NCBI RefSeq assembly: GCF_013391085.1
Contig: NZ_CP058334.1
Span: 1 to 64,000, forward strand
Direction of reading: 5' to 3'
DNA: 64,000 nucleotides
Source: Natronomonas halophila
GTDB lineage: Archaea; Halobacteriota; Halobacteria; Halobacteriales; Haloarculaceae
Both the position numbers and the translations under genes were made by a program. How positions within the stretch are numbered: the first letter of the stretch is position 1; each line of letters opens with the position of its first letter. Below are positions 1-64,000 of the stretch, one piece after another. The notes below the pieces were generated by a model that was given only the letters and a program-made list of their open reading frames with translations, did not search any database and was not told where the DNA came from.

Positions 1-42
1 GTGTTCGGTTACGCTTTTGCCGACGCCGGGCAACGACGAGGT

Positions 43-1035
43 ATGACCACTTCGAGCGCTCCCGGGAAGGTCTACCTCTTCGGCGAGCACGCGGTCGTGT
101 ACGGCGAGCCGGCCGTCCCCTGCGCTATCGAGCGGCGGGCACGCGTTACGGTCGAGGAACGCGACGATGACCGTGTCCGCGTCGACGCCGACGAACTCAC
201 GCTGGACGGCTTCACCGTCATGTGGGGCGGCGAGGACGGCGGCCGCCCGGACGTCAACGTCCCGACGCCGCTGGTCGAGGCCGCGATGGGCTATATCGAT
301 AACGCCCTCGAACAGGCGCGGGACGCCGCTGACGCGCCTAACGCAGGATTCAACATCACCGTCGAAAGCGACATTCCACTGGGTGCCGGCCTCGGGTCGT
401 CGGCAGCCGTCGTCGTTGCCGGCATCGACGCCGCGACCCGCGAACTCGGTGTCGAACTCGACCCGATAGAAATCGCCGACCGAGCCTATCAGGTCGAACA
501 CGAGGTGCAGGACGGGCAGGCATCCCGCGCCGACACCTTCTGCTCGGCGATGGGGGGCGTCGTTCGCGTCCAAGGCGACGACTGTCGCGTTATCGAGGGG
601 GTCTCGAATCTGCCGTTCGTCGTCGGCTACGATGGCGGCTCCGGGGATACCGGCGAACTCGTCGCTGGCGTCCGGGAGTTGAAGGAAACCTACGGGTTCG
701 CCGAGGACACGGTCGAAGCTATCGGTGATGTCGTCCGCAACGGTGAGGGCGTGCTTCGTGAGGACGACCTCGAAGAGTTGGGTCGACTAATGAATTTCAA
801 CCACGGCCTGCTTTCGGCTCTCGGCGTCTCCGGACGGAAGTTGGATTCGATGGTCTGGACGGCCCGGGAAGCCGGTGCCCTCGGCGCGAAACTCACCGGG
901 GCCGGCGGCGGCGGGTGTATCGTCGCGCTGGACCGCACCGAACAGACCAGAACGGCGCTCGAATACACGCCCGGGTGTGAAGACGCGTTCCGCGCGGAAC
1001 TCGACACGGACGGTGTCCGGGTGGAATCCGAATGA
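43..1035 (+). CDS. mvk: mevalonate kinase
   Basis: Phosphorylates mevalonate with ATP in the cytoplasmic isoprenoid (archaeal lipid) pathway. It is a GHMP-kinase family protein of about 330 aa, normal for archaeal mevalonate kinases. Visible motifs are APGKVYLFGEH at residues 6-16, the glycine-rich ATP loop GLGSSAA at 116-122, and the C-terminal LTGAGGGGC at 284-292. I chose the ATG 42 nt inside the longer frame because homologues begin with this APGK segment and the upstream codons are not conserved-looking. Its stop overlaps the start of the kinase gene behind it (ATGA), so the two are translationally coupled. The gene lies at the window edge, so its promoter is mostly outside. Identification is secure. 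Confidence 0.95.
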   Translation: MTTSSAPGKVYLFGEHAVVYGEPAVPCAIERRARVTVEERDDDRVRVDADELTLDGFTVMWGGEDGGRPDVNVPTPLVEAAMGYIDNALEQARDAADAPNAGFNITVESDIPLGAGLGSSAAVVVAGIDAATRELGVELDPIEIADRAYQVEHEVQDGQASRADTFCSAMGGVVRVQGDDCRVIEGVSNLPFVVGYDGGSGDTGELVAGVRELKETYGFAEDTVEAIGDVVRNGEGVLREDDLEELGRLMNFNHGLLSALGVSGRKLDSMVWTAREAGALGAKLTGAGGGGCIVALDRTEQTRTALEYTPGCEDAFRAELDTDGVRVESE

Positions 1036-1763
1036 CGACGGTGCTGAAACTCGGCGGTAGCGTCGTTACCGAGAAGGACGAACCGGAGACGGTCGACCGC
1101 GAGAACCTGCGCCGTGCGGCCGATGCTCTTGCAAAATCCGACGAGGAGTTGGTCGTCATCCACGGCGGCGGGAGTTTCGGCCACCACCACGCCGCCGAAC
1201 ACGGCGTCTCGACGACGGATGGGACCCACGACACCGAAGCCGTCCGGGCGATTCACGGCGCGATGAAGGACCTGAACGAAGCGGTCGTGGACGCGCTCGC
1301 GGTGGCCGGCGTTTCGGCTGTTCCTGTCCATCCTTTTTCGGCAGCCAGCCGTAATTCGGCAGGTGACCTTTCCCTACCTACCGACCAACTGGCGACGATG
1401 CTCGACGAGGGATTCACCCCCGTTCTTCACGGCGATGTCGTCGTTCACGAAACCGCTGGCGCGACCATTCTCTCGGGCGACGAACTCGTCGTCGCACTGG
1501 CCGATGCGCTCGATGCGGACCGTGTCGGCGTCTGCTCGGCGGTGCCTGGCGTCTACGATGCCGACGAGAACGTCATCGACCGCATCGACGCCTTCGGTGA
1601 CGTCGCCGATGCGCTCGGTGGTAGCGACGCGACCGACGTGACTGGCGGGATGGCCGCCAAAGTCCGAGAACTCCTCGGTCTCGCTGCGCCCGCCTACGTG
1701 TTCGATATCGACGGCCTCGACGAGTTCATCGCCGGTGAACACCCCGGTACGCGAATCGACTGA
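1032..1763 (+). CDS. ipk: isopentenyl phosphate kinase
   Basis: Converts isopentenyl phosphate to isopentenyl diphosphate, the last phosphorylation of the modified archaeal mevalonate pathway, in which decarboxylation precedes the second phosphorylation. It is an amino-acid-kinase fold protein of 243 aa. The N-terminal KLGGS (residues 6-10) is the phosphate-binding loop. GGGSFGH at 45-51 carries the histidine characteristic of isopentenyl phosphate kinases, which separates them from other members of the fold. The start overlaps the mevalonate kinase stop by 4 nt, so the pair forms an operon for consecutive parts of one pathway. A T-run (TTTTTATA) follows the stop and may terminate the transcript. 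Confidence 0.95.
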   Translation: MTTVLKLGGSVVTEKDEPETVDRENLRRAADALAKSDEELVVIHGGGSFGHHHAAEHGVSTTDGTHDTEAVRAIHGAMKDLNEAVVDALAVAGVSAVPVHPFSAASRNSAGDLSLPTDQLATMLDEGFTPVLHGDVVVHETAGATILSGDELVVALADALDADRVGVCSAVPGVYDADENVIDRIDAFGDVADALGGSDATDVTGGMAAKVRELLGLAAPAYVFDIDGLDEFIAGEHPGTRID

Positions 1764-1880
1764 GTCTTTTTATACCAGGGCGCGGGCAGACGCCCCGTGC
1801 TCGACTGAGCCACTCCGGCGCGCACAGCGGGTGTGCGACAGGACGCGTCGGAGGCCGCGGAGTGTCTGTCGCCTGCTTGC

Positions 1881-3383
1881 CTACTCGCCGACCTGCTCGG
1901 CTAACGCCGTCTTGTCGATTTTCTGGCTACCCGTTCGCGGGAAGGAATCCACGAAGTGGATTCGGCGGGGCTTCTCGTAGCCGGCGAGACCGTCGTGGTT
2001 CGCACAGAAGGTTTCGACGTAGTCGGCCGACACCGACTCGTCCCCGACGATAGCTGCGGTAACGGCCTCGCCCAGACGTTCGTGCGGCGTCCCGAAGACC
2101 GCAACCGCATCGACGCCGTCCATCTCCGCGAGGACGCTCTCGACGCGGGAGGGAGCGACCTTTTCGCCCCCGGAGAGGACGATATCGTCGAGTCGGTCGA
2201 CGAAATAGAGGATGCCGTCCGCTCGATGGACCACATCGCCAGTCCGGAACCACTCGCCGTCGAACGCGCGGTCGGTTAGCTCCGGTGCCTCCCAGTAGCG
2301 GGGCATGACACTGTCGCCGCGGAGCCACAGCTCCCCGTCCTCACCGTCGGGGACATCCTCGCCGGTATCGGGGTCCACGACACGCGCCTCGATGCTCGGG
2401 ACCGGCTTGCCGAGGGCGCCCTCGTCCCGTGGCGTCTCCGGCGTTCCGGCGACCGTCAGCCCCGCGGCCTCGGTCTGGCCGTAGTAGTTCAGTAGTTCGT
2501 CGACGGCGAAGGCGTCCTCGAACGCATCGAGCGTCGATTCGGTCGCCGGACTGCCGCCGTAGAAGCACATCCGAAGCGACGAGGTATCGTGCTCGCGAGC
2601 GGCGTCGCTATCCAGCGCGTCCACCATCATCGCAGGGACGAGCCCCGTAATCGTCGCATCGGTGGCCTCGACCAGTTGTGCCCACTCCGCGGCGCCCCAG
2701 GCGGGATGGATGACGACCGAGCCGCCGGTAAACAGTCCCATCAGCGTCGCGCCGTGGAAGCCCCCGACGTGGAACAGCGGGACCGAAACGACGGCGGTAT
2801 CGCCGGCCGTCACGTCGTAGGTGGCGATACCGGCGTCGACCTGTGCGCCGACGTTTCGGTGGGTCTGGACGACGCCTTTCGGGTCGCCCGTCGTGCCCGA
2901 CGTGTGCATGACGATGGCCGGTTCGCCGTCCAGTCGTGTCGCTGGCTCCGGCGCGGCGTCGGGGCTGCCGAATACGTCGGCATCGAACCCATCGGTATGG
3001 CCGGCGACGAGTACGTCACCGTATCCAGCCCGTTCGGCGGCATCAGTTGCAGTGCTCGCGAACACCGCGTCGTGGATGACGACCGCGGGGTCGACGTCGG
3101 CAAGCACGTGGGCTACCTCGTCGGGCCCGAAGCGGTAGTTGACCGGCGTGAAGGCACAGCCGGCGCGCCACGCGCCGAGAGCAACCGCGAGAACAGTGGG
3201 GTTGTCGAGCATCAGCGCCGCGACCCTGTCGCCGGGTTCGGTTCGCTCATCGAGGAACGCGGCGACGGCGGCGGCCTGTTCCTGTAACGCCCGGTAGGTG
3301 ATGTCCTCCCCGTCGGGGTCGACGACTGCCGGCCGCTCCGGGCGCGCTCTGGCCTGCTGTGCGAAGCGCTCGTAGAGGTTCAT
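1881..3383 (-). CDS. AMP-forming acyl-CoA ligase (MenE/fatty-acid ligase type)
   Basis: ANL-superfamily adenylating enzyme of about 500 aa, expected to activate a carboxylic acid to its CoA thioester with ATP, releasing AMP and pyrophosphate. The phosphate-binding motif HTSGTTGDPKG, the YYGQTEA motif, the GEWFRTGD motif and the C-terminal lysine motif (SQKIDK) are all present, so it should be active. The substrate cannot be read from sequence; o-succinylbenzoate-CoA ligase (MenE) and medium-chain ligases are the closest-looking types. I prefer the ATG (MNLYERF) to the GTG two codons upstream. It is transcribed away from the MBL-hydrolase gene, with about 85 nt between start codons, and lies among other acyl-CoA genes. 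Confidence 0.85.
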   Translation of the reverse strand: MNLYERFAQQARARPERPAVVDPDGEDITYRALQEQAAAVAAFLDERTEPGDRVAALMLDNPTVLAVALGAWRAGCAFTPVNYRFGPDEVAHVLADVDPAVVIHDAVFASTATDAAERAGYGDVLVAGHTDGFDADVFGSPDAAPEPATRLDGEPAIVMHTSGTTGDPKGVVQTHRNVGAQVDAGIATYDVTAGDTAVVSVPLFHVGGFHGATLMGLFTGGSVVIHPAWGAAEWAQLVEATDATITGLVPAMMVDALDSDAAREHDTSSLRMCFYGGSPATESTLDAFEDAFAVDELLNYYGQTEAAGLTVAGTPETPRDEGALGKPVPSIEARVVDPDTGEDVPDGEDGELWLRGDSVMPRYWEAPELTDRAFDGEWFRTGDVVHRADGILYFVDRLDDIVLSGGEKVAPSRVESVLAEMDGVDAVAVFGTPHERLGEAVTAAIVGDESVSADYVETFCANHDGLAGYEKPRRIHFVDSFPRTGSQKIDKTALAEQVGE

Positions 3384-3468
3384 GCTCACACGCTGGGTAC
3401 CATCCGGTATAAGTGTGGTTCCTGTTGGCAGGGGACGCTTTTTGTGGTCCGACGACGACTACCGGGTG

Positions 3469-4368
3469 ATGGAGTACGAGCGACACGAGTTCACCCAGCC
3501 GCTGTACGGCGGCGTCAACGCCCTTCGTATCGGTGACACGCTCGTCGATACGGGCCACGTCGCACCGGTCTGTCGAGATGAGGTTCGAGAGGCACTTGAT
3601 GGGCGACTTGCGGATATAGACCGGGTGCTGCACACCCATCCGCATATCGACCACGTCGGCGGCTCACAGACCATCGACGCGCTGGCGGACCTCCCGCACA
3701 TCGTTCCGGCGGGTGAACGCGAAATCCTCTACGACTACACCGATTACCTCCGACAGGCTCGCGAGGAGATGACCCGATTACTCGCGGGTTTTCCGGTCGA
3801 CGCGAGTATGTGGGACGCCTACTTCCCGGTACAGTCGTACAACGAGGAACGCATCGATATCGCTCGGGAACTCGGTGATGAGGAGACCGTCGAACTCGGC
3901 GGCTACGAACTCGAAGCCGTCACGACGCCGGGCCACGCAGACCCGCATCTAGCCTTCTGGCACGAGCCCAGCGGCACCCTGTTTTCGGGCGACCTCGTCG
4001 ATTCGGACGGTCGGTTCCAGTACGGGCCGTTGCTGGGAGACGTCGGCGCCTACAAGGAATCGCTCCGGCGAATTCGGGACCTCGACCCGGAGGCCCTCGT
4101 CCCGATGCACGGCCCGGAGATGACCGACCCTGAGTCGCGCATCGAAGCATCGTTGACTGACGCTGAGCGGACTGAAGCTCGCCTGTTGCGGTTCCTCGAG
4201 GGACCGGAGCCGCGGTTCGCACGGGAGTTCGTCATCGAGGAATTGGGTGTCGACGGCCAGCGGACGCCGTTTCTCACGCTCGTGGTTTACGAGTATTTGC
4301 GGCACCTCGAAGAACGGGGAAAAATCGACCTTGCGGTGACCGACGACGGGATTCGCGCGGAGCTATAG
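3469..4368 (+). CDS. MBL-fold metallo-hydrolase with C-terminal winged helix (LACTB2-like)
   Basis: Metallo-beta-lactamase fold protein of 299 aa. The metal-binding motif [11 protein letters not shown] lies near residue 60, further histidines lie in TTPGHADPH and MHGPE, and the C-terminal ~80 residues look like the winged-helix tail (BLACT_WH) of LACTB2-type hydrolases. The family includes thioesterases, glyoxalase II and RNases, so the substrate is open; next to acyl-CoA ligase and dehydrogenase genes a thioester hydrolase is a reasonable guess. The start at ATG (MEYERHEF) is chosen because the upstream in-frame extension overlaps the divergent promoter and is not haloarchaeal in composition. 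Its stop codon overlaps the end of the convergent acyl-CoA dehydrogenase gene by 6 nt. Confidence 0.85.
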
Positions 4369-5499
4369 GTCGAGTAGTTCCTTCGCGATGATGTTCCGCT
4401 GAATCTCGCTGGCGCCTTCGCCGATTTGGTAGATTTTCGTGTGTCGGTAGTGGCGTTCGACGGGGTAGTCGGTCGTGTAGCCGTTGCCGCCGTGGAGTTG
4501 GATGGCGTCGCTGGCGACCTCTTCGGCGATTTCGCTGGCGTAGAGTTTCGCCATGGAGGCGAGTTTGGTCGGTTTTTCGCCGTCGTCGACGCGCTGGGCC
4601 GCGTCGTAGACGAGGCGACGCGCGAGTTCGACTTTCAGACCCATATCCGCGACCTTGTGCTGGACGGCCTGGAATTTCCGGAGTTCGCGGTCGAACTGTT
4701 CGCGCTGTGTGACGTAGTCGACCGTCTCCTCCAGACACCCCTGTGCGATGCCGAGGGCTTGGGCGGCGATGCCGACCCGTTCTTCCTCGAAGAACTCCAT
4801 CAGTTGGTAGAAACCGGCGTCCTCGTAGCCGACGAGGTTCTCCTCGGGAACGCGCACGTCGTCGTAGCGAATCTGGGCCGTCTCCGAAGCGTTCCAGCCG
4901 AGTTTGTGAATCTCGCTTTCGACCTCGAAGCCGTCGCGGTCGGTCTCGACGATGATGGCGGAGATGCCGCTGTGGCCCTCGTCGCCGGTCCGGCACATCG
5001 TGAGAACGTAATCGGCGATGGTGCCGTGGGTGATGAAGGTCTTGACGCCGTTGATGACGTACTCGTCGCCGTCCTTCTCAGCGGTCGTCTCGATGCCGGC
5101 GGCGTTGGAACCGTGGTTGGGTTCGGTGTTACCGAGCGCGCCGATGAGTTCGCCCTCGGCGACCCCGCGGAGAATCCACTCTTTCTGTTCGTCGGTGCCG
5201 TACTCGCGAATCATCCGAGTGCCGAACTCGGTGCCGATGGCCGCGAGCATCCCCGCGTCGACGCGGCAAATCTCCTCCATGAACAGGCACGTCTCCACCT
5301 GTGAGAGGCCGGCACCGCCGTATTCCTCGGGTAACGTTCCGCCGACGAGGCCGGCATCGACGGCTTCCTCCCAGACTTCCTCGGGCCACTCGCCGGTTTC
5401 CTCGTGGTGTCTGGCGACCGGCGCGATTTCGTTTTCGGCGAACTCGCGGGCGGTCTGTCGGATGGCACGTTCCTCTTCGGAGAACCCGAAATTTACCAT
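4363..5499 (-). CDS. acyl-CoA dehydrogenase (short/branched-chain type)
   Basis: FAD enzyme of 378 aa that oxidises an acyl-CoA to the trans-2-enoyl-CoA, passing electrons to ETF. It shows the three classical domains: N-terminal helical, central beta with TEPNHGSNA, and C-terminal helical with [19 protein letters not shown]. The catalytic base is present as E361 in [10 protein letters not shown], the position used by short-chain acyl-CoA dehydrogenases. A TATA-like element (TTTAAAAT on the minus strand) about 20 nt ahead of the ATG suggests a leaderless mRNA. It is divergent from the acyl-CoA ligase gene at 5606, with inverted-repeat DNA between them, so the pair is probably co-regulated for one acid. 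Confidence 0.92.
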
Positions 5500-5536
5500 G
5501 AAACTACAAACACATTTTAAAGTTTAGTCGTGCCGG

Positions 5537-5599
5537 TGGTAGTAAATATTGCCGCAGGCTTGCCGGCGTAACACTAATCATCTTTGGGCAGTACTACCA
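5537..5599. promoter_or_regulatory. divergent promoter region with 8-bp inverted repeat
   Basis: Between the acyl-CoA dehydrogenase and ligase genes lie perfect 8-bp arms TGGTAGTA (5537-5544) and TACTACCA (5592-5599). The left arm touches a TATA-like TAAATATT and the right arm lies just before the ligase ATG. This looks like a pair of operator half-sites for a regulator of both genes. The assignment is inferred from position and symmetry only. Confidence 0.4.
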
Positions 5600-5605
5600 T
5601 GCCGC

Positions 5606-7111
5606 ATGAATTTCGCCACCCATGTCGACAAGATCGCTCGGAGCACTCCGGACCGTCTCGCGATGACCGACCACACGCGGGAGGTCACCTACGCGGAGTT
5701 GGCCGGCGAGTCGAACGCCTTCGCGAACGCGCTCGAATCGCTGGACGTCGAGGCCGGCGACCGGGTCGCGCTGTATCTCCCCAACAGTATCGGCTTCATG
5801 ACGGCGTATCTCGGGGCCATGAAACGCGGCGCGATTCCCTTCCCCATCAACATGCGGTTTCAGGGACAGGAAATCGAATACGTGCTGGAGGATTCCGGCG
5901 CCGTCGCGGCGGTCACACACGGGCAGTTCGAGGACGTACTGGCCGGACTCGACGTCCCGTCGCTGGACCACCTCATCGTCGCCGACGGCGAGCGCGGGCA
6001 CAGTTACCGCCAACTCGTCGGCGCGGCGGACACCGATTACGACCCCTATCCCCGCAAGGAGGACGAACTCGCGGAATTGATGTACACCAGCGGGACGACC
6101 GGTCGACCGAAGGGCGTCAAACACACCCACCGGAACCTCGGGACCAACGCCAGCGGCCTCGTGGAGGCGATGGGGTGGTCGACGGATACGACGGCGCTGA
6201 CGGTGTGTCCGCTGTTCCACGTCTCCGGTCTCAACGTCTCGACGACGCCGCTTTTGACCGTCGGCGCGGAGAACCACTTCCTCCCGGAATGGGACCCCGA
6301 CACTGCCCTCCAGACGATGGCCGCCAACGACGTGACCTACGCCTTCTTCATCCCGACGATGGTTATCGACATGCTGGAACGCGACGTCGCATCGTACGAC
6401 CTCTCGTCGCTGGAGTTGCTCGGCGTCGGCGGGTCGCCGATGCCGAAAGAGCGCATCGAAACCGTCGAGGAGACGTTCGGTGTCACGCTGCTGGAGGGGT
6501 ACGGCATGACTGAAACGACGCCGCTTGCGGCCATCAATCGCCCCGACCAGGAGGTTCGGAAAGCGGGAAGCATCGGCCCGCCGGCGACCGAGGTCGTCGA
6601 CGTTCGCATCGAGAACCCGGAAACGGGCGAGGAGGTCGGAACCAACGAGAAGGGCGAGCTGCTGTGGCACGGCGACACCGTGACGCCCGGTTACTTCCGG
6701 ATGCCAGAGAAGAACGAGGAGGCGTTCGTCCAGCGTGAGGGCAAACGCTGGCTCCGGTCGGGCGACATCGCACGCATGGACGAGGACGGCCACCTCTTCG
6801 TCGAGGACCGCATCGACGACATGATAATCACCGGCGGGGAGAACGTCTATCCGCGCGAAATCGAGGACGTACTCTACGAACTCGACGGCGTCGTCGAGGT
6901 TGCGGTCATCGGAACCCCACACGAGCGACTGGGGGAGACTGTCACGGCCGTCGTCGTCGCCGACGGCGACCTCTCGGAAGCCGATGTCGAGGAGCATTGC
7001 CGCGGCCGCCTCACCGACTACAAGGTGCCGCGTCGCATCGAGTTCGCCGAGGAGTTGCCGAAGACGTCCACGCGGAAGATCGACAAGGTGTCGCTCCGCG
7101 AGGAGTTCTGA
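5606..7111 (+). CDS. AMP-forming long/medium-chain acyl-CoA ligase
   Basis: ANL-superfamily CoA ligase of about 501 aa that would activate a fatty or related acid. Motifs are complete: MYTSGTTGRPKG for phosphate binding, GYGMTETTP, WLRSGDIARMDEDG, the hinge VEDRIDDMIITGGENVYP, and the C-terminal catalytic lysine in TSTRKIDK. The ATG was chosen 57 nt inside the open frame because homologues start with a sequence like MNFATHVDKIA and the upstream codons are rich in Arg/Cys, unlike haloarchaeal proteins. It is divergent from an acyl-CoA dehydrogenase and followed by a dienoyl-CoA-reductase-like SDR, so it probably starts a short fatty-acid degradation unit. Confidence 0.9.
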   Translation: MNFATHVDKIARSTPDRLAMTDHTREVTYAELAGESNAFANALESLDVEAGDRVALYLPNSIGFMTAYLGAMKRGAIPFPINMRFQGQEIEYVLEDSGAVAAVTHGQFEDVLAGLDVPSLDHLIVADGERGHSYRQLVGAADTDYDPYPRKEDELAELMYTSGTTGRPKGVKHTHRNLGTNASGLVEAMGWSTDTTALTVCPLFHVSGLNVSTTPLLTVGAENHFLPEWDPDTALQTMAANDVTYAFFIPTMVIDMLERDVASYDLSSLELLGVGGSPMPKERIETVEETFGVTLLEGYGMTETTPLAAINRPDQEVRKAGSIGPPATEVVDVRIENPETGEEVGTNEKGELLWHGDTVTPGYFRMPEKNEEAFVQREGKRWLRSGDIARMDEDGHLFVEDRIDDMIITGGENVYPREIEDVLYELDGVVEVAVIGTPHERLGETVTAVVVADGDLSEADVEEHCRGRLTDYKVPRRIEFAEELPKTSTRKIDKVSLREEF

Positions 7112-7179
7112 TTCCGTCTTCAATCCCCCGGTAGTGAGAGACGACGGATTAATACCGGTTCCCCGAGGGGGTTGTTCTC

Positions 7180-7989
7180 ATGCCGAACGATTGGCCCCAG
7201 ACGCCGGATAGCACCGACATCTACGCCGACGACCTGCTGGAGGGCGAGACCGCCCTGATTACGGGCGGCGGAACGGGAATCGGCGAGGAGATGGCGCTGG
7301 CCTTCGCCGACCACGGCGCCGACGTGGCCGTTGCGTCCCGAAGCATGGAGCATCTCGAACCGGTCGCCGAGAAAATCGAGGAGAAGGGCCAGAACGCCTG
7401 TGCGACCACTGTCGACGTCCGCGACAAGGAGAAAGTCGACGAGATGCGGAATACCGTCCTCGACGAACTGGGCGACATCTCGATTCTGGTCAACAACGCC
7501 GGGGCGAACTTCCTGACGCCGCTGGAGGACCTCTCGGCGAACGGTTGGCGCGCGGTCGTCGGCACGATTCTCGACGGCACCGCCTACTGTACGATGAGCG
7601 TCGGCGACCACATGATAGACAACGGCGGTGGCTCCATCATCTCGATGGGTGCGACCAATTCCGTCCACGGAGCGCCGTTCCACGGCCACTCGGGGGCCGG
7701 CAAGGCCGGCATCCACAACCTGATGCAGACGGTCGCAAGCGAATGGGCGAAATACAACGTCCGCGCGAACACCATCGCGCCGGGTATCATCGAGACGCCC
7801 GGCGTCACCGAGGCGGCCGGTGGTGCGCTCCCCGAGCAGATTCTGGACCACGTCCCCGCGGACCGATTCGGCCAGCCACGGGATTGTGTTCCACTCGCGG
7901 TTTTCCTCGCCTCCGACGCGTCGGCGTACGTGACCGGGAGTTACTATCCGGTCGACGGCGGGCATCTACTGCTGCCGTCACCGTACTGA
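7180..7989 (+). CDS. SDR oxidoreductase, 2,4-dienoyl-CoA reductase-like
   Basis: Short-chain dehydrogenase of 269 aa with the nucleotide-binding GGGTGIG (29-35) and NNAG (105-108). The usual YxxxK active site is altered: K175 is present but the tyrosine position is S171 (HSGAGKAG). That is the pattern of the 2,4-dienoyl-CoA reductase branch, where the classical Tyr is absent and Lys is kept; the ATNSVHG and SEWAKYNVRANTIAPG segments also fit that branch. A role in removing double bases of unsaturated acyl-CoAs, i.e. double bonds that block beta-oxidation, suits the ligase and dehydrogenase next door. An AT-rich TATA-like GATTAATA about 30 nt upstream suggests its own leaderless promoter. The exact substrate is inference. 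Confidence 0.8.
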   Translation: MPNDWPQTPDSTDIYADDLLEGETALITGGGTGIGEEMALAFADHGADVAVASRSMEHLEPVAEKIEEKGQNACATTVDVRDKEKVDEMRNTVLDELGDISILVNNAGANFLTPLEDLSANGWRAVVGTILDGTAYCTMSVGDHMIDNGGGSIISMGATNSVHGAPFHGHSGAGKAGIHNLMQTVASEWAKYNVRANTIAPGIIETPGVTEAAGGALPEQILDHVPADRFGQPRDCVPLAVFLASDASAYVTGSYYPVDGGHLLLPSPY

Positions 7990-8020
7990 ATCGCTTGGGA
8001 GGGATGTGAAGCGGGCTTAT

Positions 8021-8235
8021 GCATCCGTGAGGCGCGCGAAGCGCGCCGAGCGGTCTCCGCGCCGACCGAAGGGAGGCGCGGGACCAAGGGCCGACCGGTT
8101 GCGAGACTCCGACCGAAGGAGGAGTCTCGGTATGCCGAACGGCGAACGAAGTGAGCCGTGAGGCGAGGGAGGCCCGCCGTGTCTTTTTCATCGAAGTTTT
8201 TGCCGGATCGGCTTCTCCGACCCGTGCAAAAAGTT
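8021..8235 (-). repeat. 3'-associated structured repeat, copy 1
   Basis: A GC-rich block of stacked hairpins lying directly after the stop codon of the minus-strand gene at 8238. Read on the minus strand it starts ACTTTTTGCACG, then a stem-loop, then GGCAAAAAC. Further in it has a hairpin whose loop region reads CCTTCGGTCGG inside GCGCC arms, a second hairpin of the same type (GACTCC/GGAGTC arms), and it ends at CGGATGC. The same landmarks occur at 56872-57061 and 59506-59680. Copy 1 is the most diverged of the three. It may act as a transcription terminator or 3' stabiliser. Confidence 0.65.
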
Positions 8236-8237
8236 CG

Positions 8238-8579
8238 TTAGAATTGATAGCGACGTGCGTTGTCGTCCTGCGGCGGGTACTGGTCGGAGACGCCGCCAGC
8301 GGCGCCGGTCATCTCGTCGAAGGTCATCCCCGAGAGGTACTCGTCGTAGGTGACGTCGTAGCCGCTCCGGAGGTGGAAATCGAGATTGCCGGTCTCGACG
8401 GCGGACTGAAAGAGCATGTGGACGGCACGTCGGAGGAGTTCGTCCGTCTCGTCGGGGTCGTAGGCGTTGATGAGCATCGCCAGTTCGTTGCGCGTCTCGG
8501 TGTCGAGGTCGACCGTGAGTTCCTCGCCGAGGTCCGAATACGTCTCCTTGATATCCGCCGAAAGGTCGTCGAGTCCCAT
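8238..8579 (-). CDS. conserved haloarchaeal protein of unknown function, 113 aa
   Basis: A small, strongly acidic soluble protein (MGLDDLSADIKETYSDLG...). It has no signal peptide, membrane segment or cysteine pair, and a predicted helical N-terminal half. The composition (many Asp/Glu, C-terminal QYPPQDD) is typical of a real haloarchaeal cytoplasmic protein rather than a shadow frame. It is divergent from mutY, 87 nt apart, and its stop codon is followed after two bases by the copy 1 structured repeat. I do not recognise a characterised family, so no function is proposed. Confidence 0.75.
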   Translation of the reverse strand: MGLDDLSADIKETYSDLGEELTVDLDTETRNELAMLINAYDPDETDELLRRAVHMLFQSAVETGNLDFHLRSGYDVTYDEYLSGMTFDEMTGAAGGVSDQYPPQDDNARRYQF

Positions 8580-8666
8580 ATCCGTAGTTGGAACTGGACG
8601 GTGGAAGTCCGTTTCGCTCGGGCCGAACCGTCAGGCCCAAGCGCCGTCCGTCGAAACGGGCAGTCG

Positions 8667-9584
8667 ATGACCGACGCCGCCGAGTACCTCCCGGAGGACA
8701 CCGATGCGGTCCGGGAGGCGCTCATCGAGTGGTACGAGGCCGACCACCGCGAGTACCCGTGGCGGCAGACCGACGACGCCTACGAGATTCTGGTCTCGGA
8801 GGTGATGAGCCAGCAGACTCAACTGGACCGTGTGGTTTCGGCGTGGGAGGAGTTTCTGGCAGAATGGCCCACGGTGGAGGATTTGGCGGCGGCCAACCGG
8901 GCCGACGTGGTCGGCTTCTGGACGGATCACTCGCTGGGCTACAACAACCGCGCGAAATATCTCCACGAAGCGGCTAACGAAGTCGTTTCCGAACACGGCG
9001 GCGAGTTTCCGGAGACGCCCGAAGGTCTACAGGAATTGATGGGCGTCGGCCCCTACACCGCCAACGCCGTCGCTTCCTTCGCGTTCAATAACGGTGATGC
9101 CGTCGTGGATACGAACGTCAAGCGCGTCCTCTATCGGGCGTTCGATGTTCCCGACTCGGACCCGGCGTTCGAGGCAGTTGCCTCCGAACTCATGCCTGAC
9201 GGAGAGTCCCGAGTCTGGAACAACGCAATAATGGAGCTAGGTGGCGTCGCCTGCGAGAAGAAGCCGAAATGCGACGAAGCCGGGTGTCCATGGCGAGAGT
9301 GGTGTCACGCCTACGAGACCAATGACTTCACGGCGCCCGACGTACCAACACAACCAGAGTTCGAAGGCAGTCGACGGCAGATGCGCGGTCGGGTGATTTC
9401 GACGCTTCGGGAGTTCGATGAACTGCCCCTCGACAAATTAGGGCCCCGTATTCGAGTGGATTACTCTCCCGGCGGTGAATACGGCCGTGAGTGGCTCCAT
9501 GAACTCCTCTCTGACCTTGCTGAGGACGGCCTGGTCGAACTGAGAGAACATGGTGACGAAACGGTTGCGCGCCTACAGAACTAG
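8667..9584 (+). CDS. mutY: A/G-specific adenine glycosylase MutY
   Basis: DNA repair glycosylase that removes adenine opposite 8-oxoguanine. The HhH-GPD fold is clear: catalytic E45 in SEVMSQQTQ, hairpin LMGVGPYTANA near 124-134, and catalytic D148 in VVDTNVKR. Four cysteines (196, 202, 207, 213) form the iron-sulfur loop, but with spacing C-x5-C-x4-C-x5-C instead of the usual C-x6-C-x2-C-x5-C. The protein is about 305 aa, shorter than bacterial MutY, with a small C-terminal part in place of the full NUDIX-like domain. The ATG chosen (MTDAAEYLPED) matches family N-termini; the longer open frame upstream runs through the repeat and the divergent gene. Confidence 0.93.
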   Translation: MTDAAEYLPEDTDAVREALIEWYEADHREYPWRQTDDAYEILVSEVMSQQTQLDRVVSAWEEFLAEWPTVEDLAAANRADVVGFWTDHSLGYNNRAKYLHEAANEVVSEHGGEFPETPEGLQELMGVGPYTANAVASFAFNNGDAVVDTNVKRVLYRAFDVPDSDPAFEAVASELMPDGESRVWNNAIMELGGVACEKKPKCDEAGCPWREWCHAYETNDFTAPDVPTQPEFEGSRRQMRGRVISTLREFDELPLDKLGPRIRVDYSPGGEYGREWLHELLSDLAEDGLVELREHGDETVARLQN

Positions 9585-9608
9585 TCCGTATGTGTTCTGT
9601 AGTGTAAT

Positions 9609-9627
9609 CCGAGTCGAATCAACTCGG
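9609..9627. promoter_or_regulatory. hairpin CCGAGT/ACTCGG between mutY and PiT genes
   Basis: Perfect 6-bp arms with a 7-nt spacer, 25 nt after the mutY stop and about 15 nt before the TATA-like AATTATAAATAG of the phosphate transporter gene. It could be a weak terminator for mutY or an operator for the transporter; the sequence alone does not decide. Confidence 0.3.
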
Positions 9628-9684
9628 TGCTGGCTGCAGGAATTATAAATAGGAGTCAGGTAATGTTGATGCAGGTACGAACCG

Positions 9685-10929
9685 ATGGTGATGCTGCTAA
9701 CTGTCGTCGGTATCGCTGTCGCTGCATTCGTCGGGTTCAACATCGGAGGCTCATCGACAGGCGTGGCGTTCGGCCCGGCAGTCGGCTCACGGCTCGTTCG
9801 GAAGCCGACCGCTGCGGCCCTGTTCGTCGGGTTCGCCTTCGTCGGTGCGTGGACTGTCGGCCGGAACGTCATCGCGACGATGAGCAGCAGCATCGTGCCG
9901 GCAGCCCAGTTCACGCCCATCGCGAGCGTCGCGGTCCTGTTTTTCACCGGCGCGTCGCTGTTGATATCGAACCTCTACGGCGTTCCGGCCTCGACCTCGA
10001 TGACGGCTGTCGGTGCCATCGTGGGATTGGGCCTCGCGTCCGGTACCCTCAATCAGGCGCTGATGTTCGTAATCGTCTCGGCGTGGATCGTCGCACCGCT
10101 GTTGAGCTTCCTCATCGGTATCGTGGTCGGGCGCTACATCTACCCGTATCTCGACCGCTACATCGCGTTCACGAGGTTCGACCTCCACTTCATCCAGCTT
10201 GACCGTTCGGGGACGATTCCACGTCCGTACGTGAATCCGAACGCGACACCACAGGACGTCGTCGGGTCGTTCTCGGTGGTTCTCATCGCCTGCTATATGG
10301 CGTTCTCTGCAGGGGCCTCGAACGCGGCGAACGCCGTAGCCCCGCTCGTCGGTTCAGGGGGCTCGCTCACCGTCAATCAGGGCGTCCTGCTCGCGGTGGC
10401 GGCGTTCGCGTTAGGTAGTTTCACGATCGCCCGTCGCACGCTGGAGACGGTTGGAGACGATATTACTGAGTTGCCGATTCTCGCGTCACTCATCGTCTCC
10501 ATCGTCGGTGGGACAGTTATCACGATTCTCTCCTATTTCGGCATTCCCGCGAGTCTCGCGGTAAGTACGACGTCGACGATTATCGGGCTCGGATGGGGGC
10601 GGGCGAGTCGGGCAGCGACACTGGCGGAGTTAGCGAAGCCAGCCCCCAGTCGTCCGGATTTAGACGTCGCGACGGGCGCATTGGTCACTTCACGCGTCGA
10701 GGAGGCGCCTGCTGGCCCGACCATCGGGGATATCGCGCGACAGGAGAAACCGGCCGAAAAGCCGGAGGAAATTCCGGACGTTCCGGACGTCGGCGCGGAG
10801 GGGCCGGCGGATCTCGACGAGCGAAGTCTCTTCGATCCGAGGGCGGCCAAGCGTATCGTAACGATGTGGGTGTTGACGCCGTCGCTGGCGATTGTCGCCT
10901 CGTATCCCGTCTTCGTGTTGCTGCTGTGA
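9685..10929 (+). CDS. inorganic phosphate transporter, PiT family
   Basis: Integral membrane permease of 414 aa that imports phosphate coupled to a cation gradient. Around ten hydrophobic segments are visible, with two inverted PiT signatures. The second is close to consensus (SAGASNAANAVAPLVG, near residue 210); the first is degenerate (GFNIGGSSTGVAFG, near 17). A hydrophilic, proline/glutamate-rich loop (about residues 325-390) precedes the last membrane segment, as in other haloarchaeal PiT proteins. TATA-like AATTATAAATAG lies about 40 nt upstream. The start is either this ATG or the ATG two codons later. No PhoU partner gene is adjacent. Confidence 0.88.
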   Translation: MVMLLTVVGIAVAAFVGFNIGGSSTGVAFGPAVGSRLVRKPTAAALFVGFAFVGAWTVGRNVIATMSSSIVPAAQFTPIASVAVLFFTGASLLISNLYGVPASTSMTAVGAIVGLGLASGTLNQALMFVIVSAWIVAPLLSFLIGIVVGRYIYPYLDRYIAFTRFDLHFIQLDRSGTIPRPYVNPNATPQDVVGSFSVVLIACYMAFSAGASNAANAVAPLVGSGGSLTVNQGVLLAVAAFALGSFTIARRTLETVGDDITELPILASLIVSIVGGTVITILSYFGIPASLAVSTTSTIIGLGWGRASRAATLAELAKPAPSRPDLDVATGALVTSRVEEAPAGPTIGDIARQEKPAEKPEEIPDVPDVGAEGPADLDERSLFDPRAAKRIVTMWVLTPSLAIVASYPVFVLLL

Positions 10930-11087
10930 ATCGCGGTCATCCGATCTCTACTGCGCTCACACGGCCGGAATAATCAGTCGCGAAACCGCGTCGTCTAGCA
11001 GTTCGTGTTCAGTGTCGGTCCACCTGATGGTGCCGCGCCGAGTATCGAGGACCGATCAACAACACCACTGCGGTTCGGACCGGTTCA

Positions 11088-11864
11088 TCACGCGAGCCAA
11101 CGGTCGGAGGCGTACAGACCGCCGCCTGCCAGCACGAACACGACGCCGAGCGCCGCGACGCCGAGGCCGACGACGAACCCGGCGAATCCCGGCCCGAAGT
11201 CGTCGACGTGGCCGTACGTATAAATGCTGTACAGCGTCTCTCCCTTCCAGACCGCGGTCGGAAACTGGTCGACGTAGGGGTCGTTGACCCGCGGCCGATA
11301 CCCGGAATCGTCCGAGGTGGAGTTGGCCAACACGTTGTCGACAGTCCGCTGTTGGCCCGGTGAGAGGTTCTCGTAGCGGGGCGCCTGGTCGGCGGTGGCG
11401 TTGGCGACTGCGCTGAGCGCGACCGATTCGGCGCGAACCGTCGAGCCGTTCGCCTCGACGGTGATTCGGTAGTACCCGGTCGTCCCGGCCTCGCTATCAC
11501 GGGCGAACTCGTAGTCGGCGGCGATATCTCGCAGGTCCGCCCGAACACTTTCGTCCGTTACTGTCGCCGAACCGTTCGCCATCGCCGACTGCAGGGCGCG
11601 GCGCGTGGCGTTCGGTGATCGGTACGTCTCGTCGTCGTACCGCGTCGTGAGTTGGTAGTCCGCGAGTGTGACGTCGTCGCCGTACCTGTCGACGACCCGT
11701 TTCTGGTCGGATACGTTGCCGAGATCGATCGGTTCGGCGGCGTATATCTGTGAGGTCTGTGCGGGCGGGGCCGTGGCCGTTGCTGCCCAACCGAGGTACT
11801 GCGGCGCTGGGAGGCAAACCACCCCAGCGACGACGAGCAGGAGGGCTACTCGGCGGCGATCCAT
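11088..11864 (-). CDS. membrane-anchored haloarchaeal protein of unknown function
   Basis: 258 aa. The N-terminal MDRRRVALLLVVAGVVCL is a membrane anchor or signal segment. It is followed by an acidic extracytoplasmic domain of about 180 residues, and the C-terminus has one or two membrane segments (GFVVGLGVAALGVVFVLAGG). The layout (anchor, outside domain, anchor) suggests a surface-exposed protein. I recognise no enzyme motif. It is convergent with the phosphate transporter gene across 158 nt in which I see no gene. Confidence 0.7.
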   Translation of the reverse strand: MDRRRVALLLVVAGVVCLPAPQYLGWAATATAPPAQTSQIYAAEPIDLGNVSDQKRVVDRYGDDVTLADYQLTTRYDDETYRSPNATRRALQSAMANGSATVTDESVRADLRDIAADYEFARDSEAGTTGYYRITVEANGSTVRAESVALSAVANATADQAPRYENLSPGQQRTVDNVLANSTSDDSGYRPRVNDPYVDQFPTAVWKGETLYSIYTYGHVDDFGPGFAGFVVGLGVAALGVVFVLAGGGLYASDRWLA

Positions 11865-12054
11865 AGGCGAAACGTCCGCTTTTTAGTGCAAGTGCTTTTG
11901 GGAACCCCACCGGTTACGAACTGAGAGAGGACACGCGAGACGCGACCGAAGGGAGCGGTGTGTCGCGGAGGACTTTCGAGTCTCCCACGCCGGGTATTGA
12001 ATAGCAACACCGAGTGCCATACTTTGAAAACGGCTCTGTCCGGATAGCCACACG

Positions 12055-13122
12055 ATGGTACAACAGGGTGGGATGGACTCGCGGATATGGGTGACTCGGT
12101 TCGTTGACAACGTTCAAGCCCGACTGGGCGTGGGACCGCTCGTGAGCGGGACGGTCACGCTGGGGATGGTGCCGGTCGTCTTGACGGCGCTGTTTTTCGT
12201 GTTGGCGGACGGCCAGATAACGAACGACTTCCTCATCGCGCACCTGTTGGCGATGGGCGTGCCCGTTATCGGCCCTGCCGCGATATGGTACTGGGATGCG
12301 CGTGTCTTCCCGACGTTCGTCGACCAGAGCGCCGACCTGGCAGCGAATCCGACGGCCGTACAGCGCGTCGGCGACAAGTACAAGGCCATCTTCAGCACGC
12401 GCTCGTGGTATTTCGTCGTCCCGTGGATCGCGCTAATCGTCGGCCTGACCGTCCTGAATCTCGGCTTCTTCGAGACGGTCGGCATCACGGGCGCCGGTGA
12501 CCCCGCGTTCTGGGTCTACCTGCTGTTTGCGGCGTGGTGGGGCCTCATTACGGGTATTGGATTACACGGTGCCGTCACCGCCGTCCGGGCGATCAGAGCC
12601 GTCGGGGAGTTAGACCTGCAGATCGATCCGCTGCACCCGGACGGTCTCGGGGGGCTGAGCATGATCGGCCACCTCGCGATCTGGACGACGATGCTGATTT
12701 CGCTCGGCTCGCTGGCCCTCCCGCTGGCGTTCCTGCTGGGCACCGAGGGCGGCTATCGTGCCGTCGTCTACCTCGCGGTGGGTGTCTACATCGTCGTGAT
12801 TGCGGTGTCGTTCGTCTATCCTACCGTATACGTGAATCGGCGTGCGGGGGAAATCCAAGAGCGGGAACTCGAAAAACGCCGGGAGAAAATCAGACAACTC
12901 CAGACGCAAGCTGCCAATCTCGAAGAGGCCGACGGGGACACGGGAACTATCGACGAGGTGGCCACGCGGCTCGAAATCCAGCGGCTCCGTGACGAGTTCA
13001 ACGAGTACGATAGCGTGAGCCTCTATCCGCTTTCGGTGGGTATCATCATCCGACTGGTCTCCTCGCTTTTCCTCCCGATATTCTTCACTCTCATCGACAT
13101 CTATCTCGGCCAACTGCTCTAA
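12055..13122 (+). CDS. polytopic membrane protein with C-terminal coiled coil, unknown function
   Basis: 355 aa with about six hydrophobic segments in the first 240 residues. These are followed by a charged helical stretch (QERELEKRREKIRQLQTQAA, about residues 265-300) that should form a coiled coil, then a last hydrophobic segment at the C-terminus. This architecture suggests an oligomeric membrane protein, but I cannot assign a family. The ATG at the given start or the one four codons later could initiate. The 190 nt upstream contain a GACCGAAGGGAG hairpin (11948-11975) of the type common in haloarchaeal intergenic DNA. Confidence 0.7.
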   Translation: MVQQGGMDSRIWVTRFVDNVQARLGVGPLVSGTVTLGMVPVVLTALFFVLADGQITNDFLIAHLLAMGVPVIGPAAIWYWDARVFPTFVDQSADLAANPTAVQRVGDKYKAIFSTRSWYFVVPWIALIVGLTVLNLGFFETVGITGAGDPAFWVYLLFAAWWGLITGIGLHGAVTAVRAIRAVGELDLQIDPLHPDGLGGLSMIGHLAIWTTMLISLGSLALPLAFLLGTEGGYRAVVYLAVGVYIVVIAVSFVYPTVYVNRRAGEIQERELEKRREKIRQLQTQAANLEEADGDTGTIDEVATRLEIQRLRDEFNEYDSVSLYPLSVGIIIRLVSSLFLPIFFTLIDIYLGQLL

Positions 13123-13318
13123 CAGCCACTCACAGCGTAGTTTGACCGGTGGGCCGGTCGGGGGACAGACCACGATGAGGTCACGAACCGGTTCCATCCC
13201 TGCGTTCGACGCGTGTTATTGGGGTCGGCTTGGCTCGGGTGATCGCCAATCACGGTGTAACGAACCCGAAGCGGAAGGCGTTCGTCAACCATTTCCGTGC
13301 TTGCTGTCGCGATACGGT

Positions 13319-13546
13319 ATGGGTCGCGACCTGACTCTGAAGAATTTGCTTCGAGAGTTGGCCATGCGAATCGGAGCAGCCGCGGTCGTTTTCGGGGTGT
13401 TCGTCGGTGTCGGGTACCTCAGCCGAATGGAGGCCTTTGGGCTGGCCAACCTGCTCGACGACCAGGCAACGTTCTTCACCGTCGCCTTTCTCCTGATAGG
13501 ATTCCTCTCGGTCGGCTGGCTGCTGATTCAGCGCTACAGACAGTAG
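13319..13546 (+). CDS. small two-helix membrane protein, 75 aa
   Basis: A short protein starting MGRDLTLKNLLREL, with two hydrophobic helices (IGAAAVVFGVFVGVGYL and TFFTVAFLLIGFLSVGWLL) and a basic tail (IQRYRQ). The ATG is chosen over the longer frame because the upstream 59 codons have Cys/Arg/Trp-rich composition unlike haloarchaeal proteins. It sits downstream of another membrane protein gene on the same strand. I recognise no family. Confidence 0.55.
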   Translation: MGRDLTLKNLLRELAMRIGAAAVVFGVFVGVGYLSRMEAFGLANLLDDQATFFTVAFLLIGFLSVGWLLIQRYRQ

Positions 13547-13614
13547 GCGTTTATATCGATACTCATCTCGACGGTCGTCGCCCGGGGTCCGACGAGTAAA
13601 TTCGCTCGACATGC

Positions 13615-15033
13615 TTAATCGGCAGAAGCTTCAGCAACGCTGTCAGCCGCTTTGCGGAACATCCCGTCACGTTGCGTGTAGTAGTACGCCGCGAGAACGA
13701 TTGCGGTCAAGACGTGGGAAACTGCGATTGCTCCGAACACTGGAACCACACCCATCCCGAGGAGGGTCGCAGCGAGTCCGGCCAGTGGAATCTGGAGGCC
13801 CCAATACTGGAGTAGAGACGAGCGGAAACTAACCGCTCCCCGACTGGCGCCGTTGAATCCACCTTGCAGTATGTACATCGCACCGTAGGCCGGATAGCTG
13901 ACCGCCAAGAGCCGCAGGAATTCGACCGCCAGAGCGAACGACTCGCCACTGAGTTGCGGGGCGAGGATGTTCGTGATACTGCTTGCCATCGCCCATTGGA
14001 TGATGGCGAGCAATGCGAGAACCCCACCGAGGATGACTACGCCGACCCGTGCTGTGCGGGCAGCACGCTCGGGCTTTCCAGCGCCGAGGTTCTGTCCGAC
14101 GACGCTCTGGGTCGCCGACTGAAACCCCTGGGCGGGAATCGACGCGGCGGAGAAGACGCGAGTACCGACCGCGTACGCAGCCAGGGCTGCCGGCCCACCG
14201 GCAAGGAATACGATTACGACGATTACGAGGTCCGCCACGCGGCGGTTCGCCTGTTGGGCCGACGGCGCGAGCCCCCGGTCGACAAGCGCTCGAAACTCGT
14301 CGAGGCTGACACGGGTGGCCGCCCGGGACATGACACCACCGCAGCGACCCCGCAAGACGAACGCGACAGCGAGTACGAGGCCGGCAGCGAAACCCAGTAC
14401 CGAGGCGAGTGCTGCCCCGGCGACGCCTAACGCGGGAATCGGCTCCAGACCGAATATCAGCACGGGGTCGGCGATGAGAATCGTACCGACGGTGGCAACG
14501 CTGATGGACAGAGCGGCCCGCGAGTCGCCCCTCGCAACGAAGGCGGCCTCGATTACGTCGCTGGTCGCCGCGAACACGAGACCAAGCGCGAGAATTCGGA
14601 AGTAGTCGACCGTGAGTTCGACGACGTGTGCCGGGGTTGGTTCGGGGCGAATCACGGTCAGGAGTTCGACGAGCGTCGGTGCGACTACTACGGCACCGCC
14701 ACCGATGACGATACTCAGAATCGCTCCCAGAACGACGCCGTTGAACGTCGCCTCTCGTGCCGCCTCTTGCTCGTCGGCCCCCACACGCTGGGAGACCAGA
14801 ATCATCGTCCCGATGTAGGGGACGCCGATTACGAGGATGAGCAGGAGACTGAACAGGGGTGCGGCGAGACCGACGGCAGCGACCGCGTCGCCGCCCAGCC
14901 GACCGATCCAGAACAGGTCGATCACGAGCGATGCGACTTCCACGACGTTCTGGGCCAGCAACGGAATCGATAACAGCGTCAGAACGCGGTGGATTGGTGC
15001 GGACGTAATCTCCTCGTTCGACAGTTCGAACAT
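13615..15033 (-). CDS. MATE family efflux transporter
   Basis: About 472 aa with twelve hydrophobic segments arranged as two MatE repeats, a family that exports cationic drugs or metabolites using Na+ or H+ gradients. Segments such as NVVEVASLVIDLFWIGRLGG and QANRRVADLVIVVIVFLAG are typical. The ATG (MFELSNEEIT) is preferred: a TATA-like CATATTAG on the minus strand lies about 25 nt upstream, which fits a leaderless mRNA. The 42 codons further upstream would run into the divergent regulator promoter. It is divergent from a winged-helix regulator gene, a common arrangement for regulated exporters, and borders the redox island. Confidence 0.88.
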   Translation of the reverse strand: MFELSNEEITSAPIHRVLTLLSIPLLAQNVVEVASLVIDLFWIGRLGGDAVAAVGLAAPLFSLLLILVIGVPYIGTMILVSQRVGADEQEAAREATFNGVVLGAILSIVIGGGAVVVAPTLVELLTVIRPEPTPAHVVELTVDYFRILALGLVFAATSDVIEAAFVARGDSRAALSISVATVGTILIADPVLIFGLEPIPALGVAGAALASVLGFAAGLVLAVAFVLRGRCGGVMSRAATRVSLDEFRALVDRGLAPSAQQANRRVADLVIVVIVFLAGGPAALAAYAVGTRVFSAASIPAQGFQSATQSVVGQNLGAGKPERAARTARVGVVILGGVLALLAIIQWAMASSITNILAPQLSGESFALAVEFLRLLAVSYPAYGAMYILQGGFNGASRGAVSFRSSLLQYWGLQIPLAGLAATLLGMGVVPVFGAIAVSHVLTAIVLAAYYYTQRDGMFRKAADSVAEASAD

Positions 15034-15173
15034 AGGGGCAAAACAGGGGATAGAGGCACTAATATGGCCGCTAAATCCAAGTCCCGTAAGATATTTGACA
15101 TGATGTACGAACCGAACGTATCGATAGACATCGACCCGAAGAGATAACCCCCAACCCACCGCGTGTGTAGCAT

Positions 15174-16064
15174 ATGTTCCTCACGGATGGGGGTACGTCA
15201 GAAGACCGGCTCACGTCGGAGGACGCCTTTGCGATACTCGGAAACGAGTATCGCGCGGAGATTATCCGAACGCTCGGCGAAGAGCAGGGCACGGAAGGAC
15301 CGCGACCGACGTTAGCGTTCTCGGACCTGTATTCGAAGGCCGACGTCGATATCGCCACGAGCCAATTCAATTATCATCTCCAGAAACTCGTCGGGCCGTT
15401 CATCGACAAAACCGAAAACGGATACCGGTTACGACACGAAGCAGTAGCGCTGTACCGGACGATTCTGGCCGGCACCTATACCGAAACGGCGTCCCTCGAA
15501 CGGTTTCAGGTGGGTGTCGACTGCTACTACTGTGACGCACCGATAGAAGCCCGCTATGCCGACCGGCGGTTCACCGTCCTCTGTTCGGGTTGTGGCCGGG
15601 AGTATTCCGATACGACGGCCCCGCCGAGTATCGTCGAGGGGAATCACGAGGCCCTGTTGAACCGGATGAATCAGTACGCTCGACACCGGATTCTCGCGTT
15701 TTCAAAGGGCGTTTGCTCGATTTGTGCCAACGACCTCCGGACACGAGTTCTTCCCGGAGAAGAACTGGGCGTGTCTGGGTCCGAACAGCTCGACGTGTTC
15801 GTTCACCGGTCGTGTGACCATTGCGGTGCACAGCAGTACATGTCGGTTGGCCTCTCACTGCTCTACAATCCCGAGTTAATCGCGTTTTTCCAGGCGCAAG
15901 GTCGCGATATCACGACGACACCAATCTGGGAATTGGAGTTCGCGATGACGGACCGGTTCGTGGACGTTCGCTCGACGGACCCGTGGGAAATCGCACTTCA
16001 CATCGAACAGGACGGTGCCGAACTCGAACTCGTCGTCGACGACACTCTCACCGTTCTCGACTAA
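15174..16064 (+). CDS. ArsR-like winged-helix regulator with C-terminal zinc ribbons
   Basis: 296 aa. The N-terminal ~85 residues form a winged-helix domain (FAILGNEYRAEIIRTLGE... SQFNYHLQKLVGPFI), used for DNA binding. The rest carries three cysteine pairs: CYYCDAP with CSGCG, then CSICAND, and CDHCG, suggesting zinc ribbons or metal/thiol sensing. A paralogue with the same architecture is encoded at 20037, so the island has two such regulators. It is divergent from the MATE exporter and upstream of the DsbA-like operon; it may regulate either. The direct ligand is unknown. Confidence 0.8.
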   Translation: MFLTDGGTSEDRLTSEDAFAILGNEYRAEIIRTLGEEQGTEGPRPTLAFSDLYSKADVDIATSQFNYHLQKLVGPFIDKTENGYRLRHEAVALYRTILAGTYTETASLERFQVGVDCYYCDAPIEARYADRRFTVLCSGCGREYSDTTAPPSIVEGNHEALLNRMNQYARHRILAFSKGVCSICANDLRTRVLPGEELGVSGSEQLDVFVHRSCDHCGAQQYMSVGLSLLYNPELIAFFQAQGRDITTTPIWELEFAMTDRFVDVRSTDPWEIALHIEQDGAELELVVDDTLTVLD

Positions 16065-16142
16065 GCCCTATCGACCCCGACGAAGTGCTCGATTTGTCGT
16101 CTCTTGGACGTGTGTAGCCATCTCGGCATCCGACGGAAGCGG

Positions 16143-16193
16143 CCTGGTTTCCCGTACTATACCTGGTTTATTGTACTCTGCCTGAAATATATT
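16143..16193 (+). promoter_or_regulatory. 19-bp-period operator repeat plus TATA, DsbA-like operon
   Basis: Two tandem units, CCTGGTTTCCCGTACTATA and CCTGGTTTATTGTACTCTG, are followed by a third CCTG that runs into CCTGAAATATATT, i.e. a BRE/TATA element ending 25 nt before the ATG. The exact 19-bp spacing of the CCTG starts (16143, 16162, 16181) implies a protein binding successive helical turns. A near copy (27 of 33 positions over the promoter-proximal part) lies upstream of the DoxX unit. Confidence 0.6.
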
Positions 16194-16217
16194 CCCCGAC
16201 GGATTGTAGCCGGCTAT

Positions 16218-17069
16218 ATGTCGTCGACAGACACAGCGAGCGAGCGACCAACGCTGACCCAGTTTACCGACCCGATGTGCACGTGGTGTTGGGGGTCAGA
16301 ACCCATCATCCGACGCCTTAGAGCCATCCTCGGCGACCAAATACGGATCAGATACGTCATGGGTGGGCTGGTGGAAGATTTCGACGAGTTCTACGACGCC
16401 GCCAACGACATCTCGGAACCTGGCGACGTCGCTCCGCACTGGATTGAGGCGTCCGAACACCACGGGATGCCCGTCGATACGCGAATCTTCGAGGTAGACC
16501 CGGCTCAGTCGACGTATCCCGCAAGCAAGGCGTTCACCGCCGCACGCCAGCAAGGGCCCGAACTCGGCCATCGGTATCTGCGTCGGCTTCGCGAGGCGTA
16601 CACGACGCAAGTCCGTAACGTCAACGACAGGGAGGAGCAGGTGAACCTCGCGGAATCAGTCGGCCTCGACGTCGACGAGTTCACGACGGCCCTGGATGAC
16701 GGGTCCGCAGCGGCGGCGTTCGAGGCGGACCTCTCTCGGGCCCGCGAAGCGGGCGTTCGGGCGTTTCCGACGTATCACATCGACGGGCCATCCGGTGAAC
16801 AGTGGCTGTCTGGATTCAAGTCGTTCGAGGAACTGATGACCGCACTAACGACCGTTGACCCCACCGTCGAACCGGCATCTCCGCCACCGATGCAACGGTT
16901 TATCGCCGAATACGGCCCCGTGGCGACCCGGGAAGTCGCCGAGGTGTACGAACTCGATGATGGAAAGGCGCGACAAGTGCTGGAATCCCTCGTCGATGAC
17001 AGGACGGTACACCGCGAACGGCGGGGCAATGGCTTCTTCTGGCACTCGAAGCAGGGAGGTGACGACTGA
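16218..17069 (+). CDS. DsbA/SpxH-like thiol oxidoreductase with C-terminal winged helix
   Basis: 283 aa. The thioredoxin-fold DsbA domain has its active site C21-x-x-C24 in DPMCTWCWGSEP, the form seen in the SpxH (YjbH) branch of DsbA-like proteins. A helical insertion follows, then a cis-proline loop in AFPTYHIDG. The last ~55 residues (EYGPVATREVAEVYELDDGK to the end) read as a small winged-helix or SAM-like helical domain, which bacterial SpxH lacks. No signal peptide is seen, so it should act in the cytoplasm. The start is set by TATA 25 nt upstream (leaderless). Its stop overlaps the GST-like gene start (TGATG), and AzlCD genes follow, making one operon. Confidence 0.82.
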   Translation: MSSTDTASERPTLTQFTDPMCTWCWGSEPIIRRLRAILGDQIRIRYVMGGLVEDFDEFYDAANDISEPGDVAPHWIEASEHHGMPVDTRIFEVDPAQSTYPASKAFTAARQQGPELGHRYLRRLREAYTTQVRNVNDREEQVNLAESVGLDVDEFTTALDDGSAAAAFEADLSRAREAGVRAFPTYHIDGPSGEQWLSGFKSFEELMTALTTVDPTVEPASPPPMQRFIAEYGPVATREVAEVYELDDGKARQVLESLVDDRTVHRERRGNGFFWHSKQGGDD

Positions 17070-18046
17070 TGGGGCTCCTCCACGATGGCGAGTGGGAACC
17101 GGATGCCACCCGCGACCAGTACGACCATGACACCTTCGACGACCGAATCAAGGATTTCCGAGGTGCCGAGTTCCCAGCAGAGGTGGGCCGCTACCACCTC
17201 TACATCTCGCGGGCCTGCCCGTGGGCTCACAGGGTAGCGCTCACCCGACGGCTCCTCGGCCTCGAAGACGCTATCTCGGTCGATATCGTTGCCCCCGTCC
17301 GCCACGACCAGGGGTGGGAGTTCGCTCCCGAGAAGGCGAACTGTACGCCGGATTCGGTTCACGGCCACGACACCCTCTACGAGGTCTTTCAGGAGGCTGA
17401 CCCGGAGTATACGGGCCGTGTGACGGTCCCGGTCCTCTACGACCGGCAAACGGACATCATCGTCCACGAGGAGTCTGCGGAAATCGCTCGGATGCTCGCC
17501 ACCGAGTTCGGCCACCTCGCGTCGACCCCGTTGAACCTCTATCCGGAGTCGATTCGGGGGCGTATCGACGACGCCATCGAGGACATCCATACCTCGATTA
17601 ATACCGGCGTCTATCGGGCTGGGTTCGCCGAATCGCAGGCCGAATACGAGACGGCCGTTAGGGAACTCTTCGATGCTCTGGCACGCTGGGACGAGACGCT
17701 CGCCACTCGTCGCTACGTCGTTGGCGACCGTCTTACCCTCGCGGACGTGTTCCTCTTTCCGACGCTGTATCGGTTCGACGCCGTCTATCACACGCACTTC
17801 AAATGCAACGTCCGCCGTCTGGTCGACTTCGACCATCTCTGGGACTACGCCAGGGATATCTACCAGACACCGGGCGTCAGTGCAACCTGCAATATGGACC
17901 ACGTCAAGGCCCACTACTACTGGAGCCACGACGACATCAACCCAACCGGATTCGTGCCGGTCGGACCCGAACTCGACTGGACAGTACCTCATGGTCGGAG
18001 CGACCTGTCCGACGAGGACAGCAGTCTCGGCGAGGTGGAACGATGA
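17069..18046 (+). CDS. glutathionyl-hydroquinone reductase-like GST (YqjG/ECM4 family)
   Basis: 325 aa. The N-terminal thioredoxin-like domain carries RACPWAHR with catalytic C50, the hallmark of glutathionyl-hydroquinone reductases (Xi/omega GSTs). The C-terminal helical domain includes LTLADVFLFPTLYRFD. Family enzymes reductively remove a thiol adduct from hydroquinones. Haloarchaea generally use gamma-glutamylcysteine rather than glutathione, so the thiol partner here is probably different. It is translationally coupled to the DsbA-like gene (1-nt overlap, Shine-Dalgarno GGAGGTGA just upstream), which supports a joint role in thiol or quinone detoxification. Confidence 0.88.
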   Translation: MGLLHDGEWEPDATRDQYDHDTFDDRIKDFRGAEFPAEVGRYHLYISRACPWAHRVALTRRLLGLEDAISVDIVAPVRHDQGWEFAPEKANCTPDSVHGHDTLYEVFQEADPEYTGRVTVPVLYDRQTDIIVHEESAEIARMLATEFGHLASTPLNLYPESIRGRIDDAIEDIHTSINTGVYRAGFAESQAEYETAVRELFDALARWDETLATRRYVVGDRLTLADVFLFPTLYRFDAVYHTHFKCNVRRLVDFDHLWDYARDIYQTPGVSATCNMDHVKAHYYWSHDDINPTGFVPVGPELDWTVPHGRSDLSDEDSSLGEVER

Positions 18047-18102
18047 CCGACACATCTGATTCAGGGCTACAGCGGTCGTGGACACGGGACGAAGAACGAT
18101 AG
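18043..18102 (+). CDS. possible 19-aa coupled small ORF
   Basis: An ATGA overlap with the GST-like stop opens a frame encoding MTDTSDSGLQRSWTRDEER and a stop, ending 13 nt before the azlC ATG. The perfect overlap and acidic N-terminus favour translation, but it is too short to judge by composition. It may simply carry ribosomes across to azlC, or be a small protein. Treat as tentative. Confidence 0.35.
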   Translation: MTDTSDSGLQRSWTRDEER

Positions 18103-18115
18103 GAGAAAACGGGGA

Positions 18116-18874
18116 ATGACTCAGACAGACGCGGAACCACTCGGTAGGTCGTCGGGCAGCGGAGAGGCATCGACCGAGACGGAGAGCGAAGCACTCGAAT
18201 TCTCCCGTGACGGTATCCGGTCCGGGTTCGTCACGTGCGCCCCCGTCGCGCTTGGCGTCGGCGGGTACGGCCTCGTTTTCGGCGTTCTCGCACGTGAAGC
18301 CGGGTTGAGTGTCATGACTGCCGTCGCGATGAGCGCGACCGTGTTGGCGGGGGCGGCACAACTCATCGCCGTCGGACTGTGGGACTGGCCGATTCCCGCC
18401 GTCGCCGTCGTCGGAACGACGCTGGTGGTGAACCTCCGGTATCTACTGATGGGTGCGTCGTTGCGCCCGTGGTTTACCCGACTCCCGTCGCGTCAAGCGT
18501 ATACGAGCCTCTTTTTCATGGCCGACGAAAACTGGGCGCTCACCATCCAGGACCTCCGCGCTGGCAACGGACGCGGGGCGTTCCTTCTGGGTAGTGGGTT
18601 GGCAATCTGGGTCTTCTGGGTCGTCGCCACCGCTATCGGTGCAGTCGCTGGTGGTCGCATCGGCAACCCGGAAACCTACGGGCTGGATTTCGTCCTGACA
18701 GCCATCTTTCTCGCCCTCCTCGTCGGTTTTTGGGACGGACGAACATCCCTGGCTCCGTGGGTCGCGGCTGCCGTCGTCGCCGTGGCCGTCGAAACCGTGC
18801 TCCCCGGCCGGTGGTATATATTGGCTGGCGGGCTCGCCGCGAGTCTGACGGAGGTGACGCGTAATGTTCGATGA
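18116..18874 (+). CDS. azlC: AzlC family branched-chain amino acid exporter, large subunit
   Basis: 252 aa membrane protein with about seven hydrophobic segments. The opening FVTCAPVALGVGGYGLVFGV and the following ATVLAGAAQLIAVGLW are typical of AzlC/YgaZ, the large subunit that exports branched-chain amino acids together with AzlD/YgaH. The first ~35 residues are hydrophilic and acidic. GGAG lies 10 nt upstream as a Shine-Dalgarno. Its 3' end overlaps azlD by 11 nt. Its place in an operon with thiol and quinone enzymes suggests that the exported substrate could be a small amino acid or thiol conjugate, but that is inference. Confidence 0.9.
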   Translation: MTQTDAEPLGRSSGSGEASTETESEALEFSRDGIRSGFVTCAPVALGVGGYGLVFGVLAREAGLSVMTAVAMSATVLAGAAQLIAVGLWDWPIPAVAVVGTTLVVNLRYLLMGASLRPWFTRLPSRQAYTSLFFMADENWALTIQDLRAGNGRGAFLLGSGLAIWVFWVVATAIGAVAGGRIGNPETYGLDFVLTAIFLALLVGFWDGRTSLAPWVAAAVVAVAVETVLPGRWYILAGGLAASLTEVTRNVR

Positions 18875-19184
18875 GGTGTCGCTGACTGCGCTGGCAGTCG
18901 TGTTCGGGATGAGTATCGTCACGTACGCGACCAAAGCCGGCGGATTCTGGGCCCTAGACCGAATCGACCCGTCGGAGTCGGTTCGAGAGGCGCTCGACGT
19001 CCTTCCGGGGGGTATCATCGTCGCCATCCTCACCGTTCGTTTGCTGGATGGCGGACCGACCGAGTGGACGGCCGGAATCGCCGTCGTCCTCGTCGCTTAC
19101 CGAACCGAGAACGTCTTGCTCGCAATGGCTGCCGGTGTTGGAACGCTGTTAATCGTCCGGTGGGGACGAACCGGAATCGTCTAG
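18864..19184 (+). CDS. azlD: AzlD family transporter, small subunit
   Basis: 106 aa with three to four hydrophobic segments; the N-terminal VVFGMSIVTYATKAGGFW and DVLPGGIIVAILTVRLL are typical of AzlD/YgaH. It forms the two-component exporter with AzlC. It starts inside the azlC 3' end with a strong GGAGGTGA Shine-Dalgarno 6 nt before the ATG, so the subunits are translationally coupled. It is the last gene of the DsbA-like operon. Confidence 0.88.
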   Translation: MFDEVSLTALAVVFGMSIVTYATKAGGFWALDRIDPSESVREALDVLPGGIIVAILTVRLLDGGPTEWTAGIAVVLVAYRTENVLLAMAAGVGTLLIVRWGRTGIV

Positions 19185-19340
19185 CCGCCACCTCGACACC
19201 ACTGCCAATCATTTATATAAGTACTGACAGATAAATTTTCCCCCTTCGAATAGGGATACGCACCTAGCATCTATTCCTGATATTCACCGATAAAACCCGC
19301 AAAACCTGCTCGTGGTTCGTTGTGTGCTCCTCGTTTCTCT
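19185..19340 (+). other. gene-free stretch with orphan TATA box
   Basis: No coding frame is visible. TTTATATAA at 19212-19220 is a very good archaeal TATA box with no start codon at leaderless distance on either strand; the next gene has its own promoter near 19383. It could drive a small RNA or be a relic. Confidence 0.35.
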
Positions 19341-19390
19341 CCAGTATAGCAGGGTGAACCTGGTATAGTATAACTTGCCTGAAATATATT
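19341..19390 (+). promoter_or_regulatory. 19-bp-type operator repeat plus TATA, DoxX unit
   Basis: CCTGGTATAGTATAACTTG (19359-19377) is followed exactly 19 nt later by CCTGAAATATATT (19378-19390), and preceded by a weaker unit beginning CCAGTATAG. It aligns to the promoter of the DsbA-like operon with 27 identities in 33 positions. The TATA part ends 30 nt before the ATG of the 30-aa ORF, fitting a leaderless transcript. Confidence 0.6.
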
Positions 19391-19420
19391 TATCGAACGT
19401 CCGTCTCTCCGCTTGCAACG

Positions 19421-19513
19421 ATGTCAGCGAACGACATTCGACACGCGACGGGTGGAAGAGAACGGACGAACAGCAGGCCGCGAACGCACGACTCGACGGG
19501 AGGTGACAGCTGA
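19421..19513 (+). CDS. possible 30-aa ORF coupled to DoxX
   Basis: Encodes MSANDIRHATGGRERTNSRP and ten further residues, hydrophilic and Arg-rich, with no cysteine. It begins at leaderless distance from the shared TATA element and ends in TGATG, overlapping the DoxX start. Without it the DoxX mRNA would have a ~90-nt leader. It may be a translated leader that couples DoxX synthesis to its own translation. The composition is not strongly protein-like, so confidence is moderate. Confidence 0.4.
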   Translation: MSANDIRHATGGRERTNSRPRTHDSTGGDS

Positions 19514-19929
19514 TGGTTTTCTCCTCGACGCTATCCGGAGCGGCCTTCTTACTGAGTCGGGTGCTGTTCGCGCTCGCCATCGGTTACCTCGCGCTCGGTA
19601 ACCTGTTCGACCTCGAATCGTCGGTCGGCTACGCCGAGAGCAAGGGGGCGCCACTGGCTGTAGTCAGCGTCCCGCTGGGGAGTCTCGGGCTAATCGTGGG
19701 GTCGCTCGCAGTCCTCACCGGTGTTTACCCCGCAGTCGGTGCGCTGGCGGTGCTCGCCTTCCTCGTCCCGATTACGGCCATCATGCACGACTTCTGGACG
19801 ATGGAGGGTCAGGACAGACAGAACGAACAGGTTCACTTCCTGAAAAACGTCGGCCTCATCGGGAGTGCACTTGTTTTCCTGGCGCTCTCGACTGTTACGT
19901 GGCCGCTGGCCGTCGGCATGGGGTTCTGA
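19513..19929 (+). CDS. DoxX family membrane protein
   Basis: 138 aa with four hydrophobic segments (LLSRVLFALAIGYLALGNLF, VSVPLGSLGLIVGSLAVL, AVLAFLVPITAIMHDFW, VGLIGSALVFLALSTVTW), matching the DoxX/DoxD-like family. Family members are linked to quinone or thiosulfate redox chemistry at the membrane and to oxidative-stress complexes in bacteria. Its Shine-Dalgarno GGAGGTGA lies 7 nt upstream inside the preceding small ORF. It shares an operator type with the DsbA-like/GST operon, suggesting one stimulon. Confidence 0.85.
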   Translation: MVFSSTLSGAAFLLSRVLFALAIGYLALGNLFDLESSVGYAESKGAPLAVVSVPLGSLGLIVGSLAVLTGVYPAVGALAVLAFLVPITAIMHDFWTMEGQDRQNEQVHFLKNVGLIGSALVFLALSTVTWPLAVGMGF

Positions 19930-20036
19930 GGCGACCAGAGCGCCTCTTTTCGGACGCCTTCGGAGCAACGTGGCATCGTACCGCTCGCCCCTGATAGGGC
20001 TCAATATTTATACGCCATTGTGTCCGTGTGGCATTC

Positions 20037-20975
20037 ATGGCCAGTGACCCATCAGACAGGACGCAGGCGGCCACTGACGCCGAATCGGCGTTCATGACCC
20101 TGAGCCACGACCTTCGGTTAGAAATTCTCCTCGCGTTGTGGGACGCCCCGGGGTTTTCGTTGTCGTTCTCGGAACTCCGGAAGACGGTGGGTGAACGTGA
20201 CTCGGGGAGCTTCACGTACCACCTCTCGGAGTTACGGGACCACTTCGTCGCTAAAACTGACGAGGGGTACGAACTCCAATACCCCGGACACCGTGTCCTC
20301 GATGCGATCCAGAGCGGCGTCTTCCACGAGCAGGTCGCCGTCGGACCGGTCGAACTCGATACCGACTGCCGGGCCTGTGGGGAACAACTGACTTTCAAGT
20401 ACGACACCGATTACATCGCCCGAGTTCGGTGCTCAGACTGTGGGAACCGTGCGATAGAATGGCCGTTCGACCCCGGTGGTATCGCTGACCGCGACGACGA
20501 TGCGATAGTCGCGGCCTTCGACCGACGGACGAGACTCATCTGGTCGTGTGCTCTCGACGGTGTCTGTCCGTTCTGTGCTGGCCGCGTCGACCGGGAGTTA
20601 ACCAGTCAGGTCCACGAGGAAGGCGCTTGCGTCGGCGTTATCGAACAACTCGACCGGTACGACGAGTACTTCGCCCGTGACCATCCCGCAGTCGTGGCAG
20701 TCGACTGCGAACGGTGCAGTTTCTACAGTTTCATTCCCGTCGGCGTCGTCCTGTTGACGCGTCCGGCGGTTTCGGGGCGACTCCACGAGGCCGATATCGA
20801 CGTCCGAGCGACGCCGCTATGGGACCTCGGTTTCGTGGTCGACGCCGACGCCGTTACTGTTCGGGACACCGACCCCATGTGCGTCGATGTCTCGGTTTTA
20901 GACGCTCCCGAGTCGCTGGCCTTCACTATCGATGCATCTATCGACGTCATCGGCGAGGCGACTCCCGAAACATAA
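20037..20975 (+). CDS. ArsR-like winged-helix regulator with C-terminal zinc ribbons (paralogue)
   Basis: 312 aa, same architecture as the regulator at 15174: winged-helix (AFMTLSHDLRLEILLALWDA... SFTYHLSELRDHFV) then cysteine pairs CRACGE, CSDCGN, CPFCAG and CERCS. The two proteins also share the closing region (TPLWDLGF versus TPIWELEF). A TATA-like ATATTTATA lies about 28 nt before the ATG, fitting a leaderless mRNA; an in-frame GTG three codons earlier is less likely. It stands alone between the DoxX gene and the acyl-CoA dehydrogenase operon and is a candidate regulator of either shared motif. Confidence 0.8.
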   Translation: MASDPSDRTQAATDAESAFMTLSHDLRLEILLALWDAPGFSLSFSELRKTVGERDSGSFTYHLSELRDHFVAKTDEGYELQYPGHRVLDAIQSGVFHEQVAVGPVELDTDCRACGEQLTFKYDTDYIARVRCSDCGNRAIEWPFDPGGIADRDDDAIVAAFDRRTRLIWSCALDGVCPFCAGRVDRELTSQVHEEGACVGVIEQLDRYDEYFARDHPAVVAVDCERCSFYSFIPVGVVLLTRPAVSGRLHEADIDVRATPLWDLGFVVDADAVTVRDTDPMCVDVSVLDAPESLAFTIDASIDVIGEATPET

Positions 20976-20980
20976 CGGAA

Positions 20981-21018
20981 TTTACTGAAACGGGTTCCAC
21001 GGAGCGTTTAATTACGGT
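20981..21018 (+). promoter_or_regulatory. TGRAA-N4-TTCCA dyad promoter, acyl-CoA dehydrogenase operon
   Basis: TGAAACGGGTTCCA (20986-20999) is an imperfect dyad, followed by GGAGCGTTTAATTA, a TATA-like element. Thirty positions from TTTACTG align to the promoter of the FMN reductase gene with 24 identities. About 100 nt of leader separate it from the acyl-CoA dehydrogenase ATG. Confidence 0.5.
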
Positions 21019-21118
21019 TCGAACGTCTATCTAGCTGACTCTGCAAGGAGACGAAAGCAATCGGTCGCACTGTGCAGTAATCATCTCAACCGACTCGATA
21101 TACGGCTCAACGGCCGAG

Positions 21119-22267
21119 ATGGTCATGAACTTCCAACTCACAGACACACAACGTACACTCCGAAACGACGTTCGCGAGTTCGCACAAACCACCATCAAAC
21201 CGCAGGCTATCGAACTCGACCAGAACGAGGAACACCCCACCGAAATCTTGGAAGAACTGGGAGAGCGAGGCTATGGGGGGTTGACGCTCCCGGAAGAGTA
21301 CGGCGGCGAAGGACAGGGACTGGTCGAACTCGCAATAGTTATCGAAGAAGTAGCCGCTGCACTGATGCCCGTCGCCAGCGCAGTGGCGCTGCATCTCGAC
21401 ATCGCGACGGTTATCGAGAAGTTCGGGACCGAGCGACAACGGGAGCGGTTTCTCCCGTCGATGGCGTCGTTCGAGACGGTCGGCGCCCTCGGTCTCAGCG
21501 AAACCAACGCTGGCAGTAATAAACTGGAGATGGAAACGACCGCGGAGAAAGAGGGAGATACGTGGGTTCTGAACGGACACAAGCGATGGATTACGAACCT
21601 CCAGCACGCTGATTACGTCCTCACGTACGCGAAAACCGGCCCGGAGACGGAAGCGCCACATAACATCAGTGCGTTTCTCGTCCCTACCGACGACTTCGAG
21701 ATAGAGACCGTCTGGAACACGCTCGGAGCTAATACGGTGAAATCGCCGAAAGCGACGCTGGACAACGTACAGGTCCCCGATACTCGACGTATCGGAGACG
21801 TAGGTGAGGCGTACGTACAGCGCAGCGAGGTCGACATCGGCGTGAACGTTCCCGCCCGTGGCGTCGGTATCGCTCGTGCGGCGCTGGATGAAACGGTCGA
21901 GTACACGAAACGACGCGAACAGTACGGGCATGCCATCGCTGATTTCCAAGGGAGCAAGTGGCAAATCGGCAAGATGGCCGAGCGAGCGGACGTCGCTCGA
22001 TTACTTACGCTCCGAGCAGCGGCCAAAGCGGACCGAAATCTGGACTCGACCCGAGAGTTCAGTATGGCGAAGGTATACGCGACTCAGGCGGCCGTCGATA
22101 ACGCAAACGACGCGTTACAGCTCCACGGCGGTATCGGCTATACGACCGAAAAACACGTCGAACGCCATCTCCGTGACGCTCGACTGCTGACGATTGCCGG
22201 TGGCCCGAACGAAGGCCATAAGGACGCGCTCGGCGAGGCCGTCTACGAGGCATATTCCGAACCATGA
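21119..22267 (+). CDS. acyl-CoA dehydrogenase family protein, unusual active site
   Basis: 382 aa with all three acyl-CoA dehydrogenase domains (LGLSETNAGSNKLEM in the middle, LQLHGGIGYTTEKHVERHLR near the end). At the position where short-chain enzymes have the catalytic Glu (YEGT-type), this protein reads TIAGGPNE (358-365) with Ala360, so the base is missing or lies elsewhere, as in isovaleryl- and long-chain enzymes, or the chemistry differs. It is followed after ~110 nt by a trans-sulfuration PLP enzyme, suggesting breakdown of a sulfur- or branched-chain-derived CoA ester. An ATG two codons later could also start it. Confidence 0.85.
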   Translation: MVMNFQLTDTQRTLRNDVREFAQTTIKPQAIELDQNEEHPTEILEELGERGYGGLTLPEEYGGEGQGLVELAIVIEEVAAALMPVASAVALHLDIATVIEKFGTERQRERFLPSMASFETVGALGLSETNAGSNKLEMETTAEKEGDTWVLNGHKRWITNLQHADYVLTYAKTGPETEAPHNISAFLVPTDDFEIETVWNTLGANTVKSPKATLDNVQVPDTRRIGDVGEAYVQRSEVDIGVNVPARGVGIARAALDETVEYTKRREQYGHAIADFQGSKWQIGKMAERADVARLLTLRAAAKADRNLDSTREFSMAKVYATQAAVDNANDALQLHGGIGYTTEKHVERHLRDARLLTIAGGPNEGHKDALGEAVYEAYSEP

Positions 22268-22375
22268 TGTACCAATCGAAGGCGCCCCATCTCGAACCAT
22301 CACACACGTCCTTGGTAACCAATGAGACCGCTGGCTCGTTGCCGTCGAGTCGGCTCTCGGATTCAAATCGATACG

Positions 22376-23557
22376 ATGGCTGATTTCGACACGACGGCGT
22401 TCATCACGGAAGCGGTTCACAGCGGTGAGGAAGTGGCCGAACTGAGCTCCGAATCGGGGGACGTCGTCTCACCGATTCATCTCGCGACACATCACGCGAT
22501 GCGTTCTCCCGGGGTTGCCGAACACGATTACAAATACTCCCGGTTCGGGAATCCAACACGGGACGCGCTCGAAACACGCCTCGCTCGACTCATCGGAGCG
22601 AACGAGGCCATCGCGTTCAGTTCCGGGACAGCAGCCATCGCGACGGCGTGTCTCGCCCTCTGTGATTCCGGCGATCATGTCGTCGCGTTCGACGGGGTCT
22701 ACGGCGGTACGAGAGTCCTGTTCGACGATTTACTGCGAGAACAGATGGGCGTCGACATCGAGTACGTGGACGCGACGAACACTGACGCGATCGAGGCTGC
22801 GATTCGACCTGAGACGAGCCTCCTCTGGCTGGAAACGCCGACCAACCCACTACTGAAGCTCTGTGACCTGCATGGAGCGGCCGAAATCGCCCGCGAGAAC
22901 GGAGTGAAACTCGGCGTCGATAACACATTCGCTACGCCGTACTTCCAACGACCGCTCGAAATCGGTGCGGACGTCGTCGTTCACAGTACGACCAAATATC
23001 TGAACGGTCATAGCGATTCGACCGGCGGCGTAGTTGCGACCGACGATTCGGACATCGCCGAACGCGTCTCGGAACTTCAGCAGTACACCCTTGGGAATCT
23101 ACTCCCCCCGTTCGACGCATATCTCGTCCTCCGTGGGGTGAAGACGCTCCCCCTGCGAATGACCCAACACGAAACGAACGCGCAGGCCATTGCGGACTAT
23201 CTCGTCGACCATTCGGCCGTCAGCGAGGTGAACTATCCGGGGCTCGAATCCCATCCGCAGCATGCGTTGGCCCGGCGACAGATGGACGGGTTCGGCGGCA
23301 TCGTCTCGTTCGAACTGGATGCCACCGAAGCAGAAACGAGAGCGGTAATCGAGGAACTGGACCTGTTCACGACCGCGGTGAGTCTCGGGGGCGTCGAATC
23401 CTTGGTCGACCACCCCTGGACGATGTCGGCTTCGTTTATGCCAGCGGCGGACCGCCGCGAAGCAGGAATCTCGGAGTCGCTCGTGCGGATGCCGGTCGGT
23501 ATCGAGAGTAGTACGGATTTGATTCGGGATATCGAACAAGCGTTGAACTACCTTTGA
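22376..23557 (+). CDS. trans-sulfuration PLP enzyme (cystathionine/methionine gamma-lyase or synthase)
   Basis: 393 aa, Cys/Met metabolism PLP family (fold type I). Schiff-base K207 lies in HSTTKYLNGHSD, the cofactor aspartate in VDNTFATP (D182), and the phosphate-binding YSRFGNPT near 54-61. The family includes cystathionine gamma-synthase, cystathionine beta/gamma-lyases and methionine gamma-lyase; sequence alone does not settle which. The ATG (MADFDTTAFI) matches family starts, while the longer frame adds an Arg-rich leader. It probably shares a transcript with the acyl-CoA dehydrogenase upstream. A 2-oxo acid product feeding acyl-CoA metabolism would link the two. Confidence 0.88.
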   Translation: MADFDTTAFITEAVHSGEEVAELSSESGDVVSPIHLATHHAMRSPGVAEHDYKYSRFGNPTRDALETRLARLIGANEAIAFSSGTAAIATACLALCDSGDHVVAFDGVYGGTRVLFDDLLREQMGVDIEYVDATNTDAIEAAIRPETSLLWLETPTNPLLKLCDLHGAAEIARENGVKLGVDNTFATPYFQRPLEIGADVVVHSTTKYLNGHSDSTGGVVATDDSDIAERVSELQQYTLGNLLPPFDAYLVLRGVKTLPLRMTQHETNAQAIADYLVDHSAVSEVNYPGLESHPQHALARRQMDGFGGIVSFELDATEAETRAVIEELDLFTTAVSLGGVESLVDHPWTMSASFMPAADRREAGISESLVRMPVGIESSTDLIRDIEQALNYL

Positions 23558-23578
23558 ACGCCTCCGGCGCCGCGGTTC

Positions 23579-23608
23579 GGTGCCTTCGGCACCTGATAGT
23601 GGTTCTTT
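23579..23608 (+). terminator. hairpin terminator after the PLP enzyme gene
   Basis: Perfect stem GGTGCC-TTC-GGCACC starting 22 nt after the stop, followed by TGATAGTGGTTCTTTT. The stem plus downstream T-run fits an end of transcript for the acyl-CoA dehydrogenase/PLP enzyme unit. Behind it lie two imperfect direct repeats (AGTGGTTCTTTTCCGAAC and AGTGGTCCTTCTCGAAC) of unknown role. Confidence 0.5.
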
Positions 23609-23725
23609 TCCGAACATCCACAGTGGTCCTTCTCGAACCAATTCTAGACCCAGCGGCAGCCATCTCCATCGTTGGTGACAGGGTGGCTGTCGAGAAGCAG
23701 TGTTATTCCGAATAGCATAAGAAAA

Positions 23726-23763
23726 TTTACTGGAAATCGTTCCACCGAGCGCTTAACTAACCT
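23726..23763 (+). promoter_or_regulatory. TGRAA-N4-TTCCA dyad promoter, FMN reductase operon
   Basis: TGGAAATCGTTCCA (23731-23744) is a perfect 5-bp-arm dyad, followed by GAGCGCTTAACTA. The TATA-like CTTAACTA ends 28 nt before the second ATG of the reductase gene. The motif matches that upstream of the acyl-CoA dehydrogenase operon, so both are probably controlled by one regulator; the HxlR protein encoded in this operon is the simplest candidate. Confidence 0.5.
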
Positions 23764-23786
23764 TAGTACGTGTAATGCGACAAGCG

Positions 23787-24371
23787 ATGAAAGTAACCGA
23801 TAGCAAACATATCGTCGCGTTATGCGGTAGTCAGCGCGACGGCAGTCATACTCGGCAGGCACTCGAACGGGCCCTGAAAGCGGCCGAGGCTGACGGTGCC
23901 ACGACCGACCTCGTTGACCTCGCCGCGCTGGATCTCCCCGTCTTTGACCCCGATCGGAGTGACGCCGGGGACGCTACGGAACTCCGCCGCCGCGTCCGGA
24001 ATGCTGACGGGGTTTTGCTGGGTTCCCCGATGTACCATGGGTCGTACTCGTCGGTTCTGAAGACCGCACTCGATTACTGTGGGTTCGACGAGTTCGAAGA
24101 AACAACCGTCGGCCTACTGGTCGTCTCCGGTGGCGGATTCCCCACGCCTGCATTGGAGCATCTCCGGTCCGTTTCGCGGGCACTCGATGCGTGGGTGCTT
24201 CCCCATCAAGTCGCAATCCCCGATTCACACAGCGCCTTCGAAGCTGGCCGATTAACCGACGAGCGTCTAATCGAGCGCATCGAGACGCTTGGGACGGACC
24301 TCGTCGAATACGCCGGCGTCGAATCGTACCCGGAAACCACTGCCGCCTGTGCCGTTCCCACGGCTGATTAA
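23787..24371 (+). CDS. NADPH-dependent FMN reductase / quinone reductase-like flavoprotein
   Basis: 194 aa flavodoxin-fold protein. ALCGSQRDGSHTRQA is the FMN phosphate loop, and SPMYHGSYSSVLKTALDYCG is the FMN_red family signature. Such enzymes reduce FMN, quinones, azo compounds or metals with NAD(P)H. The ATG chosen is the second in frame (MKVTDSKHI), because the TATA-like element is too close to the first one for a leaderless start. It is followed after 2 nt by an HxlR regulator gene. A close paralogue is encoded at 40201. Confidence 0.87.
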   Translation: MKVTDSKHIVALCGSQRDGSHTRQALERALKAAEADGATTDLVDLAALDLPVFDPDRSDAGDATELRRRVRNADGVLLGSPMYHGSYSSVLKTALDYCGFDEFEETTVGLLVVSGGGFPTPALEHLRSVSRALDAWVLPHQVAIPDSHSAFEAGRLTDERLIERIETLGTDLVEYAGVESYPETTAACAVPTAD

Positions 24372-24373
24372 CC

Positions 24374-24769
24374 ATGTCCGCTGAGACCGACTCCCGACAG
24401 AACGAAATCGAGACACAGAACGCATCCGCCTGCCCCGTCATAGAGGCCATCGAGCAGATCGGGACACCGTGGCGTATGAACGTCATCTATGCGCTCAAAG
24501 AGGGTGAAACGCGGTTCAACGAACTCAAACGGGCGACGGGCGCCCGCTCGAAGACCCTCTCGGATGCACTCGACGTACTGGTCGAGAACGATATCGTGGT
24601 CCGAAGGATGGAAGAAGACGCGCCAGTCGCTGTCTACTACGGCCTTACGACAAAAGGGGAGGCGCTCCTCGACGTGTTATCGGACCTGGACGAGTGGGCC
24701 CGGGACTGGGGTGAAGAGGTCCCGGATGAGACAATTTCCGCCCCCACGACGACTGAAACGGCCGATTGA
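24374..24769 (+). CDS. HxlR family transcriptional regulator
   Basis: 131 aa winged-helix repressor/activator (DUF24). The core is CPVIEAIEQIGTPWRMNVIY... RFNELKRATGARSKTLSDAL. The conserved N-terminal Cys20 just before the helix is the residue used for redox or quinone sensing in characterised HxlR proteins such as YodB and HypR. It lies 2 nt after the FMN reductase gene, an arrangement usual for an electrophile-inducible reductase and its regulator. The acidic C-terminal tail has no motif. Candidate binding site: the TGRAA-N4-TTCCA dyad upstream of its own operon. Confidence 0.88.
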   Translation: MSAETDSRQNEIETQNASACPVIEAIEQIGTPWRMNVIYALKEGETRFNELKRATGARSKTLSDALDVLVENDIVVRRMEEDAPVAVYYGLTTKGEALLDVLSDLDEWARDWGEEVPDETISAPTTTETAD

Positions 24770-24987
24770 GTTATCGTATCTGTTTTTGAACATTTCCAAG
24801 CGGGGCGCGGGAGGTCGCTCGAGACGGGGGAGTGGCAATACATTCATCACCGTTACTGCTCGTTCTGTATTATGGCGCAAGACGCGCGTAAGAAGCGGCG
24901 ACGAACCCGTATCGCGGTGGCGTCGACTGAATCACCGAACCCCGAACGCTTCGTGACTCGCTCGTTCGAGTCCGGGAGGCATCAGCC

Positions 24988-25824
24988 ATGAACGGGTTAA
25001 GCGGGAAGACCGCCCTCGTGACAGGGGCTGGCTCTGGAATCGGCCGTGCGTCGGCGTTCCGGTTCGCCGAAGAAGACGCCAACGTGGTCGTCGCTGACGT
25101 CGTCGAAGACACCGGCCGCGAGACTGCCGAACGGATTCAGGACGCGGGCGGAAACGCCACGTTCGTCGAGGTGGATGTCTCCGACCTCGCGTCCGTCGAA
25201 CACATGGTCGATGTCGCCGTGGAAACGTACGGGAGCCTCGATTTCGCGCACAACAACGCCGGCATTCTCACCGACTTCGTCGAGGTCACCGGTATTCAGG
25301 AGGGCCAGTGGGACAAGATTATCGACGTGAACCTCAAAGGCATCTGGGCCTGCCTCAAGGCCGAACTTCCGGTAATGGAGCAGCAGGGACACGGCGCTAT
25401 CGTCAACACCGCCTCCGAAGCGGGATTGGTCGGGATGGGCGGCCTATCCAGTTATTCGGCGAGCAAGCACGGCGTCGTCGGACTGACGAAATCGGTCGCA
25501 CTCGAATACGCCAGCCGCGGCATTCGCGTTAACGCGATTGCGCCGGGGCCGACGAAGACGAACATCCAGTCGGGCATGCTCGGCGGCGACCCGGGCGAGA
25601 CGCCGTCGCTGCGTGACCGCGTCAAGACGGCCGTCAAACTGATTCGGACGGCGATTCGGACCCTACGTGCCGACTACGATACCTCGGCGATGCGTGAGGT
25701 GCCGATGGACCGGATCGCCGAACCCGAAGAGATGGCTGGCGTGGTGGCGTTCCTCTGTTCGAACGATGCCTCGTACATCACCGGCCACACGGTTCCGGTC
25801 GATGGCGGTCAGGCGGCCGATTGA
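24988..25824 (+). CDS. classical SDR family oxidoreductase
   Basis: 278 aa with a complete classical active site: TGAGSGIG nucleotide loop near residue 12, NNAG near 90, and YSASK in LSSYSASKHGVVGLT. NVVVADVVED after the second strand suggests NAD(H) preference because of the acidic residue. The C-terminal region has a 30-residue insertion (DRVKTAVKLIRTAIRTLRAD) before the conserved end. The substrate is unknown. Shine-Dalgarno GGGAGG lies 8 nt before the ATG. The preceding 218 nt after the HxlR gene contain no credible ORF. Confidence 0.87.
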   Translation: MNGLSGKTALVTGAGSGIGRASAFRFAEEDANVVVADVVEDTGRETAERIQDAGGNATFVEVDVSDLASVEHMVDVAVETYGSLDFAHNNAGILTDFVEVTGIQEGQWDKIIDVNLKGIWACLKAELPVMEQQGHGAIVNTASEAGLVGMGGLSSYSASKHGVVGLTKSVALEYASRGIRVNAIAPGPTKTNIQSGMLGGDPGETPSLRDRVKTAVKLIRTAIRTLRADYDTSAMREVPMDRIAEPEEMAGVVAFLCSNDASYITGHTVPVDGGQAAD

Positions 25825-26004
25825 GAACTCTCGTCATCCTTCTCCATCGCCGATGGAGTCGATACCGTTCGCATCGACTCGCTGGTCGTTGTGCCTCAGT
25901 TGGTGACACGTAGTGTGCCCTTTCACGACGGCCACATCACCGGTATTACACAAACAGTGGGCAGGTCGGCACGGAGTGGGAGGACAGTTACAAGAGCGAG
26001 TCCG

Positions 26005-26139
26005 CTACTCCCTCAGGGGCGATAGTTTCAGTCGATGGCCCGTCTCGTCCTCGTGTGCCAGCAATACGTCCGCCGGCGTCGGCTCCGAATCCACGTCAAC
26101 GACCTGATCGAATCGACACTCCGTACACTTGACGACCAT
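26005..26139 (-). CDS. zinc-finger microprotein, 44 aa (C-x2-C...H-x5-H)
   Basis: Starts MVVKCTECRFDQVV and carries C-x2-C near residue 5 and H-x5-H near residue 30 (HEDETGH), enough for one zinc site. A paralogue with the same layout is encoded just upstream (26254-26391), and aligning the two fixes this start over the in-frame ATG four codons earlier. Small zinc proteins are abundant in haloarchaea and act in regulation or protein contact; no specific role is known to me for this pair. Confidence 0.65.
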   Translation of the reverse strand: MVVKCTECRFDQVVDVDSEPTPADVLLAHEDETGHRLKLSPLRE

Positions 26140-26253
26140 TTCATCGCGCATTTTCGGTAGATGTGTCGCACATCGGATGGGTTCTATTGACCGACGCGTT
26201 TGCTGGTGACATCCCCGTATGTTCCCGGATACGTTCCACAACCGATTCCCGGC

Positions 26254-26391
26254 TCATCCCTCGCTAGTCGGCGTAACCGAGAGATTGTGACCCGTCTTCC
26301 GGCCGTGGTCCGTGATGATGTCCGCAGGGAATCCTTTCCCGGCCGTGTCTTCGGTCGCCGAGAAGTGACACTCGGTACACTCGATACGCAT
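26254..26391 (-). CDS. zinc-finger microprotein, 45 aa (paralogue)
   Basis: Starts MRIECTECHFSATED, with C-x2-C and a later H-x5-H (HGRKTGH), and ends VTPTSEG. It shares CTEC, the PAD segment (FPADIITDH versus TPADVLLAH) and the final histidine pair with the protein encoded at 26005, so the two arose by tandem duplication. It lies downstream of a sensor kinase gene on the same strand but is separated by a strong hairpin, so it is probably transcribed on its own. Confidence 0.65.
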   Translation of the reverse strand: MRIECTECHFSATEDTAGKGFPADIITDHGRKTGHNLSVTPTSEG

Positions 26392-26474
26392 CTCGTCGCC
26401 AGTAGCGGGGTTCACGGTAGCCCGTTCTGCACGACGCAGCACGACAAGGCTGGGGGCTAAAATGTTACCCCCAC

Positions 26475-26524
26475 CGCAAAATCCTGCCGAGGGGCCTGAC
26501 CCAACGGTTTGGGGGCCCGCCTCG
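26475..26524 (-). terminator. hairpin terminator of the histidine kinase gene
   Basis: Immediately after the kinase stop codon, the minus strand can fold CGAGGCGGGCC against GGCCCCTCG, with an inner CCCAA/TTGGG stem. It is followed by GGCAGGATTTTG, giving a short T-run. Position and stability fit a transcription terminator. Confidence 0.5.
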
Positions 26525-27589
26525 TTAACGAACGGATGCTGCCGGGAGCGTGATTCTGACGACGGTCCCGGTCGGGTCGTTGTCCTCGAAAGCGATGGTT
26601 CCATCTGACATCTGAGTCGCCCAATAGAGAATCCACAGGCCGAGCCCCCGGGTATGAGAGAGCGGGGTTTCTTCCGGGAGCGTTATCGCCTCCCGGTCGG
26701 TCTCCGGGAGACCGGTCCCCGTGTCCGCAATCGTGAGTTGGACCGTGTCGTCGTCTCGAAACGCAGCCGTAACGGTGACCGACACATCGGTCGTGTTGTG
26801 TTCGAGAGCGTTCGTGAGCGCCTCCTCAATCGCAATCGGAAGTGCGGGATGGGCGGTTACCCAGCATTCCTCCGGCAGGGTCGAAGAGAGCGTCCCGGTC
26901 GGGTATTCCTGCCGGACCTGCTGGAGTTGGTTTTCGATTACCGACGTCAACTCCAGGTCGACCGACCCGGGAGTATCCCAGATCGAGACGATCTTTCGCG
27001 TCCGGTCGCTGGTTTCGAGAAGCCCATCGAGATGCTCACGAATCACGCGGAGGTCGTCGGTGACGTCGTCGGTTTCAGTAGCACGTTCGATGTTTCCGAG
27101 ATGCCCAAGGACGACCGAGAGTTCGTTCCGAAGGTTGTGGCGTAAGACCCGTTGATTTATTCTGAGCAGTTTGGTGAGTTCTTGTGTTTCGGCCAACTGT
27201 TCGTTTGATTCAACCGCAAAGAGACTCACACGGGTGCCGACTGCCGCGCCGAGAGTCGTCGCAAACGAGAGGAGAAAGGAAAGTTCGTCGTTACGCCCAT
27301 CCAGCGACCACGTCATCCAGATGGCGAACGCCATAACCGCGAACGACCCGGCTACGAGCGTGCCAATCAGCAACGCTCGCCATTGGCCGGCCTCGGATAT
27401 CGGTCGCCCGGAGAGTTCATACCCCGTATAGAGTATTATCGTGGAGACACCCGTAATCATGAGCATCTCGAGGAGCGATTCCAGCCCGCTGCCTTCGACA
27501 TAGGAGTGGACGATTCCAAGCCCGAAACAGAGCCACCCGAGCGCGTAGAATCCATATCGAGGGTGGATGGTTTCGGTTGTGAACGACAT
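26525..27589 (-). CDS. membrane sensor histidine kinase
   Basis: 354 aa. Four hydrophobic segments occupy residues ~15-125 and a short linker leads to the H-box RHNLRNEL with phospho-acceptor H151. The ATPase domain shows the N-box EEALTNALEHN, G1 IADTGTGLP and G2 HTRGLGLWI, so it is intact. There is no PAS or HAMP domain, so sensing must be through the membrane part. No response regulator is adjacent, as is common for orphan haloarchaeal kinases. Signal and partner are unknown. Confidence 0.88.
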   Translation of the reverse strand: MSFTTETIHPRYGFYALGWLCFGLGIVHSYVEGSGLESLLEMLMITGVSTIILYTGYELSGRPISEAGQWRALLIGTLVAGSFAVMAFAIWMTWSLDGRNDELSFLLSFATTLGAAVGTRVSLFAVESNEQLAETQELTKLLRINQRVLRHNLRNELSVVLGHLGNIERATETDDVTDDLRVIREHLDGLLETSDRTRKIVSIWDTPGSVDLELTSVIENQLQQVRQEYPTGTLSSTLPEECWVTAHPALPIAIEEALTNALEHNTTDVSVTVTAAFRDDDTVQLTIADTGTGLPETDREAITLPEETPLSHTRGLGLWILYWATQMSDGTIAFEDNDPTGTVVRITLPAASVR

Positions 27590-27887
27590 ACGACATGATT
27601 TCAGTTGAGGGGTATATTCTTTTGCCTACTCGGTGCCGTCTCCGCGATGACAACCGGACGTTTCGGGCTGAACATGAGGTTACTACCTCGACCACGGAGG
27701 CGAGCGTTGCGTCCGTACGTGGCTGAGTTGACTTCGAGATACGATTCGTCGGTCGAAACCTGTAGCCGTATCGCGAATGACGGCTGGGACTTCCCCAGAA
27801 CAGTCGTACTCTATAAGCACACTGCGGCCAACGGTGAATCGCCGTTGCCTGCGAGAAGAAATAAACGACGAGGATTAAGGGTGGGGC
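27590..27887. other. gene-poor stretch between kinase and peptidase genes
   Basis: It holds the minus-strand promoter of the kinase (TATA-like region near 27610-27625) and otherwise no convincing gene. A plus-strand frame crosses it but has Arg/Leu-rich, basic composition unlike a haloarchaeal protein. I see no repeat or RNA gene here. Confidence 0.4.
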
Positions 27888-30719
27888 TTATCTGACTTCT
27901 CCGTAGGTTCTGATGAGTTCGCCCTCGAAGTACCGACGCTGCTCGAATCCAAGGGCGTTACACAGCAATGTATGTCCCATGAAGGAGACAGCATAATCTC
28001 CCATCCCAAAGGGATGGAGTTCGGTCTGCTGGGCCGGCGGTAGGACCGAACCAACGACGTTGATTTCAGCATCACCCGCTTGGAGCCGGCCTGCGCCTAC
28101 ACCACCACTAATCGTACCGGCGACTTCGCCCCCGGCGTTCTCGAAGGTGTCGACATCCACGATAGTCGCCGGCTGGTCAACATCGGTCGTATAGCCGAGT
28201 TGGGAGCCCTTCCAAATCTCCTGCTGTCGGGGACGGATTCCCGCCAATAAATCGTGGTCGAATACACGATTCGCGAGGTTGGCGAACTGAACGTCGATAG
28301 TCTGAATCGCGCCGTCATCGATTTCGGCGGCATCACCAACATCAAGTTCGGCAAGCAGGTTGACGCCGCTATCGGTCAATACGAGATCGCCACCGGCCTC
28401 GACGAACGCCTCGATAGCCTCGATATACGACGAATCGTCACGACCGTCATCGTGGGACACAACGAGTTTGTCATAGTGGCGCTGGCCCGAACGACCACGG
28501 AGCAGCCGACCGTTCCGGACGTCGTGGACTCGCACCGCGTCGACGTCGCCGTCCTCGACGTACGGGTCGAGGTCCTTGAAGAACTGCATCGGGTTTACGA
28601 CATACTCGCGCTGTTCGTATCCAAGGACCTCCTCGGGGTCGGGATGTTCCGAATCGGATTCCAGAAGCGTCAACTGGACGTCGACGTCGGTATCCGCCTC
28701 AACGTCAACGCTCCAGTTGCCCGCCTCAGGACGCCGGACGAACCACGCTTCGAAGTCGTGTCTCCGAGAATCCGAAGCGCTGGGATCCGCTTTCTCGTCG
28801 AGGTCAATCTCGCGAACGACGTTGCCAGCAGGGTTCTTGAGCTGAACTGTTCCCTCGGTTGCGTCGTCCAGTCCCTCGAAGTGGACGAACAGCGAGTGAC
28901 CGGAATCACTGGAGTTGACGCCAGTACTCGCGCTGGTTCCAGGTCCCGGTTGAACTGTCTCGTGGCGACGCTGCACCTCCGTAGCACGATTCTGTCCAGG
29001 ACCGTTCCCACGACCGGGGCTTTCGTCGGTGTGGGAGAGATCTGCCGAGGTGCGTGTCAGCGTCTCCGAGGAGACGTAGGCAGTGTCCTGTCCACCGCTT
29101 GCCACGGTCGCGTCCGTTTCCGCGGCGGTCATGCGAGCGTATTCGCGCATCGAAATCCGGTACGCGGTGACGTAGTGGCGTGCCCAGTAGGGCTTCCACT
29201 CCTGGATAGCGCTCGTGAAGTCGTTCGAGATGATGATTTCGGGGGCGACGGTGACCGCGCCGAGTCCCCCGAATTCCTCCGGCTGGCCGGCCCACCCCAA
29301 GAACGCGCCTGTCACCTGGTAGTTGAGCGAATCGTAGATTGTTCCCCAGTCGAGAAGTCCATTATAGGAGTCACCGTTCGGGACGTAGGGGAAATTGTAC
29401 TCGGCCTCCGTAGCGGTGAGGATATCATCACCGATCGGATCGTTGTCGACGCTGCCCCACTCGTTTTGCATCCCCTCACCGATCTGGATACTGACCTCGT
29501 CGAGTTCGTGGGTCCGCCCGTGGTCGAAGGGAGCGTTCGTCTCGAGGTTGAACACCATGTGGTCGTCGACGTACATCCCGTGGTAATCACAGAGGAATTC
29601 CACGTTGTCGTAGGTCCGGAAGTGTTCAACGATGGCCAGCGAATCCGGAACCACTTCGTGGAACTCCTCGGGCGCCCCCTCGGGTTCGGCCGGATAGTAC
29701 GAGGGATCTATCCAGCCCATCGTCGGGTACTGGCGGTTGGTGTCGACGCCGCTTGCACTCCCCCGCTGGAAGTTCCGGTTGTGGTCGACCCACGGTATCA
29801 CGGTTTCGGGGTTTCGCGATACCCACCCGTCGGGATTGGTAAACAGGAACAGCAGGACGATATCGTCCAGCAGGTCCTCGAACGCACTGGCCTCGCCGTA
29901 CGCAATATCCTCGATGAGTCGACATCCGGACTCGATACCGGAGCGTTCGTCACCATGGATACTGAGTGAGTAGACGGCCTTGTCCTTCTCGGCGAACGAC
30001 GCCTCGTCGTCGACGTTGTTCGTGACCTCGGCAACGTAGATGTCCTTTCGGTCGGGGTTCTCGCCAGTAAACGCGTTTTCCCAGCCCGGTGACTGTCCGA
30101 TCGAGGTAACGTTGATCCGGTCAGGATTGACCTCCGATTCCAGATACTTGACTCCGTTTACCGCTTCCTCGAAGGACATAAAGCCACGAGCGTCTTCGAC
30201 TGCTGGGAAGACACCGTCAGCGTAGGCCCCGTCGAGTTGCCACCACGGGTTCGCTCCGGGTGAGAAGTCCACCTCCTCGATACTGTTGCCGAACTCGTCG
30301 AGAACCGCCGTGAGTTCCTCCGTTGTGAAGTGGGCGTGGGCTGCCGGGGTCGGTGCCTCACGAGTCACCGCCGTCGGAGGGGCTTCTCGATCGTCGATAT
30401 CCCAGTCGGGGTCGGTATACGCCTCACCGAACCCATCCGGAACCCCATCAGCGAACTCGATGATAACGGCTGCTTCGTAATCGTCCGGCGTATTGTTGAC
30501 GACGAACTCACAGCGGTCGGTTAATGCGGCGTGGCTTACACCGTGGTCGCTTGCGGCCGCTGCACCCGGGAGGGACAGCGCCCCAGCGGTAGCCGCCGAG
30601 AGTTGTAGAAACGTCCGTCGGTCGACTGGACTGTCATCGAAGGCATCCTTCGGGAACTGTTCGTGTCGATTCTCCGCCGCTTCCTCGTTTTCGGGAACCG
30701 TATCAGGTGATTCACTCAT
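27888..30719 (-). CDS. secreted M14 zinc carboxypeptidase, large multidomain
   Basis: About 943 aa. A Tat signal (RR at 34-35 in PVDRRTFLQLSAATAGALSL) directs export. The M14 catalytic domain has zinc ligands H255 and E258 in SIHGDERSG, the substrate-binding NR in DTNRQYP, and the third ligand in CDYHGMYVDDH near 410. A low-complexity linker near 560-600 is followed by a beta-sandwich domain (GHSLFVHFEGLDDATEGTVQ) resembling pre-peptidase C-terminal domains. Then comes an alpha/beta domain with EAFVEAGGDLVLTDSG, possibly gasdermin/ThuA-like or a glutamine-amidotransferase-like fold. The ATG is preferred to a GTG five codons upstream. It probably degrades extracellular peptides. Confidence 0.85.
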   Translation of the reverse strand: MSESPDTVPENEEAAENRHEQFPKDAFDDSPVDRRTFLQLSAATAGALSLPGAAAASDHGVSHAALTDRCEFVVNNTPDDYEAAVIIEFADGVPDGFGEAYTDPDWDIDDREAPPTAVTREAPTPAAHAHFTTEELTAVLDEFGNSIEEVDFSPGANPWWQLDGAYADGVFPAVEDARGFMSFEEAVNGVKYLESEVNPDRINVTSIGQSPGWENAFTGENPDRKDIYVAEVTNNVDDEASFAEKDKAVYSLSIHGDERSGIESGCRLIEDIAYGEASAFEDLLDDIVLLFLFTNPDGWVSRNPETVIPWVDHNRNFQRGSASGVDTNRQYPTMGWIDPSYYPAEPEGAPEEFHEVVPDSLAIVEHFRTYDNVEFLCDYHGMYVDDHMVFNLETNAPFDHGRTHELDEVSIQIGEGMQNEWGSVDNDPIGDDILTATEAEYNFPYVPNGDSYNGLLDWGTIYDSLNYQVTGAFLGWAGQPEEFGGLGAVTVAPEIIISNDFTSAIQEWKPYWARHYVTAYRISMREYARMTAAETDATVASGGQDTAYVSSETLTRTSADLSHTDESPGRGNGPGQNRATEVQRRHETVQPGPGTSASTGVNSSDSGHSLFVHFEGLDDATEGTVQLKNPAGNVVREIDLDEKADPSASDSRRHDFEAWFVRRPEAGNWSVDVEADTDVDVQLTLLESDSEHPDPEEVLGYEQREYVVNPMQFFKDLDPYVEDGDVDAVRVHDVRNGRLLRGRSGQRHYDKLVVSHDDGRDDSSYIEAIEAFVEAGGDLVLTDSGVNLLAELDVGDAAEIDDGAIQTIDVQFANLANRVFDHDLLAGIRPRQQEIWKGSQLGYTTDVDQPATIVDVDTFENAGGEVAGTISGGVGAGRLQAGDAEINVVGSVLPPAQQTELHPFGMGDYAVSFMGHTLLCNALGFEQRRYFEGELIRTYGEVR

Positions 30720-30770
30720 GGTACCAAGCGACACATAAGGTGCCGCAGAAACCCGGTTCAGCCCGGCAGT

Positions 30771-30865
30771 ATTTATAAGGATTTGTAACGGAACACGTCT
30801 TCAAACAAAACAAAGGAATATAATACTGCAATATTCACTGTATTAAAAATTGTGTGAAGACATGT
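30771..30865 (-). promoter_or_regulatory. peptidase promoter with upstream 15-bp inverted repeat
   Basis: TTATAAAT on the minus strand (30771-30778) is the likely TATA box of the M14 peptidase gene. Behind it lie ACACGTCTTCAAACA (30793-30807) and TGTGTGAAGACATGT (30851-30865), inverted arms matching at 13 of 15 positions. They suit a regulator that binds upstream of the promoter. Confidence 0.45.
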
Positions 30866-31141
30866 ATTCAGAAGATAATCAACGGCTATACGATTGGTTC
30901 TCTAGACCGTTCCGCAATCACTCCCAAATCGTCCTCGCGACCGACCATTTAAAAAAAAAAGAAATTCGCATAGCGGCGTCACCCCTCCCTGTGGAGATTA
31001 ATTAAAATAGCGCGCTACAGGACGCCAACAGCTAGATTTACAGTATCGTCCTCGTAGCTATTGTTAACTAATACCGACTTTCACCAATATTTACACGATC
31101 ACCAAAGCTCATTTGTAGTATGCCATCGCATCTCTTGCGGC
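30866..31141. other. AT-rich intergenic DNA with A10 tract and possible small RNA
   Basis: No coding frame is credible. A run of ten A (30951-30960) is a T10 tract on the minus strand. It is preceded on that strand by GGCGTC/GACGCC arms about 45 nt apart, so a minus-strand RNA could end here. TATA-like AATATTTAC at 31087-31095 probably serves the plus-strand ligase gene but could be read on either strand. The low GC contrasts with the flanking genes. Confidence 0.35.
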
Positions 31142-32713
31142 ATGGGGGGACGTACCACGCCACAGTTGGAGACGCTCAGTCGGTTCTATGAGGGGGTCTT
31201 CGACCGGTACGGGAACCGGACGGCGATACGAACGGACCGGCGGCGAATCAGTTACGAAACGTTCGACGAACGGACGCGCCGACTGGCGAATTTCTTCCAC
31301 ACCATCGGGCTCGGGGCCGGCGACGCGGTCGGCATTTTAATGAAGAACAGGGTGGAGTTTCTGACGTCCCTGATCGCCGCCGCTCGGGCAGGTGTGGTCG
31401 CCGTTCCGCTGAACGGTCGGTCGAATACCGACAGGCTCCGGGTAATCTTTCGCGATTTACATCTGGAGGCGCTGATCGTCGGTCCGGAACTCGCCGACCT
31501 CGGTCACGAACTACAGCAGGGCGACCTCGACATCAAATACTTCATCGGCGTCGGTGACGACGCCGACCGACCGCTTGGATTCCACGAGTACGAGTCGATT
31601 TTCGAGCGGGCGGATGACGACTTGCCACCGGTACAGGTACACCCCGACGACGTAGCCGGGATATACTTCACGAGCGGCACGACCGGCGAACCGAAGGGCA
31701 CGCTCCATACCCACGAATCGCTCGTGAAGAACCTGCTCGTCCACTACTTCGAGATGGAGATCACTCACCGAGAGCGACTGCTCTTGGTAACTCCGCTCGG
31801 CCACTCGGCGGGGCTGTTCGCGATGGCCGCACTCGCGAGTGGGGGAACGATATTCCTCGAACAGGAGTTCGACCCGGGGACGGTCGTCCGGCGAATCGAG
31901 GACGACGACATCTCGTGGACGTATCTCGTCCCGAGTATGCTCGCTGACCTGCTGACGTTTACTGACGGTCGACAGGTCGATACGGCGTCGCTGGATACCC
32001 TCGCGTACGGGTCGGGGCCGCTTTCGGCCTCGACGTTACAGGCTGGAATCGAGACGTTCGGAGACGTCTTCATCGGGTTTTACGGACTGACGGAGGTTCC
32101 GAACCTGGTTACGGTCCTCCCGAAGTCCCGGCATGATGCGGCGGATGAAGCGTGGCTCAGGTCGGTCGGGCGGCCCTGTCGGCAGGTGGAGGTCACCGTC
32201 TTCGAGGAGGAAAACGACTGGTCGGGGGATATCGGCGAAATCGGCATTCGGTCCGCATACGAGATGGAGGGATACCTCCGTGACGACCGCGACCTTACCG
32301 GGCGACGACAATGGATTCGAACCGGCGACCTCGGGCGCATCGACGACGAGGGGCGAGTGTTCGTCTTCGAGCGTATCGAGGACAGCATCATCGTCGACGG
32401 CGAGCCGGTCTTTTCCACGGATATCGAGAGCGTCATCGAGCAACGCCCCGATATCACACGGGCTGCCGTTATCGGTGTCCCGGCGGACCCGACGTTGGAC
32501 GTCACCCCCCGGCCGGAGCGGACCGAGCAACGCATCAAGGCGGTCGTCGTTCCCGCCGACGGTACCGAGCCATCGCCGGCCACCGTCCAGACCTACTGTG
32601 CCGAACGGTTACCGGAACGGAAGGTGCCGGATTCGGTCGACCGGGTCGATACGCTGCCCGAGACGCCCTACGGGCAAATCGACAAACAACTCCTCAGGGA
32701 GCCCTACTGGTAA
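31142..32713 (+). CDS. AMP-forming acyl-CoA ligase (paralogue of the ligase at 38475)
   Basis: About 523 aa ANL-superfamily CoA ligase. YFTSGTTGEPKG is the phosphate loop, GFYGLTEVPN the adenine-site motif (QTEVPN in its paralogue, unlike the usual MTE), WIRTGDLGRIDDEG the conserved aspartate region, and TPYGQIDKQLLREPYW the C-terminal lysine segment. The ATG at MGGRTTPQLE is preferred to an in-frame ATG 27 codons upstream. It precedes the HTH-10 regulator gene by 1 nt and flanks the acetone carboxylase operon; activation of acetoacetate or a related beta-keto acid is the likely job. Confidence 0.85.
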   Translation: MGGRTTPQLETLSRFYEGVFDRYGNRTAIRTDRRRISYETFDERTRRLANFFHTIGLGAGDAVGILMKNRVEFLTSLIAAARAGVVAVPLNGRSNTDRLRVIFRDLHLEALIVGPELADLGHELQQGDLDIKYFIGVGDDADRPLGFHEYESIFERADDDLPPVQVHPDDVAGIYFTSGTTGEPKGTLHTHESLVKNLLVHYFEMEITHRERLLLVTPLGHSAGLFAMAALASGGTIFLEQEFDPGTVVRRIEDDDISWTYLVPSMLADLLTFTDGRQVDTASLDTLAYGSGPLSASTLQAGIETFGDVFIGFYGLTEVPNLVTVLPKSRHDAADEAWLRSVGRPCRQVEVTVFEEENDWSGDIGEIGIRSAYEMEGYLRDDRDLTGRRQWIRTGDLGRIDDEGRVFVFERIEDSIIVDGEPVFSTDIESVIEQRPDITRAAVIGVPADPTLDVTPRPERTEQRIKAVVVPADGTEPSPATVQTYCAERLPERKVPDSVDRVDTLPETPYGQIDKQLLREPYW

Positions 32714-32714
32714 C

Positions 32715-33422
32715 ATGCCGTACCGTACGAAGTTCCGCGTCTCACCGACGGGCGTTTTCGCGGCCCTCGACGAGGAGTCGACACGGAGTGGCCGAATCGA
32801 ACTCAGCAGCGCCATCTTCGCGGGCGACGACGAGTGGTTCGAGTTCCTGACCGTCGTCGGCAACCCGGACCTCGACCCGTCGTCGTTGCGGTCCAGAGAC
32901 TGCATCACACACGTACAGCGCGGCGACGTCGAGCAACACCACCGGACGAACCACCTCCTTCTCCGGGTCACGGAGCCGTCGCAGTTCATCGTCACGAAGC
33001 TCACACGGAACAACGCCGTTCCCCATCGGATTTTCCTCAGAGACGGCTACGTGACGGTCATCACGTCCGTCCACGACTGGAACCACGTTCGAAACCTCGC
33101 GGACGTCATCGAGGACGCCTACGCCACCTTCGAGTTGCTCGGCACGACTCAAATCGACGGCGTCGGCCACCCGCTCGGCAGCGACCGACTCTCCTTCGAT
33201 GTCCATGCCGCACTTTCGACGGAACAACTCCGGGTCCTCGAAGCCGCCCACGAGATGGGGATGTTCGAGATACCGCAGGAGGCCACCGGCAAAGAGGTCG
33301 CCGACCGGCTCGACCTCAGCCAGTCGACGGTCAGTGAGAAACTCCGACGCGCCCAGCAGAACATCTGCGAACTCTTCTTCGGTCGTCGCCGGGCCGACGC
33401 CGAACTCCGTGAGGCCGAATAG
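32715..33422 (+). CDS. HTH-10 (bacterio-opsin activator type) transcriptional regulator
   Basis: 235 aa. The N-terminal ~150 residues are the bacterio-opsin-activator-type sensor region (MPYRTKFRVSPTGVFAALDEE...). The C-terminal ~55 residues form HTH-10 (LSTEQLRVLEAAHEMGMFEI... SQSTVSEKLRRAQQNI). Such regulators are haloarchaeal activators of single pathways. It is cotranscribed with the ligase upstream (1-nt gap) and sits before the promoter of the carboxylase operon, in the position AcxR occupies before acxABC in Xanthobacter although the proteins are unrelated. It is therefore the probable activator of that operon. Confidence 0.88.
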   Translation: MPYRTKFRVSPTGVFAALDEESTRSGRIELSSAIFAGDDEWFEFLTVVGNPDLDPSSLRSRDCITHVQRGDVEQHHRTNHLLLRVTEPSQFIVTKLTRNNAVPHRIFLRDGYVTVITSVHDWNHVRNLADVIEDAYATFELLGTTQIDGVGHPLGSDRLSFDVHAALSTEQLRVLEAAHEMGMFEIPQEATGKEVADRLDLSQSTVSEKLRRAQQNICELFFGRRRADAELREAE

Positions 33423-33561
33423 TGCCTAATAAAGGATGATATATATCGAGCGCCTCCGGGCATAACACTTTGCGAATCGATGGTATACGGTGGCTCACAC
33501 CACGATAGGTATTAGCACGCAATGGGGGACGCATCGCTCGGGAACCACAGCCACCTACACA
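33423..33561 (+). promoter_or_regulatory. promoter and leader of the carboxylase operon
   Basis: GATATATAT at 33438-33446 is a strong TATA box about 115 nt before the acxA-like ATG. About 30 nt after it an ATG opens a very short frame (MVYGGSHHDRY, 33480-33515), which could be a leader peptide. The alternative GTG start at 33490 would add 24 non-conserved residues to the carboxylase subunit and is not favoured. Confidence 0.5.
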
Positions 33562-35715
33562 ATGTCAGCAGATCAGCCACACAATCCGGAACTCCTGTCG
33601 CTCGATACGGGGGGAACGATGACGGATACGTTCGTCGTCGACGACGAGGGCGAGTATACGGTCGGCAAGGCGCAGACGACGCCGGACGATGAGAGCGAGG
33701 GTGTCATCAATTCCTACGCCGACGCGCTGGAGTACTGGAACACGACGCTAGCAGAGAGTACCGACACGCTCCGGGGGACCGTCTACTCCGGGACGGCGAT
33801 GATAAACCGACTCCTCGAACGGGAGGGAGATCGAAACATCGGGATCATCACGAACCGGGGAATCGAGGATACACACCGGTTCGGCCGCGGCATCCAGTCG
33901 TGGACCGACCTGTCGTATGCGGGTCGACTCCACGCACGGGAACACGAACACCCCGAACCCATCGTCCCGAGGGAAAACGTCGAGGGGGTCCGCTGTCGCG
34001 TCCACATGTCGGGGCAGGAACTGGCCCCGCTGTACGAGGACGAGGCGCGTGAAGCGATTCACAACCTCCTCGACAGGGACGTACGCGTCATCTGTGTCTC
34101 GTTCCTGTTCTCGTATAAGAACCCGACACACGAACAGCAACTGAAGGAGATCGCCGAAGAGATCAAAGACGAACGCGGCGACGATACGCCGATCTGGCTG
34201 TCGAGCGAGCAGAACCCGGTCCGTGGCGAGACGCCGCGGCTGAACACGCTCGTCATGGAGGCCTACGCGGTTAACCCGTCGCGCGAACAGCTGTTCAGCA
34301 TCGAGGAAGCGCTCGAAGAACACGGCTCCGAAGCCCCGTTCCGGGTGCTTACGTCCTCGGGCGGGACGGTCGCTCCCGACCACGACTGGCTCGCCGATAC
34401 GATGATTTCGGGGCCGATTGGCGGGATTTTCGGCGGTGAGTTCCTCTCCGAGCAACTCGGCGTCGACAACCTCGTCTGTTCGGACGTCGGCGGCACGTCC
34501 TTCGACGTGGGGCTCATCACCAAGGGCCACTACCCGACCCGGTGGGACCAGTCGCTAGCGCAGTTCATGGTCAACATCCCGATGACCGCGATGGACACCA
34601 TCGGGTCCGGGACGGGCAGTTACGTTCGCGTCGACCAGGCCTCGAACCGGCCGGAGGTCGGCCCCGACAGCGCGGGCTATCTCGTCGGCGTCGCCAACGA
34701 GGAAAGCGGGCTGGAGACCCCGACAGTCACCGACTGTACGGCGGTGCTCGGCTACCTCAACCCCGACTACTTCCTCGGCGGCGATATCGACCTGAACGTC
34801 GACCGCGCCCACGAATACATCGAGGACCAGGTGGCGAACCCCCTCGATGCCGGCGTCTACGAGACGGCACGGGGCGTCCTCGATATCGTCGAGCGCGACA
34901 TGACGAACGAACTGCGGGCGATGATTCTCGGGCTCGGGTATAGCCCCGAGAACTACAGCCTCGTCTCCTACGGCGGCGGCGGGCCGCTTCACACGGCGGG
35001 CTACACCGCGCCACTCGATTTCAAGGACGTTCTCGTTCCGGAATGGGCGGCGGCGTTCTCCGCGTTCGGCTGTGCGACCGCCGACTACGCCTACCGATAC
35101 GACCAGTCGCTCGATATCGTCATCCAACCCGACCTGGGGAACGTCGAGGACGTCGCGGGAGCGCTCACCCAGACCTTCCAGAAACTGGAATCACAGGCCC
35201 GTAGCGGCTTCGAAAACGACGAAATCGACGTCGACCAGATGGAGTTCCAGCCGGCCGTCCGGATGCAGTACACGGGGATGCTCGATGACCTCGAAGTGAC
35301 CGTCCCGACCGAGATGTGGGACGGCGAGATTACCGCGGACGACCTTAAGGGGATTATCGAGGCCTACAACGACGAGTTCACGCAGGTCTTCGAACGCGCG
35401 GCACAGAGTCCCGAACTCGGCTACACCGTCACGATGGCTATCGGGACGGGCGTCGCGCCGTCGCCGAACCCGACGCTTCCCAACGAGGACCCTGTCGGTC
35501 CGACACCGCCGGAATCGGCACATAAGGGCGAACGCGCCATCTTCTGGGAGGACGACTGGCACGACGCCGACCTCTGGGAGATGGGCAAACTGAACCCGGG
35601 CAACGCCGTTACCGGGCCGGCCGTCGTCGAGGCTCCCGCCACGACGATGCTGGTTCCGCCGGGCTTCGAGGCATCGCTCGACCGCAACCGAATCTACCAC
35701 CTCACCAATGAGTAA
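33562..35715 (+). CDS. acxA: acetone carboxylase beta-type subunit (HyuA family)
   Basis: 717 aa, hydantoinase A/oxoprolinase family, ATP-binding: LLSLDTGGTMTDTFVVDD at the N-terminus is the phosphate loop and CSDVGGTSFDVGLI (near residue 310) the second ASKHA-fold motif. In acetone carboxylase this subunit phosphorylates the ketone and bicarbonate. The length matches the ~78 kDa beta subunit of Xanthobacter acetone carboxylase. N-methylhydantoinases and acetophenone carboxylases share the fold; the gene order with AcxB and the gamma subunit is what points to acetone carboxylase. It overlaps the next gene by 8 nt. Confidence 0.85.
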   Translation: MSADQPHNPELLSLDTGGTMTDTFVVDDEGEYTVGKAQTTPDDESEGVINSYADALEYWNTTLAESTDTLRGTVYSGTAMINRLLEREGDRNIGIITNRGIEDTHRFGRGIQSWTDLSYAGRLHAREHEHPEPIVPRENVEGVRCRVHMSGQELAPLYEDEAREAIHNLLDRDVRVICVSFLFSYKNPTHEQQLKEIAEEIKDERGDDTPIWLSSEQNPVRGETPRLNTLVMEAYAVNPSREQLFSIEEALEEHGSEAPFRVLTSSGGTVAPDHDWLADTMISGPIGGIFGGEFLSEQLGVDNLVCSDVGGTSFDVGLITKGHYPTRWDQSLAQFMVNIPMTAMDTIGSGTGSYVRVDQASNRPEVGPDSAGYLVGVANEESGLETPTVTDCTAVLGYLNPDYFLGGDIDLNVDRAHEYIEDQVANPLDAGVYETARGVLDIVERDMTNELRAMILGLGYSPENYSLVSYGGGGPLHTAGYTAPLDFKDVLVPEWAAAFSAFGCATADYAYRYDQSLDIVIQPDLGNVEDVAGALTQTFQKLESQARSGFENDEIDVDQMEFQPAVRMQYTGMLDDLEVTVPTEMWDGEITADDLKGIIEAYNDEFTQVFERAAQSPELGYTVTMAIGTGVAPSPNPTLPNEDPVGPTPPESAHKGERAIFWEDDWHDADLWEMGKLNPGNAVTGPAVVEAPATTMLVPPGFEASLDRNRIYHLTNE

Positions 35716-37963
35716 GACAACAGACACGGATACGGCCGCGGAGTACGAGCGCGTCGACCCGCCCATCGGCTGGGACGGGCAGACGCTGCAAGAAATGCTT
35801 GACCACAGCGAGCAGCAACTCGAAGAGACCGGTCGGTACAAGGGTCTCGAAGAGTTGGAGATGAAGGAAAACCAGCCGTTCGAGTACGAGCAGTTGTACT
35901 CGCGGCTGCGCGGCGCGTTGGTCAGCGCTCGCGAGACGGCACTCAACATCAGCGCGTCGGCCATCGTGCGCGAGATTGGCGAACTCTGCTTCCAGTTATA
36001 CACCCCCGAGGGCGACTGTGTCGCCCTCTCGACCGGTATCATCGTCCACGTCCACACCGGAAGCCTCGCGATCAAGTACATGATCGAACAGGATTACGAA
36101 CACCGCCGCGGCATCCAACCCGGCGACGTGTTCTGCAACAACGACAACGATATCGGGAACGTCCACACGACGGACGTTCATACGTTCGTGCCGATTTTCC
36201 ACGACGGCGAGCTAATCGCGTGGGCCGACGGCGTTACCCACGAAATCGACATCGGTGGCAAGACGGCCGGTCACGACCTCATCGACGCGACCGAGCGGTT
36301 CGAGGACGGTCTCTACGCCACCTGTGAGAAAATCGGCGAGAACGACGAACTCTATCAGGACTGGAAGGAACGGGGCAAACGCGGCACCCGGACGCCGATG
36401 TACTGGGACCTCGACGAGAAGTGCCGGCTCGCCGGCTGTCACATGATTCGGAACACGGTCAAGGGCATGATCGATGACGTCGGCGCGGAGACGTTCAAGC
36501 AGTTCATGGCCGAGGCCGTCGAGGAGGGTCGGCAGACCCTCAACGAACGGGTACAGGAACGGCTCTTCCCCGGCACTTACCGCGATACGAGCTTCATGCC
36601 GATGCCGTTCGAGGAGCGTGACCACCCCGAACCCGCCGCGAGTCAGGACATGATGAACCACCTCCCGGTGGAGATGCGTGTCGACACCGACGGCGGACTG
36701 GAGGTGGATATGACCGGTGCGAGTCCGCCCGGCCCACACACCTACAACGCCGCCGAGGGTTCGATGGAGGGCGGCATGTGGGTCTCACTCACCCAATGTC
36801 TGCTCCACGACGGCAAGGTCAACGACGGCTCGTATTTCGCCGTCGATACCAACTACCCGGAGGGAAGCGTCGTCAATCCGCAGGACCCGAGCCTCTCCTA
36901 TCAGGCGTCGTGGGGGTCGATTCAGCCGACGTACAACGCCGTCTGGAAGAACATCTCCCGGAGTTTCCTCGCACGCGGATTCCGCGAGGAGGTCAACGCC
37001 GGGTTCGGCATGACGAGCGACGCCGTTCAGGGCGGCGGCCAGTTGGATGCCACCGGCGAGTACTGGGCCGTCTCGACGTTCGACCTCTCGTGTCAGGGCC
37101 TCGGCGCGAGCGCGGCCCGGGACGGGTTGGACTACGGCTACGCGATGTGGAACCCCGAAAGCGACCTCGGCGACATCGAGAAATGGGAACTGCTCGAACA
37201 CGGCGCGGTCCACCTCGGCCGCCGCGTCAAGCCGAACACGGCCGGCCACGGCAAGTACCGCGGCGGGTCCGGCTGGGAAGGCCTCCGGACGTTCACCGGC
37301 AGTTCGGACATCTCGATGTTCATCGGCGGCTGGGACGGTGTCGGCTTCTCAACGACGGGTATGAGCGGGGGGTACCCCTATGCCTGCGGTTACACCGTAA
37401 CCGCTCAGGATACGGACTTCGCCGAGCGTATCGCCAAACAGGAGAAATATCCGGTCGACGACACGCCGCCCGGCTCGCTCGAAGAGGATATCGAGGCGGA
37501 GGACGTGGACCGCTCGACGGCGGCGGTGCTGTTCCCGACCCAGTTCGACAACAACGACCTGTTGCACTGGGATATGCGCGGCGGCCCGGGCTACGGCGAC
37601 CCGCTCGAACGCCCCGTCGAGAAACTCGTCGACGACGCCGAGAAGGGAATCTACACCCCCGACGTCATCGAGGACGTCTACGGCGTCGTCGGTGAACTCG
37701 ACGAGGAAGACCGGGAGTTCGAAGTCGACGAGGAGGCGACCGAGGCCCGGCGGGAAGAACTCCGCGAGGAACGCGAAGCCGAGTCGGTCCCGGCGACGGA
37801 GTTCTGGGAGTCCGAACGCGAACGCGTGTTGGACCGGGAGTTCAGCGACCCCGTCACGTGGATGTACAGCGGCGTGTTCGAGCGGTCCCCCGAGTGGACC
37901 GAGTCCTTCCGGGAGTTCTGGGACCTGCCCGCCGATTACTCGATTTCCGAGGAGGAGGCCTGA
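35708..37963 (+). CDS. acxB: acetone carboxylase alpha-type subunit (HyuB family)
   Basis: 751 aa, hydantoinase B/oxoprolinase family. H153 and D156 in NVHTTDVH and H178 in GVTHEIDIGG have the same mutual spacing (3 and 22) that I recall for the Mn ligands (His, Asp, His) of the Xanthobacter alpha subunit, so the metal site seems conserved. This subunit joins carboxyphosphate-derived CO2 to the activated enol. Its acidic C-terminal ~100 residues are a haloarchaeal-looking extension. It is translationally coupled to the beta-type subunit by an 8-nt overlap and followed after 4 nt by the gamma subunit. Confidence 0.85.
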   Translation: MSKTTDTDTAAEYERVDPPIGWDGQTLQEMLDHSEQQLEETGRYKGLEELEMKENQPFEYEQLYSRLRGALVSARETALNISASAIVREIGELCFQLYTPEGDCVALSTGIIVHVHTGSLAIKYMIEQDYEHRRGIQPGDVFCNNDNDIGNVHTTDVHTFVPIFHDGELIAWADGVTHEIDIGGKTAGHDLIDATERFEDGLYATCEKIGENDELYQDWKERGKRGTRTPMYWDLDEKCRLAGCHMIRNTVKGMIDDVGAETFKQFMAEAVEEGRQTLNERVQERLFPGTYRDTSFMPMPFEERDHPEPAASQDMMNHLPVEMRVDTDGGLEVDMTGASPPGPHTYNAAEGSMEGGMWVSLTQCLLHDGKVNDGSYFAVDTNYPEGSVVNPQDPSLSYQASWGSIQPTYNAVWKNISRSFLARGFREEVNAGFGMTSDAVQGGGQLDATGEYWAVSTFDLSCQGLGASAARDGLDYGYAMWNPESDLGDIEKWELLEHGAVHLGRRVKPNTAGHGKYRGGSGWEGLRTFTGSSDISMFIGGWDGVGFSTTGMSGGYPYACGYTVTAQDTDFAERIAKQEKYPVDDTPPGSLEEDIEAEDVDRSTAAVLFPTQFDNNDLLHWDMRGGPGYGDPLERPVEKLVDDAEKGIYTPDVIEDVYGVVGELDEEDREFEVDEEATEARREELREEREAESVPATEFWESERERVLDREFSDPVTWMYSGVFERSPEWTESFREFWDLPADYSISEEEA

Positions 37964-37967
37964 TACG

Positions 37968-38474
37968 ATGTCGACGAAAAACGACAAGGAGACCATCCGG
38001 AACCTGATCGACGGAACCCTCTCGTGGGAAGAACTCCGGAACGACGTGCTTCCCGACCCGAAGGCGTCGAACCGGTTCGAAGTCGTCAGGGAGGTACTCG
38101 AGGAGCGCGTCGACTGGGACGAACCGATCCTCGTCCCGCTCAACGACCACCTCTTCGTCGTCGGCAGCGACGACGGCCGGCTCGTCAAGGCCGAGTGCGG
38201 CCACGAACTCTGCTCGACCGACGAGAACTGGAAGCTCCACACCGAGGTGCGGGTTCGGGAGGACCCAGACCAGTTCGAGGAGCTGTACACTGAACAGCAG
38301 TCGCCCCATCCCGACTGGGGTTTCCAGCTTCGGGAGTTCTTCTGTCCCGGCTGTTACCAGCTCGTCGAGGTCGAGGCCGTCCCGACCGGCTATCCGATCC
38401 TCGAGAAGTTCGAACCGGACATCGACGCGTTCTACGAGGAGTGGCTCGAAACGACGCCGCCGGACCGAAGATAG
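37968..38474 (+). CDS. acxC: acetone carboxylase gamma subunit
   Basis: 168 aa, the length of the characterised ~20 kDa gamma subunit. Cysteine/histidine motifs AECGHELC (near residue 75) and FFCPGCYQLVEVE (near 130) suggest a structural zinc site. The presence of this small subunit distinguishes acetone carboxylases from hydantoinases and oxoprolinases, which lack it. It is required for the alpha2beta2gamma2 complex. The gene starts 4 nt after acxB and touches the following acyl-CoA ligase gene directly, with no intervening base. Confidence 0.85.
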   Translation: MSTKNDKETIRNLIDGTLSWEELRNDVLPDPKASNRFEVVREVLEERVDWDEPILVPLNDHLFVVGSDDGRLVKAECGHELCSTDENWKLHTEVRVREDPDQFEELYTEQQSPHPDWGFQLREFFCPGCYQLVEVEAVPTGYPILEKFEPDIDAFYEEWLETTPPDRR

Positions 38475-40058
38475 ATGACACCGCCTACGAACGCACGCTC
38501 GGTTAAATCCCTGTTCGAGACGAGCCTCAGACGCTACGCGGACCGCGTCGCGGTACGTGTCGACGGTACGGAGGTCACGTACGGCGAGTTAGACGAGCGT
38601 GCCAACGCCGTCGCCAGGGAACTGGCACGGCTGGGTGTCGACCCCGAAGACCGGGTCGGTCTCCTGACCTCGAACTGCCTCGAATACGTCATCGCCGACC
38701 TCGCGCTCGTGAAAGCCGGCGCGGCCAAGATCCCGCTCAACGACATGTTGACGCCCGAGGAGTTCGAGTACATCCTCGACGATGCGGGCGTCGAAACGGT
38801 CGTCTGCGGGCCGGCGTTCGTCGATACCGTCGACGACTTGTACGGGGCACTCGACGCACTCGAGACGGTCATCGCCATCGACGATGGCCAACCGCTGCCG
38901 GAGAACTTCGAGTCGTTTGCCGACCTCGACGGGCGTGCTGACACGCCGCCGGACGTCACGCCGTCCCCCGATGCCGTCGCCGGCCACTACTACACCGGCG
39001 GGACGACCGGCGACCCGAAGGGGGTCATCCACACCCAGGAGGGGTTGGCGATGGCCATGTACTCACACATCATCGAGGTCGGAATTACGGGCGACGATAC
39101 GATGTTGCTCATGACGCCGCTCCCGCATTCGGCCGGCGCCTTCCTGTGGGCGGGGCTGTTGAGCGGTGCGAGTGCCATCATTCACGACGGCTTCGAGCCC
39201 ACACGCGCCCTGGAGAGTATCGAGACCCACGACGTGACGTGGACGTTCATGGTCCCGACGATGATTTATCGGCTCCTCGACCACGAGGACCTCCAGTCGA
39301 CCGAGACCGACTCGCTGTCGACGCTCACGTACGGTGCCGCACCGATGACACCGGCCCGACTCCGTGAGGGACTGGACGTGTTCGGTCCGGTATTCCTGCA
39401 GTTCTACGGGCAGACGGAGGTCCCCAACGTCATCACGACGCTCGGCAAGGCCGAACATCGACTCGCCATCGAGAACGGCGACGAACACCGGCTTTCCTCG
39501 GCCGGACAACCGTGTCTCATGTCCGACGTCAGAATCGTGGACCCCGAGACCAGCGACCCCGTAGCGCCCGGCGAGGAAGGCGAGATACTCGCGACCGCGC
39601 CCTACGCGATGACCGAGTACTTCGAGCGCCCCGAGAAGACCGCGGAGACGCTGGTCGACGGCTGGGTCCGAACCGGTGATATCGGCCGTATCGACGAGGA
39701 CGGCTACGTTTACCTGCTGGACCGGGCCAGTAACATGATTATCACCGGCGGTATGAACGTCTACTCGACGGAAGTCGAGGAGGTGCTGGACGAACACCCG
39801 GATATCCAGCAGGTCGCGGTCATCGGGACGCCGGACGACGAGTGGGGTGAACTGGTGACGGCCGTCGTCGTACCGCACGACGGCACCGACCTGACGGACG
39901 CAGAAATCAGGAAGTTCGCCGACGACCGGTTGGCCGACTACAAACGACCGAAACGCGTCGAGTTCATCGACGAGATTCCGAAGACGCCCTACGGGAAGAT
40001 GGACAAGAAGGCGCTTCGGGAACCCTACTGGGAAGACACGGCCCGAGAAATCGGCTAA
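38475..40058 (+). CDS. AMP-forming acyl-CoA ligase, probable acetoacetate-CoA ligase
   Basis: 527 aa CoA ligase with intact motifs: YYTGGTTGDPKG, QFYGQTEVPN, WVRTGDIGRIDEDG, ASNMIITGGMNVYS, and the C-terminal lysine in KTPYGKMDKKALREPYW. Its start codon directly follows the acxC stop, so it belongs to the carboxylase operon, where the product acetoacetate must be activated to acetoacetyl-CoA. It is the closest in-window relative of the ligase at 31142 (shared TEVPN and LREPYW). A different beta-keto acid is possible if the carboxylase uses another ketone. Confidence 0.85.
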   Translation: MTPPTNARSVKSLFETSLRRYADRVAVRVDGTEVTYGELDERANAVARELARLGVDPEDRVGLLTSNCLEYVIADLALVKAGAAKIPLNDMLTPEEFEYILDDAGVETVVCGPAFVDTVDDLYGALDALETVIAIDDGQPLPENFESFADLDGRADTPPDVTPSPDAVAGHYYTGGTTGDPKGVIHTQEGLAMAMYSHIIEVGITGDDTMLLMTPLPHSAGAFLWAGLLSGASAIIHDGFEPTRALESIETHDVTWTFMVPTMIYRLLDHEDLQSTETDSLSTLTYGAAPMTPARLREGLDVFGPVFLQFYGQTEVPNVITTLGKAEHRLAIENGDEHRLSSAGQPCLMSDVRIVDPETSDPVAPGEEGEILATAPYAMTEYFERPEKTAETLVDGWVRTGDIGRIDEDGYVYLLDRASNMIITGGMNVYSTEVEEVLDEHPDIQQVAVIGTPDDEWGELVTAVVVPHDGTDLTDAEIRKFADDRLADYKRPKRVEFIDEIPKTPYGKMDKKALREPYWEDTAREIG

Positions 40059-40173
40059 CCGAGCGTGAATCTGGGGGCGACCCCCGTCCGACACTCCTTT
40101 CTGGATTCGCGCGTGAACGTGTCTTCGACATGGCGGCTCCATCACAGTCCGCCACGAGCGAGTACCGAGTTTT

Positions 40174-40181
40174 CTTATAAA
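40174..40181 (+). promoter_or_regulatory. TATA box of the second FMN reductase gene
   Basis: CTTATAAA lies 20-27 nt before the ATG, fitting a leaderless transcript. Upstream, 40059-40170 holds a GGGGGCGACCCCC-like hairpin after the ligase stop and no gene. Confidence 0.6.
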
Positions 40182-40200
40182 CTAGCGGCGTAGCGGAGGC

Positions 40201-40782
40201 ATGAACGAGATTCGTGTCGCCGCGATAGTCGGGAGCCTTCGCGAGCGGAGTTACACGCGCTCCGCCTGCGAGGAGGCGCTGGCGGCGGCGAACGACTTCG
40301 ACCGCGTCGAGACGGACCTGATAGACCTGCGAGGCTTCGAGTTGCCGGTCTTCGACGCGGACGACGACACGGCGGGCGATGCCGACGAACTCCGCGAGCG
40401 GGTGTACGCGGCCGATGCGATAATCCTCGGGACGCCCGTCTATCACGGCTCGTTTTCCTCGGCGCTGAAGAACGCCCTGGACTACTGCGGGTTCGACGAG
40501 TTCGAGAACACGACGGTCGGCCTGCTCTGTGTGGCCGGCGGGTCGTTCCCGACGACGACGCTGGACCAGTTGCGTGGCGTCTGTCGGGCGCTGAACGCGT
40601 GGGTCGTTCCCCATCAGGTCGCGGTGCCGCGCGTTCGCAACGCCTTCGAGGACGGCGAGTTAGTCGACGAGGACGTTCGCGGGCGTATCGACACGCTCGG
40701 CCGTCGGATGGTCGAATACGCGAACATCGAACCGGACCCGCGGACGATAGAGGCCCAGCAGAACTTCGGCGCCGACGATTAG
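40201..40782 (+). CDS. NADPH-dependent FMN reductase-like flavoprotein (paralogue)
   Basis: 193 aa flavodoxin-fold protein with FMN loop IVGSLRERSYTRSA and the signature TPVYHGSFSSALKNALDYCG. It is closely related to the protein at 23787 along its full length (shared DYCGFDEFE, TTVGLL, AWVxPHQVA). Unlike that copy it has no HxlR gene beside it and has its own TATA box. Its stop overlaps the end of the convergent lipoprotein gene by 4 nt. It reduces flavin, quinone or related electron acceptors with NAD(P)H. Confidence 0.87.
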   Translation: MNEIRVAAIVGSLRERSYTRSACEEALAAANDFDRVETDLIDLRGFELPVFDADDDTAGDADELRERVYAADAIILGTPVYHGSFSSALKNALDYCGFDEFENTTVGLLCVAGGSFPTTTLDQLRGVCRALNAWVVPHQVAVPRVRNAFEDGELVDEDVRGRIDTLGRRMVEYANIEPDPRTIEAQQNFGADD

Positions 40783-41654
40783 GCGTCGGAGCCTTTCCAC
40801 GCCGCGAGCGTAGCCGAGGTGTCGCCCTCCGCGCTCGTCCAGATGATTCGTACTTCCGCATCGGAGGGCGCCGTGAGCGTTGCGGCGTCGCCGGCGGCGA
40901 CGGTGCCTTCGAAGTCGTCGTCGACGGTGATGTCCGCGTCACTCTGGAATTCGAGTCGGGAAGCGTCCACGCTATCCCCGCCCTCGTGGGTCACCGTGAG
41001 TTGTTCGGCCGTTGCGTCGTACTCGAAGCCGAAGGAAATCTGCGGTACCGACTGTTCGGGCTGGCCCCCGCTGGCGCCTCTGATAATCGCGAGCCCGGTC
41101 GGACTGGGCCCGTCCCTGCTCTGGAGTTCCTCCGCCGTGGTGTCGACGATAGCGAGGAGTTCGGCCTCACCGGGCGACAGCACCATCCCGTAGACGGGGC
41201 CCTGCAGGCGTTCGAAGCCGGGGTTCTCGCCGTCGGTGAGGTTCTGGCCGGTACCGGTGACGACGTTCCAGTCGGCGAACTCGACGAAGGCCTCGTTGGC
41301 GAAGACGTGGTATTCGAAGGCCTCACCCGTGTGAACGGGGGCGATGAAGCCGGCCATCGTCTCGCCCGAGAGGTCCCGCTGGACGCGGAACTGGTCGTCG
41401 GAGGCCTCCTCGCCCTCGTAAATCGGTTGCAGGATGAACGACGTCTCGGGGTCGTCGTATTCGATGGTGACGTACCGGTCGGCCGTGACGGATGCGCCGC
41501 CGTCGACCATGCCGGGATAGTCGACGGTTCCATCACTGACGTTTTCGTGCGTCGGGTCGTCCTCGCCCGGCATCGAGTCGCCGAGACAGCCGGCGAGGCC
41601 GACGGCGGCAGCCGTTCCACACAGTTCGAGCAAGCGGCGTCGACGGAGGGCCAT
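40779..41654 (-). CDS. Tat-type lipoprotein of unknown function
   Basis: 291 aa. The N-terminus MALRRRRLLELCGTAAAVGLAGC combines an arginine-rich Tat-like motif with a lipobox whose Cys23 would be lipid-modified, anchoring the protein outside the membrane. The acidic mature part (VTIEYDDPETSFILQPIYEG...) looks all-beta and has no enzyme motif I recognise. The ATG is chosen at the signal peptide; the longer open frame upstream is antisense to the next gene. It is convergent with the FMN reductase gene. Confidence 0.75.
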   Translation of the reverse strand: MALRRRRLLELCGTAAAVGLAGCLGDSMPGEDDPTHENVSDGTVDYPGMVDGGASVTADRYVTIEYDDPETSFILQPIYEGEEASDDQFRVQRDLSGETMAGFIAPVHTGEAFEYHVFANEAFVEFADWNVVTGTGQNLTDGENPGFERLQGPVYGMVLSPGEAELLAIVDTTAEELQSRDGPSPTGLAIIRGASGGQPEQSVPQISFGFEYDATAEQLTVTHEGGDSVDASRLEFQSDADITVDDDFEGTVAAGDAATLTAPSDAEVRIIWTSAEGDTSATLAAWKGSDA

Positions 41655-41735
41655 GTTCGCCCTATCCGGAGGCGGGTTTAAAAACTCTCGCAGTGCCTCG
41701 GAACGCTCATACCGCCGGAACTCGAAGCCGCAGCC

Positions 41736-42371
41736 GTGACTCAATGGGTCGAGAACCCGCAGGGTGGCCGCGAGCGCGGGCCGCGGGGGTTGCTTCGAGC
41801 GTGGGGTGAGGTGTTGGTCCGACCACGGCGGTTCTTCCGCAACGGCGTCGCGCCGGGCGACCAGGCGCCGGGGCTGGCCTTCGCCATCGCAGTCACGTTC
41901 GTCTACGTCGGCAGTCAGATGGCACTCACGCCCGCGGGCGTGTCGGGATACGAACGCATCGCGGCGGCGACCGGGAGCGTCTATCTGAGCGGCGCCATCG
42001 TCCTGAGTGCGGCCTGTTTTCTGGTCGCACCGCTGGCGTTGCACCTCGCGGCGGCGCTCGGCACGCTGTCGCTGCTGCCGGTCGTCGACGCCCGTGCGGG
42101 CGTCAGCGAGACGGTACAAATTATCGCCTACGCGACGGCACCCGCGGTGTTTGCCGCAGTGCCGATTCCCGCCGTCCAACTCGTCGCCGTGTTCTACGGC
42201 TTTGTTCTGCTAACCATCGGCTTTTCCGTCGTTCACGAGACGTCTCTGCCGCGTGCTATCGTGGCCGGTCTCGTCCCGGCGGTATTCGTCTTCGGCTTCG
42301 CCTTCGGCGGGATTTCGGCCTTCGAGGCCGTCACTGAAGTGACCGTCACGCCCGCGACAGCCACCGGATAG
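41736..42371 (+). CDS. Yip1-like polytopic membrane protein
   Basis: 211 aa starting at GTG. After a basic N-terminal segment (WGEVLVRPRRFFRNG) come five hydrophobic helices, a layout typical of YIP1/YckC-like archaeal membrane proteins. The RPRRFF motif before the first helix is characteristic of the family. Function is unknown. It is divergent from the lipoprotein gene, 81 nt apart. Confidence 0.7.
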   Translation: MTQWVENPQGGRERGPRGLLRAWGEVLVRPRRFFRNGVAPGDQAPGLAFAIAVTFVYVGSQMALTPAGVSGYERIAAATGSVYLSGAIVLSAACFLVAPLALHLAAALGTLSLLPVVDARAGVSETVQIIAYATAPAVFAAVPIPAVQLVAVFYGFVLLTIGFSVVHETSLPRAIVAGLVPAVFVFGFAFGGISAFEAVTEVTVTPATATG

Positions 42372-42413
42372 ATTCCGACAACCGTTTTAAGCCCGGACTG
42401 TAGGTTTTCAGTA

Positions 42414-44612
42414 ATGGGTAACTGTATCATCTGCGGCACCTCCACGGATGGCCCCGTCTGTGATGTCCATCAGGAGGACGTCGTTTTCGACTTCGAAGGA
42501 GACGAACCCTCACAACTGACCGCCGACCGCTACTACCGCGGGACCGTCGACGGCTACGCCGACTTCGGCGTCTTCGTCAACATCGGCAACGTCACTGGCC
42601 TGCTCCACCGGAGCAAGCTCGACCGCCGCCTGGAGAGCCTCGACTGGGAGCCGGGCGAGGAAGTCTTCGTGCAGGTCAACAACGTCCGCGACAACGGCGA
42701 CATCGACCTCGGCTGGTCGATTCGGCAGTCCGAGCGGGAGTTCCGCGGCGTTCTCGTCGACGCCCCGGACGGCGATTACCTCCTCGACGAAGCCGAGGAG
42801 GACGAAGAGGGAAAAGCGGCCGAGCCGGAGCCGACAGCTGACGAGCAGACCGGCGGCAACGTTCCCGAAGAAGCCGAGCCCGAGGACGTAAGCGACGAAC
42901 CCGAAGAAGCGGAACCCGAGGAAGAACCGGACGCCGCCGACGAGCAGTCCGGCGGTACGCCGAGCGACGAAGAACTCTCCGACGCCGTCGTGACGGACGA
43001 GCCGGAGACCGAAGAAGAACCGGAAGCCGTCGAAGAAGCGGCCGAAACAGAGGCTGAGGAAGCCGAAGAAACGGAAGAGTTCGAAGAAACGGAAGCCGAC
43101 GAGGAAGCAACTGAAGCCGAACCCGACATCGACCGCGTCGAAGTCGACTCCCTCCGCGACCACGTCGGCGACGTCGTCCGACTGGAGGGCGAAATCGTCT
43201 CCGCGCGCCAGACCTCCGGCCCGACGGTCTTCGAGGTCCGCGACGAGACCGGCGTCGTCGACTGTGCGGCCTTCGAGGAAGCCGGCGTCCGCGCCTACCC
43301 CGACATCGAGGCCGACGACATCGTCCGACTCGACGGCGAGGTTCGCCTCCGCCGCGACGAGATTCAGGTCGAAACCGAGTCCCTCGTCGAACTCACCGAC
43401 GACGCCCGCGATACCGTCGAAACGCGGATGGACGAAGCGCTGGACGACCGCGCCAGCCCCGAGACGACCGAACTCCTCGGTGACGACGACGCGCTCGAAG
43501 CCCTCGCGGACGACGTGAGCGCGGCCGCCACCGCGATTCGCCGTGCCGTCCTCGAGTCCCGCCCGGTCGTCATCCGCCACGATGCGACGACCGATGGCTA
43601 CGTCGCCGGCGCCGCCATCGAGCGGGCCGTCCTGCCGCTGGTCGAAGACCAGCACGCCTCCGCCGACGCGGTCTACCACTACTTCGACCGCCGACCCCTG
43701 GAGGACGGCGTCTACGACATGAACGACGCGACGAAGGACGCCACCCGCATGCTGAGCGACCGCGAGCAGCACGACGAGAAACTCCCGCTTTTCGTCTTCG
43801 CCGCCGCCGGCTCGACGGAAGCCTCCCTCGACGGCCTCGAACTGCTGGACATCTACGGCGCGCCGCGCGTCGTCCTCGACGGCCAGCCGGCTGACGACGC
43901 CGTCGTCGACGAAATCGACACACTCGTCACCGCGGACGGCCGCACCGCTGCGACCGTCGCCGCCAACGTCGCCGCCGCGACGAACGACGACGTTCGCGAG
44001 GACCTCCGGCACCTGCCGGCAGTCAGTTTCTGGGAGGACGCGCCCGAGACCTATGTCGACCTCGCCGCCGAGGCCGACGTGGATGTCGAGGACGCCCAGA
44101 AACTCCGCGAGGCAATCGCGCTGAAGGCGTTCTACCAGTCCTACGAGGACAAGCGCGAACTCATCGTCGACCTGCTGTTCGAGAAGCGGACGGGCCTCGC
44201 AGAGCAGGTTTCCGAGCAGTTCCGCACCAAACTCGACTCCGAACTCGATACCGCGACGCCGAACCTCGACGAACGCGACGTCGACGGCGTCTCGGTCGCC
44301 GTTCTGGATACGGAGGCCTACACCCACACCTACGACTTCCCGCCGACGCGCCTCCTGCTGGACGAACTCGACCGTCGCCACGAGGCCGACGTCGTCATCG
44401 GCGCCGGCAAGGACGAACTCCACGTCCGCACCGACACCGACCTCGACCTCGATGCGGTCGTCGCGTCGCTCCAACTCGAAGCGCCGGACGCCGGCGTGTC
44501 GGACCCCGGCGCCCGACGCCCCAAAATCGAGTTCCTCGCGGGCGAACGCGACGCCGTCCTCGATGCGGTCGTCGATTCGGTCGCCGAACAGGTCGTCACC
44601 GCCTCCGCGTAA
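42414..44612 (+). CDS. S1/OB-fold protein with degenerate DHH (RecJ-like) domain
   Basis: 732 aa. Order: a short zinc-finger-like N-terminus (CIICGTSTDGPVCDVH, 4-19); an S1 RNA/DNA-binding domain (~38-105, DRYYRGTVDGYADFGVFVNIG); a very acidic repeat-rich linker (~125-235); an OB-fold (~240-325, GDVVRLEGEIVSARQTSGP); and a C-terminal DHH-like part. Motif I reads IRHDATTDGYVAGAA, altered from HxDxDG, and where DHH is expected the protein reads RVVLDGQPADD, so the nuclease site looks lost. It probably binds nucleic acid as a RecJ-type accessory factor in replication or repair. TATA-like GTTTTAAG about 27 nt upstream fits a leaderless mRNA. Confidence 0.72.
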   Translation: MGNCIICGTSTDGPVCDVHQEDVVFDFEGDEPSQLTADRYYRGTVDGYADFGVFVNIGNVTGLLHRSKLDRRLESLDWEPGEEVFVQVNNVRDNGDIDLGWSIRQSEREFRGVLVDAPDGDYLLDEAEEDEEGKAAEPEPTADEQTGGNVPEEAEPEDVSDEPEEAEPEEEPDAADEQSGGTPSDEELSDAVVTDEPETEEEPEAVEEAAETEAEEAEETEEFEETEADEEATEAEPDIDRVEVDSLRDHVGDVVRLEGEIVSARQTSGPTVFEVRDETGVVDCAAFEEAGVRAYPDIEADDIVRLDGEVRLRRDEIQVETESLVELTDDARDTVETRMDEALDDRASPETTELLGDDDALEALADDVSAAATAIRRAVLESRPVVIRHDATTDGYVAGAAIERAVLPLVEDQHASADAVYHYFDRRPLEDGVYDMNDATKDATRMLSDREQHDEKLPLFVFAAAGSTEASLDGLELLDIYGAPRVVLDGQPADDAVVDEIDTLVTADGRTAATVAANVAAATNDDVREDLRHLPAVSFWEDAPETYVDLAAEADVDVEDAQKLREAIALKAFYQSYEDKRELIVDLLFEKRTGLAEQVSEQFRTKLDSELDTATPNLDERDVDGVSVAVLDTEAYTHTYDFPPTRLLLDELDRRHEADVVIGAGKDELHVRTDTDLDLDAVVASLQLEAPDAGVSDPGARRPKIEFLAGERDAVLDAVVDSVAEQVVTASA

Positions 44613-44669
44613 CCGTCCCGCCTGCTTTTCCGCGGTAGCTTGAAGCCACCAGCGTCAATACTCCATAGC

Positions 44670-45563
44670 GTGGTCTCTCGTCGCGCCTTCCTCACCGGGG
44701 TCGCTGCGGCCGCTGCCGGCTGTAACAGTCGGAACCGGGAGGTGACCGAGACGGTGACGCCGGTGCCGATTCCCGAATCGGAGGAATCGTCCGCGGGGAT
44801 GGCCGTCGCTGACTCGCGGTTCGACGAGTCGACGCCCGTGCCGGACGGCGTACGCATGTTCCACCGCATCGATACGGAGTCGCCACAGCAGGTCCTCCTG
44901 CGACCCACTAGAGAGGTGTTCACGCCGGCGGCACCGACGGGCCAGATGCTCGTCCGCAATCATGGCTCGGAGCCGCTGTTCGTCAGTATCGACTGGCGCA
45001 TGTTCAAATACACCGGCCATCGGTGGCTAGAGATACGCTCGCCGCAAATCGGTCGTTCAGGCATCAATCCGGTCGACCCCGGCGACGCGTGGGCGCGCGC
45101 CCACCGTATCGAGAGCGTGTTCAGCCTCGCGACGCTCGGGCCGGGGCTGTACGCCCGCGTGGAGACGGCGCGGTTCCAGCAAACCTCGGAGGACCAGCCG
45201 CCGGTCGGCGCGCTCTTCGAGGTAGCCGATACCACCTTCGAGTTCGACCCGGCGCGGCCGGCGACGATCGAGGACGGCGTCGCTCGGGTGGCTTTCAGCG
45301 ACGCCGACTCCGAACTCGTCTTCGAGCGCACCGAGGCGTCGGACCCGGTCGAACTCGTCCCCGAGGCGGTCGGCGCGATACCGATTTTCCGGGACTCGAT
45401 CCCGTATCTGGACGATGCACCGGAGGTCCGTCTGCGGACGGCATCGGCAGCGGTGGCCGCCGAGGACATCGGCATCACGACGGTCCGGGACGTCGACGTC
45501 GAGTTGGGTGACCCGCTCCGCGTCGCCGGTCGCACCTTCCGCGTCCGGGTCGCGGAGTCGTAA
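44670..45563 (+). CDS. Tat-type lipoprotein of unknown function
   Basis: 297 aa, starting at GTG with MVSRRAFLTGVAAAAAGC: twin arginine, short hydrophobic core and lipobox Cys18, so it is a Tat-exported lipoprotein. The rest is acidic and beta-rich with no recognised domain. A TTG ten codons earlier is in frame but places the signal peptide further from the N-terminus. It lies between the RecJ-like gene and elp3 on the same strand; I see no functional link. Confidence 0.7.
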   Translation: MVSRRAFLTGVAAAAAGCNSRNREVTETVTPVPIPESEESSAGMAVADSRFDESTPVPDGVRMFHRIDTESPQQVLLRPTREVFTPAAPTGQMLVRNHGSEPLFVSIDWRMFKYTGHRWLEIRSPQIGRSGINPVDPGDAWARAHRIESVFSLATLGPGLYARVETARFQQTSEDQPPVGALFEVADTTFEFDPARPATIEDGVARVAFSDADSELVFERTEASDPVELVPEAVGAIPIFRDSIPYLDDAPEVRLRTASAAVAAEDIGITTVRDVDVELGDPLRVAGRTFRVRVAES

Positions 45564-45605
45564 CCGCTAGCCACTTACCGTTTCGTCTCCTTGTCCCGAT
45601 AGCGA

Positions 45606-47264
45606 ATGAGTACCGACACTGACCCGGCCGAAACCGAGGCCTTCCAGCAGGTCTGTGAGTCGCTGGTCGAGGACATCATCGCGGGCGACATCGAGCGCGA
45701 CGACCTCGAATCCGCGAAGATGGAGGCCTGCCGGGAATTCTCCTCGCCGAAGGTGCCGAAAAACACCGAACTGCTGGATTTCGCACCCGACGACAAGCGC
45801 GAGGAACTGCAGTCGGTCCTCCAGCGGAAACCCGTTCGGACGGCCTCGGGCGTCTCGCCCGTCGCCATCATGACCTCGCCGCACATGTGCCCGCACGGGA
45901 AGTGCCTCTACTGTCCCGGCGGCCCCGCCTCGGAGTTCGACTCCTCGCAGAGCTATACGGGCGAGGAACCCGCGGCGGCCCGCGGCGTCCAGAACGACTA
46001 CGACCCCTACGGGCAGGTCACCCTTCGGCTCCACCAACTGCGGGAAATCGGCCACCCCGTCGACAAGGTCGAACTCATCCTGATGGGCGGGACGATGACC
46101 GCGCGTTCCCACGACTACCAGGAATGGTTCGTCAAGCGCGCCCTCGAAGCGATGAACGACTACGACCTCGATTCGGAGCCGAACCCGAGCGAGTCGGAAT
46201 CGTTCAAGCCCGACCCCGAGGAAACCGAGTTCCAGTATCTCGAAGACGTCATCGCCGAAAACGAGACCAACGAAATCCGGAACATCGGCACCACCTTCGA
46301 GACCAAGCCCGACTGGTGTGACCCCGAGCAAATCGACCGGATGCTCGACCTCGGTGGGACGAAAGTCGAGGTCGGCGTCCAGACGACCTACGAGCGGGTC
46401 AACCGCGAGATGCACCGGGGCCACGGCGTCCAGGCCAGCCTCGACGCCAACCGCCGACTCCGGGATTCCGCGTTCAAGGTCGGCTTCCACATGATGCCCG
46501 GCCAACCGGGGATGACCAAGGAGATGTGCCTGCAGGACTTCCGGGAAATCTTCGAGAACTCCGATTGGCGGCCCGACTACCTCAAAATCTATCCCACGCT
46601 CGTCGTCCGCGATACAATCACCTACGACATGTGGCGTCGCGACGAGTACCAGCCGCTCCAGAACGAGGAGGCCGCCGATCTCATCGCCGAAATCAAGTCG
46701 ATGATTCCGCGGTACACGCGCCTCCAGCGCGTCCAGCGTGACATTCCGGCGGACTTCATCGACGCCGGCGTCTGGAAGTCCAACCTCCGGCAGTTGGCCC
46801 GCAAGCGGATGGACGAACACGGCTGGACGTGCGACTGCATCCGCTGTCGCGAGGTCGGCATGAACGACGAGGACCCCGAGAACGTCGAAATGGACGTCAT
46901 GACCTACGAGGCTGCCGGCGGGACGGAACACTTCATCTCCTTCGAGGACTTCGAGAAGGACCTGCTGGTCGGCTTCTGTCGGCTCCGGTTCCCGAACGAC
47001 CCCGTCCGGCGCGAACTCGACAACGCCGCGCTCATCCGGGAACTCCACGTCTACGGCAACGAGGTGGGCGTGGGGCAACAGGGTGGCGACGACCACCAGC
47101 ACAAGGGCTACGGCCGAAAGCTGCTGGAGAAGGCCGAACACATGGCCACCGACGCCGGCTTCGAGAAACTGTCGGTCATCTCTGGCATCGGCGTCCGGGA
47201 GTACTACCGCGAGAAACTGGGCTACTATCAGGACGGCCCGTACGTCTCGACGCGGCTGGACTGA
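45606..47264 (+). CDS. elp3: tRNA uridine-34 modification enzyme Elp3
   Basis: 552 aa. It catalyses formation of carboxymethyl-type side chains on wobble uridine of tRNA, using SAM and acetyl-CoA. The radical SAM domain has C95, C100 and C103 in MCPHGKCLYC (C-x4-C-x2-C), and downstream segments such as VEVGVQTTYERVNREMHRGH are characteristic. The C-terminal GNAT acetyltransferase domain includes HKGYGRKLLEKAEHMA. The archaeal enzyme acts without the eukaryotic Elongator partners. Length and motifs are those of the family, so the call is firm. Confidence 0.95.
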   Translation: MSTDTDPAETEAFQQVCESLVEDIIAGDIERDDLESAKMEACREFSSPKVPKNTELLDFAPDDKREELQSVLQRKPVRTASGVSPVAIMTSPHMCPHGKCLYCPGGPASEFDSSQSYTGEEPAAARGVQNDYDPYGQVTLRLHQLREIGHPVDKVELILMGGTMTARSHDYQEWFVKRALEAMNDYDLDSEPNPSESESFKPDPEETEFQYLEDVIAENETNEIRNIGTTFETKPDWCDPEQIDRMLDLGGTKVEVGVQTTYERVNREMHRGHGVQASLDANRRLRDSAFKVGFHMMPGQPGMTKEMCLQDFREIFENSDWRPDYLKIYPTLVVRDTITYDMWRRDEYQPLQNEEAADLIAEIKSMIPRYTRLQRVQRDIPADFIDAGVWKSNLRQLARKRMDEHGWTCDCIRCREVGMNDEDPENVEMDVMTYEAAGGTEHFISFEDFEKDLLVGFCRLRFPNDPVRRELDNAALIRELHVYGNEVGVGQQGGDDHQHKGYGRKLLEKAEHMATDAGFEKLSVISGIGVREYYREKLGYYQDGPYVSTRLD

Positions 47265-47323
47265 CCGTCCGGGCGTATCGCTCGATATCTCTCGCGACGA
47301 ACCGCTCCATAGATTTTTCAAGA

Positions 47324-47470
47324 CTACCTCGGTAGTGCAATCGTACGATGCCGGAGCATGGCGAGAACGCCGAGGATGACGAAGATAACGGCGAGCGAAG
47401 CAAACTCGACTACGTGCTGGAGGTCGTCTTCGAACTCGGCGGAATGCTGAGTTAAACGCGGTCGTTCCAT
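47324..47470 (-). CDS. possible 48-aa single-helix membrane protein (strand uncertain)
   Basis: Read on the minus strand: MERPRLTQHSAEFEDDLQHV, then the hydrophobic helix ASLAVIFVILGVLAML, then a basic end. Read on the plus strand, the same DNA encodes a 35-aa acidic ORF (47348-47455, MPEHGENAEDDEDNGERSK...). In GC-rich DNA an acidic frame and a hydrophobic antisense frame mirror each other, so only one is likely to be real, and I cannot decide which. Confidence 0.35.
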   Translation of the reverse strand: MERPRLTQHSAEFEDDLQHVVEFASLAVIFVILGVLAMLRHRTIALPR

Positions 47471-47540
47471 ACCGCCTTTGTCCTGACCGAACCAGGCCCA
47501 CGCGGGGCGTTGAAATGGATGCGGTCCGAACGTACCCGTA

Positions 47541-48218
47541 ATGGCACGCGCGGTGGCGGATGGGGTATATCTGCTCGATATCAGCTGGCCTGAGCCTATC
47601 GGTTCCAACGCCTATCTCGTCGACGACGGCGAAGTGACGCTGGTAGATGCCGGCCTACCGATTCCCCGTCGCTCCCTCTCTCGCGAACTCTCTGATGTCG
47701 GCTACGCTCCCGACGCCTTGGACCGCGTACTACTCACTCACTACGACATCGACCACGTCGGCGGGTTGGGACGAATTCGTTCGAACGCTCCCGTCTACCT
47801 CGGCAGCGAGGACGCCGGCCTCGTGCGCCGCGAGTGGTCACCACCATGGCGCCACCACAAGGGCGCGTTCCACCGCCTTACTCGTCGAATCTTCTCGCTT
47901 TCGAGCGTCGACCTCCATCCGGTCGACGACGGCGATACAGTCGGTGGTTTCCGGGCGATTCACACCCCCGGCCACAATCCCGGACACACCGTCTATCTCC
48001 ACGAGGCAAGCGGGGCGGCATTCCTTGGCGACCTCGTCTGGGAATCCGACGGCGGCTTCGTCGCTCCGCCGTGGCTCGATTCCTACGATACCGACACCAT
48101 CGCCGACAGCATCGCCCGCGTTGCCGAGGAATCCTTCGACCACGCCTGCGTCGGCCACGGACGGCCCGTCTCGCCCGACGCAGACGCAGTCCTCCGCGAA
48201 CTTGCCGCCGACCTCTGA
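47541..48218 (+). CDS. MBL-fold metallo-hydrolase (glyoxalase II-like)
   Basis: 225 aa. Metal motif LTHYDIDHVGG (the second histidine of HxHxDH is Asp, a known variant), then HTPGHNPGHTVY and GHGRPV, so a dinuclear metal site is probable. The short length without extra domains resembles glyoxalase-II-like or lactonase-type hydrolases. The substrate is unknown. It is followed after 39 nt by a FAD-dependent oxidoreductase gene on the same strand, possibly cotranscribed. Confidence 0.85.
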   Translation: MARAVADGVYLLDISWPEPIGSNAYLVDDGEVTLVDAGLPIPRRSLSRELSDVGYAPDALDRVLLTHYDIDHVGGLGRIRSNAPVYLGSEDAGLVRREWSPPWRHHKGAFHRLTRRIFSLSSVDLHPVDDGDTVGGFRAIHTPGHNPGHTVYLHEASGAAFLGDLVWESDGGFVAPPWLDSYDTDTIADSIARVAEESFDHACVGHGRPVSPDADAVLRELAADL

Positions 48219-48257
48219 CTCGGTTGTATTTTTGGCAGTGGCTTCCCAATCGCCGCC

Positions 48258-49283
48258 ATGGATATCGCTGTCGTTGGGGCCGGTCCGGCGGGCGCGGGCG
48301 TCTGTTATGCCCTGCGGGACACCGACGCGACCGTGACGGTCTTCGAGAAATCCCGCGGCGTCTGTGGGCGAGCGGCGACGCGCCGCAACGACGACCGTCG
48401 GTACGACCACGGCGCCAACTACGTCAAGTCGGGTCGCGACCGCGTCGACGAAATCATCACCGAAGGCCTCCCAACGGACGGTCTGGTCGATATCGAGGAA
48501 CCGGTCTGGACGTTCGACGAATCCGGAACGATAACCGAAGGCGACGACCGCGACGACCACAAGTGGACCTACGAGGAGGGCATCACGCAAATCGCAAAGC
48601 GCCTCTTCGCGGAGACTGAAGCGACGGTCCGCCTCGAAACCCGTGTCGGCCGACTCTCCCACAACGGCGGCAAGTGGTGGGTTCTCGACGAGGACGGCGG
48701 GGACTTGGGCACCTACGACGCCGTCGTGTTGACGCCGCCGGCACCGCAGACCGCCGATATCCTCGCGGCGACCGAATGGGCCGACTCGCTACTCGTCGAA
48801 CTAGAGGCCGCCCTCGAATCGGTGTCCTATCGTTCCATCTACTCGGTTATCCTCGGCTATCCGTTCGAAATCGAGACCTCGTGGTACGGGCTTGTCAACA
48901 CCGACCGCGGGCACGCTATCGGCTGGCTCTCCCGGGAGGAACTGAAAGACGGCCATGTGCCGGACGGCGAATCACTGCTCGTCGTCCAGATGTCGCCCGA
49001 CTGGACGGTCGACCGGTTCGGCGACCCGAAATCCGCCGCCATCGACGACGCGGCGTCTCTGGTCGCGGACCTCCTCGATGACGAGCGTCTCGCCGACCCA
49101 GACTGGACCGATACCCAGCGGTGGCGCTACGCGCTGCCGAACGAGAGCGTCGACGCCGACCTGCTACGGAAGAGCGAGGACGACGGCCTCTATTTCGCCG
49201 GCGACTGGGTCGTCGGCGACGGCCGCGTGCATCTCGCGCTCGAAAACGGGTTGGATGTCGGCGAGCGGATACCGACGGAGTAG
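48258..49283 (+). CDS. FAD-dependent oxidoreductase (renalase-like)
   Basis: 341 aa. The FAD-binding Rossmann motif VVGAGPAGAG is at 5-14, then EKSRGVCGRAATRR binds the cofactor ribose and phosphate, and a C-terminal FAD segment GDWVVGDGRVHLALENGLDVG closes the domain. It belongs to the renalase/amine-oxidase-like group, predicted to oxidise reduced nicotinamide derivatives or amines. The first gene upstream on the strand encodes an MBL hydrolase. The substrate is not determined by sequence. Confidence 0.85.
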   Translation: MDIAVVGAGPAGAGVCYALRDTDATVTVFEKSRGVCGRAATRRNDDRRYDHGANYVKSGRDRVDEIITEGLPTDGLVDIEEPVWTFDESGTITEGDDRDDHKWTYEEGITQIAKRLFAETEATVRLETRVGRLSHNGGKWWVLDEDGGDLGTYDAVVLTPPAPQTADILAATEWADSLLVELEAALESVSYRSIYSVILGYPFEIETSWYGLVNTDRGHAIGWLSREELKDGHVPDGESLLVVQMSPDWTVDRFGDPKSAAIDDAASLVADLLDDERLADPDWTDTQRWRYALPNESVDADLLRKSEDDGLYFAGDWVVGDGRVHLALENGLDVGERIPTE

Positions 49284-49338
49284 CGGCGGTATTCTGGGCC
49301 GACGGTGCCGGCCAACGGGGCATGCGAAAAGTGAGAGC

Positions 49339-51192
49339 CTACGTCCGCTTGCCGATTTCCTCACGCAGGAGTTCCGAGACGACTTCGCCGTCGGCCTTTC
49401 CGCGGAGTTCGCCCATACACTCGCCCATCAGGCCCGAGAAGGCGCCCATGCCCTCTGCTTCGATCTGCTCTTCGTTCCGGGAGACGACCTCGACGACGAC
49501 TTCGCGGACGTCCTCGCGGGAGACGCCGCCGAGGCCGGCCTCCTCGATAGCTTCCTCGGCGGTCAATTCCGGCTCTTCGGCCAGCACGGTCAGGACGGGA
49601 TTGATGCCCTCGTTGGGAAGGTCGCCGTCCTCGACGAGTTCCAGCACCGAAAGCAGATGGTCTTCGGTCAGGTTCCCGACGGGCACGTCGTCACGCCGGA
49701 GTTCGGTCAGCGTCGATTCGAGCATCCCCGCCGCCGTCGTCGGGTCGATGCCCCGGTCGACGGCCTCCTCGAAGGTGGTCATAAACCTGCCGTAGGCGAC
49801 CTGTTCGGCGAGGCTTTCGCCGAGGCCGAGGTCGTCCTGATACCGCTGGACCTTCTCGGTCAGCAGTTCCGGCGGTTCCACGTCCGTCAGGTCGGGTTCG
49901 ACCGGCGGGACGTCGGTCTCGGGGTACATCCGTGCGGCGCCCGGTAGCGGGCGGAGATACTGTGAAGTGCCGTCCTCGTTGGCACCGCGGGTCTCCTCGG
50001 GGACCTCCTCGATGGCGACTTCGGCGCGGTCGGCGACGGCCTCGATGGCCTGTTCGGCGACCTCGGCGTCGGCCGCAACGAGCGCGACGGCGTCTTCGTC
50101 GTCGGCGTCGACTGCCTCACGGAGGGCCTCGACCTCGTCTTCGGTGACGCCGTAGGCCGGCAGTTCGTCCGTATGGAAGATGCCGCCGGCGCCGTGGCGC
50201 TTGGCGTGGTCGGAGAACTCGGTTCCGAGGCGTCGGTCGGGCTGGATTTCGCGGCCGACGAGGCCATCGAAGCCTTCGAGGCGGACGGCGGTGACCTTCT
50301 CGGCGCCCGAAATGACGCCGCTATCGGTGTCAGCGAAGACGTCGCTGACGTCCTGTGGCTCCGCGACGGCGGCGTCCTTCTCCTGCAGTTCCTCGGCAAT
50401 ATCTAGCAACTCGACCTGTCGGCCGACCTCGTTTTCGACGAGGTCGTCGATGTCGTCGAGGCTCTGGACGCCCTTCATCTCGACGCGGGCGCCCTCCGCG
50501 ATGGAGACGTTGACGTCCTGACGGATGGTGCCGAGGCCACGCTTGACCTTGCCGGTCGACCGCAGGAGCATCCCGATGCGCTCGGCGGCCTCCCGTGCCT
50601 GCTCGGGCGAGCGGATGTCGGGTTTGGTACCGATTTCGACAAGCGGGATGCCGAGGCGGTCCAGCCCGTAGGTGACGCCCTGTTCGTGTTCCTCGATTCG
50701 GGCGGCGGATTCCTCTTCGAGGAGCATATCGGCGATACCGACCGGACCGTCGTCGGTTTCGATTTCGCCGTCGGTGGCGATGAGCGACGAGCGCTGGAAC
50801 CCCGAGGTGTTCGAGCCGTCGACGACGATTTTCCGCATGACGTGGGCCTGGTCGACGACCTCGCAGTCCAGCAGGGCGGCGATTTCCATCGCCGTATCCA
50901 GCGCCTCGCTGTCGAGGCGGTGGGGCGGTTCGTCGTCCTCCTCGACGAGGCAGGTGGTATCGAAGGCGAGGTATTCGAACTCGCGGTCGACGCGACTCTC
51001 CTCGAGCGCGGCCTCGTCGAGTTCGCCGAGTTCCGATTTCGTCGGGTGAAGATAGCGGGTAAAGGAGCGTACCGATTCCTCGGGTTCCCGGCGCTCTGTC
51101 GGGCAGTTACAGAAGAGCTTCGTCGCCGTATCGAGTTGCTGGTGGATTTCCAGACCGGCGACGAGCCCAAGCTCGTCGTAATCGTAGCTCAT
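49339..51192 (-). CDS. gatE: Glu-tRNA(Gln) amidotransferase subunit E
   Basis: 617 aa, the tRNA-binding kinase subunit of the archaeal GatDE amidotransferase that converts Glu-tRNA(Gln) to Gln-tRNA(Gln). The N-terminal GatB/E catalytic domain starts LVAGLEIHQQLDTATKLFCNC and contains GIPLVEIGTKPDI. The GAD insertion (about residues 280-400), which is specific to GatE and absent from GatB, is present. The C-terminal helical YqeY-like tail (ELLREEIGKR) binds tRNA. GatD is not in the window. The call is firm. Confidence 0.95.
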   Translation of the reverse strand: MSYDYDELGLVAGLEIHQQLDTATKLFCNCPTERREPEESVRSFTRYLHPTKSELGELDEAALEESRVDREFEYLAFDTTCLVEEDDEPPHRLDSEALDTAMEIAALLDCEVVDQAHVMRKIVVDGSNTSGFQRSSLIATDGEIETDDGPVGIADMLLEEESAARIEEHEQGVTYGLDRLGIPLVEIGTKPDIRSPEQAREAAERIGMLLRSTGKVKRGLGTIRQDVNVSIAEGARVEMKGVQSLDDIDDLVENEVGRQVELLDIAEELQEKDAAVAEPQDVSDVFADTDSGVISGAEKVTAVRLEGFDGLVGREIQPDRRLGTEFSDHAKRHGAGGIFHTDELPAYGVTEDEVEALREAVDADDEDAVALVAADAEVAEQAIEAVADRAEVAIEEVPEETRGANEDGTSQYLRPLPGAARMYPETDVPPVEPDLTDVEPPELLTEKVQRYQDDLGLGESLAEQVAYGRFMTTFEEAVDRGIDPTTAAGMLESTLTELRRDDVPVGNLTEDHLLSVLELVEDGDLPNEGINPVLTVLAEEPELTAEEAIEEAGLGGVSREDVREVVVEVVSRNEEQIEAEGMGAFSGLMGECMGELRGKADGEVVSELLREEIGKRT

Positions 51193-51249
51193 TACGAGTC
51201 GGTCCGGCGGGCAACGCCAAAAAAGACACCATATGCCGGACGGGCAGCC

Positions 51250-51321
51250 TCACTCGAACTCGCCGTTCTCGATAGCCGCGCGGAGCACCCTACTGAGGGC
51301 GAGATAGTGGTCGGTATCCAG
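51250..51321 (-). pseudogene. in-frame coding-like remnant after the TFS stop codon
   Basis: Directly after the TFS stop (TAA) the same frame continues for 23 sense codons (LDTDHYLALSRVLRAAIENG and three more) to a TGA. The peptide is amphipathic and acidic like a genuine haloarchaeal C-terminus but has no own start codon. It may be the remnant of a neighbouring gene or a readthrough tail. It could also be chance. Confidence 0.25.
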
Positions 51322-51645
51322 TTAGCTGTATCCGCGCCACCGGTTTCCGCACTCCTTACACTTGAAAAAGCGCGTCGGCGGTTCGTCGGCGGAGCCGGTC
51401 TGTTTGATGGTGTACCACGCTTCGCCGTGGCCGCATTCGTCACAGGTGACGTCGTCGGCGGTTGGCTTCCCCTCGAAGTCGGCATCCTCGGAGGATTCGA
51501 TGACGTCGTCTTCCGACTGGGCTTCCGTCGAGACGAACTCCTCGGCTTTCGCCGTGTCCTTCGGCTCACGGGCGCCGCAGGACGAACAGACCATCTCGTC
51601 GTCCTCGGCGTGCATCATAGAGCCACATTCCTCGCAAAACTGCAT
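51322..51645 (-). CDS. tfs: transcription factor S (TFS, RNA polymerase cleavage factor)
   Basis: 107 aa, archaeal TFIIS/RPA12-like factor that induces transcript cleavage in backtracked RNA polymerase. The N-terminal zinc ribbon is CEECGSMM...CSSCG. The C-terminal ribbon is CDECGHG...CKECGNRWR, with the acidic hairpin tip ADEP that enters the polymerase active site, so it should be catalytically competent. An acidic linker joins the two. The start at MQFCEECG is set by the family N-terminus. It heads a run of minus-strand genes with zinc-binding products. Confidence 0.93.
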   Translation of the reverse strand: MQFCEECGSMMHAEDDEMVCSSCGAREPKDTAKAEEFVSTEAQSEDDVIESSEDADFEGKPTADDVTCDECGHGEAWYTIKQTGSADEPPTRFFKCKECGNRWRGYS

Positions 51646-51683
51646 GAGTGAGGCTATGGCGGCGGCGGGCAAAAGCCTGCGGA

Positions 51684-52151
51684 CTACTCCTCGAGGACGT
51701 CCTCGGCCGTCCCGCGACGCTGTTTGACGACGGGACAGTTCCGAACCCGGAACCGGTCGGAGTCGACGAGTTCGACGATTTCGGTCCCCTCGTTCGTACA
51801 GGCCACCTCCGGCGGGTCCGCGAAGAACTCGCATTTCTGGCAGTAACTGCTCTTCCGGACGATGGCCTCGTTCTCGTCGGCGGCCGCCTCCGCGGCCAGC
51901 GCCGACTCTCCGGTACTAATTTCGGCTTCGCCCACCGTCTCGACGTCGGTATCGTCCGTCTCTCCGGTAATCTCCTCCCAGACGTCGTCCTCGTCGATTT
52001 CTTCGATATCGACCTCCTCGAAGGGGTCGTCGATATCCTCGGCCTCGACGTCGCCGAGGTCGTCGAAGGGGTCACCATCGAGAGCGGCGTCTTCATCGCG
52101 CGCTACGTCGGCGTCCGTGCTGGAATCGGTCTCCGTGTTATCGTCACTCAT
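51684..52151 (-). CDS. acidic protein with C-terminal zinc-binding domain, unknown function
   Basis: 155 aa. The first ~95 residues are extremely acidic and low in complexity (DEDAALDGDPFDDLGDVEAE). The last ~55 form a small domain with CQKC, a later CTNEG and NCPVV, likely a zinc ribbon. Its start overlaps the stop of the upstream coiled-coil gene by 8 nt, so the two are translationally coupled and may act together. It lies next to TFS but no direct link is known to me. Confidence 0.75.
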   Translation of the reverse strand: MSDDNTETDSSTDADVARDEDAALDGDPFDDLGDVEAEDIDDPFEEVDIEEIDEDDVWEEITGETDDTDVETVGEAEISTGESALAAEAAADENEAIVRKSSYCQKCEFFADPPEVACTNEGTEIVELVDSDRFRVRNCPVVKQRRGTAEDVLEE

Positions 52152-52965
52152 CGTCGGTCTCCAGGGCCGGCGTTTCGACGCCGGTCAGTTTCGCCGTGCC
52201 GATATCGAGGGTCCGGCCGAGCAGCGACCCCGGCGGTTCGATATCGCGGGCCTCGGTCCCGCAATGTGGACAGGCGGGTTCGGTGAGCAGGCTGATACGG
52301 ACGGCCTCGCCACAGGCGGCACACCGAGCGTCGGTGACCCCATGCTTGTTCGCCTGCCGTTTGATGTGGTCGAGTTCCTCTTTCCGTTCGGATGTGCGCG
52401 CGTCGCTCCGTTTGCGGAGTGCGACGACGACCCGTGCCAGTCGGTCGAGCTTTGATTCGACGTCGGAAAGCCGGTCGTCGATGTCGTCGACGGCGTTGGT
52501 AGTCCCCGTGACGTCGGTCCCGACGTCTTCGAGGGTTTCCGTGAGGCCGTCGACGCGCTCGGAGAGACGCCGCAGTTCCGCATGGGAGTGGTCCTTCGGC
52601 GCCCGTTCCTTGACGGCATCACGGACCTGCAGAACCCGGCTGCGGATGTCCTCGATGTCCTCTTCCAGTTCGGTCTCCAGCGCCGCGACGCGAGCCTCCA
52701 GTTCGTCGACGTCGTCGCTCGATTCGGCTTCCTGCACGCGGCGGTCGATTTCTTCGAGAAGGCGTTCGTCCAGTTCACCGTCATCGACGACCCCCGAGAC
52801 GCTCTCGTCGTTCAGGTCCGCCGCCGCTCGATAGGCGCTCAGCAGTTGTACGAGGACTTCCTCGCGGTCGACATCGAGGGCGGCCGCCCGCTCATCGAGC
52901 CATTCGTCGAGCGGCGTGGGCAGCGTCACGGCCAACTCGGACCCATCGGCCGACTCCGTAACCAT
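52144..52965 (-). CDS. coiled-coil protein with ribbon-helix-helix-like N-terminus and zinc ribbon
   Basis: 273 aa. The first ~50 residues (LAVTLPTPLDEWLDERAAAL) resemble a CopG/ribbon-helix-helix DNA-binding start. Residues ~65-200 are a long coiled coil, including VDDIDDRLSDVESKLDRLAR. The C-terminal part has a zinc ribbon CAACGE...CPHCGT. This suggests a DNA-associated, oligomeric regulator or structural protein. It is coupled by an 8-nt overlap to the next gene and follows the KaiC-like gene by 56 nt. Confidence 0.75.
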   Translation of the reverse strand: MVTESADGSELAVTLPTPLDEWLDERAAALDVDREEVLVQLLSAYRAAADLNDESVSGVVDDGELDERLLEEIDRRVQEAESSDDVDELEARVAALETELEEDIEDIRSRVLQVRDAVKERAPKDHSHAELRRLSERVDGLTETLEDVGTDVTGTTNAVDDIDDRLSDVESKLDRLARVVVALRKRSDARTSERKEELDHIKRQANKHGVTDARCAACGEAVRISLLTEPACPHCGTEARDIEPPGSLLGRTLDIGTAKLTGVETPALETDDE

Positions 52966-53021
52966 TGCCCGCCTCTACTGGCGACGATAAGTTAAGGGTT
53001 CGGCCCTCTCGGCGCTCGAAC

Positions 53022-53858
53022 CTACCGAATCTTCCGGACGTCGCTGATATCGAAGCCGGCGTCGCCGATCTCCGTCTCGAACCGGACGATGTTCTCGTCT
53101 TCGATTCGCGAGAGGACGCCACGGAACTGCTTGACGACCATCGTTCGGGCCCGGGAGGAACCGCCGCTTTCCCACTCGAACATGAGCGTGCCGTCCGCGG
53201 AGTCGACCAGTTGGCCGTGGCGAACCTCGTTGAGGGTCTCCTGAGTGACGTGTGCGAGAATGAGTCCGCCCCACTCGTAGGCGGCCCGCGAGAGACCCTT
53301 CAGGAGGACGGGGATATCGCCCCACGGGAGGTCGCTGGCGGCCGAACTGATGAGGTCGGCCAGCGAGTCGATGACGACGAGGTTGCCGGGCGCGTGTTCC
53401 GATAGCTGTTCGCCGAGGGCCTCGGGAACGCCCTTCCGGTCCTGGGTCTCGCCGAGTTCCGAGATGTTGGCCGTCCGCGCGGAGTACCACTCGCGAGGGA
53501 CCGGGCTCAGCCGGAAGAACTCCGGCGAGAGGTCGTGGAACTCGACGTTCTCGATGGCCGAATCGATGATTTCCTCGTCCATCGCCCGCACCATCTCCCG
53601 GCGTACCTGCCGTTCCTCGGCGGTAAAGGAGACGTAGTGTACCTCGTCGGGGGGCGCGGCTTCGGGACTGATACCGCCGTAATAGAGGTCGAAGAGGTCC
53701 GGGTCCGTCTTCGCGAGCGCGTTCATGACTGCACTGGTGTACATGAATTCCCGGGCACCAGCGCCTGCTTCACCGGACAGAAGCACGACACTACCGGGCG
53801 GGGCGCCGCCGCCGATAGTCGTATCCAGACGCTGGATACCGAACGGGGTTCGATCCAT
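53022..53858 (-). CDS. KaiC/RAD55-like ATPase homologue with degenerate Walker A
   Basis: 278 aa, RecA-superfamily core as in KaiC/RAD55 and haloarchaeal HTR-like proteins. The Walker A region reads SGEAGAGAREF (28-38): where GK(T/S) is expected it has Ala35-Arg36, so the lysine that binds phosphate is missing. Walker B (NLVVIDSLADLI) is intact. ATP hydrolysis is therefore doubtful, and a structural or regulatory role is more likely. It is in a minus-strand run with the coiled-coil zinc protein and beta-RFAP synthase. Confidence 0.8.
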   Translation of the reverse strand: MDRTPFGIQRLDTTIGGGAPPGSVVLLSGEAGAGAREFMYTSAVMNALAKTDPDLFDLYYGGISPEAAPPDEVHYVSFTAEERQVRREMVRAMDEEIIDSAIENVEFHDLSPEFFRLSPVPREWYSARTANISELGETQDRKGVPEALGEQLSEHAPGNLVVIDSLADLISSAASDLPWGDIPVLLKGLSRAAYEWGGLILAHVTQETLNEVRHGQLVDSADGTLMFEWESGGSSRARTMVVKQFRGVLSRIEDENIVRFETEIGDAGFDISDVRKIR

Positions 53859-53891
53859 GTGCCAACCTTCGAGGCCGGAACCTTAAATGGT

Positions 53892-54869
53892 TCAGCTGTT
53901 TTGCCGGGTTATTCGCGCGCCCTCGTTCCGCGGGGCGACGACCCGCACGTTGCCATCGACGCCGGCCTCGGTCAGTGCCTCCTCTGCGACCGACCGGGCG
54001 GTATCCGCCAGCGACGCGTCGGTCACGCCGTAGACGGCCGGTCCCCACGAGGACTGGCCGACGCCGCGGACCGACGGCCGGTCGGCCAGCGCGTCGATAA
54101 GGCGGCCAGCGGGCGGCCGGTAGACGCCGCCCTGCTCGTCGGCGTACCACGCGCCGTTGAGTCGACCAAGCGCGCCGACCGAATCGCCGAACGCCTCGAG
54201 GCGTCCCTCGGCGACGGCCGGCAGCAGGCGGCGCACCAAAAGCGTCGCCACGTCGTCGGCCACGGAGGGGTCGGCGTTCTCGACGACGGCGCGCATACTC
54301 TCGTCTTCGCTTTCGCCGCTGCGGCCCGGTTCCGCGTCGGGCAACACGAGGACGAACCGCCACGAATCGGGCAGGTCGTGGCGGGCGACGACGGCCGGAA
54401 CCGCCCACTCGCCGCGCTCCGGTGGGGCCGTCGTAAAGCGCTCGGTCGGATGGCCGGCATCGACGACGAACCCGCCGGCCTCGAAGGTCGCAACGCCGAC
54501 GCCGCTTCGGCCGCCGCGGCCCAACTGCGGCGCTCGTTCGCGGACGTTCGGTTCCCTGTCGTGGGCGGCGGCGACGACCGCGAGCGTCGCCAAGGCGAGT
54601 TGGGTGCCGCTGCCGAGGCCGACGTGTCGCGGCAGCGTCTCCTCGACGCGAACGTGAGCGCCGGTGACCTCCAGCAACTCACAGGCCCGTTCGGCGTATT
54701 CCGCGACGAGGCCGTCCGCACAGACCACCGACTCGGCGGGGTCGGCCTCCAGCACCACGCGTGGCTCGTCGAGCGTCGCCCCGACGCCGCCGTAGAGGCG
54801 TTCGTGGGCGAGCGAGAGGTTCTGGAACCCGAAATGGAGGCGAGCGCCGGCCTCGACGCGGGCGCACAT
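53892..54869 (-). CDS. mptG: beta-ribofuranosylaminobenzene 5'-phosphate synthase family protein
   Basis: 325 aa GHMP-kinase-fold protein. In methanogens this enzyme joins 4-aminobenzoate (or hydroxybenzoate) to PRPP with loss of CO2 in methanopterin synthesis. Typical features: MCARVEAGARLHFGF at the start, the glycine-rich LPRHVGLGSGTQLALA, GRGGRSGVGVATFEAGGFVVD, and QSSWGPAVYG. Haloarchaea do not make methane, so the product may serve another one-carbon carrier or a pterin variant. It ends 33 nt before the KaiC-like gene, and its start faces the ilvD promoter. Confidence 0.85.
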   Translation of the reverse strand: MCARVEAGARLHFGFQNLSLAHERLYGGVGATLDEPRVVLEADPAESVVCADGLVAEYAERACELLEVTGAHVRVEETLPRHVGLGSGTQLALATLAVVAAAHDREPNVRERAPQLGRGGRSGVGVATFEAGGFVVDAGHPTERFTTAPPERGEWAVPAVVARHDLPDSWRFVLVLPDAEPGRSGESEDESMRAVVENADPSVADDVATLLVRRLLPAVAEGRLEAFGDSVGALGRLNGAWYADEQGGVYRPPAGRLIDALADRPSVRGVGQSSWGPAVYGVTDASLADTARSVAEEALTEAGVDGNVRVVAPRNEGARITRQNS

Positions 54870-54969
54870 GGTCGGCCCTTGGGTACTCTCTTAAAAGGGG
54901 GTTTCGACAGCGGCAGGGGTCGGTGCCCCTCAAAAACTCGGGGCGGACATGTTCGGTCACCCCCAGCAA

Positions 54970-54983
54970 ATACTGACCAGTAT
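54970..54983. promoter_or_regulatory. palindrome ATACTG-AC-CAGTAT upstream of ilvD
   Basis: Perfect 6-bp arms with 2-nt spacer, 36 nt before the ilvD ATG and just upstream of a weak TATA-like CGTTAAG. Position suits an operator or activator site; the regulator is unknown. Confidence 0.4.
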
Positions 54984-55019
54984 GCGGGTCGTTAAGTCCG
55001 TCGACGGCAAGGGGTTCGT

Positions 55020-56777
55020 ATGAGTCAACAGGACACGCCCGACCGCGAGCCGGGCGACTACGACAAACCAGAGGACCTCCGGAGCCGCGAGGTGACGGAG
55101 GGTGCCGAGCGCGCGCCGCACCGCGCCATGTTCCGCGCGATGGGCTTCGACGACGAGGACCTCGCTTCCCCGCTTGTCGGCATCGCCAACCCCGCCGCCG
55201 ACATCACGCCGTGTAACGTCCACCTCGACGACGTCGCCCAGTCCGCCCTCGACGGCGTCGACGACGCCGGCGGTATGCCCATCGAGTTCGGCACCATCAC
55301 CATCTCCGACGCCATCTCGATGGGGACTGAGGGAATGAAGGCCTCCCTCATCTCCCGGGAGGTCATCGCCGACTCCGTCGAACTGGTCTCCTTCGGCGAG
55401 CGCATGGACGCCCTCGTCACCGTCGCCGGCTGTGACAAGAACCTCCCCGGAATGATGATGGCCGCCATTCGGACGGACCTTCCCTCCGTGTTCCTCTACG
55501 GTGGCTCCATCCTCCCCGGCCAACACGAGGGCCGGGACGTCACCATCGTCAACGTCTTCGAGGGCGTCGGCGCCTACGCCGAAGGCGACATCTCCGGCGA
55601 GGAACTCGACGACCTCGAACGGCAGGCCTGTCCCGGTGCGGGCTCCTGCGGTGGGATGTACACCGCCAACACGATGGCCTCCATCTCGGAGGCGCTCGGC
55701 CTCGCACCGCTCGGGTCGGCCTCCGCGCCCGCCGAGTTCGACGAACGCTACGAAATCGCCGAGCGCGCCGGCGAACTCGTCCTCGAATGTATCCAGGAGG
55801 ACCGCCGCCCCTCGGACATCCTCACCCGGAAATCCTTCGAGAACGCCATCGCGCTCCAGACGGCCATCGGTGGCTCCACGAACGCCGTCCTCCACCTGCT
55901 CGCGCTGGCCGCCGAGGCCGGCGTCGACCTCGATATCGAGGACTTCGACGAAATCTCGCGTCGGACGCCCAAAATCGCGGACCTCGCCCCCGGCGGGTCC
56001 CACGTCATGAGCGACCTCCACGAAATCGGCGGCGTCCCGGTCGTCATCCGCCGACTGATGGAGGCGGGTCTCTTCCACGGCGACCAGATGACCGTCACCG
56101 GCCGCACCATCGAGGAGGAACTCGAACTGCTGGAGGATACCGGCGCGCTTCCCGACGACGAGGACATCGACGCCGAGTTCCTCTACACCATCGACGAACC
56201 GAAGTTCCCCGAAGGTGCCATCAAAATCCTCAAGGGCAACCTCGCCCCCGAGGGCGCCGTCCTCAAGGCGACCGGTCAGGACGAATTCTACCACGAGGGC
56301 CCCGCCCGAATCTTCGAAAACGAGGAGAAGGCCATGAAGTACGTTCAGGAGGGCCACATCGAATCGGGCGACGTCATCATCATCCGCAACGAGGGCCCGC
56401 AGGGCGGCCCCGGCATGCGCGAGATGCTCGGCGTCACCGCCGCCGTCGTCGGCGCTGGCCACGAGGACGACGTCGCGCTCCTGACTGACGGCCGCTTCTC
56501 CGGCGGTACCCGTGGCCCGATGATCGGCCACGTCGCCCCCGAGGCCTACGTCGGTGGTCCCATCGCTGCACTCGAAGACGGCGACCACATCACCGTCGAC
56601 ATCCCCGAACGGACCATCTCGGTCGACCTGACCGACGAGGAACTCGAAACGCGCCTCGAAGATTGGGAACCGCCCGAACCCAACTACACGAACGGCGTCC
56701 TCGCGAAGTACGGTCAGACGTTCGGATCGGCCGCCAACGGTGCGGTCACGAACCCCGGCGTCAAGCGCGACGACTGA
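55020..56777 (+). CDS. ilvD: dihydroxy-acid dehydratase
   Basis: 585 aa. It dehydrates dihydroxy acids to 2-oxo acids in valine, leucine and isoleucine synthesis, with an iron-sulfur cluster bound by Cys65 (TPCNVHLDD), Cys138 (GCDKNLPGM) and a cysteine in [17 protein letters not shown] (204/210). The C-terminal [19 protein letters not shown] region is conserved. The length equals the family norm. A palindrome precedes the promoter. A T-rich GTCTTTTATAG lies about 20 nt after the stop and may terminate it. No other ilv genes are in the window. Confidence 0.95.
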
Positions 56778-56871
56778 ATCGAGAGTCCCGGAACGTCTTT
56801 TATAGGTTAGACGGTGCGGCGGTGAACGAGCTATCGCTTATTAGGAGGTATATAAAAGAAAGCATCCGCCG

Positions 56872-57061
56872 AGGGGCCTTCAAAGAAGGCCCCCGAGGCG
56901 GTTCGCGGCGCCGACCGCAGGGAGGCGCCGTAGCGCGCACGGACTGGAGCGCGGCCGTCAGGCCGCGCGGAAGGAGTACGCGCGCATATTTTCACCACGT
57001 TTTTGCCGCGGAGGCGGGTTCGGCGCGCAACGCGCCGAACCGCCGGAGCGTGCAAAAAGTG
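56872..57061 (-). repeat. 3'-associated structured repeat, copy 2
   Basis: Starts (minus strand) two bases after the stop codon of the acyl-CoA dehydrogenase gene with ACTTTTTGCACG. It then has a long stem-loop (GGTTCGGCGCG/CGCGCCGAACC), CGGCAAAAACGTGGTGAAAA, further GC-rich hairpins around GGCGCCTCCCTGCGGTCGG, and ends CGGATGC. It matches copy 3 (59506-59680) closely, in inverted orientation, so the two copies bracket the divergent gene pair. Only the first stem and an inner hairpin differ strongly. Confidence 0.7.
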
Positions 57062-57063
57062 GC

Positions 57064-58302
57064 TTAGAATGTGGGAAGGTTCTCCAACTCGTCGGTGTGC
57101 TCCTCGGCGCCGTCGAAGGCGTCACGGGCGATGACGCGCTGGTGGACCTCGTCGGCCCCGTCGACGATACGGAAGGCGCGGACGCCCTCGTAGAAGTCCG
57201 CCAGCGGGAGGTCCCGGGAGATGCCGGAGCCGCCGGTACACTGGATGGCGAGGTCGATGGCTTCCTGACAGACGTTGGCGGTGAAGACTTTGGACATGGA
57301 GACGGGCACGCGCGCCTGCTCGCCGCGAGCGATTTCCTCGGCAGCGTGGCGGACCATCGTCCGCGCGGCGTGGAGTTCGGTCTCCTTGTCCGCGATGTCG
57401 TAGCGGAGCGACTGCTTCTGGGCGAGGTCGGTACCGAAGGCCTCCCGTTCCTTCATGTACGCCTTCGCGATGGTGAGCGCGCGGCGTGCCATCCCCGAGA
57501 AGCGCATACAGTGGGTCAGTCGGGCGGGACCGAGACGCTGCTGGGCGATGGCGAAGCCGGTGTTCTCCTGGCCGAGGAGGTTCTCTTCGGGCACGCGCAC
57601 GTCGTTGAACCGGAACTCTGCGTGGCCGTGGCCGTCGAGGTCCGGGCCGAGGTGGGGGATGTCCCGAACCATCTCGACGCCGTCGGCGTCGGTGGGGACG
57701 AGGATGATGGAAGCGCCCTTGTAGGGGTGGACGTCCTGGTCGGTGACGGCCATCAGGAGGATGACGTCGGCGTGGGATCCCTGTGTGGTCCACCACTTGT
57801 GGCCGTTGATGACGTATTCGTCGCCCTCCTTCCGGGCGGTCGTTTTGAGCATCTTGGGGTCCGAACCGGCACCGTCTCGGGGTTCGGTCATGCCGAAGGC
57901 CGACCGGATTTCGCCTTCGACGAGCGGTTCGAGCCATTCCTCTTTCTGTTCCTCGGTGCCGACGAGTTCGAGGGTGTGCATGTTCCCCTCGTCGGGTGCG
58001 TCGACGCGCATCGCGGCGGCGCCGAGAAGCGAACGGCCGGCCTCCTCGAAGAGGGGCAGGACATCACTGAGGTCCATGCCCATGCCGCCGTGTGCCTCGT
58101 CTATTTGCGGGCAATAGACGTTCCGTTCGCGGGCCTCCTCGCGGAGTTCTTCGATGACGTCCTCACCGACCGGGCCGTCGCCGAGATGTTCGCGCTCCGT
58201 CGGGATGACGACGTCGTCGACGAACTCCCGGGCGCGCGCTGCGAGTTCCGTTGCTTGCTCGGAGTCGTGGTACTCCATGGAGTGCCGTTTAGGGTACAAC
58301 AT
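57064..58302 (-). CDS. acyl-CoA dehydrogenase, ACAD10/11-like (LvaC-like)
   Basis: 412 aa. Middle domain with MTEPRDGAGSDPKM, C-terminal segment QCTGGSGISRDLPLADFYEG. Where short-chain enzymes carry the catalytic Glu it reads RIVDGADEVHQRVIA, the Asp form seen in ACAD10/11 and LvaC. It faces a phosphotransferase gene of the type fused to, or paired with, these dehydrogenases. The likely reaction is handling of a phosphorylated 4-hydroxyacyl-CoA. ATATAAAC on the minus strand about 20-25 nt upstream of the ATG MLYPKRHS supports that start over the second ATG eight codons later. Confidence 0.85.
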   Translation of the reverse strand: MLYPKRHSMEYHDSEQATELAARAREFVDDVVIPTEREHLGDGPVGEDVIEELREEARERNVYCPQIDEAHGGMGMDLSDVLPLFEEAGRSLLGAAAMRVDAPDEGNMHTLELVGTEEQKEEWLEPLVEGEIRSAFGMTEPRDGAGSDPKMLKTTARKEGDEYVINGHKWWTTQGSHADVILLMAVTDQDVHPYKGASIILVPTDADGVEMVRDIPHLGPDLDGHGHAEFRFNDVRVPEENLLGQENTGFAIAQQRLGPARLTHCMRFSGMARRALTIAKAYMKEREAFGTDLAQKQSLRYDIADKETELHAARTMVRHAAEEIARGEQARVPVSMSKVFTANVCQEAIDLAIQCTGGSGISRDLPLADFYEGVRAFRIVDGADEVHQRVIARDAFDGAEEHTDELENLPTF

Positions 58303-58391
58303 TGTAAAAGGACCGGCGCCGTTTATATCCGAAATCCGAGATATAGCGGCAGTTATATGGGCGGTGGTGTCCCAAAAACTCTTACAATGTT
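58298..58391. promoter_or_regulatory. mirrored operators over divergent start sites
   Basis: AACATTGTAAAAG (58298-58310) and CTCTTACAATGTT (58379-58391) are inverted copies matching at 12 of 13 positions. Each sits about 25 nt downstream of a TATA box: ATATAAAC (minus, 58321-58328) for the dehydrogenase and TTATATGG (plus, 58353-58360) for the phosphotransferase. Both operators would thus cover the transcription start sites, the usual place for repressor binding. Confidence 0.6.
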
Positions 58392-58415
58392 AGCAGATTC
58401 GGGGCGTGTCACGCC

Positions 58416-59498
58416 ATGACCGACACGAGTTCCGAGTACTTCGAGCGCATCGTTGATGAGGAATCCCTCGCGTCGTATCTGGAAGACGAACTCGGCTCTG
58501 TCGACGACTACGAGGTCGAACACCACCAGGAGGGCCACTCCAACGAGACGCTCTTCGTCACGTGGGGCGACCTGGAACTGGTCATCCGGCGGCCGCCGCC
58601 GGGCGATATCGCGGAAAACGCCCACGACGTCCTCCGGGAGTATCGCGTCGTCGACGCCCTTCAGGAGACCGACGTTCGCGTCCCGCGGACCGTCCTCGCG
58701 TGTGACGACCACGATATCCTCGGGTCGGACTTCTACGCGATGGAAAAAGAGGAGGGCGACGTCCTCCGCGACAACGAACCCGACCGCTTTGCCAACCCCG
58801 AGGCACGCGAGCAAATCGGCTACGAGATGGTCGACCGACTGGTCGAAATTCACAACGTCGATTACGAGGCTGTCGGCCTCGAAGAGGGCGACTTCGGCTA
58901 CCCACCGGAATTCACCGAACGACAGGTCCGCCGCTGGTCCGAGCAGCTAACGTGGGCCTTCGAGGTCACTGCCGAGGAACGCGAGGTTGAACAACTCTAC
59001 GACGTGATGAACTGGCTCTACGACAATGTCCCCGAAGACGACGAGTACCCGAACACGCTCGTTCACGGCGACTACAAACTCGACAACGTCATGTTCGGCC
59101 CCTCCGACGAGCCGGAAATCGCCGCCATCTTCGACTGGGAGATGTCGACGCTCGGCGACCCCTTCACCGACCTCGGCTGGATGCTCTCCTACTGGAGCGA
59201 GGCGAAGGACCCCGAGCCCCCCACGCCGTCGCTGGCGACGGAGTTCATGACCCGCGAGGGGTATCCGACCCGCCGCGAGCTGATCGACCGCTACGAGCGC
59301 AAGACCGGCTTCGAGTTCGACAACTGGAAGTTCTACTGGGTGCTCGCCGTCTACAAACTCGCTGGCCTCGGCGAGATGTTCTTCCGCCGCTATCTGGAGG
59401 GCAACTCCGACGACCCGATGTACCCCAAGATGCGGGACGGCGTCCCCGCGCTCGCGGAGCGCGCGCGAATGATTATCGACGGGGAGATGGAACTCTAG
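58416..59498 (+). CDS. phosphotransferase, ACAD10/11 APH-type (LvaA-like)
   Basis: 360 aa, aminoglycoside-phosphotransferase-like kinase fold. The nucleotide lobe has VIRRPPPG, the catalytic HGDYKLDN is at 217-224, and the metal-binding FDWEMSTLGDPFTDLGW begins at 239. This HGDYKLDNVMF...WEMSTLGDP signature is that of the kinase domain in mammalian ACAD10/11 and bacterial LvaA, which phosphorylate the hydroxyl of 4-hydroxyacyl-CoAs. It is divergent from the matching acyl-CoA dehydrogenase. Copy 3 of the structured repeat starts 7 nt after its stop. Confidence 0.85.
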   Translation: MTDTSSEYFERIVDEESLASYLEDELGSVDDYEVEHHQEGHSNETLFVTWGDLELVIRRPPPGDIAENAHDVLREYRVVDALQETDVRVPRTVLACDDHDILGSDFYAMEKEEGDVLRDNEPDRFANPEAREQIGYEMVDRLVEIHNVDYEAVGLEEGDFGYPPEFTERQVRRWSEQLTWAFEVTAEEREVEQLYDVMNWLYDNVPEDDEYPNTLVHGDYKLDNVMFGPSDEPEIAAIFDWEMSTLGDPFTDLGWMLSYWSEAKDPEPPTPSLATEFMTREGYPTRRELIDRYERKTGFEFDNWKFYWVLAVYKLAGLGEMFFRRYLEGNSDDPMYPKMRDGVPALAERARMIIDGEMEL

Positions 59499-59505
59499 AA
59501 ACCCC

Positions 59506-59680
59506 ACTTTTTACACGGGTCGGCTTCGCCGGCCCGGCAAAAACGTGGTGAAAATATGCGCGCGTGCTCCTTTTGGCGGCCTTCGGCCGCCTCCAGTCCG
59601 CGCGGGCTACGGCGCCTCCCTCTGGTCGGCGCCGCGAACCGCCTCGGGGGCGACCTACGGACGCCCCACTCGGCGGATGC
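59506..59680 (+). repeat. 3'-associated structured repeat, copy 3
   Basis: Starts ACTTTTTACACG, then the stem-loop GGTCGGCTTCGCCGGCC, CGGCAAAAACGTGGTGAAAA, ATGCGCGCG, a hairpin GGCGGCCTTCGGCCGCC, GGCGCCTCCCTCTGGTCGG, GCCGCGAACCGCCTCGGGGG, and ends CGGATGC. Same orientation relative to the upstream gene as copies 1 and 2. It fills the gap before the MDR dehydrogenase gene and explains the long open but non-conserved frame there. Confidence 0.7.
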
Positions 59681-59751
59681 CTTCATTGCTTTCCTCCCCT
59701 TCTCGTCACCGGTTGCCAAACCTATTTGCAGACTCCGACACAGTCGATGCT

Positions 59752-60762
59752 ATGCGCGTCGCAGCCTTCACCGATTTCGGCGACGGCGATAATGTCGAGA
59801 TACAGGAACGACCCGACCCCGAACCGGCCCCCGAGGAGGCCGTCATCGACGTCGAAGCCTGCTCGCTGAACCGTCACGACCTCTGGATTCTACAGGGTGA
59901 CTCGGCGATGGTCACCGAGGGGGCACTTCCCTTCGTCTCCGGGTTGGACGCTGCCGGCGTCGTCCGTGAGGCCGGCGACCGGGCCGCCGTCTCGGAGGGC
60001 GACCGGGTCGTCCTCTGCCCGAACCAGACCTGCGGCACCTGCGAGTTCTGCCGGGAAGGCCCCGAAACCCACTGCAAGCAGTTCATGCTCTACCACGGCG
60101 CGCTGGCCGAACAAGCGCTGGTCGATGCGAGCCGTCTCATCCAACTCCCCGACAACGTTGGCTTCCGGGAGGCGGCCGCGCTTCCGACGGCCTATCTCAC
60201 CGCTTGGCGCATGCTCAAGGTTGCCGATGTCGGGCCGACGGACCTCGTTTTCATCCCCGGCGCGACGGGTGGCGTCGGCGTCGCGGCCGTCCAACTGGCC
60301 GACGTTCTGGGTGCCGAATCCATCGGCACCTCGACGTCGCAGCGGAAACTCGCCCGTCTCGAAGAGTTCGGGTGTGACTATACCGTCCAGTCGGCCGACC
60401 CCGACGAACTCGTCCACGAGGTGCGAACCATCGGCGACCCCGACGCTGTCATCAATCATCTCGGTGGCGAGTTCACACAGGCCGGCCTCGAAGCCATGAA
60501 ACGGGCCGGTACGATGGTGATTTGCGGCCGGACTGCCGGCGGTGGCTCCTCGTTCAAGGTCGCGCCCTTCTTCCTCAAGCATCAGGAAATCGTCGGGTCG
60601 ACGATGGGGACCCAACCCGAACTGGAGACGCTCGTCGAGTTGCTCGGCGAGGAAGCCTTCGACCCGCCGGTCGGCGACACGTACGACCTGTCGGAGACCG
60701 GACAGGCGTTCGACGACATGATAGAGCGGGACGCCTTCGGAAAACTGGTCGTGGAACCGTAA
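59752..60762 (+). CDS. MDR-family zinc-binding dehydrogenase / quinone reductase-like
   Basis: 336 aa, medium-chain dehydrogenase/reductase. The N-terminal GroES-like domain has a structural zinc site C94-x2-C97-x2-C100-x7-C108 (CGTCEFCREGPETHC). The cofactor loop GATGGVG lies at 170-176. The usual catalytic zinc cysteine region reads ACSLNRHDLW, similar to quinone reductases, so whether a catalytic zinc is bound is uncertain. The ATG is chosen at MRVAAFTDFG, the family start; the longer frame is repeat DNA. Possible alcohol or acyl-substrate dehydrogenase linked to the adjacent module. Confidence 0.85.
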   Translation: MRVAAFTDFGDGDNVEIQERPDPEPAPEEAVIDVEACSLNRHDLWILQGDSAMVTEGALPFVSGLDAAGVVREAGDRAAVSEGDRVVLCPNQTCGTCEFCREGPETHCKQFMLYHGALAEQALVDASRLIQLPDNVGFREAAALPTAYLTAWRMLKVADVGPTDLVFIPGATGGVGVAAVQLADVLGAESIGTSTSQRKLARLEEFGCDYTVQSADPDELVHEVRTIGDPDAVINHLGGEFTQAGLEAMKRAGTMVICGRTAGGGSSFKVAPFFLKHQEIVGSTMGTQPELETLVELLGEEAFDPPVGDTYDLSETGQAFDDMIERDAFGKLVVEP

Positions 60763-60798
60763 TTTCCTGACCCGCCGAGTTGTGGCGGTTTCGATGGC

Positions 60799-61212
60799 CT
60801 ATCGTTCGGCCGTATCGACCGACGGCAGGGCGTAATCCAGCGGCACGTAGATGACGAGCGTATAGATTATCGCGACGGCGAAGGGCAGAACGTAGGCGCC
60901 CTCGAAGACGAACCGCATCGCGATGGCGACCATGCCGCCGCTCGCGAGGCCGATCCCGACCGCCGCGCGGCGAGTGTGATCGCCGTCGACGTCGGTCGCG
61001 TTGCCCTGCTGGACGGCTTCCCGATAGATGAAGTACGGCAGATACAGGAAGGTCCCGCTGCCGACGAGGAGGCCGATCAAGCCGCCGAACAGGAGGTCAT
61101 CGAAGAGGACGTAACCGAGATACGCGAACACGGGAACCATCAGGACGAACGCTGCTTGCCCGAGGCGCTCGGGCGCGAGGACGCTTTCGGAGGGGTGGTT
61201 GGACATATCCAT
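60799..61212 (-). CDS. small polytopic membrane protein, unknown function
   Basis: 137 aa with four hydrophobic segments (LMVPVFAYLGYVLFDDLLFG, LLVGSGTFLYLPYFIY, VGIGLASGGMVAIAMRFVF, YVLPFAVAIIYTLVIYVPL) and acidic ends. No family recognised. ATG at the given position or two codons later. It is convergent with the MDR gene and 72 nt from the lipoprotein gene on the same strand. Confidence 0.65.
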   Translation of the reverse strand: MDMSNHPSESVLAPERLGQAAFVLMVPVFAYLGYVLFDDLLFGGLIGLLVGSGTFLYLPYFIYREAVQQGNATDVDGDHTRRAAVGIGLASGGMVAIAMRFVFEGAYVLPFAVAIIYTLVIYVPLDYALPSVDTAER

Positions 61213-61284
61213 CGACCACCTCGTCCGACCGGCCAGTAACTCTTCGGGTGAGTTCGGCGCGCGTATCGACGCCGCGGGTGGCGA

Positions 61285-62313
61285 CTAGCCGATTTCGACG
61301 TCGATTTTCGACGTGCTGCTGATACGGAACCGCGCCTCGTAGTAGTCGCCGTCGCGCTCGTAGAACCGGAGCCAACTCGCTACCTCCCTTCCCTCCGGCA
61401 TCTCTACCTCGGCGACCGACAGCGACGATTGGAGCGACGCGAAGGCGTCGGAGGGCGGCGGGTTCTCGTGGTAGCCGGTTATCGCGGTCGATTCGTCGAG
61501 AATCGACGCTTCCTCCTCGGGAAGCGACTCCGAGGTAAACGATGCGACGACGTGTTCGGCCCCGACGTGTTCGACGAACGACTCGCGACTCTCGGCGACG
61601 GCTTCGAGACTGTGGGTGTATCGGGTCGTCTCCACGGCCTCCCGTTCGACGTGGAGCCGCAAGGCGAGTTCCGCGGGGCCGAACTCGTTGTCGGGTTCGA
61701 TGCGCGCGTACTCGAACGGTGGGTCGGGGACCAACTCGCTGTCCTCGGGCGACAGGGGTCCGAAGAAGACCACGCCGCGACGGTAGGCGGGTTTGTCGGC
61801 CTGGCTTTCGTCCTCTATTTCCGCGAGGACGGCCTCGCTGATGGCCCGGTCGAGGATTCGCGCATCGAGTTCGGAACGACCCTCCTGCGGTGTAGTCGTG
61901 TAATCAACGTCGGCGGGCAGTTCGTCCAGTGGTTCCATCCAGACGACCCACCGTTCGAGGGTGACTGGTTCGGCCTCGACGCGGACCCGCTGATAGGTTC
62001 CATCGACCTCGGTGTAGGCGGGCCGATAGCCGTCTTCACCGCTGGGTCGTTCTTCGACCAGCGGAATCTCGACGGACGCGACGCTGCCGGTTTCGCGCAA
62101 CTCCTCGGCCAGCGCCTCGGCGTCCGATTCGTCGTAGTGGAACGCGTTCGAGGCCGGCCGCCACGTGAACAGTTCGACGGGGTCGGCGCCGCCCTCGGGG
62201 TCGCTTTTGAGCGTGTGTCGTGTCGACCCGAGGAGCGAACACCCCGCAAGCGCGGCCGTTCCCGTGGCCGCAAGGCCCGTCAGAAAGCGTCGTCGAGTCG
62301 TGCGGGAGGGCAT
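61285..62313 (-). CDS. Tat-type lipoprotein of unknown function
   Basis: 342 aa. MPSRTTRRRFLTGLAATGTAALAGC is a clear Tat signal (RRRF) with a lipobox, Cys25 becoming the lipid anchor. The mature part is acidic and contains a repeated-looking WVVWMEPLDELP region but no recognised domain. A TATA-like CATTTACC lies about 27 nt upstream on the minus strand, suggesting a leaderless mRNA. The product should be attached to the outer face of the membrane. Confidence 0.7.
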   Translation of the reverse strand: MPSRTTRRRFLTGLAATGTAALAGCSLLGSTRHTLKSDPEGGADPVELFTWRPASNAFHYDESDAEALAEELRETGSVASVEIPLVEERPSGEDGYRPAYTEVDGTYQRVRVEAEPVTLERWVVWMEPLDELPADVDYTTTPQEGRSELDARILDRAISEAVLAEIEDESQADKPAYRRGVVFFGPLSPEDSELVPDPPFEYARIEPDNEFGPAELALRLHVEREAVETTRYTHSLEAVAESRESFVEHVGAEHVVASFTSESLPEEEASILDESTAITGYHENPPPSDAFASLQSSLSVAEVEMPEGREVASWLRFYERDGDYYEARFRISSTSKIDVEIG

Positions 62314-62406
62314 ACGCCCATCTGTGGGAAGCGTCCGGTAAATGCCTTCAGGAGGGACAAACGAGCGGTTTAGTTACGGCCTGTCACGCGGGCGCCGGCA
62401 AGGGGA

Positions 62407-64000
62407 TTACTCGCCCCAGTTGCGGCGCTCGGTGGGGCGCTCCGAGAGCGCCATCACGTCGAGGGGTTCGTCCTTCGTCTCGATGGCTTCCAGCGCCGCG
62501 CGGGCGCTCGGCACCGTCGAGAAGTAGGTGATGGTTTCCTCGACGGCGACTTCGAGGACGTCGCGGTCACGCGAGAAGATGACGTCGACTTCGCCGTCGC
62601 GGAGCGACTGGTTCAGGTCGTCGAACTCGTCTTTCTCGTAGACGTCGAAGTGACGTTCGGCGTTCTCGCGGACGTCCGAGATGTCCTCGTTCTTCTGGGA
62701 CATCCCGCGGAGCGTTTCGAGGTCGACGATGGCCGTCCCCTCGGTCGGGATGGCCTTGCCGGTCGCCGACTGGGCCTTGAGGTAGGCCTTGCCGAACGAG
62801 CGGGCCGTGCCCATGACCTCGCCGGTCGATTTCATCTCGGGGCCGAGACGCGGGTCCGAACCCGGCAGGCGGTCGAACGGAAGGACGACTTCCTTGACCG
62901 AGACGTGCTCGGGAACCTGCTCGTGGGCTTGCAGTTCTTCGAGGGAGTTCCCCACCATCGTCTTCGCTGCGAGTTTCGCAATCGGGACGCCCGTCGCCTT
63001 CGAGACGAAGGGCACGGTACGTGACGAGCGCGGGTTGGCTTCGAGCACGTAGACCTCGCCGTCGCGGACGGCCAACTGGACGTTCAGCAGGCCGACCGTA
63101 TCCAGTGCGCGGGCGATGTCGAGTGCGACCTCGCGGACGCGTTCGAGCGTCTCCTGCGACAGCGAGCGCGGCGGAATCATACACGCGGAGTCGCCGGAGT
63201 GGACACCGGCGGCCTCGACGTGTTCCATGATGCCGCCGATGAGGACGTCGTCGCCGTCGGCGACTGCGTCCACGTCCAGTTCCACCGCGTCTGCGAGGAA
63301 CTCGTCGACGAGGATTGGTTTGTCCGGCGAGACGCGGACGGCTTCCTCGATGTATTCCTCGAGTTCCTCGTCGGAGTAGACCACGTCCATCGCGCGGCCG
63401 CCCAGCACGTAGGACGGGCGCACGAGGACCGGATAGCCGACGTCGTGGGCGAGGTCGAGGGCCTCTTGCTTGCTGGTCGCCGTGCCGCCATCGGGCTGGC
63501 TGATGCCGAGTTCGTCCATCAGGACGTTGAATCGGTCGCGGTCCTCCGCGAGATCCATCGCCTCGACGGAGGTACCCATGATTTCGCAGTCGAGGTCGCG
63601 ACGCTCGAGTTCCTTCTCGAGCGGTTCGCCGACGTTGACGGAGGTCTGACCGCCGAACTGGACCATCACGCCGTCGGCGTTGGTCTCCTCGACGATGTCG
63701 GCGACCTCTTCGGCCGTAATCGGCTCGAAGAACAGGCCGTCGGAGGTGTCGTAGTCCGTCGAGACCGTCTCGGGGTTGTTGTTGACGACGTGGGCGTCGA
63801 TGCCCATGTCCTCCAACGCGCGGACGGCGTGGACCGCACAGTAGTCGAACTCCACGCCCTGCCCGATGCGGATGGGGCCGCCGCCGACCACGACGACCGA
63901 CTCGACGTCGGTGTCGACCTGCACCTCGCTGGTCCCGTATCCCGTTGGTGGCTCACGCGCGGAGTAGTAGTAGGGCGTCGACGCGCGGAACTCGCCGGCA
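62407..64000 (-). CDS. carB: carbamoyl-phosphate synthase large subunit (5' end outside window)
   Basis: Partial; about 530 C-terminal residues are present and the frame runs off the window edge. It makes carbamoyl phosphate for pyrimidines and arginine. The visible part is the second ATP-grasp half, which phosphorylates carbamate: GGGPIRIGQGVEFDYCAVHA at its start, VLVRPSYVLGGRAM, and NVQLAVRDGEVYVLEANPRSSRT. It ends with the short MGS-like regulatory domain. A GTG 76 nt inside the edge is only an internal codon, since coding (YYYSAREPPTGYG) continues upstream. CarA is not in the window. Confidence 0.95.
   Translation of the reverse strand, partial: AGEFRASTPYYYSAREPPTGYGTSEVQVDTDVESVVVVGGGPIRIGQGVEFDYCAVHAVRALEDMGIDAHVVNNNPETVSTDYDTSDGLFFEPITAEEVADIVEETNADGVMVQFGGQTSVNVGEPLEKELERRDLDCEIMGTSVEAMDLAEDRDRFNVLMDELGISQPDGGTATSKQEALDLAHDVGYPVLVRPSYVLGGRAMDVVYSDEELEEYIEEAVRVSPDKPILVDEFLADAVELDVDAVADGDDVLIGGIMEHVEAAGVHSGDSACMIPPRSLSQETLERVREVALDIARALDTVGLLNVQLAVRDGEVYVLEANPRSSRTVPFVSKATGVPIAKLAAKTMVGNSLEELQAHEQVPEHVSVKEVVLPFDRLPGSDPRLGPEMKSTGEVMGTARSFGKAYLKAQSATGKAIPTEGTAIVDLETLRGMSQKNEDISDVRENAERHFDVYEKDEFDDLNQSLRDGEVDVIFSRDRDVLEVAVEETITYFSTVPSARAALEAIETKDEPLDVMALSERPTERRNWGE

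Follow-up and report, generated by a model that had tools for sequence, protein, structure and literature searches.

A predicted acetone carboxylase-type ketone carboxylase with an operon-borne CoA ligase in the haloarchaeon Natronomonas halophila

The closest described system is the acetone carboxylase of Xanthobacter autotrophicus Py2 (AcxABC; PDB 5M45, 5SVB, and 5SVC), in which the metal of the α-subunit is coordinated by Glu89, His150, Asp153, and His175, and the contact between α-Glu85 and β-Asn578 breaks on nucleotide binding, an event proposed to open an internal channel (PMC5543143); four Trp residues are proposed as a metal-selectivity filter (PMC10865871). Acetophenone carboxylase from Aromatoleum aromaticum (ApcABCDE; PDB 5L9W) belongs to the same superfamily, with the same type of chemistry and a γ-like small subunit, and has additional α-prime (ApcA) and ε (ApcE) subunits. 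More distant are the hydantoinases, 5-oxoprolinases, and caprolactamases (6YRA, 7HK5, CapAB), which share the HyuA and HyuB folds and ATP-dependent carbonyl activation, and catalyze hydrolysis rather than carboxylation without a γ-subunit (PMC5214803). The residue roles used below are those published for X. autotrophicus (PMC5543143, PMC10865871), and the ketone-pocket positions are taken from Apc (PMC5214803). The family, its reaction, and the pipeline annotation of haloarchaeal members are already known, RefSeq naming the γ-subunit on some haloarchaeal plasmids; a search of a largely open-access literature for acetone carboxylase or acetone use in haloarchaea found nothing specific.

In the window (the whole 64,000-nucleotide stretch of N. 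halophila DNA that was analyzed), gene calls and Pfam domains place six genes on the + strand at the positions given in the preliminary description, with the overlaps and near-zero gaps it had noted. Ligase 1, with an AMP-forming acyl-CoA ligase fold (31142–32713, 523 aa; PF00501, E = 7.7e-67), is followed after 1 nt by a regulator with HTH_10 and BAT domains (32715–33422, 235 aa; PF04967, E = 5.1e-14; PF15915, E = 2e-6), and after a further 139 nt by the β-subunit (AcxA/HyuA type; 33562–35715, 717 aa; Hydantoinase_A, E = 2e-75). The α-subunit (AcxB/HyuB type; 35708–37963, 751 aa; Hydantoinase_B) overlaps β by 8 nt, the γ-subunit (AcxC type; 37968–38474, 168 aa) begins 4 nt behind α, and ligase 2, an AMP-forming CoA ligase with intact motifs (38475–40058, 527 aa; PF00501, E = 9.4e-82), follows γ with 0 nt between them. 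The FMN reductase gene at 40201–40782 was considered as a part of the operon and rejected, because it lies behind a 142-nt gap and is not a conserved neighbor in the relatives. The γ-subunit matches PF08882 (Acetone_carb_G), the family that the preliminary description had expected, with an E-value of 3.8e-36 and a score of 124 bits, the cut-off being 21 (Pfam profile search); it is the single match in the 3.21-Mb genome (whole-genome profile search), and of the 394 genomes of the class that were sampled, 38 contain the family. The best PDB matches of β and α are chains of the X. autotrophicus enzyme (5m45_B, 698 bits, E = 1e-208, 46.0% identity; and 5m45_A, 634 bits, E = 3e-189, 42.9% identity), and the best match of γ is 5m45_C (135 bits, E = 2e-38, 42.0% identity). 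The likeness to Acx in subunit size also holds, the X. autotrophicus chains being of 717, 776, and 168 aa (PDB), so that only α is shorter, by 25 aa; the order β–α–γ, without α-prime or ε, is that of AcxABC.

These comparisons bear directly on the possibility that the operon specifies an ATP-dependent hydantoinase, oxoprolinase, or caprolactamase. The HyuA/HyuB Pfam domains of the large subunits would suit such an enzyme, but they are common to the whole superfamily; a γ-subunit is present with a CoA ligase gene directly 3′ of it, and the solved hydantoinase and oxoprolinase chains reach 66–257 bits as compared with 634–698 for acetone carboxylase. Based on subunit make-up and scores, this identity was rejected, and we regard it as scarcely credible. 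Altogether, the operon is predicted, with a probability of roughly three in four, to encode a carboxylase that depends on ATP but not on biotin and acts on acetone or a different small aliphatic methyl ketone, together with a dedicated AMP-forming ligase for its product. The identity of just 42–46% to the characterized enzyme weighs against this reading, as do the tree position, the flanking genes, and the replaced Trp residues described below. The order ligase–HTH_10–β–α–γ–ligase recurs in four other haloarchaea, namely Natronomonas sp. CBA1123 (L045/L078), Halorientalis pallida (L046/L077), Halovenus carboxidivorans (L051/L074), and a genome of another family (L050), whose β- and α-subunits are 67–77% identical to those of the window; the remaining relatives have just β–α–γ–ligase or β–α–γ. 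The E-values and the identical six-gene order in these four loci exclude chance.

A tree of 66 α-subunits, built by a quick method with SH-aLRT support and carrying a long-branch warning for some outer rows, divides the haloarchaeal enzymes into two types. The window lies in a clade of 16 haloarchaeal rows (W-type; support, 100), which is widened to 19 rows (support, 99) by a Desulfarculaceae locus (L088) and two genomes of the same phylum from outside the class (G614 and G487), and stands next to, but outside, the clade of the characterized acetone carboxylases. The other type (X-type) is the sister of bacterial AcxB including that of X. autotrophicus (support, 99). X-type operons, for example that on a Natronorubrum aibiense plasmid (L101), resemble the window in having a haloarchaeal β–α–γ–ligase arrangement, an HTH protein, and ligases that are its nearest kin, but their α-subunit is of 815–850 aa, and besides β, γ, and usually the ligase and the HTH protein, they usually contain a VOC protein, a 132-aa protein, and a second α-subunit. 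In a third carboxylase lineage (L061), the ligase is of the W-type. The W- and X-type carboxylases occur together in two genomes, those of Halovenus carboxidivorans and Halorientalis regularis, so the substrates of the two types may differ, and the presence of both in one genome suggests different roles. It is possible on these grounds, although we hold it only tentatively, that the natural substrate of the window enzyme is a larger or different ketone and that acetone carboxylation in haloarchaea falls to the X-type enzymes; the gene for a Zn alcohol dehydrogenase directly upstream of one X-type operon (L072) and a short-chain fatty acid transporter at another (L069) also speak for this. The flanks of the window operon and the W-type loci, with helicase, tRNA synthetase, IclR regulator, and other genes, contain nothing conserved outside the six genes, including any alcohol dehydrogenase or transporter, and an attempt to read the substrate from neighboring genes accordingly failed. 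The preliminary description predicted growth on acetone or propan-2-ol, or use of another methyl ketone; to take acetone or propan-2-ol as the substrate goes beyond what the position outside the Acx and X-type clade, the two genomes with both types, and an operon without an alcohol dehydrogenase allow, although acetone is plausible. The halophilic host that it had assumed is indeed a haloarchaeon.

The residues of the catalytic sites are largely those of acetone carboxylase. The α-subunit keeps all four metal ligands (Glu89, His150, Asp153, and His175) together with the nearby His111, and the ASKHA ATP motifs PHOSPHATE 1, PHOSPHATE 2, and ADENOSINE (PMC5214803) are present in β as DTGGTMTD, DVGGTSFD, and SGPIGG. 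The ketone pocket (I M I P L A M) is nearly identical to that of Acx (L I V P M A M); the corresponding residues are L L I P M N M in most X-type enzymes and L F N P I Q T in Apc. In this composition the pocket is better suited to a small aliphatic than to an aromatic ketone, which agrees with the three subunits, Mn ligands, and ATP motifs in upholding the earlier assignment to the acetone carboxylase type. A relationship to the acetophenone-carboxylase type, acting on aromatic ketones, might be seen in the shared superfamily, in the NCBIfam Apc models, which match far below their cut-offs, and in a Haloglomus W-type operon that adjoins an Apc-like cluster (L080). However, α-prime and ε are absent from 31–41 kb, the pocket residues are unlike those of Apc, the Apc chains score far lower in the PDB search, and both γ and the large subunits fall far below the Apc equivalog cut-offs; true Apc-like clusters of five genes stand separately in haloarchaea (L048). 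This identity, rejected on subunit make-up and scores, is in our estimate very improbable. Position 344 of the pocket bears on the choice between aliphatic ketones as well, since Ala in the window is closer to the proven acetone carboxylase than is the Asn of the X-type, against the view that the X-type enzymes are the ones for acetone. Furthermore, the A. aromaticum acetone carboxylase is reported to take butanone as well (Schuhle and Heider 2012, cited in PMC7888143), so that a single enzyme may handle more than one ketone.

The proposed channel gate and the aromatic patch near the metal are altered. The latch pair is Arg85:Asp578 in the window instead of Glu85:Asn578, which occurs without exception in the 25 Acx and X-type loci that were compared, whereas the W-type and near-W loci have R:D in 22 cases (some genomes being reached twice), R:E in five, and R:N in one. 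The paired change suggests that the substitution is compensatory, with the same gate rebuilt as a salt bridge; with few independent changes on the tree, the pair fits coevolution but falls short of statistical proof. Of the four Trp residues of the patch, Trp401 and Trp479 are kept in the window, while Trp408 is replaced by Tyr and Trp438 by Ala; the X-type retains all four. With less bulky residues at 408 and 438, the metal site could be wider, a further point for a different ketone in the window enzyme. The Cys4 Zn site of γ has three of its four ligands (Cys76, Cys124, and Cys127), with Ala at position 74, but this site is not strictly defining, because several bacterial γ-subunits of the Acx clade (L067, L102, and L104) have lost more of these Cys residues. 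Given the differences in the latch and aromatic patch, the clade may depart from the proven acetone carboxylases in its metal preference, its gating, or the range of its substrates. An AlphaFold2 model of α, computed with 20 relatives, was set aside for low confidence (mean pLDDT, 59; pTM, 0.55). What is new in these data is the W-type clade with its swapped latch and altered patch, its split from the X-type, and the exclusive ligase clade shared by both (see below), and the natural Glu:Asn to Arg:Asp variant makes the proposed allosteric mechanism directly testable. A bolder proposal, that the W clade is a separate branch of ketone carboxylases having a charge-swapped gate, a relaxed metal pocket, a non-acetone ketone as substrate, and a ligase module that has moved between at least three lineages, seems to us less likely than not.

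The ligases were placed in a tree together with 25 further AMP-binding stretches from the window genome, some of them partial. Ligase 1, the W-type ligases 2, and the X-type ligases 2 form one clade of 25 rows (support, 100), which none of the 25 other genomic stretches enters. The W- and X-type ligases 2 are nearest to each other (support, 90) though their carboxylases are not sisters, and ligases of this clade accompany three carboxylase lineages; they differ between the two types in motif A5, which may be added to the points for separate W- and X-type substrates. No related ligase occurs in the stretches examined of nine proteobacterial loci or in L088–L090, and three outer loci carry a distant one. 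The exclusive clade and its association with three carboxylase lineages support a dedicated role on the 3-oxoacid product; most simply, they are read as a haloarchaeal module, a CoA ligase for 3-oxoacids, that has been combined with several ketone carboxylases. The position of ligase 2 directly behind γ likewise bears out the earlier view of a CoA ligase dedicated to the operon, and it probably activates the 3-oxoacid product. Ligase 2 scores 33 bits with the acetoacetyl-CoA synthetase model TIGR01217 (cut-off, 520.9), which no protein in the genome matches above the cut-off, and sits on the FadD8-like/PRK06187 side, so that acetoacetate is its putative rather than its evident substrate. Ligase 1, described earlier as a second ligase preceding the operon, has the expected fold, but its catalytic Lys of motif A10 is replaced by Gln (codon CAA, 32675–32677), in the window genome only; Lys is present in all five distinct orthologues. 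Its terminal branch is the longest of its clade. Ligase 1 may have no activity, may be in decay, or may have been put to another use such as sensing; since one base suffices for the change, an error of sequencing at this codon is also possible.

Returning to the carboxylase reading of the operon, we infer a catalytic cycle from the X. autotrophicus structures. Briefly, ATP would phosphorylate the ketone, as its enol, in the β-subunit to give a phosphoenol ketone, and bicarbonate would be phosphorylated at the same β site. The intermediates would travel through the internal channel to the divalent metal in α, where the C–C bond would be formed to yield a 3-oxoacid, which in the case of acetone would be acetoacetate, with γ completing the complex. 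Ligase 2 would then convert the product into its CoA thioester, which one of the thiolases of the cell could split to give acetyl-CoA; the genome encodes three thiolases above the cut-off and one protein with a CoA-transferase domain. If active, the enzyme would offer haloarchaea a CO2-fixing route for the use of acetone or related ketones in brines, and a salt-adapted, biotin-free carboxylase would be on offer.

The window also differs from the X. autotrophicus system in the CoA ligase gene directly behind γ and in its regulator. Most of the proteobacterial relatives examined have a sigma-54 regulator in front of acx, whereas the window has the HTH_10 protein, which occupies the same position in the four other six-gene loci and has a homologue in X-type operons. 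It probably governs the operon; the domains and conserved position agree with the HTH-10 activator described earlier, of which activation itself is the presumptive part. Scans for promoters and terminators did not rise above chance. The 139-nt intergenic region before β (33423–33561, + strand) contains an AT-rich stretch, GATATATATC, which by eye is common to the six-gene locus from another family (L050) and is, as a weak lead, a candidate promoter or operator.

The X-type haloarchaeal operons, whose carboxylases are sister to the bacterial acetone carboxylases, contain two alpha (HyuB) genes (loci L032, L033, L035, L041, and L101 of the compared genomes). The second of these lies behind genes that encode one VOC and one HTH protein and a 132-aa product with no Pfam match. 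A third carboxylase lineage is found at L061 (positions 1–3040), with an alpha subunit showing ~42% identity to all others, a gamma subunit closest to that of the X-type, and a ligase closest (64%) to that of the W-type, the clade of the window's carboxylase. A further, small type (L060, L063, L064, and L066) is composed of beta (~695 aa), alpha (650 aa), and gamma (~100 aa) subunits, all showing ~25–35% identity to those of the window.

Some haloarchaea also have five-gene clusters resembling acetophenone carboxylase (L048, L049, and L054–L057), consisting of ApcA, an ApcE-like 318-aa protein, ApcB, ApcC, and ApcD, with scores that do not reach the equivalog cut-offs. In Haloglomus halophilum (L080, 4862–22200), an Apc-like cluster directly adjoins a W-type operon that carries two tandem alpha genes and two ligase genes.

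In the window, an NADPH-dependent FMN reductase family gene (40201–40782, + strand) lies 142 nt behind ligase 2 on the same strand, but this proximity is not conserved in relatives. At the window start (43–1763), an amino-acid-kinase-fold protein adjoins a GHMP kinase, a pairing that would be expected of mevalonate-pathway genes in archaea (kinase and isopentenyl phosphate kinase); next come a further two acyl-CoA ligase genes and one for an acyl-CoA dehydrogenase.
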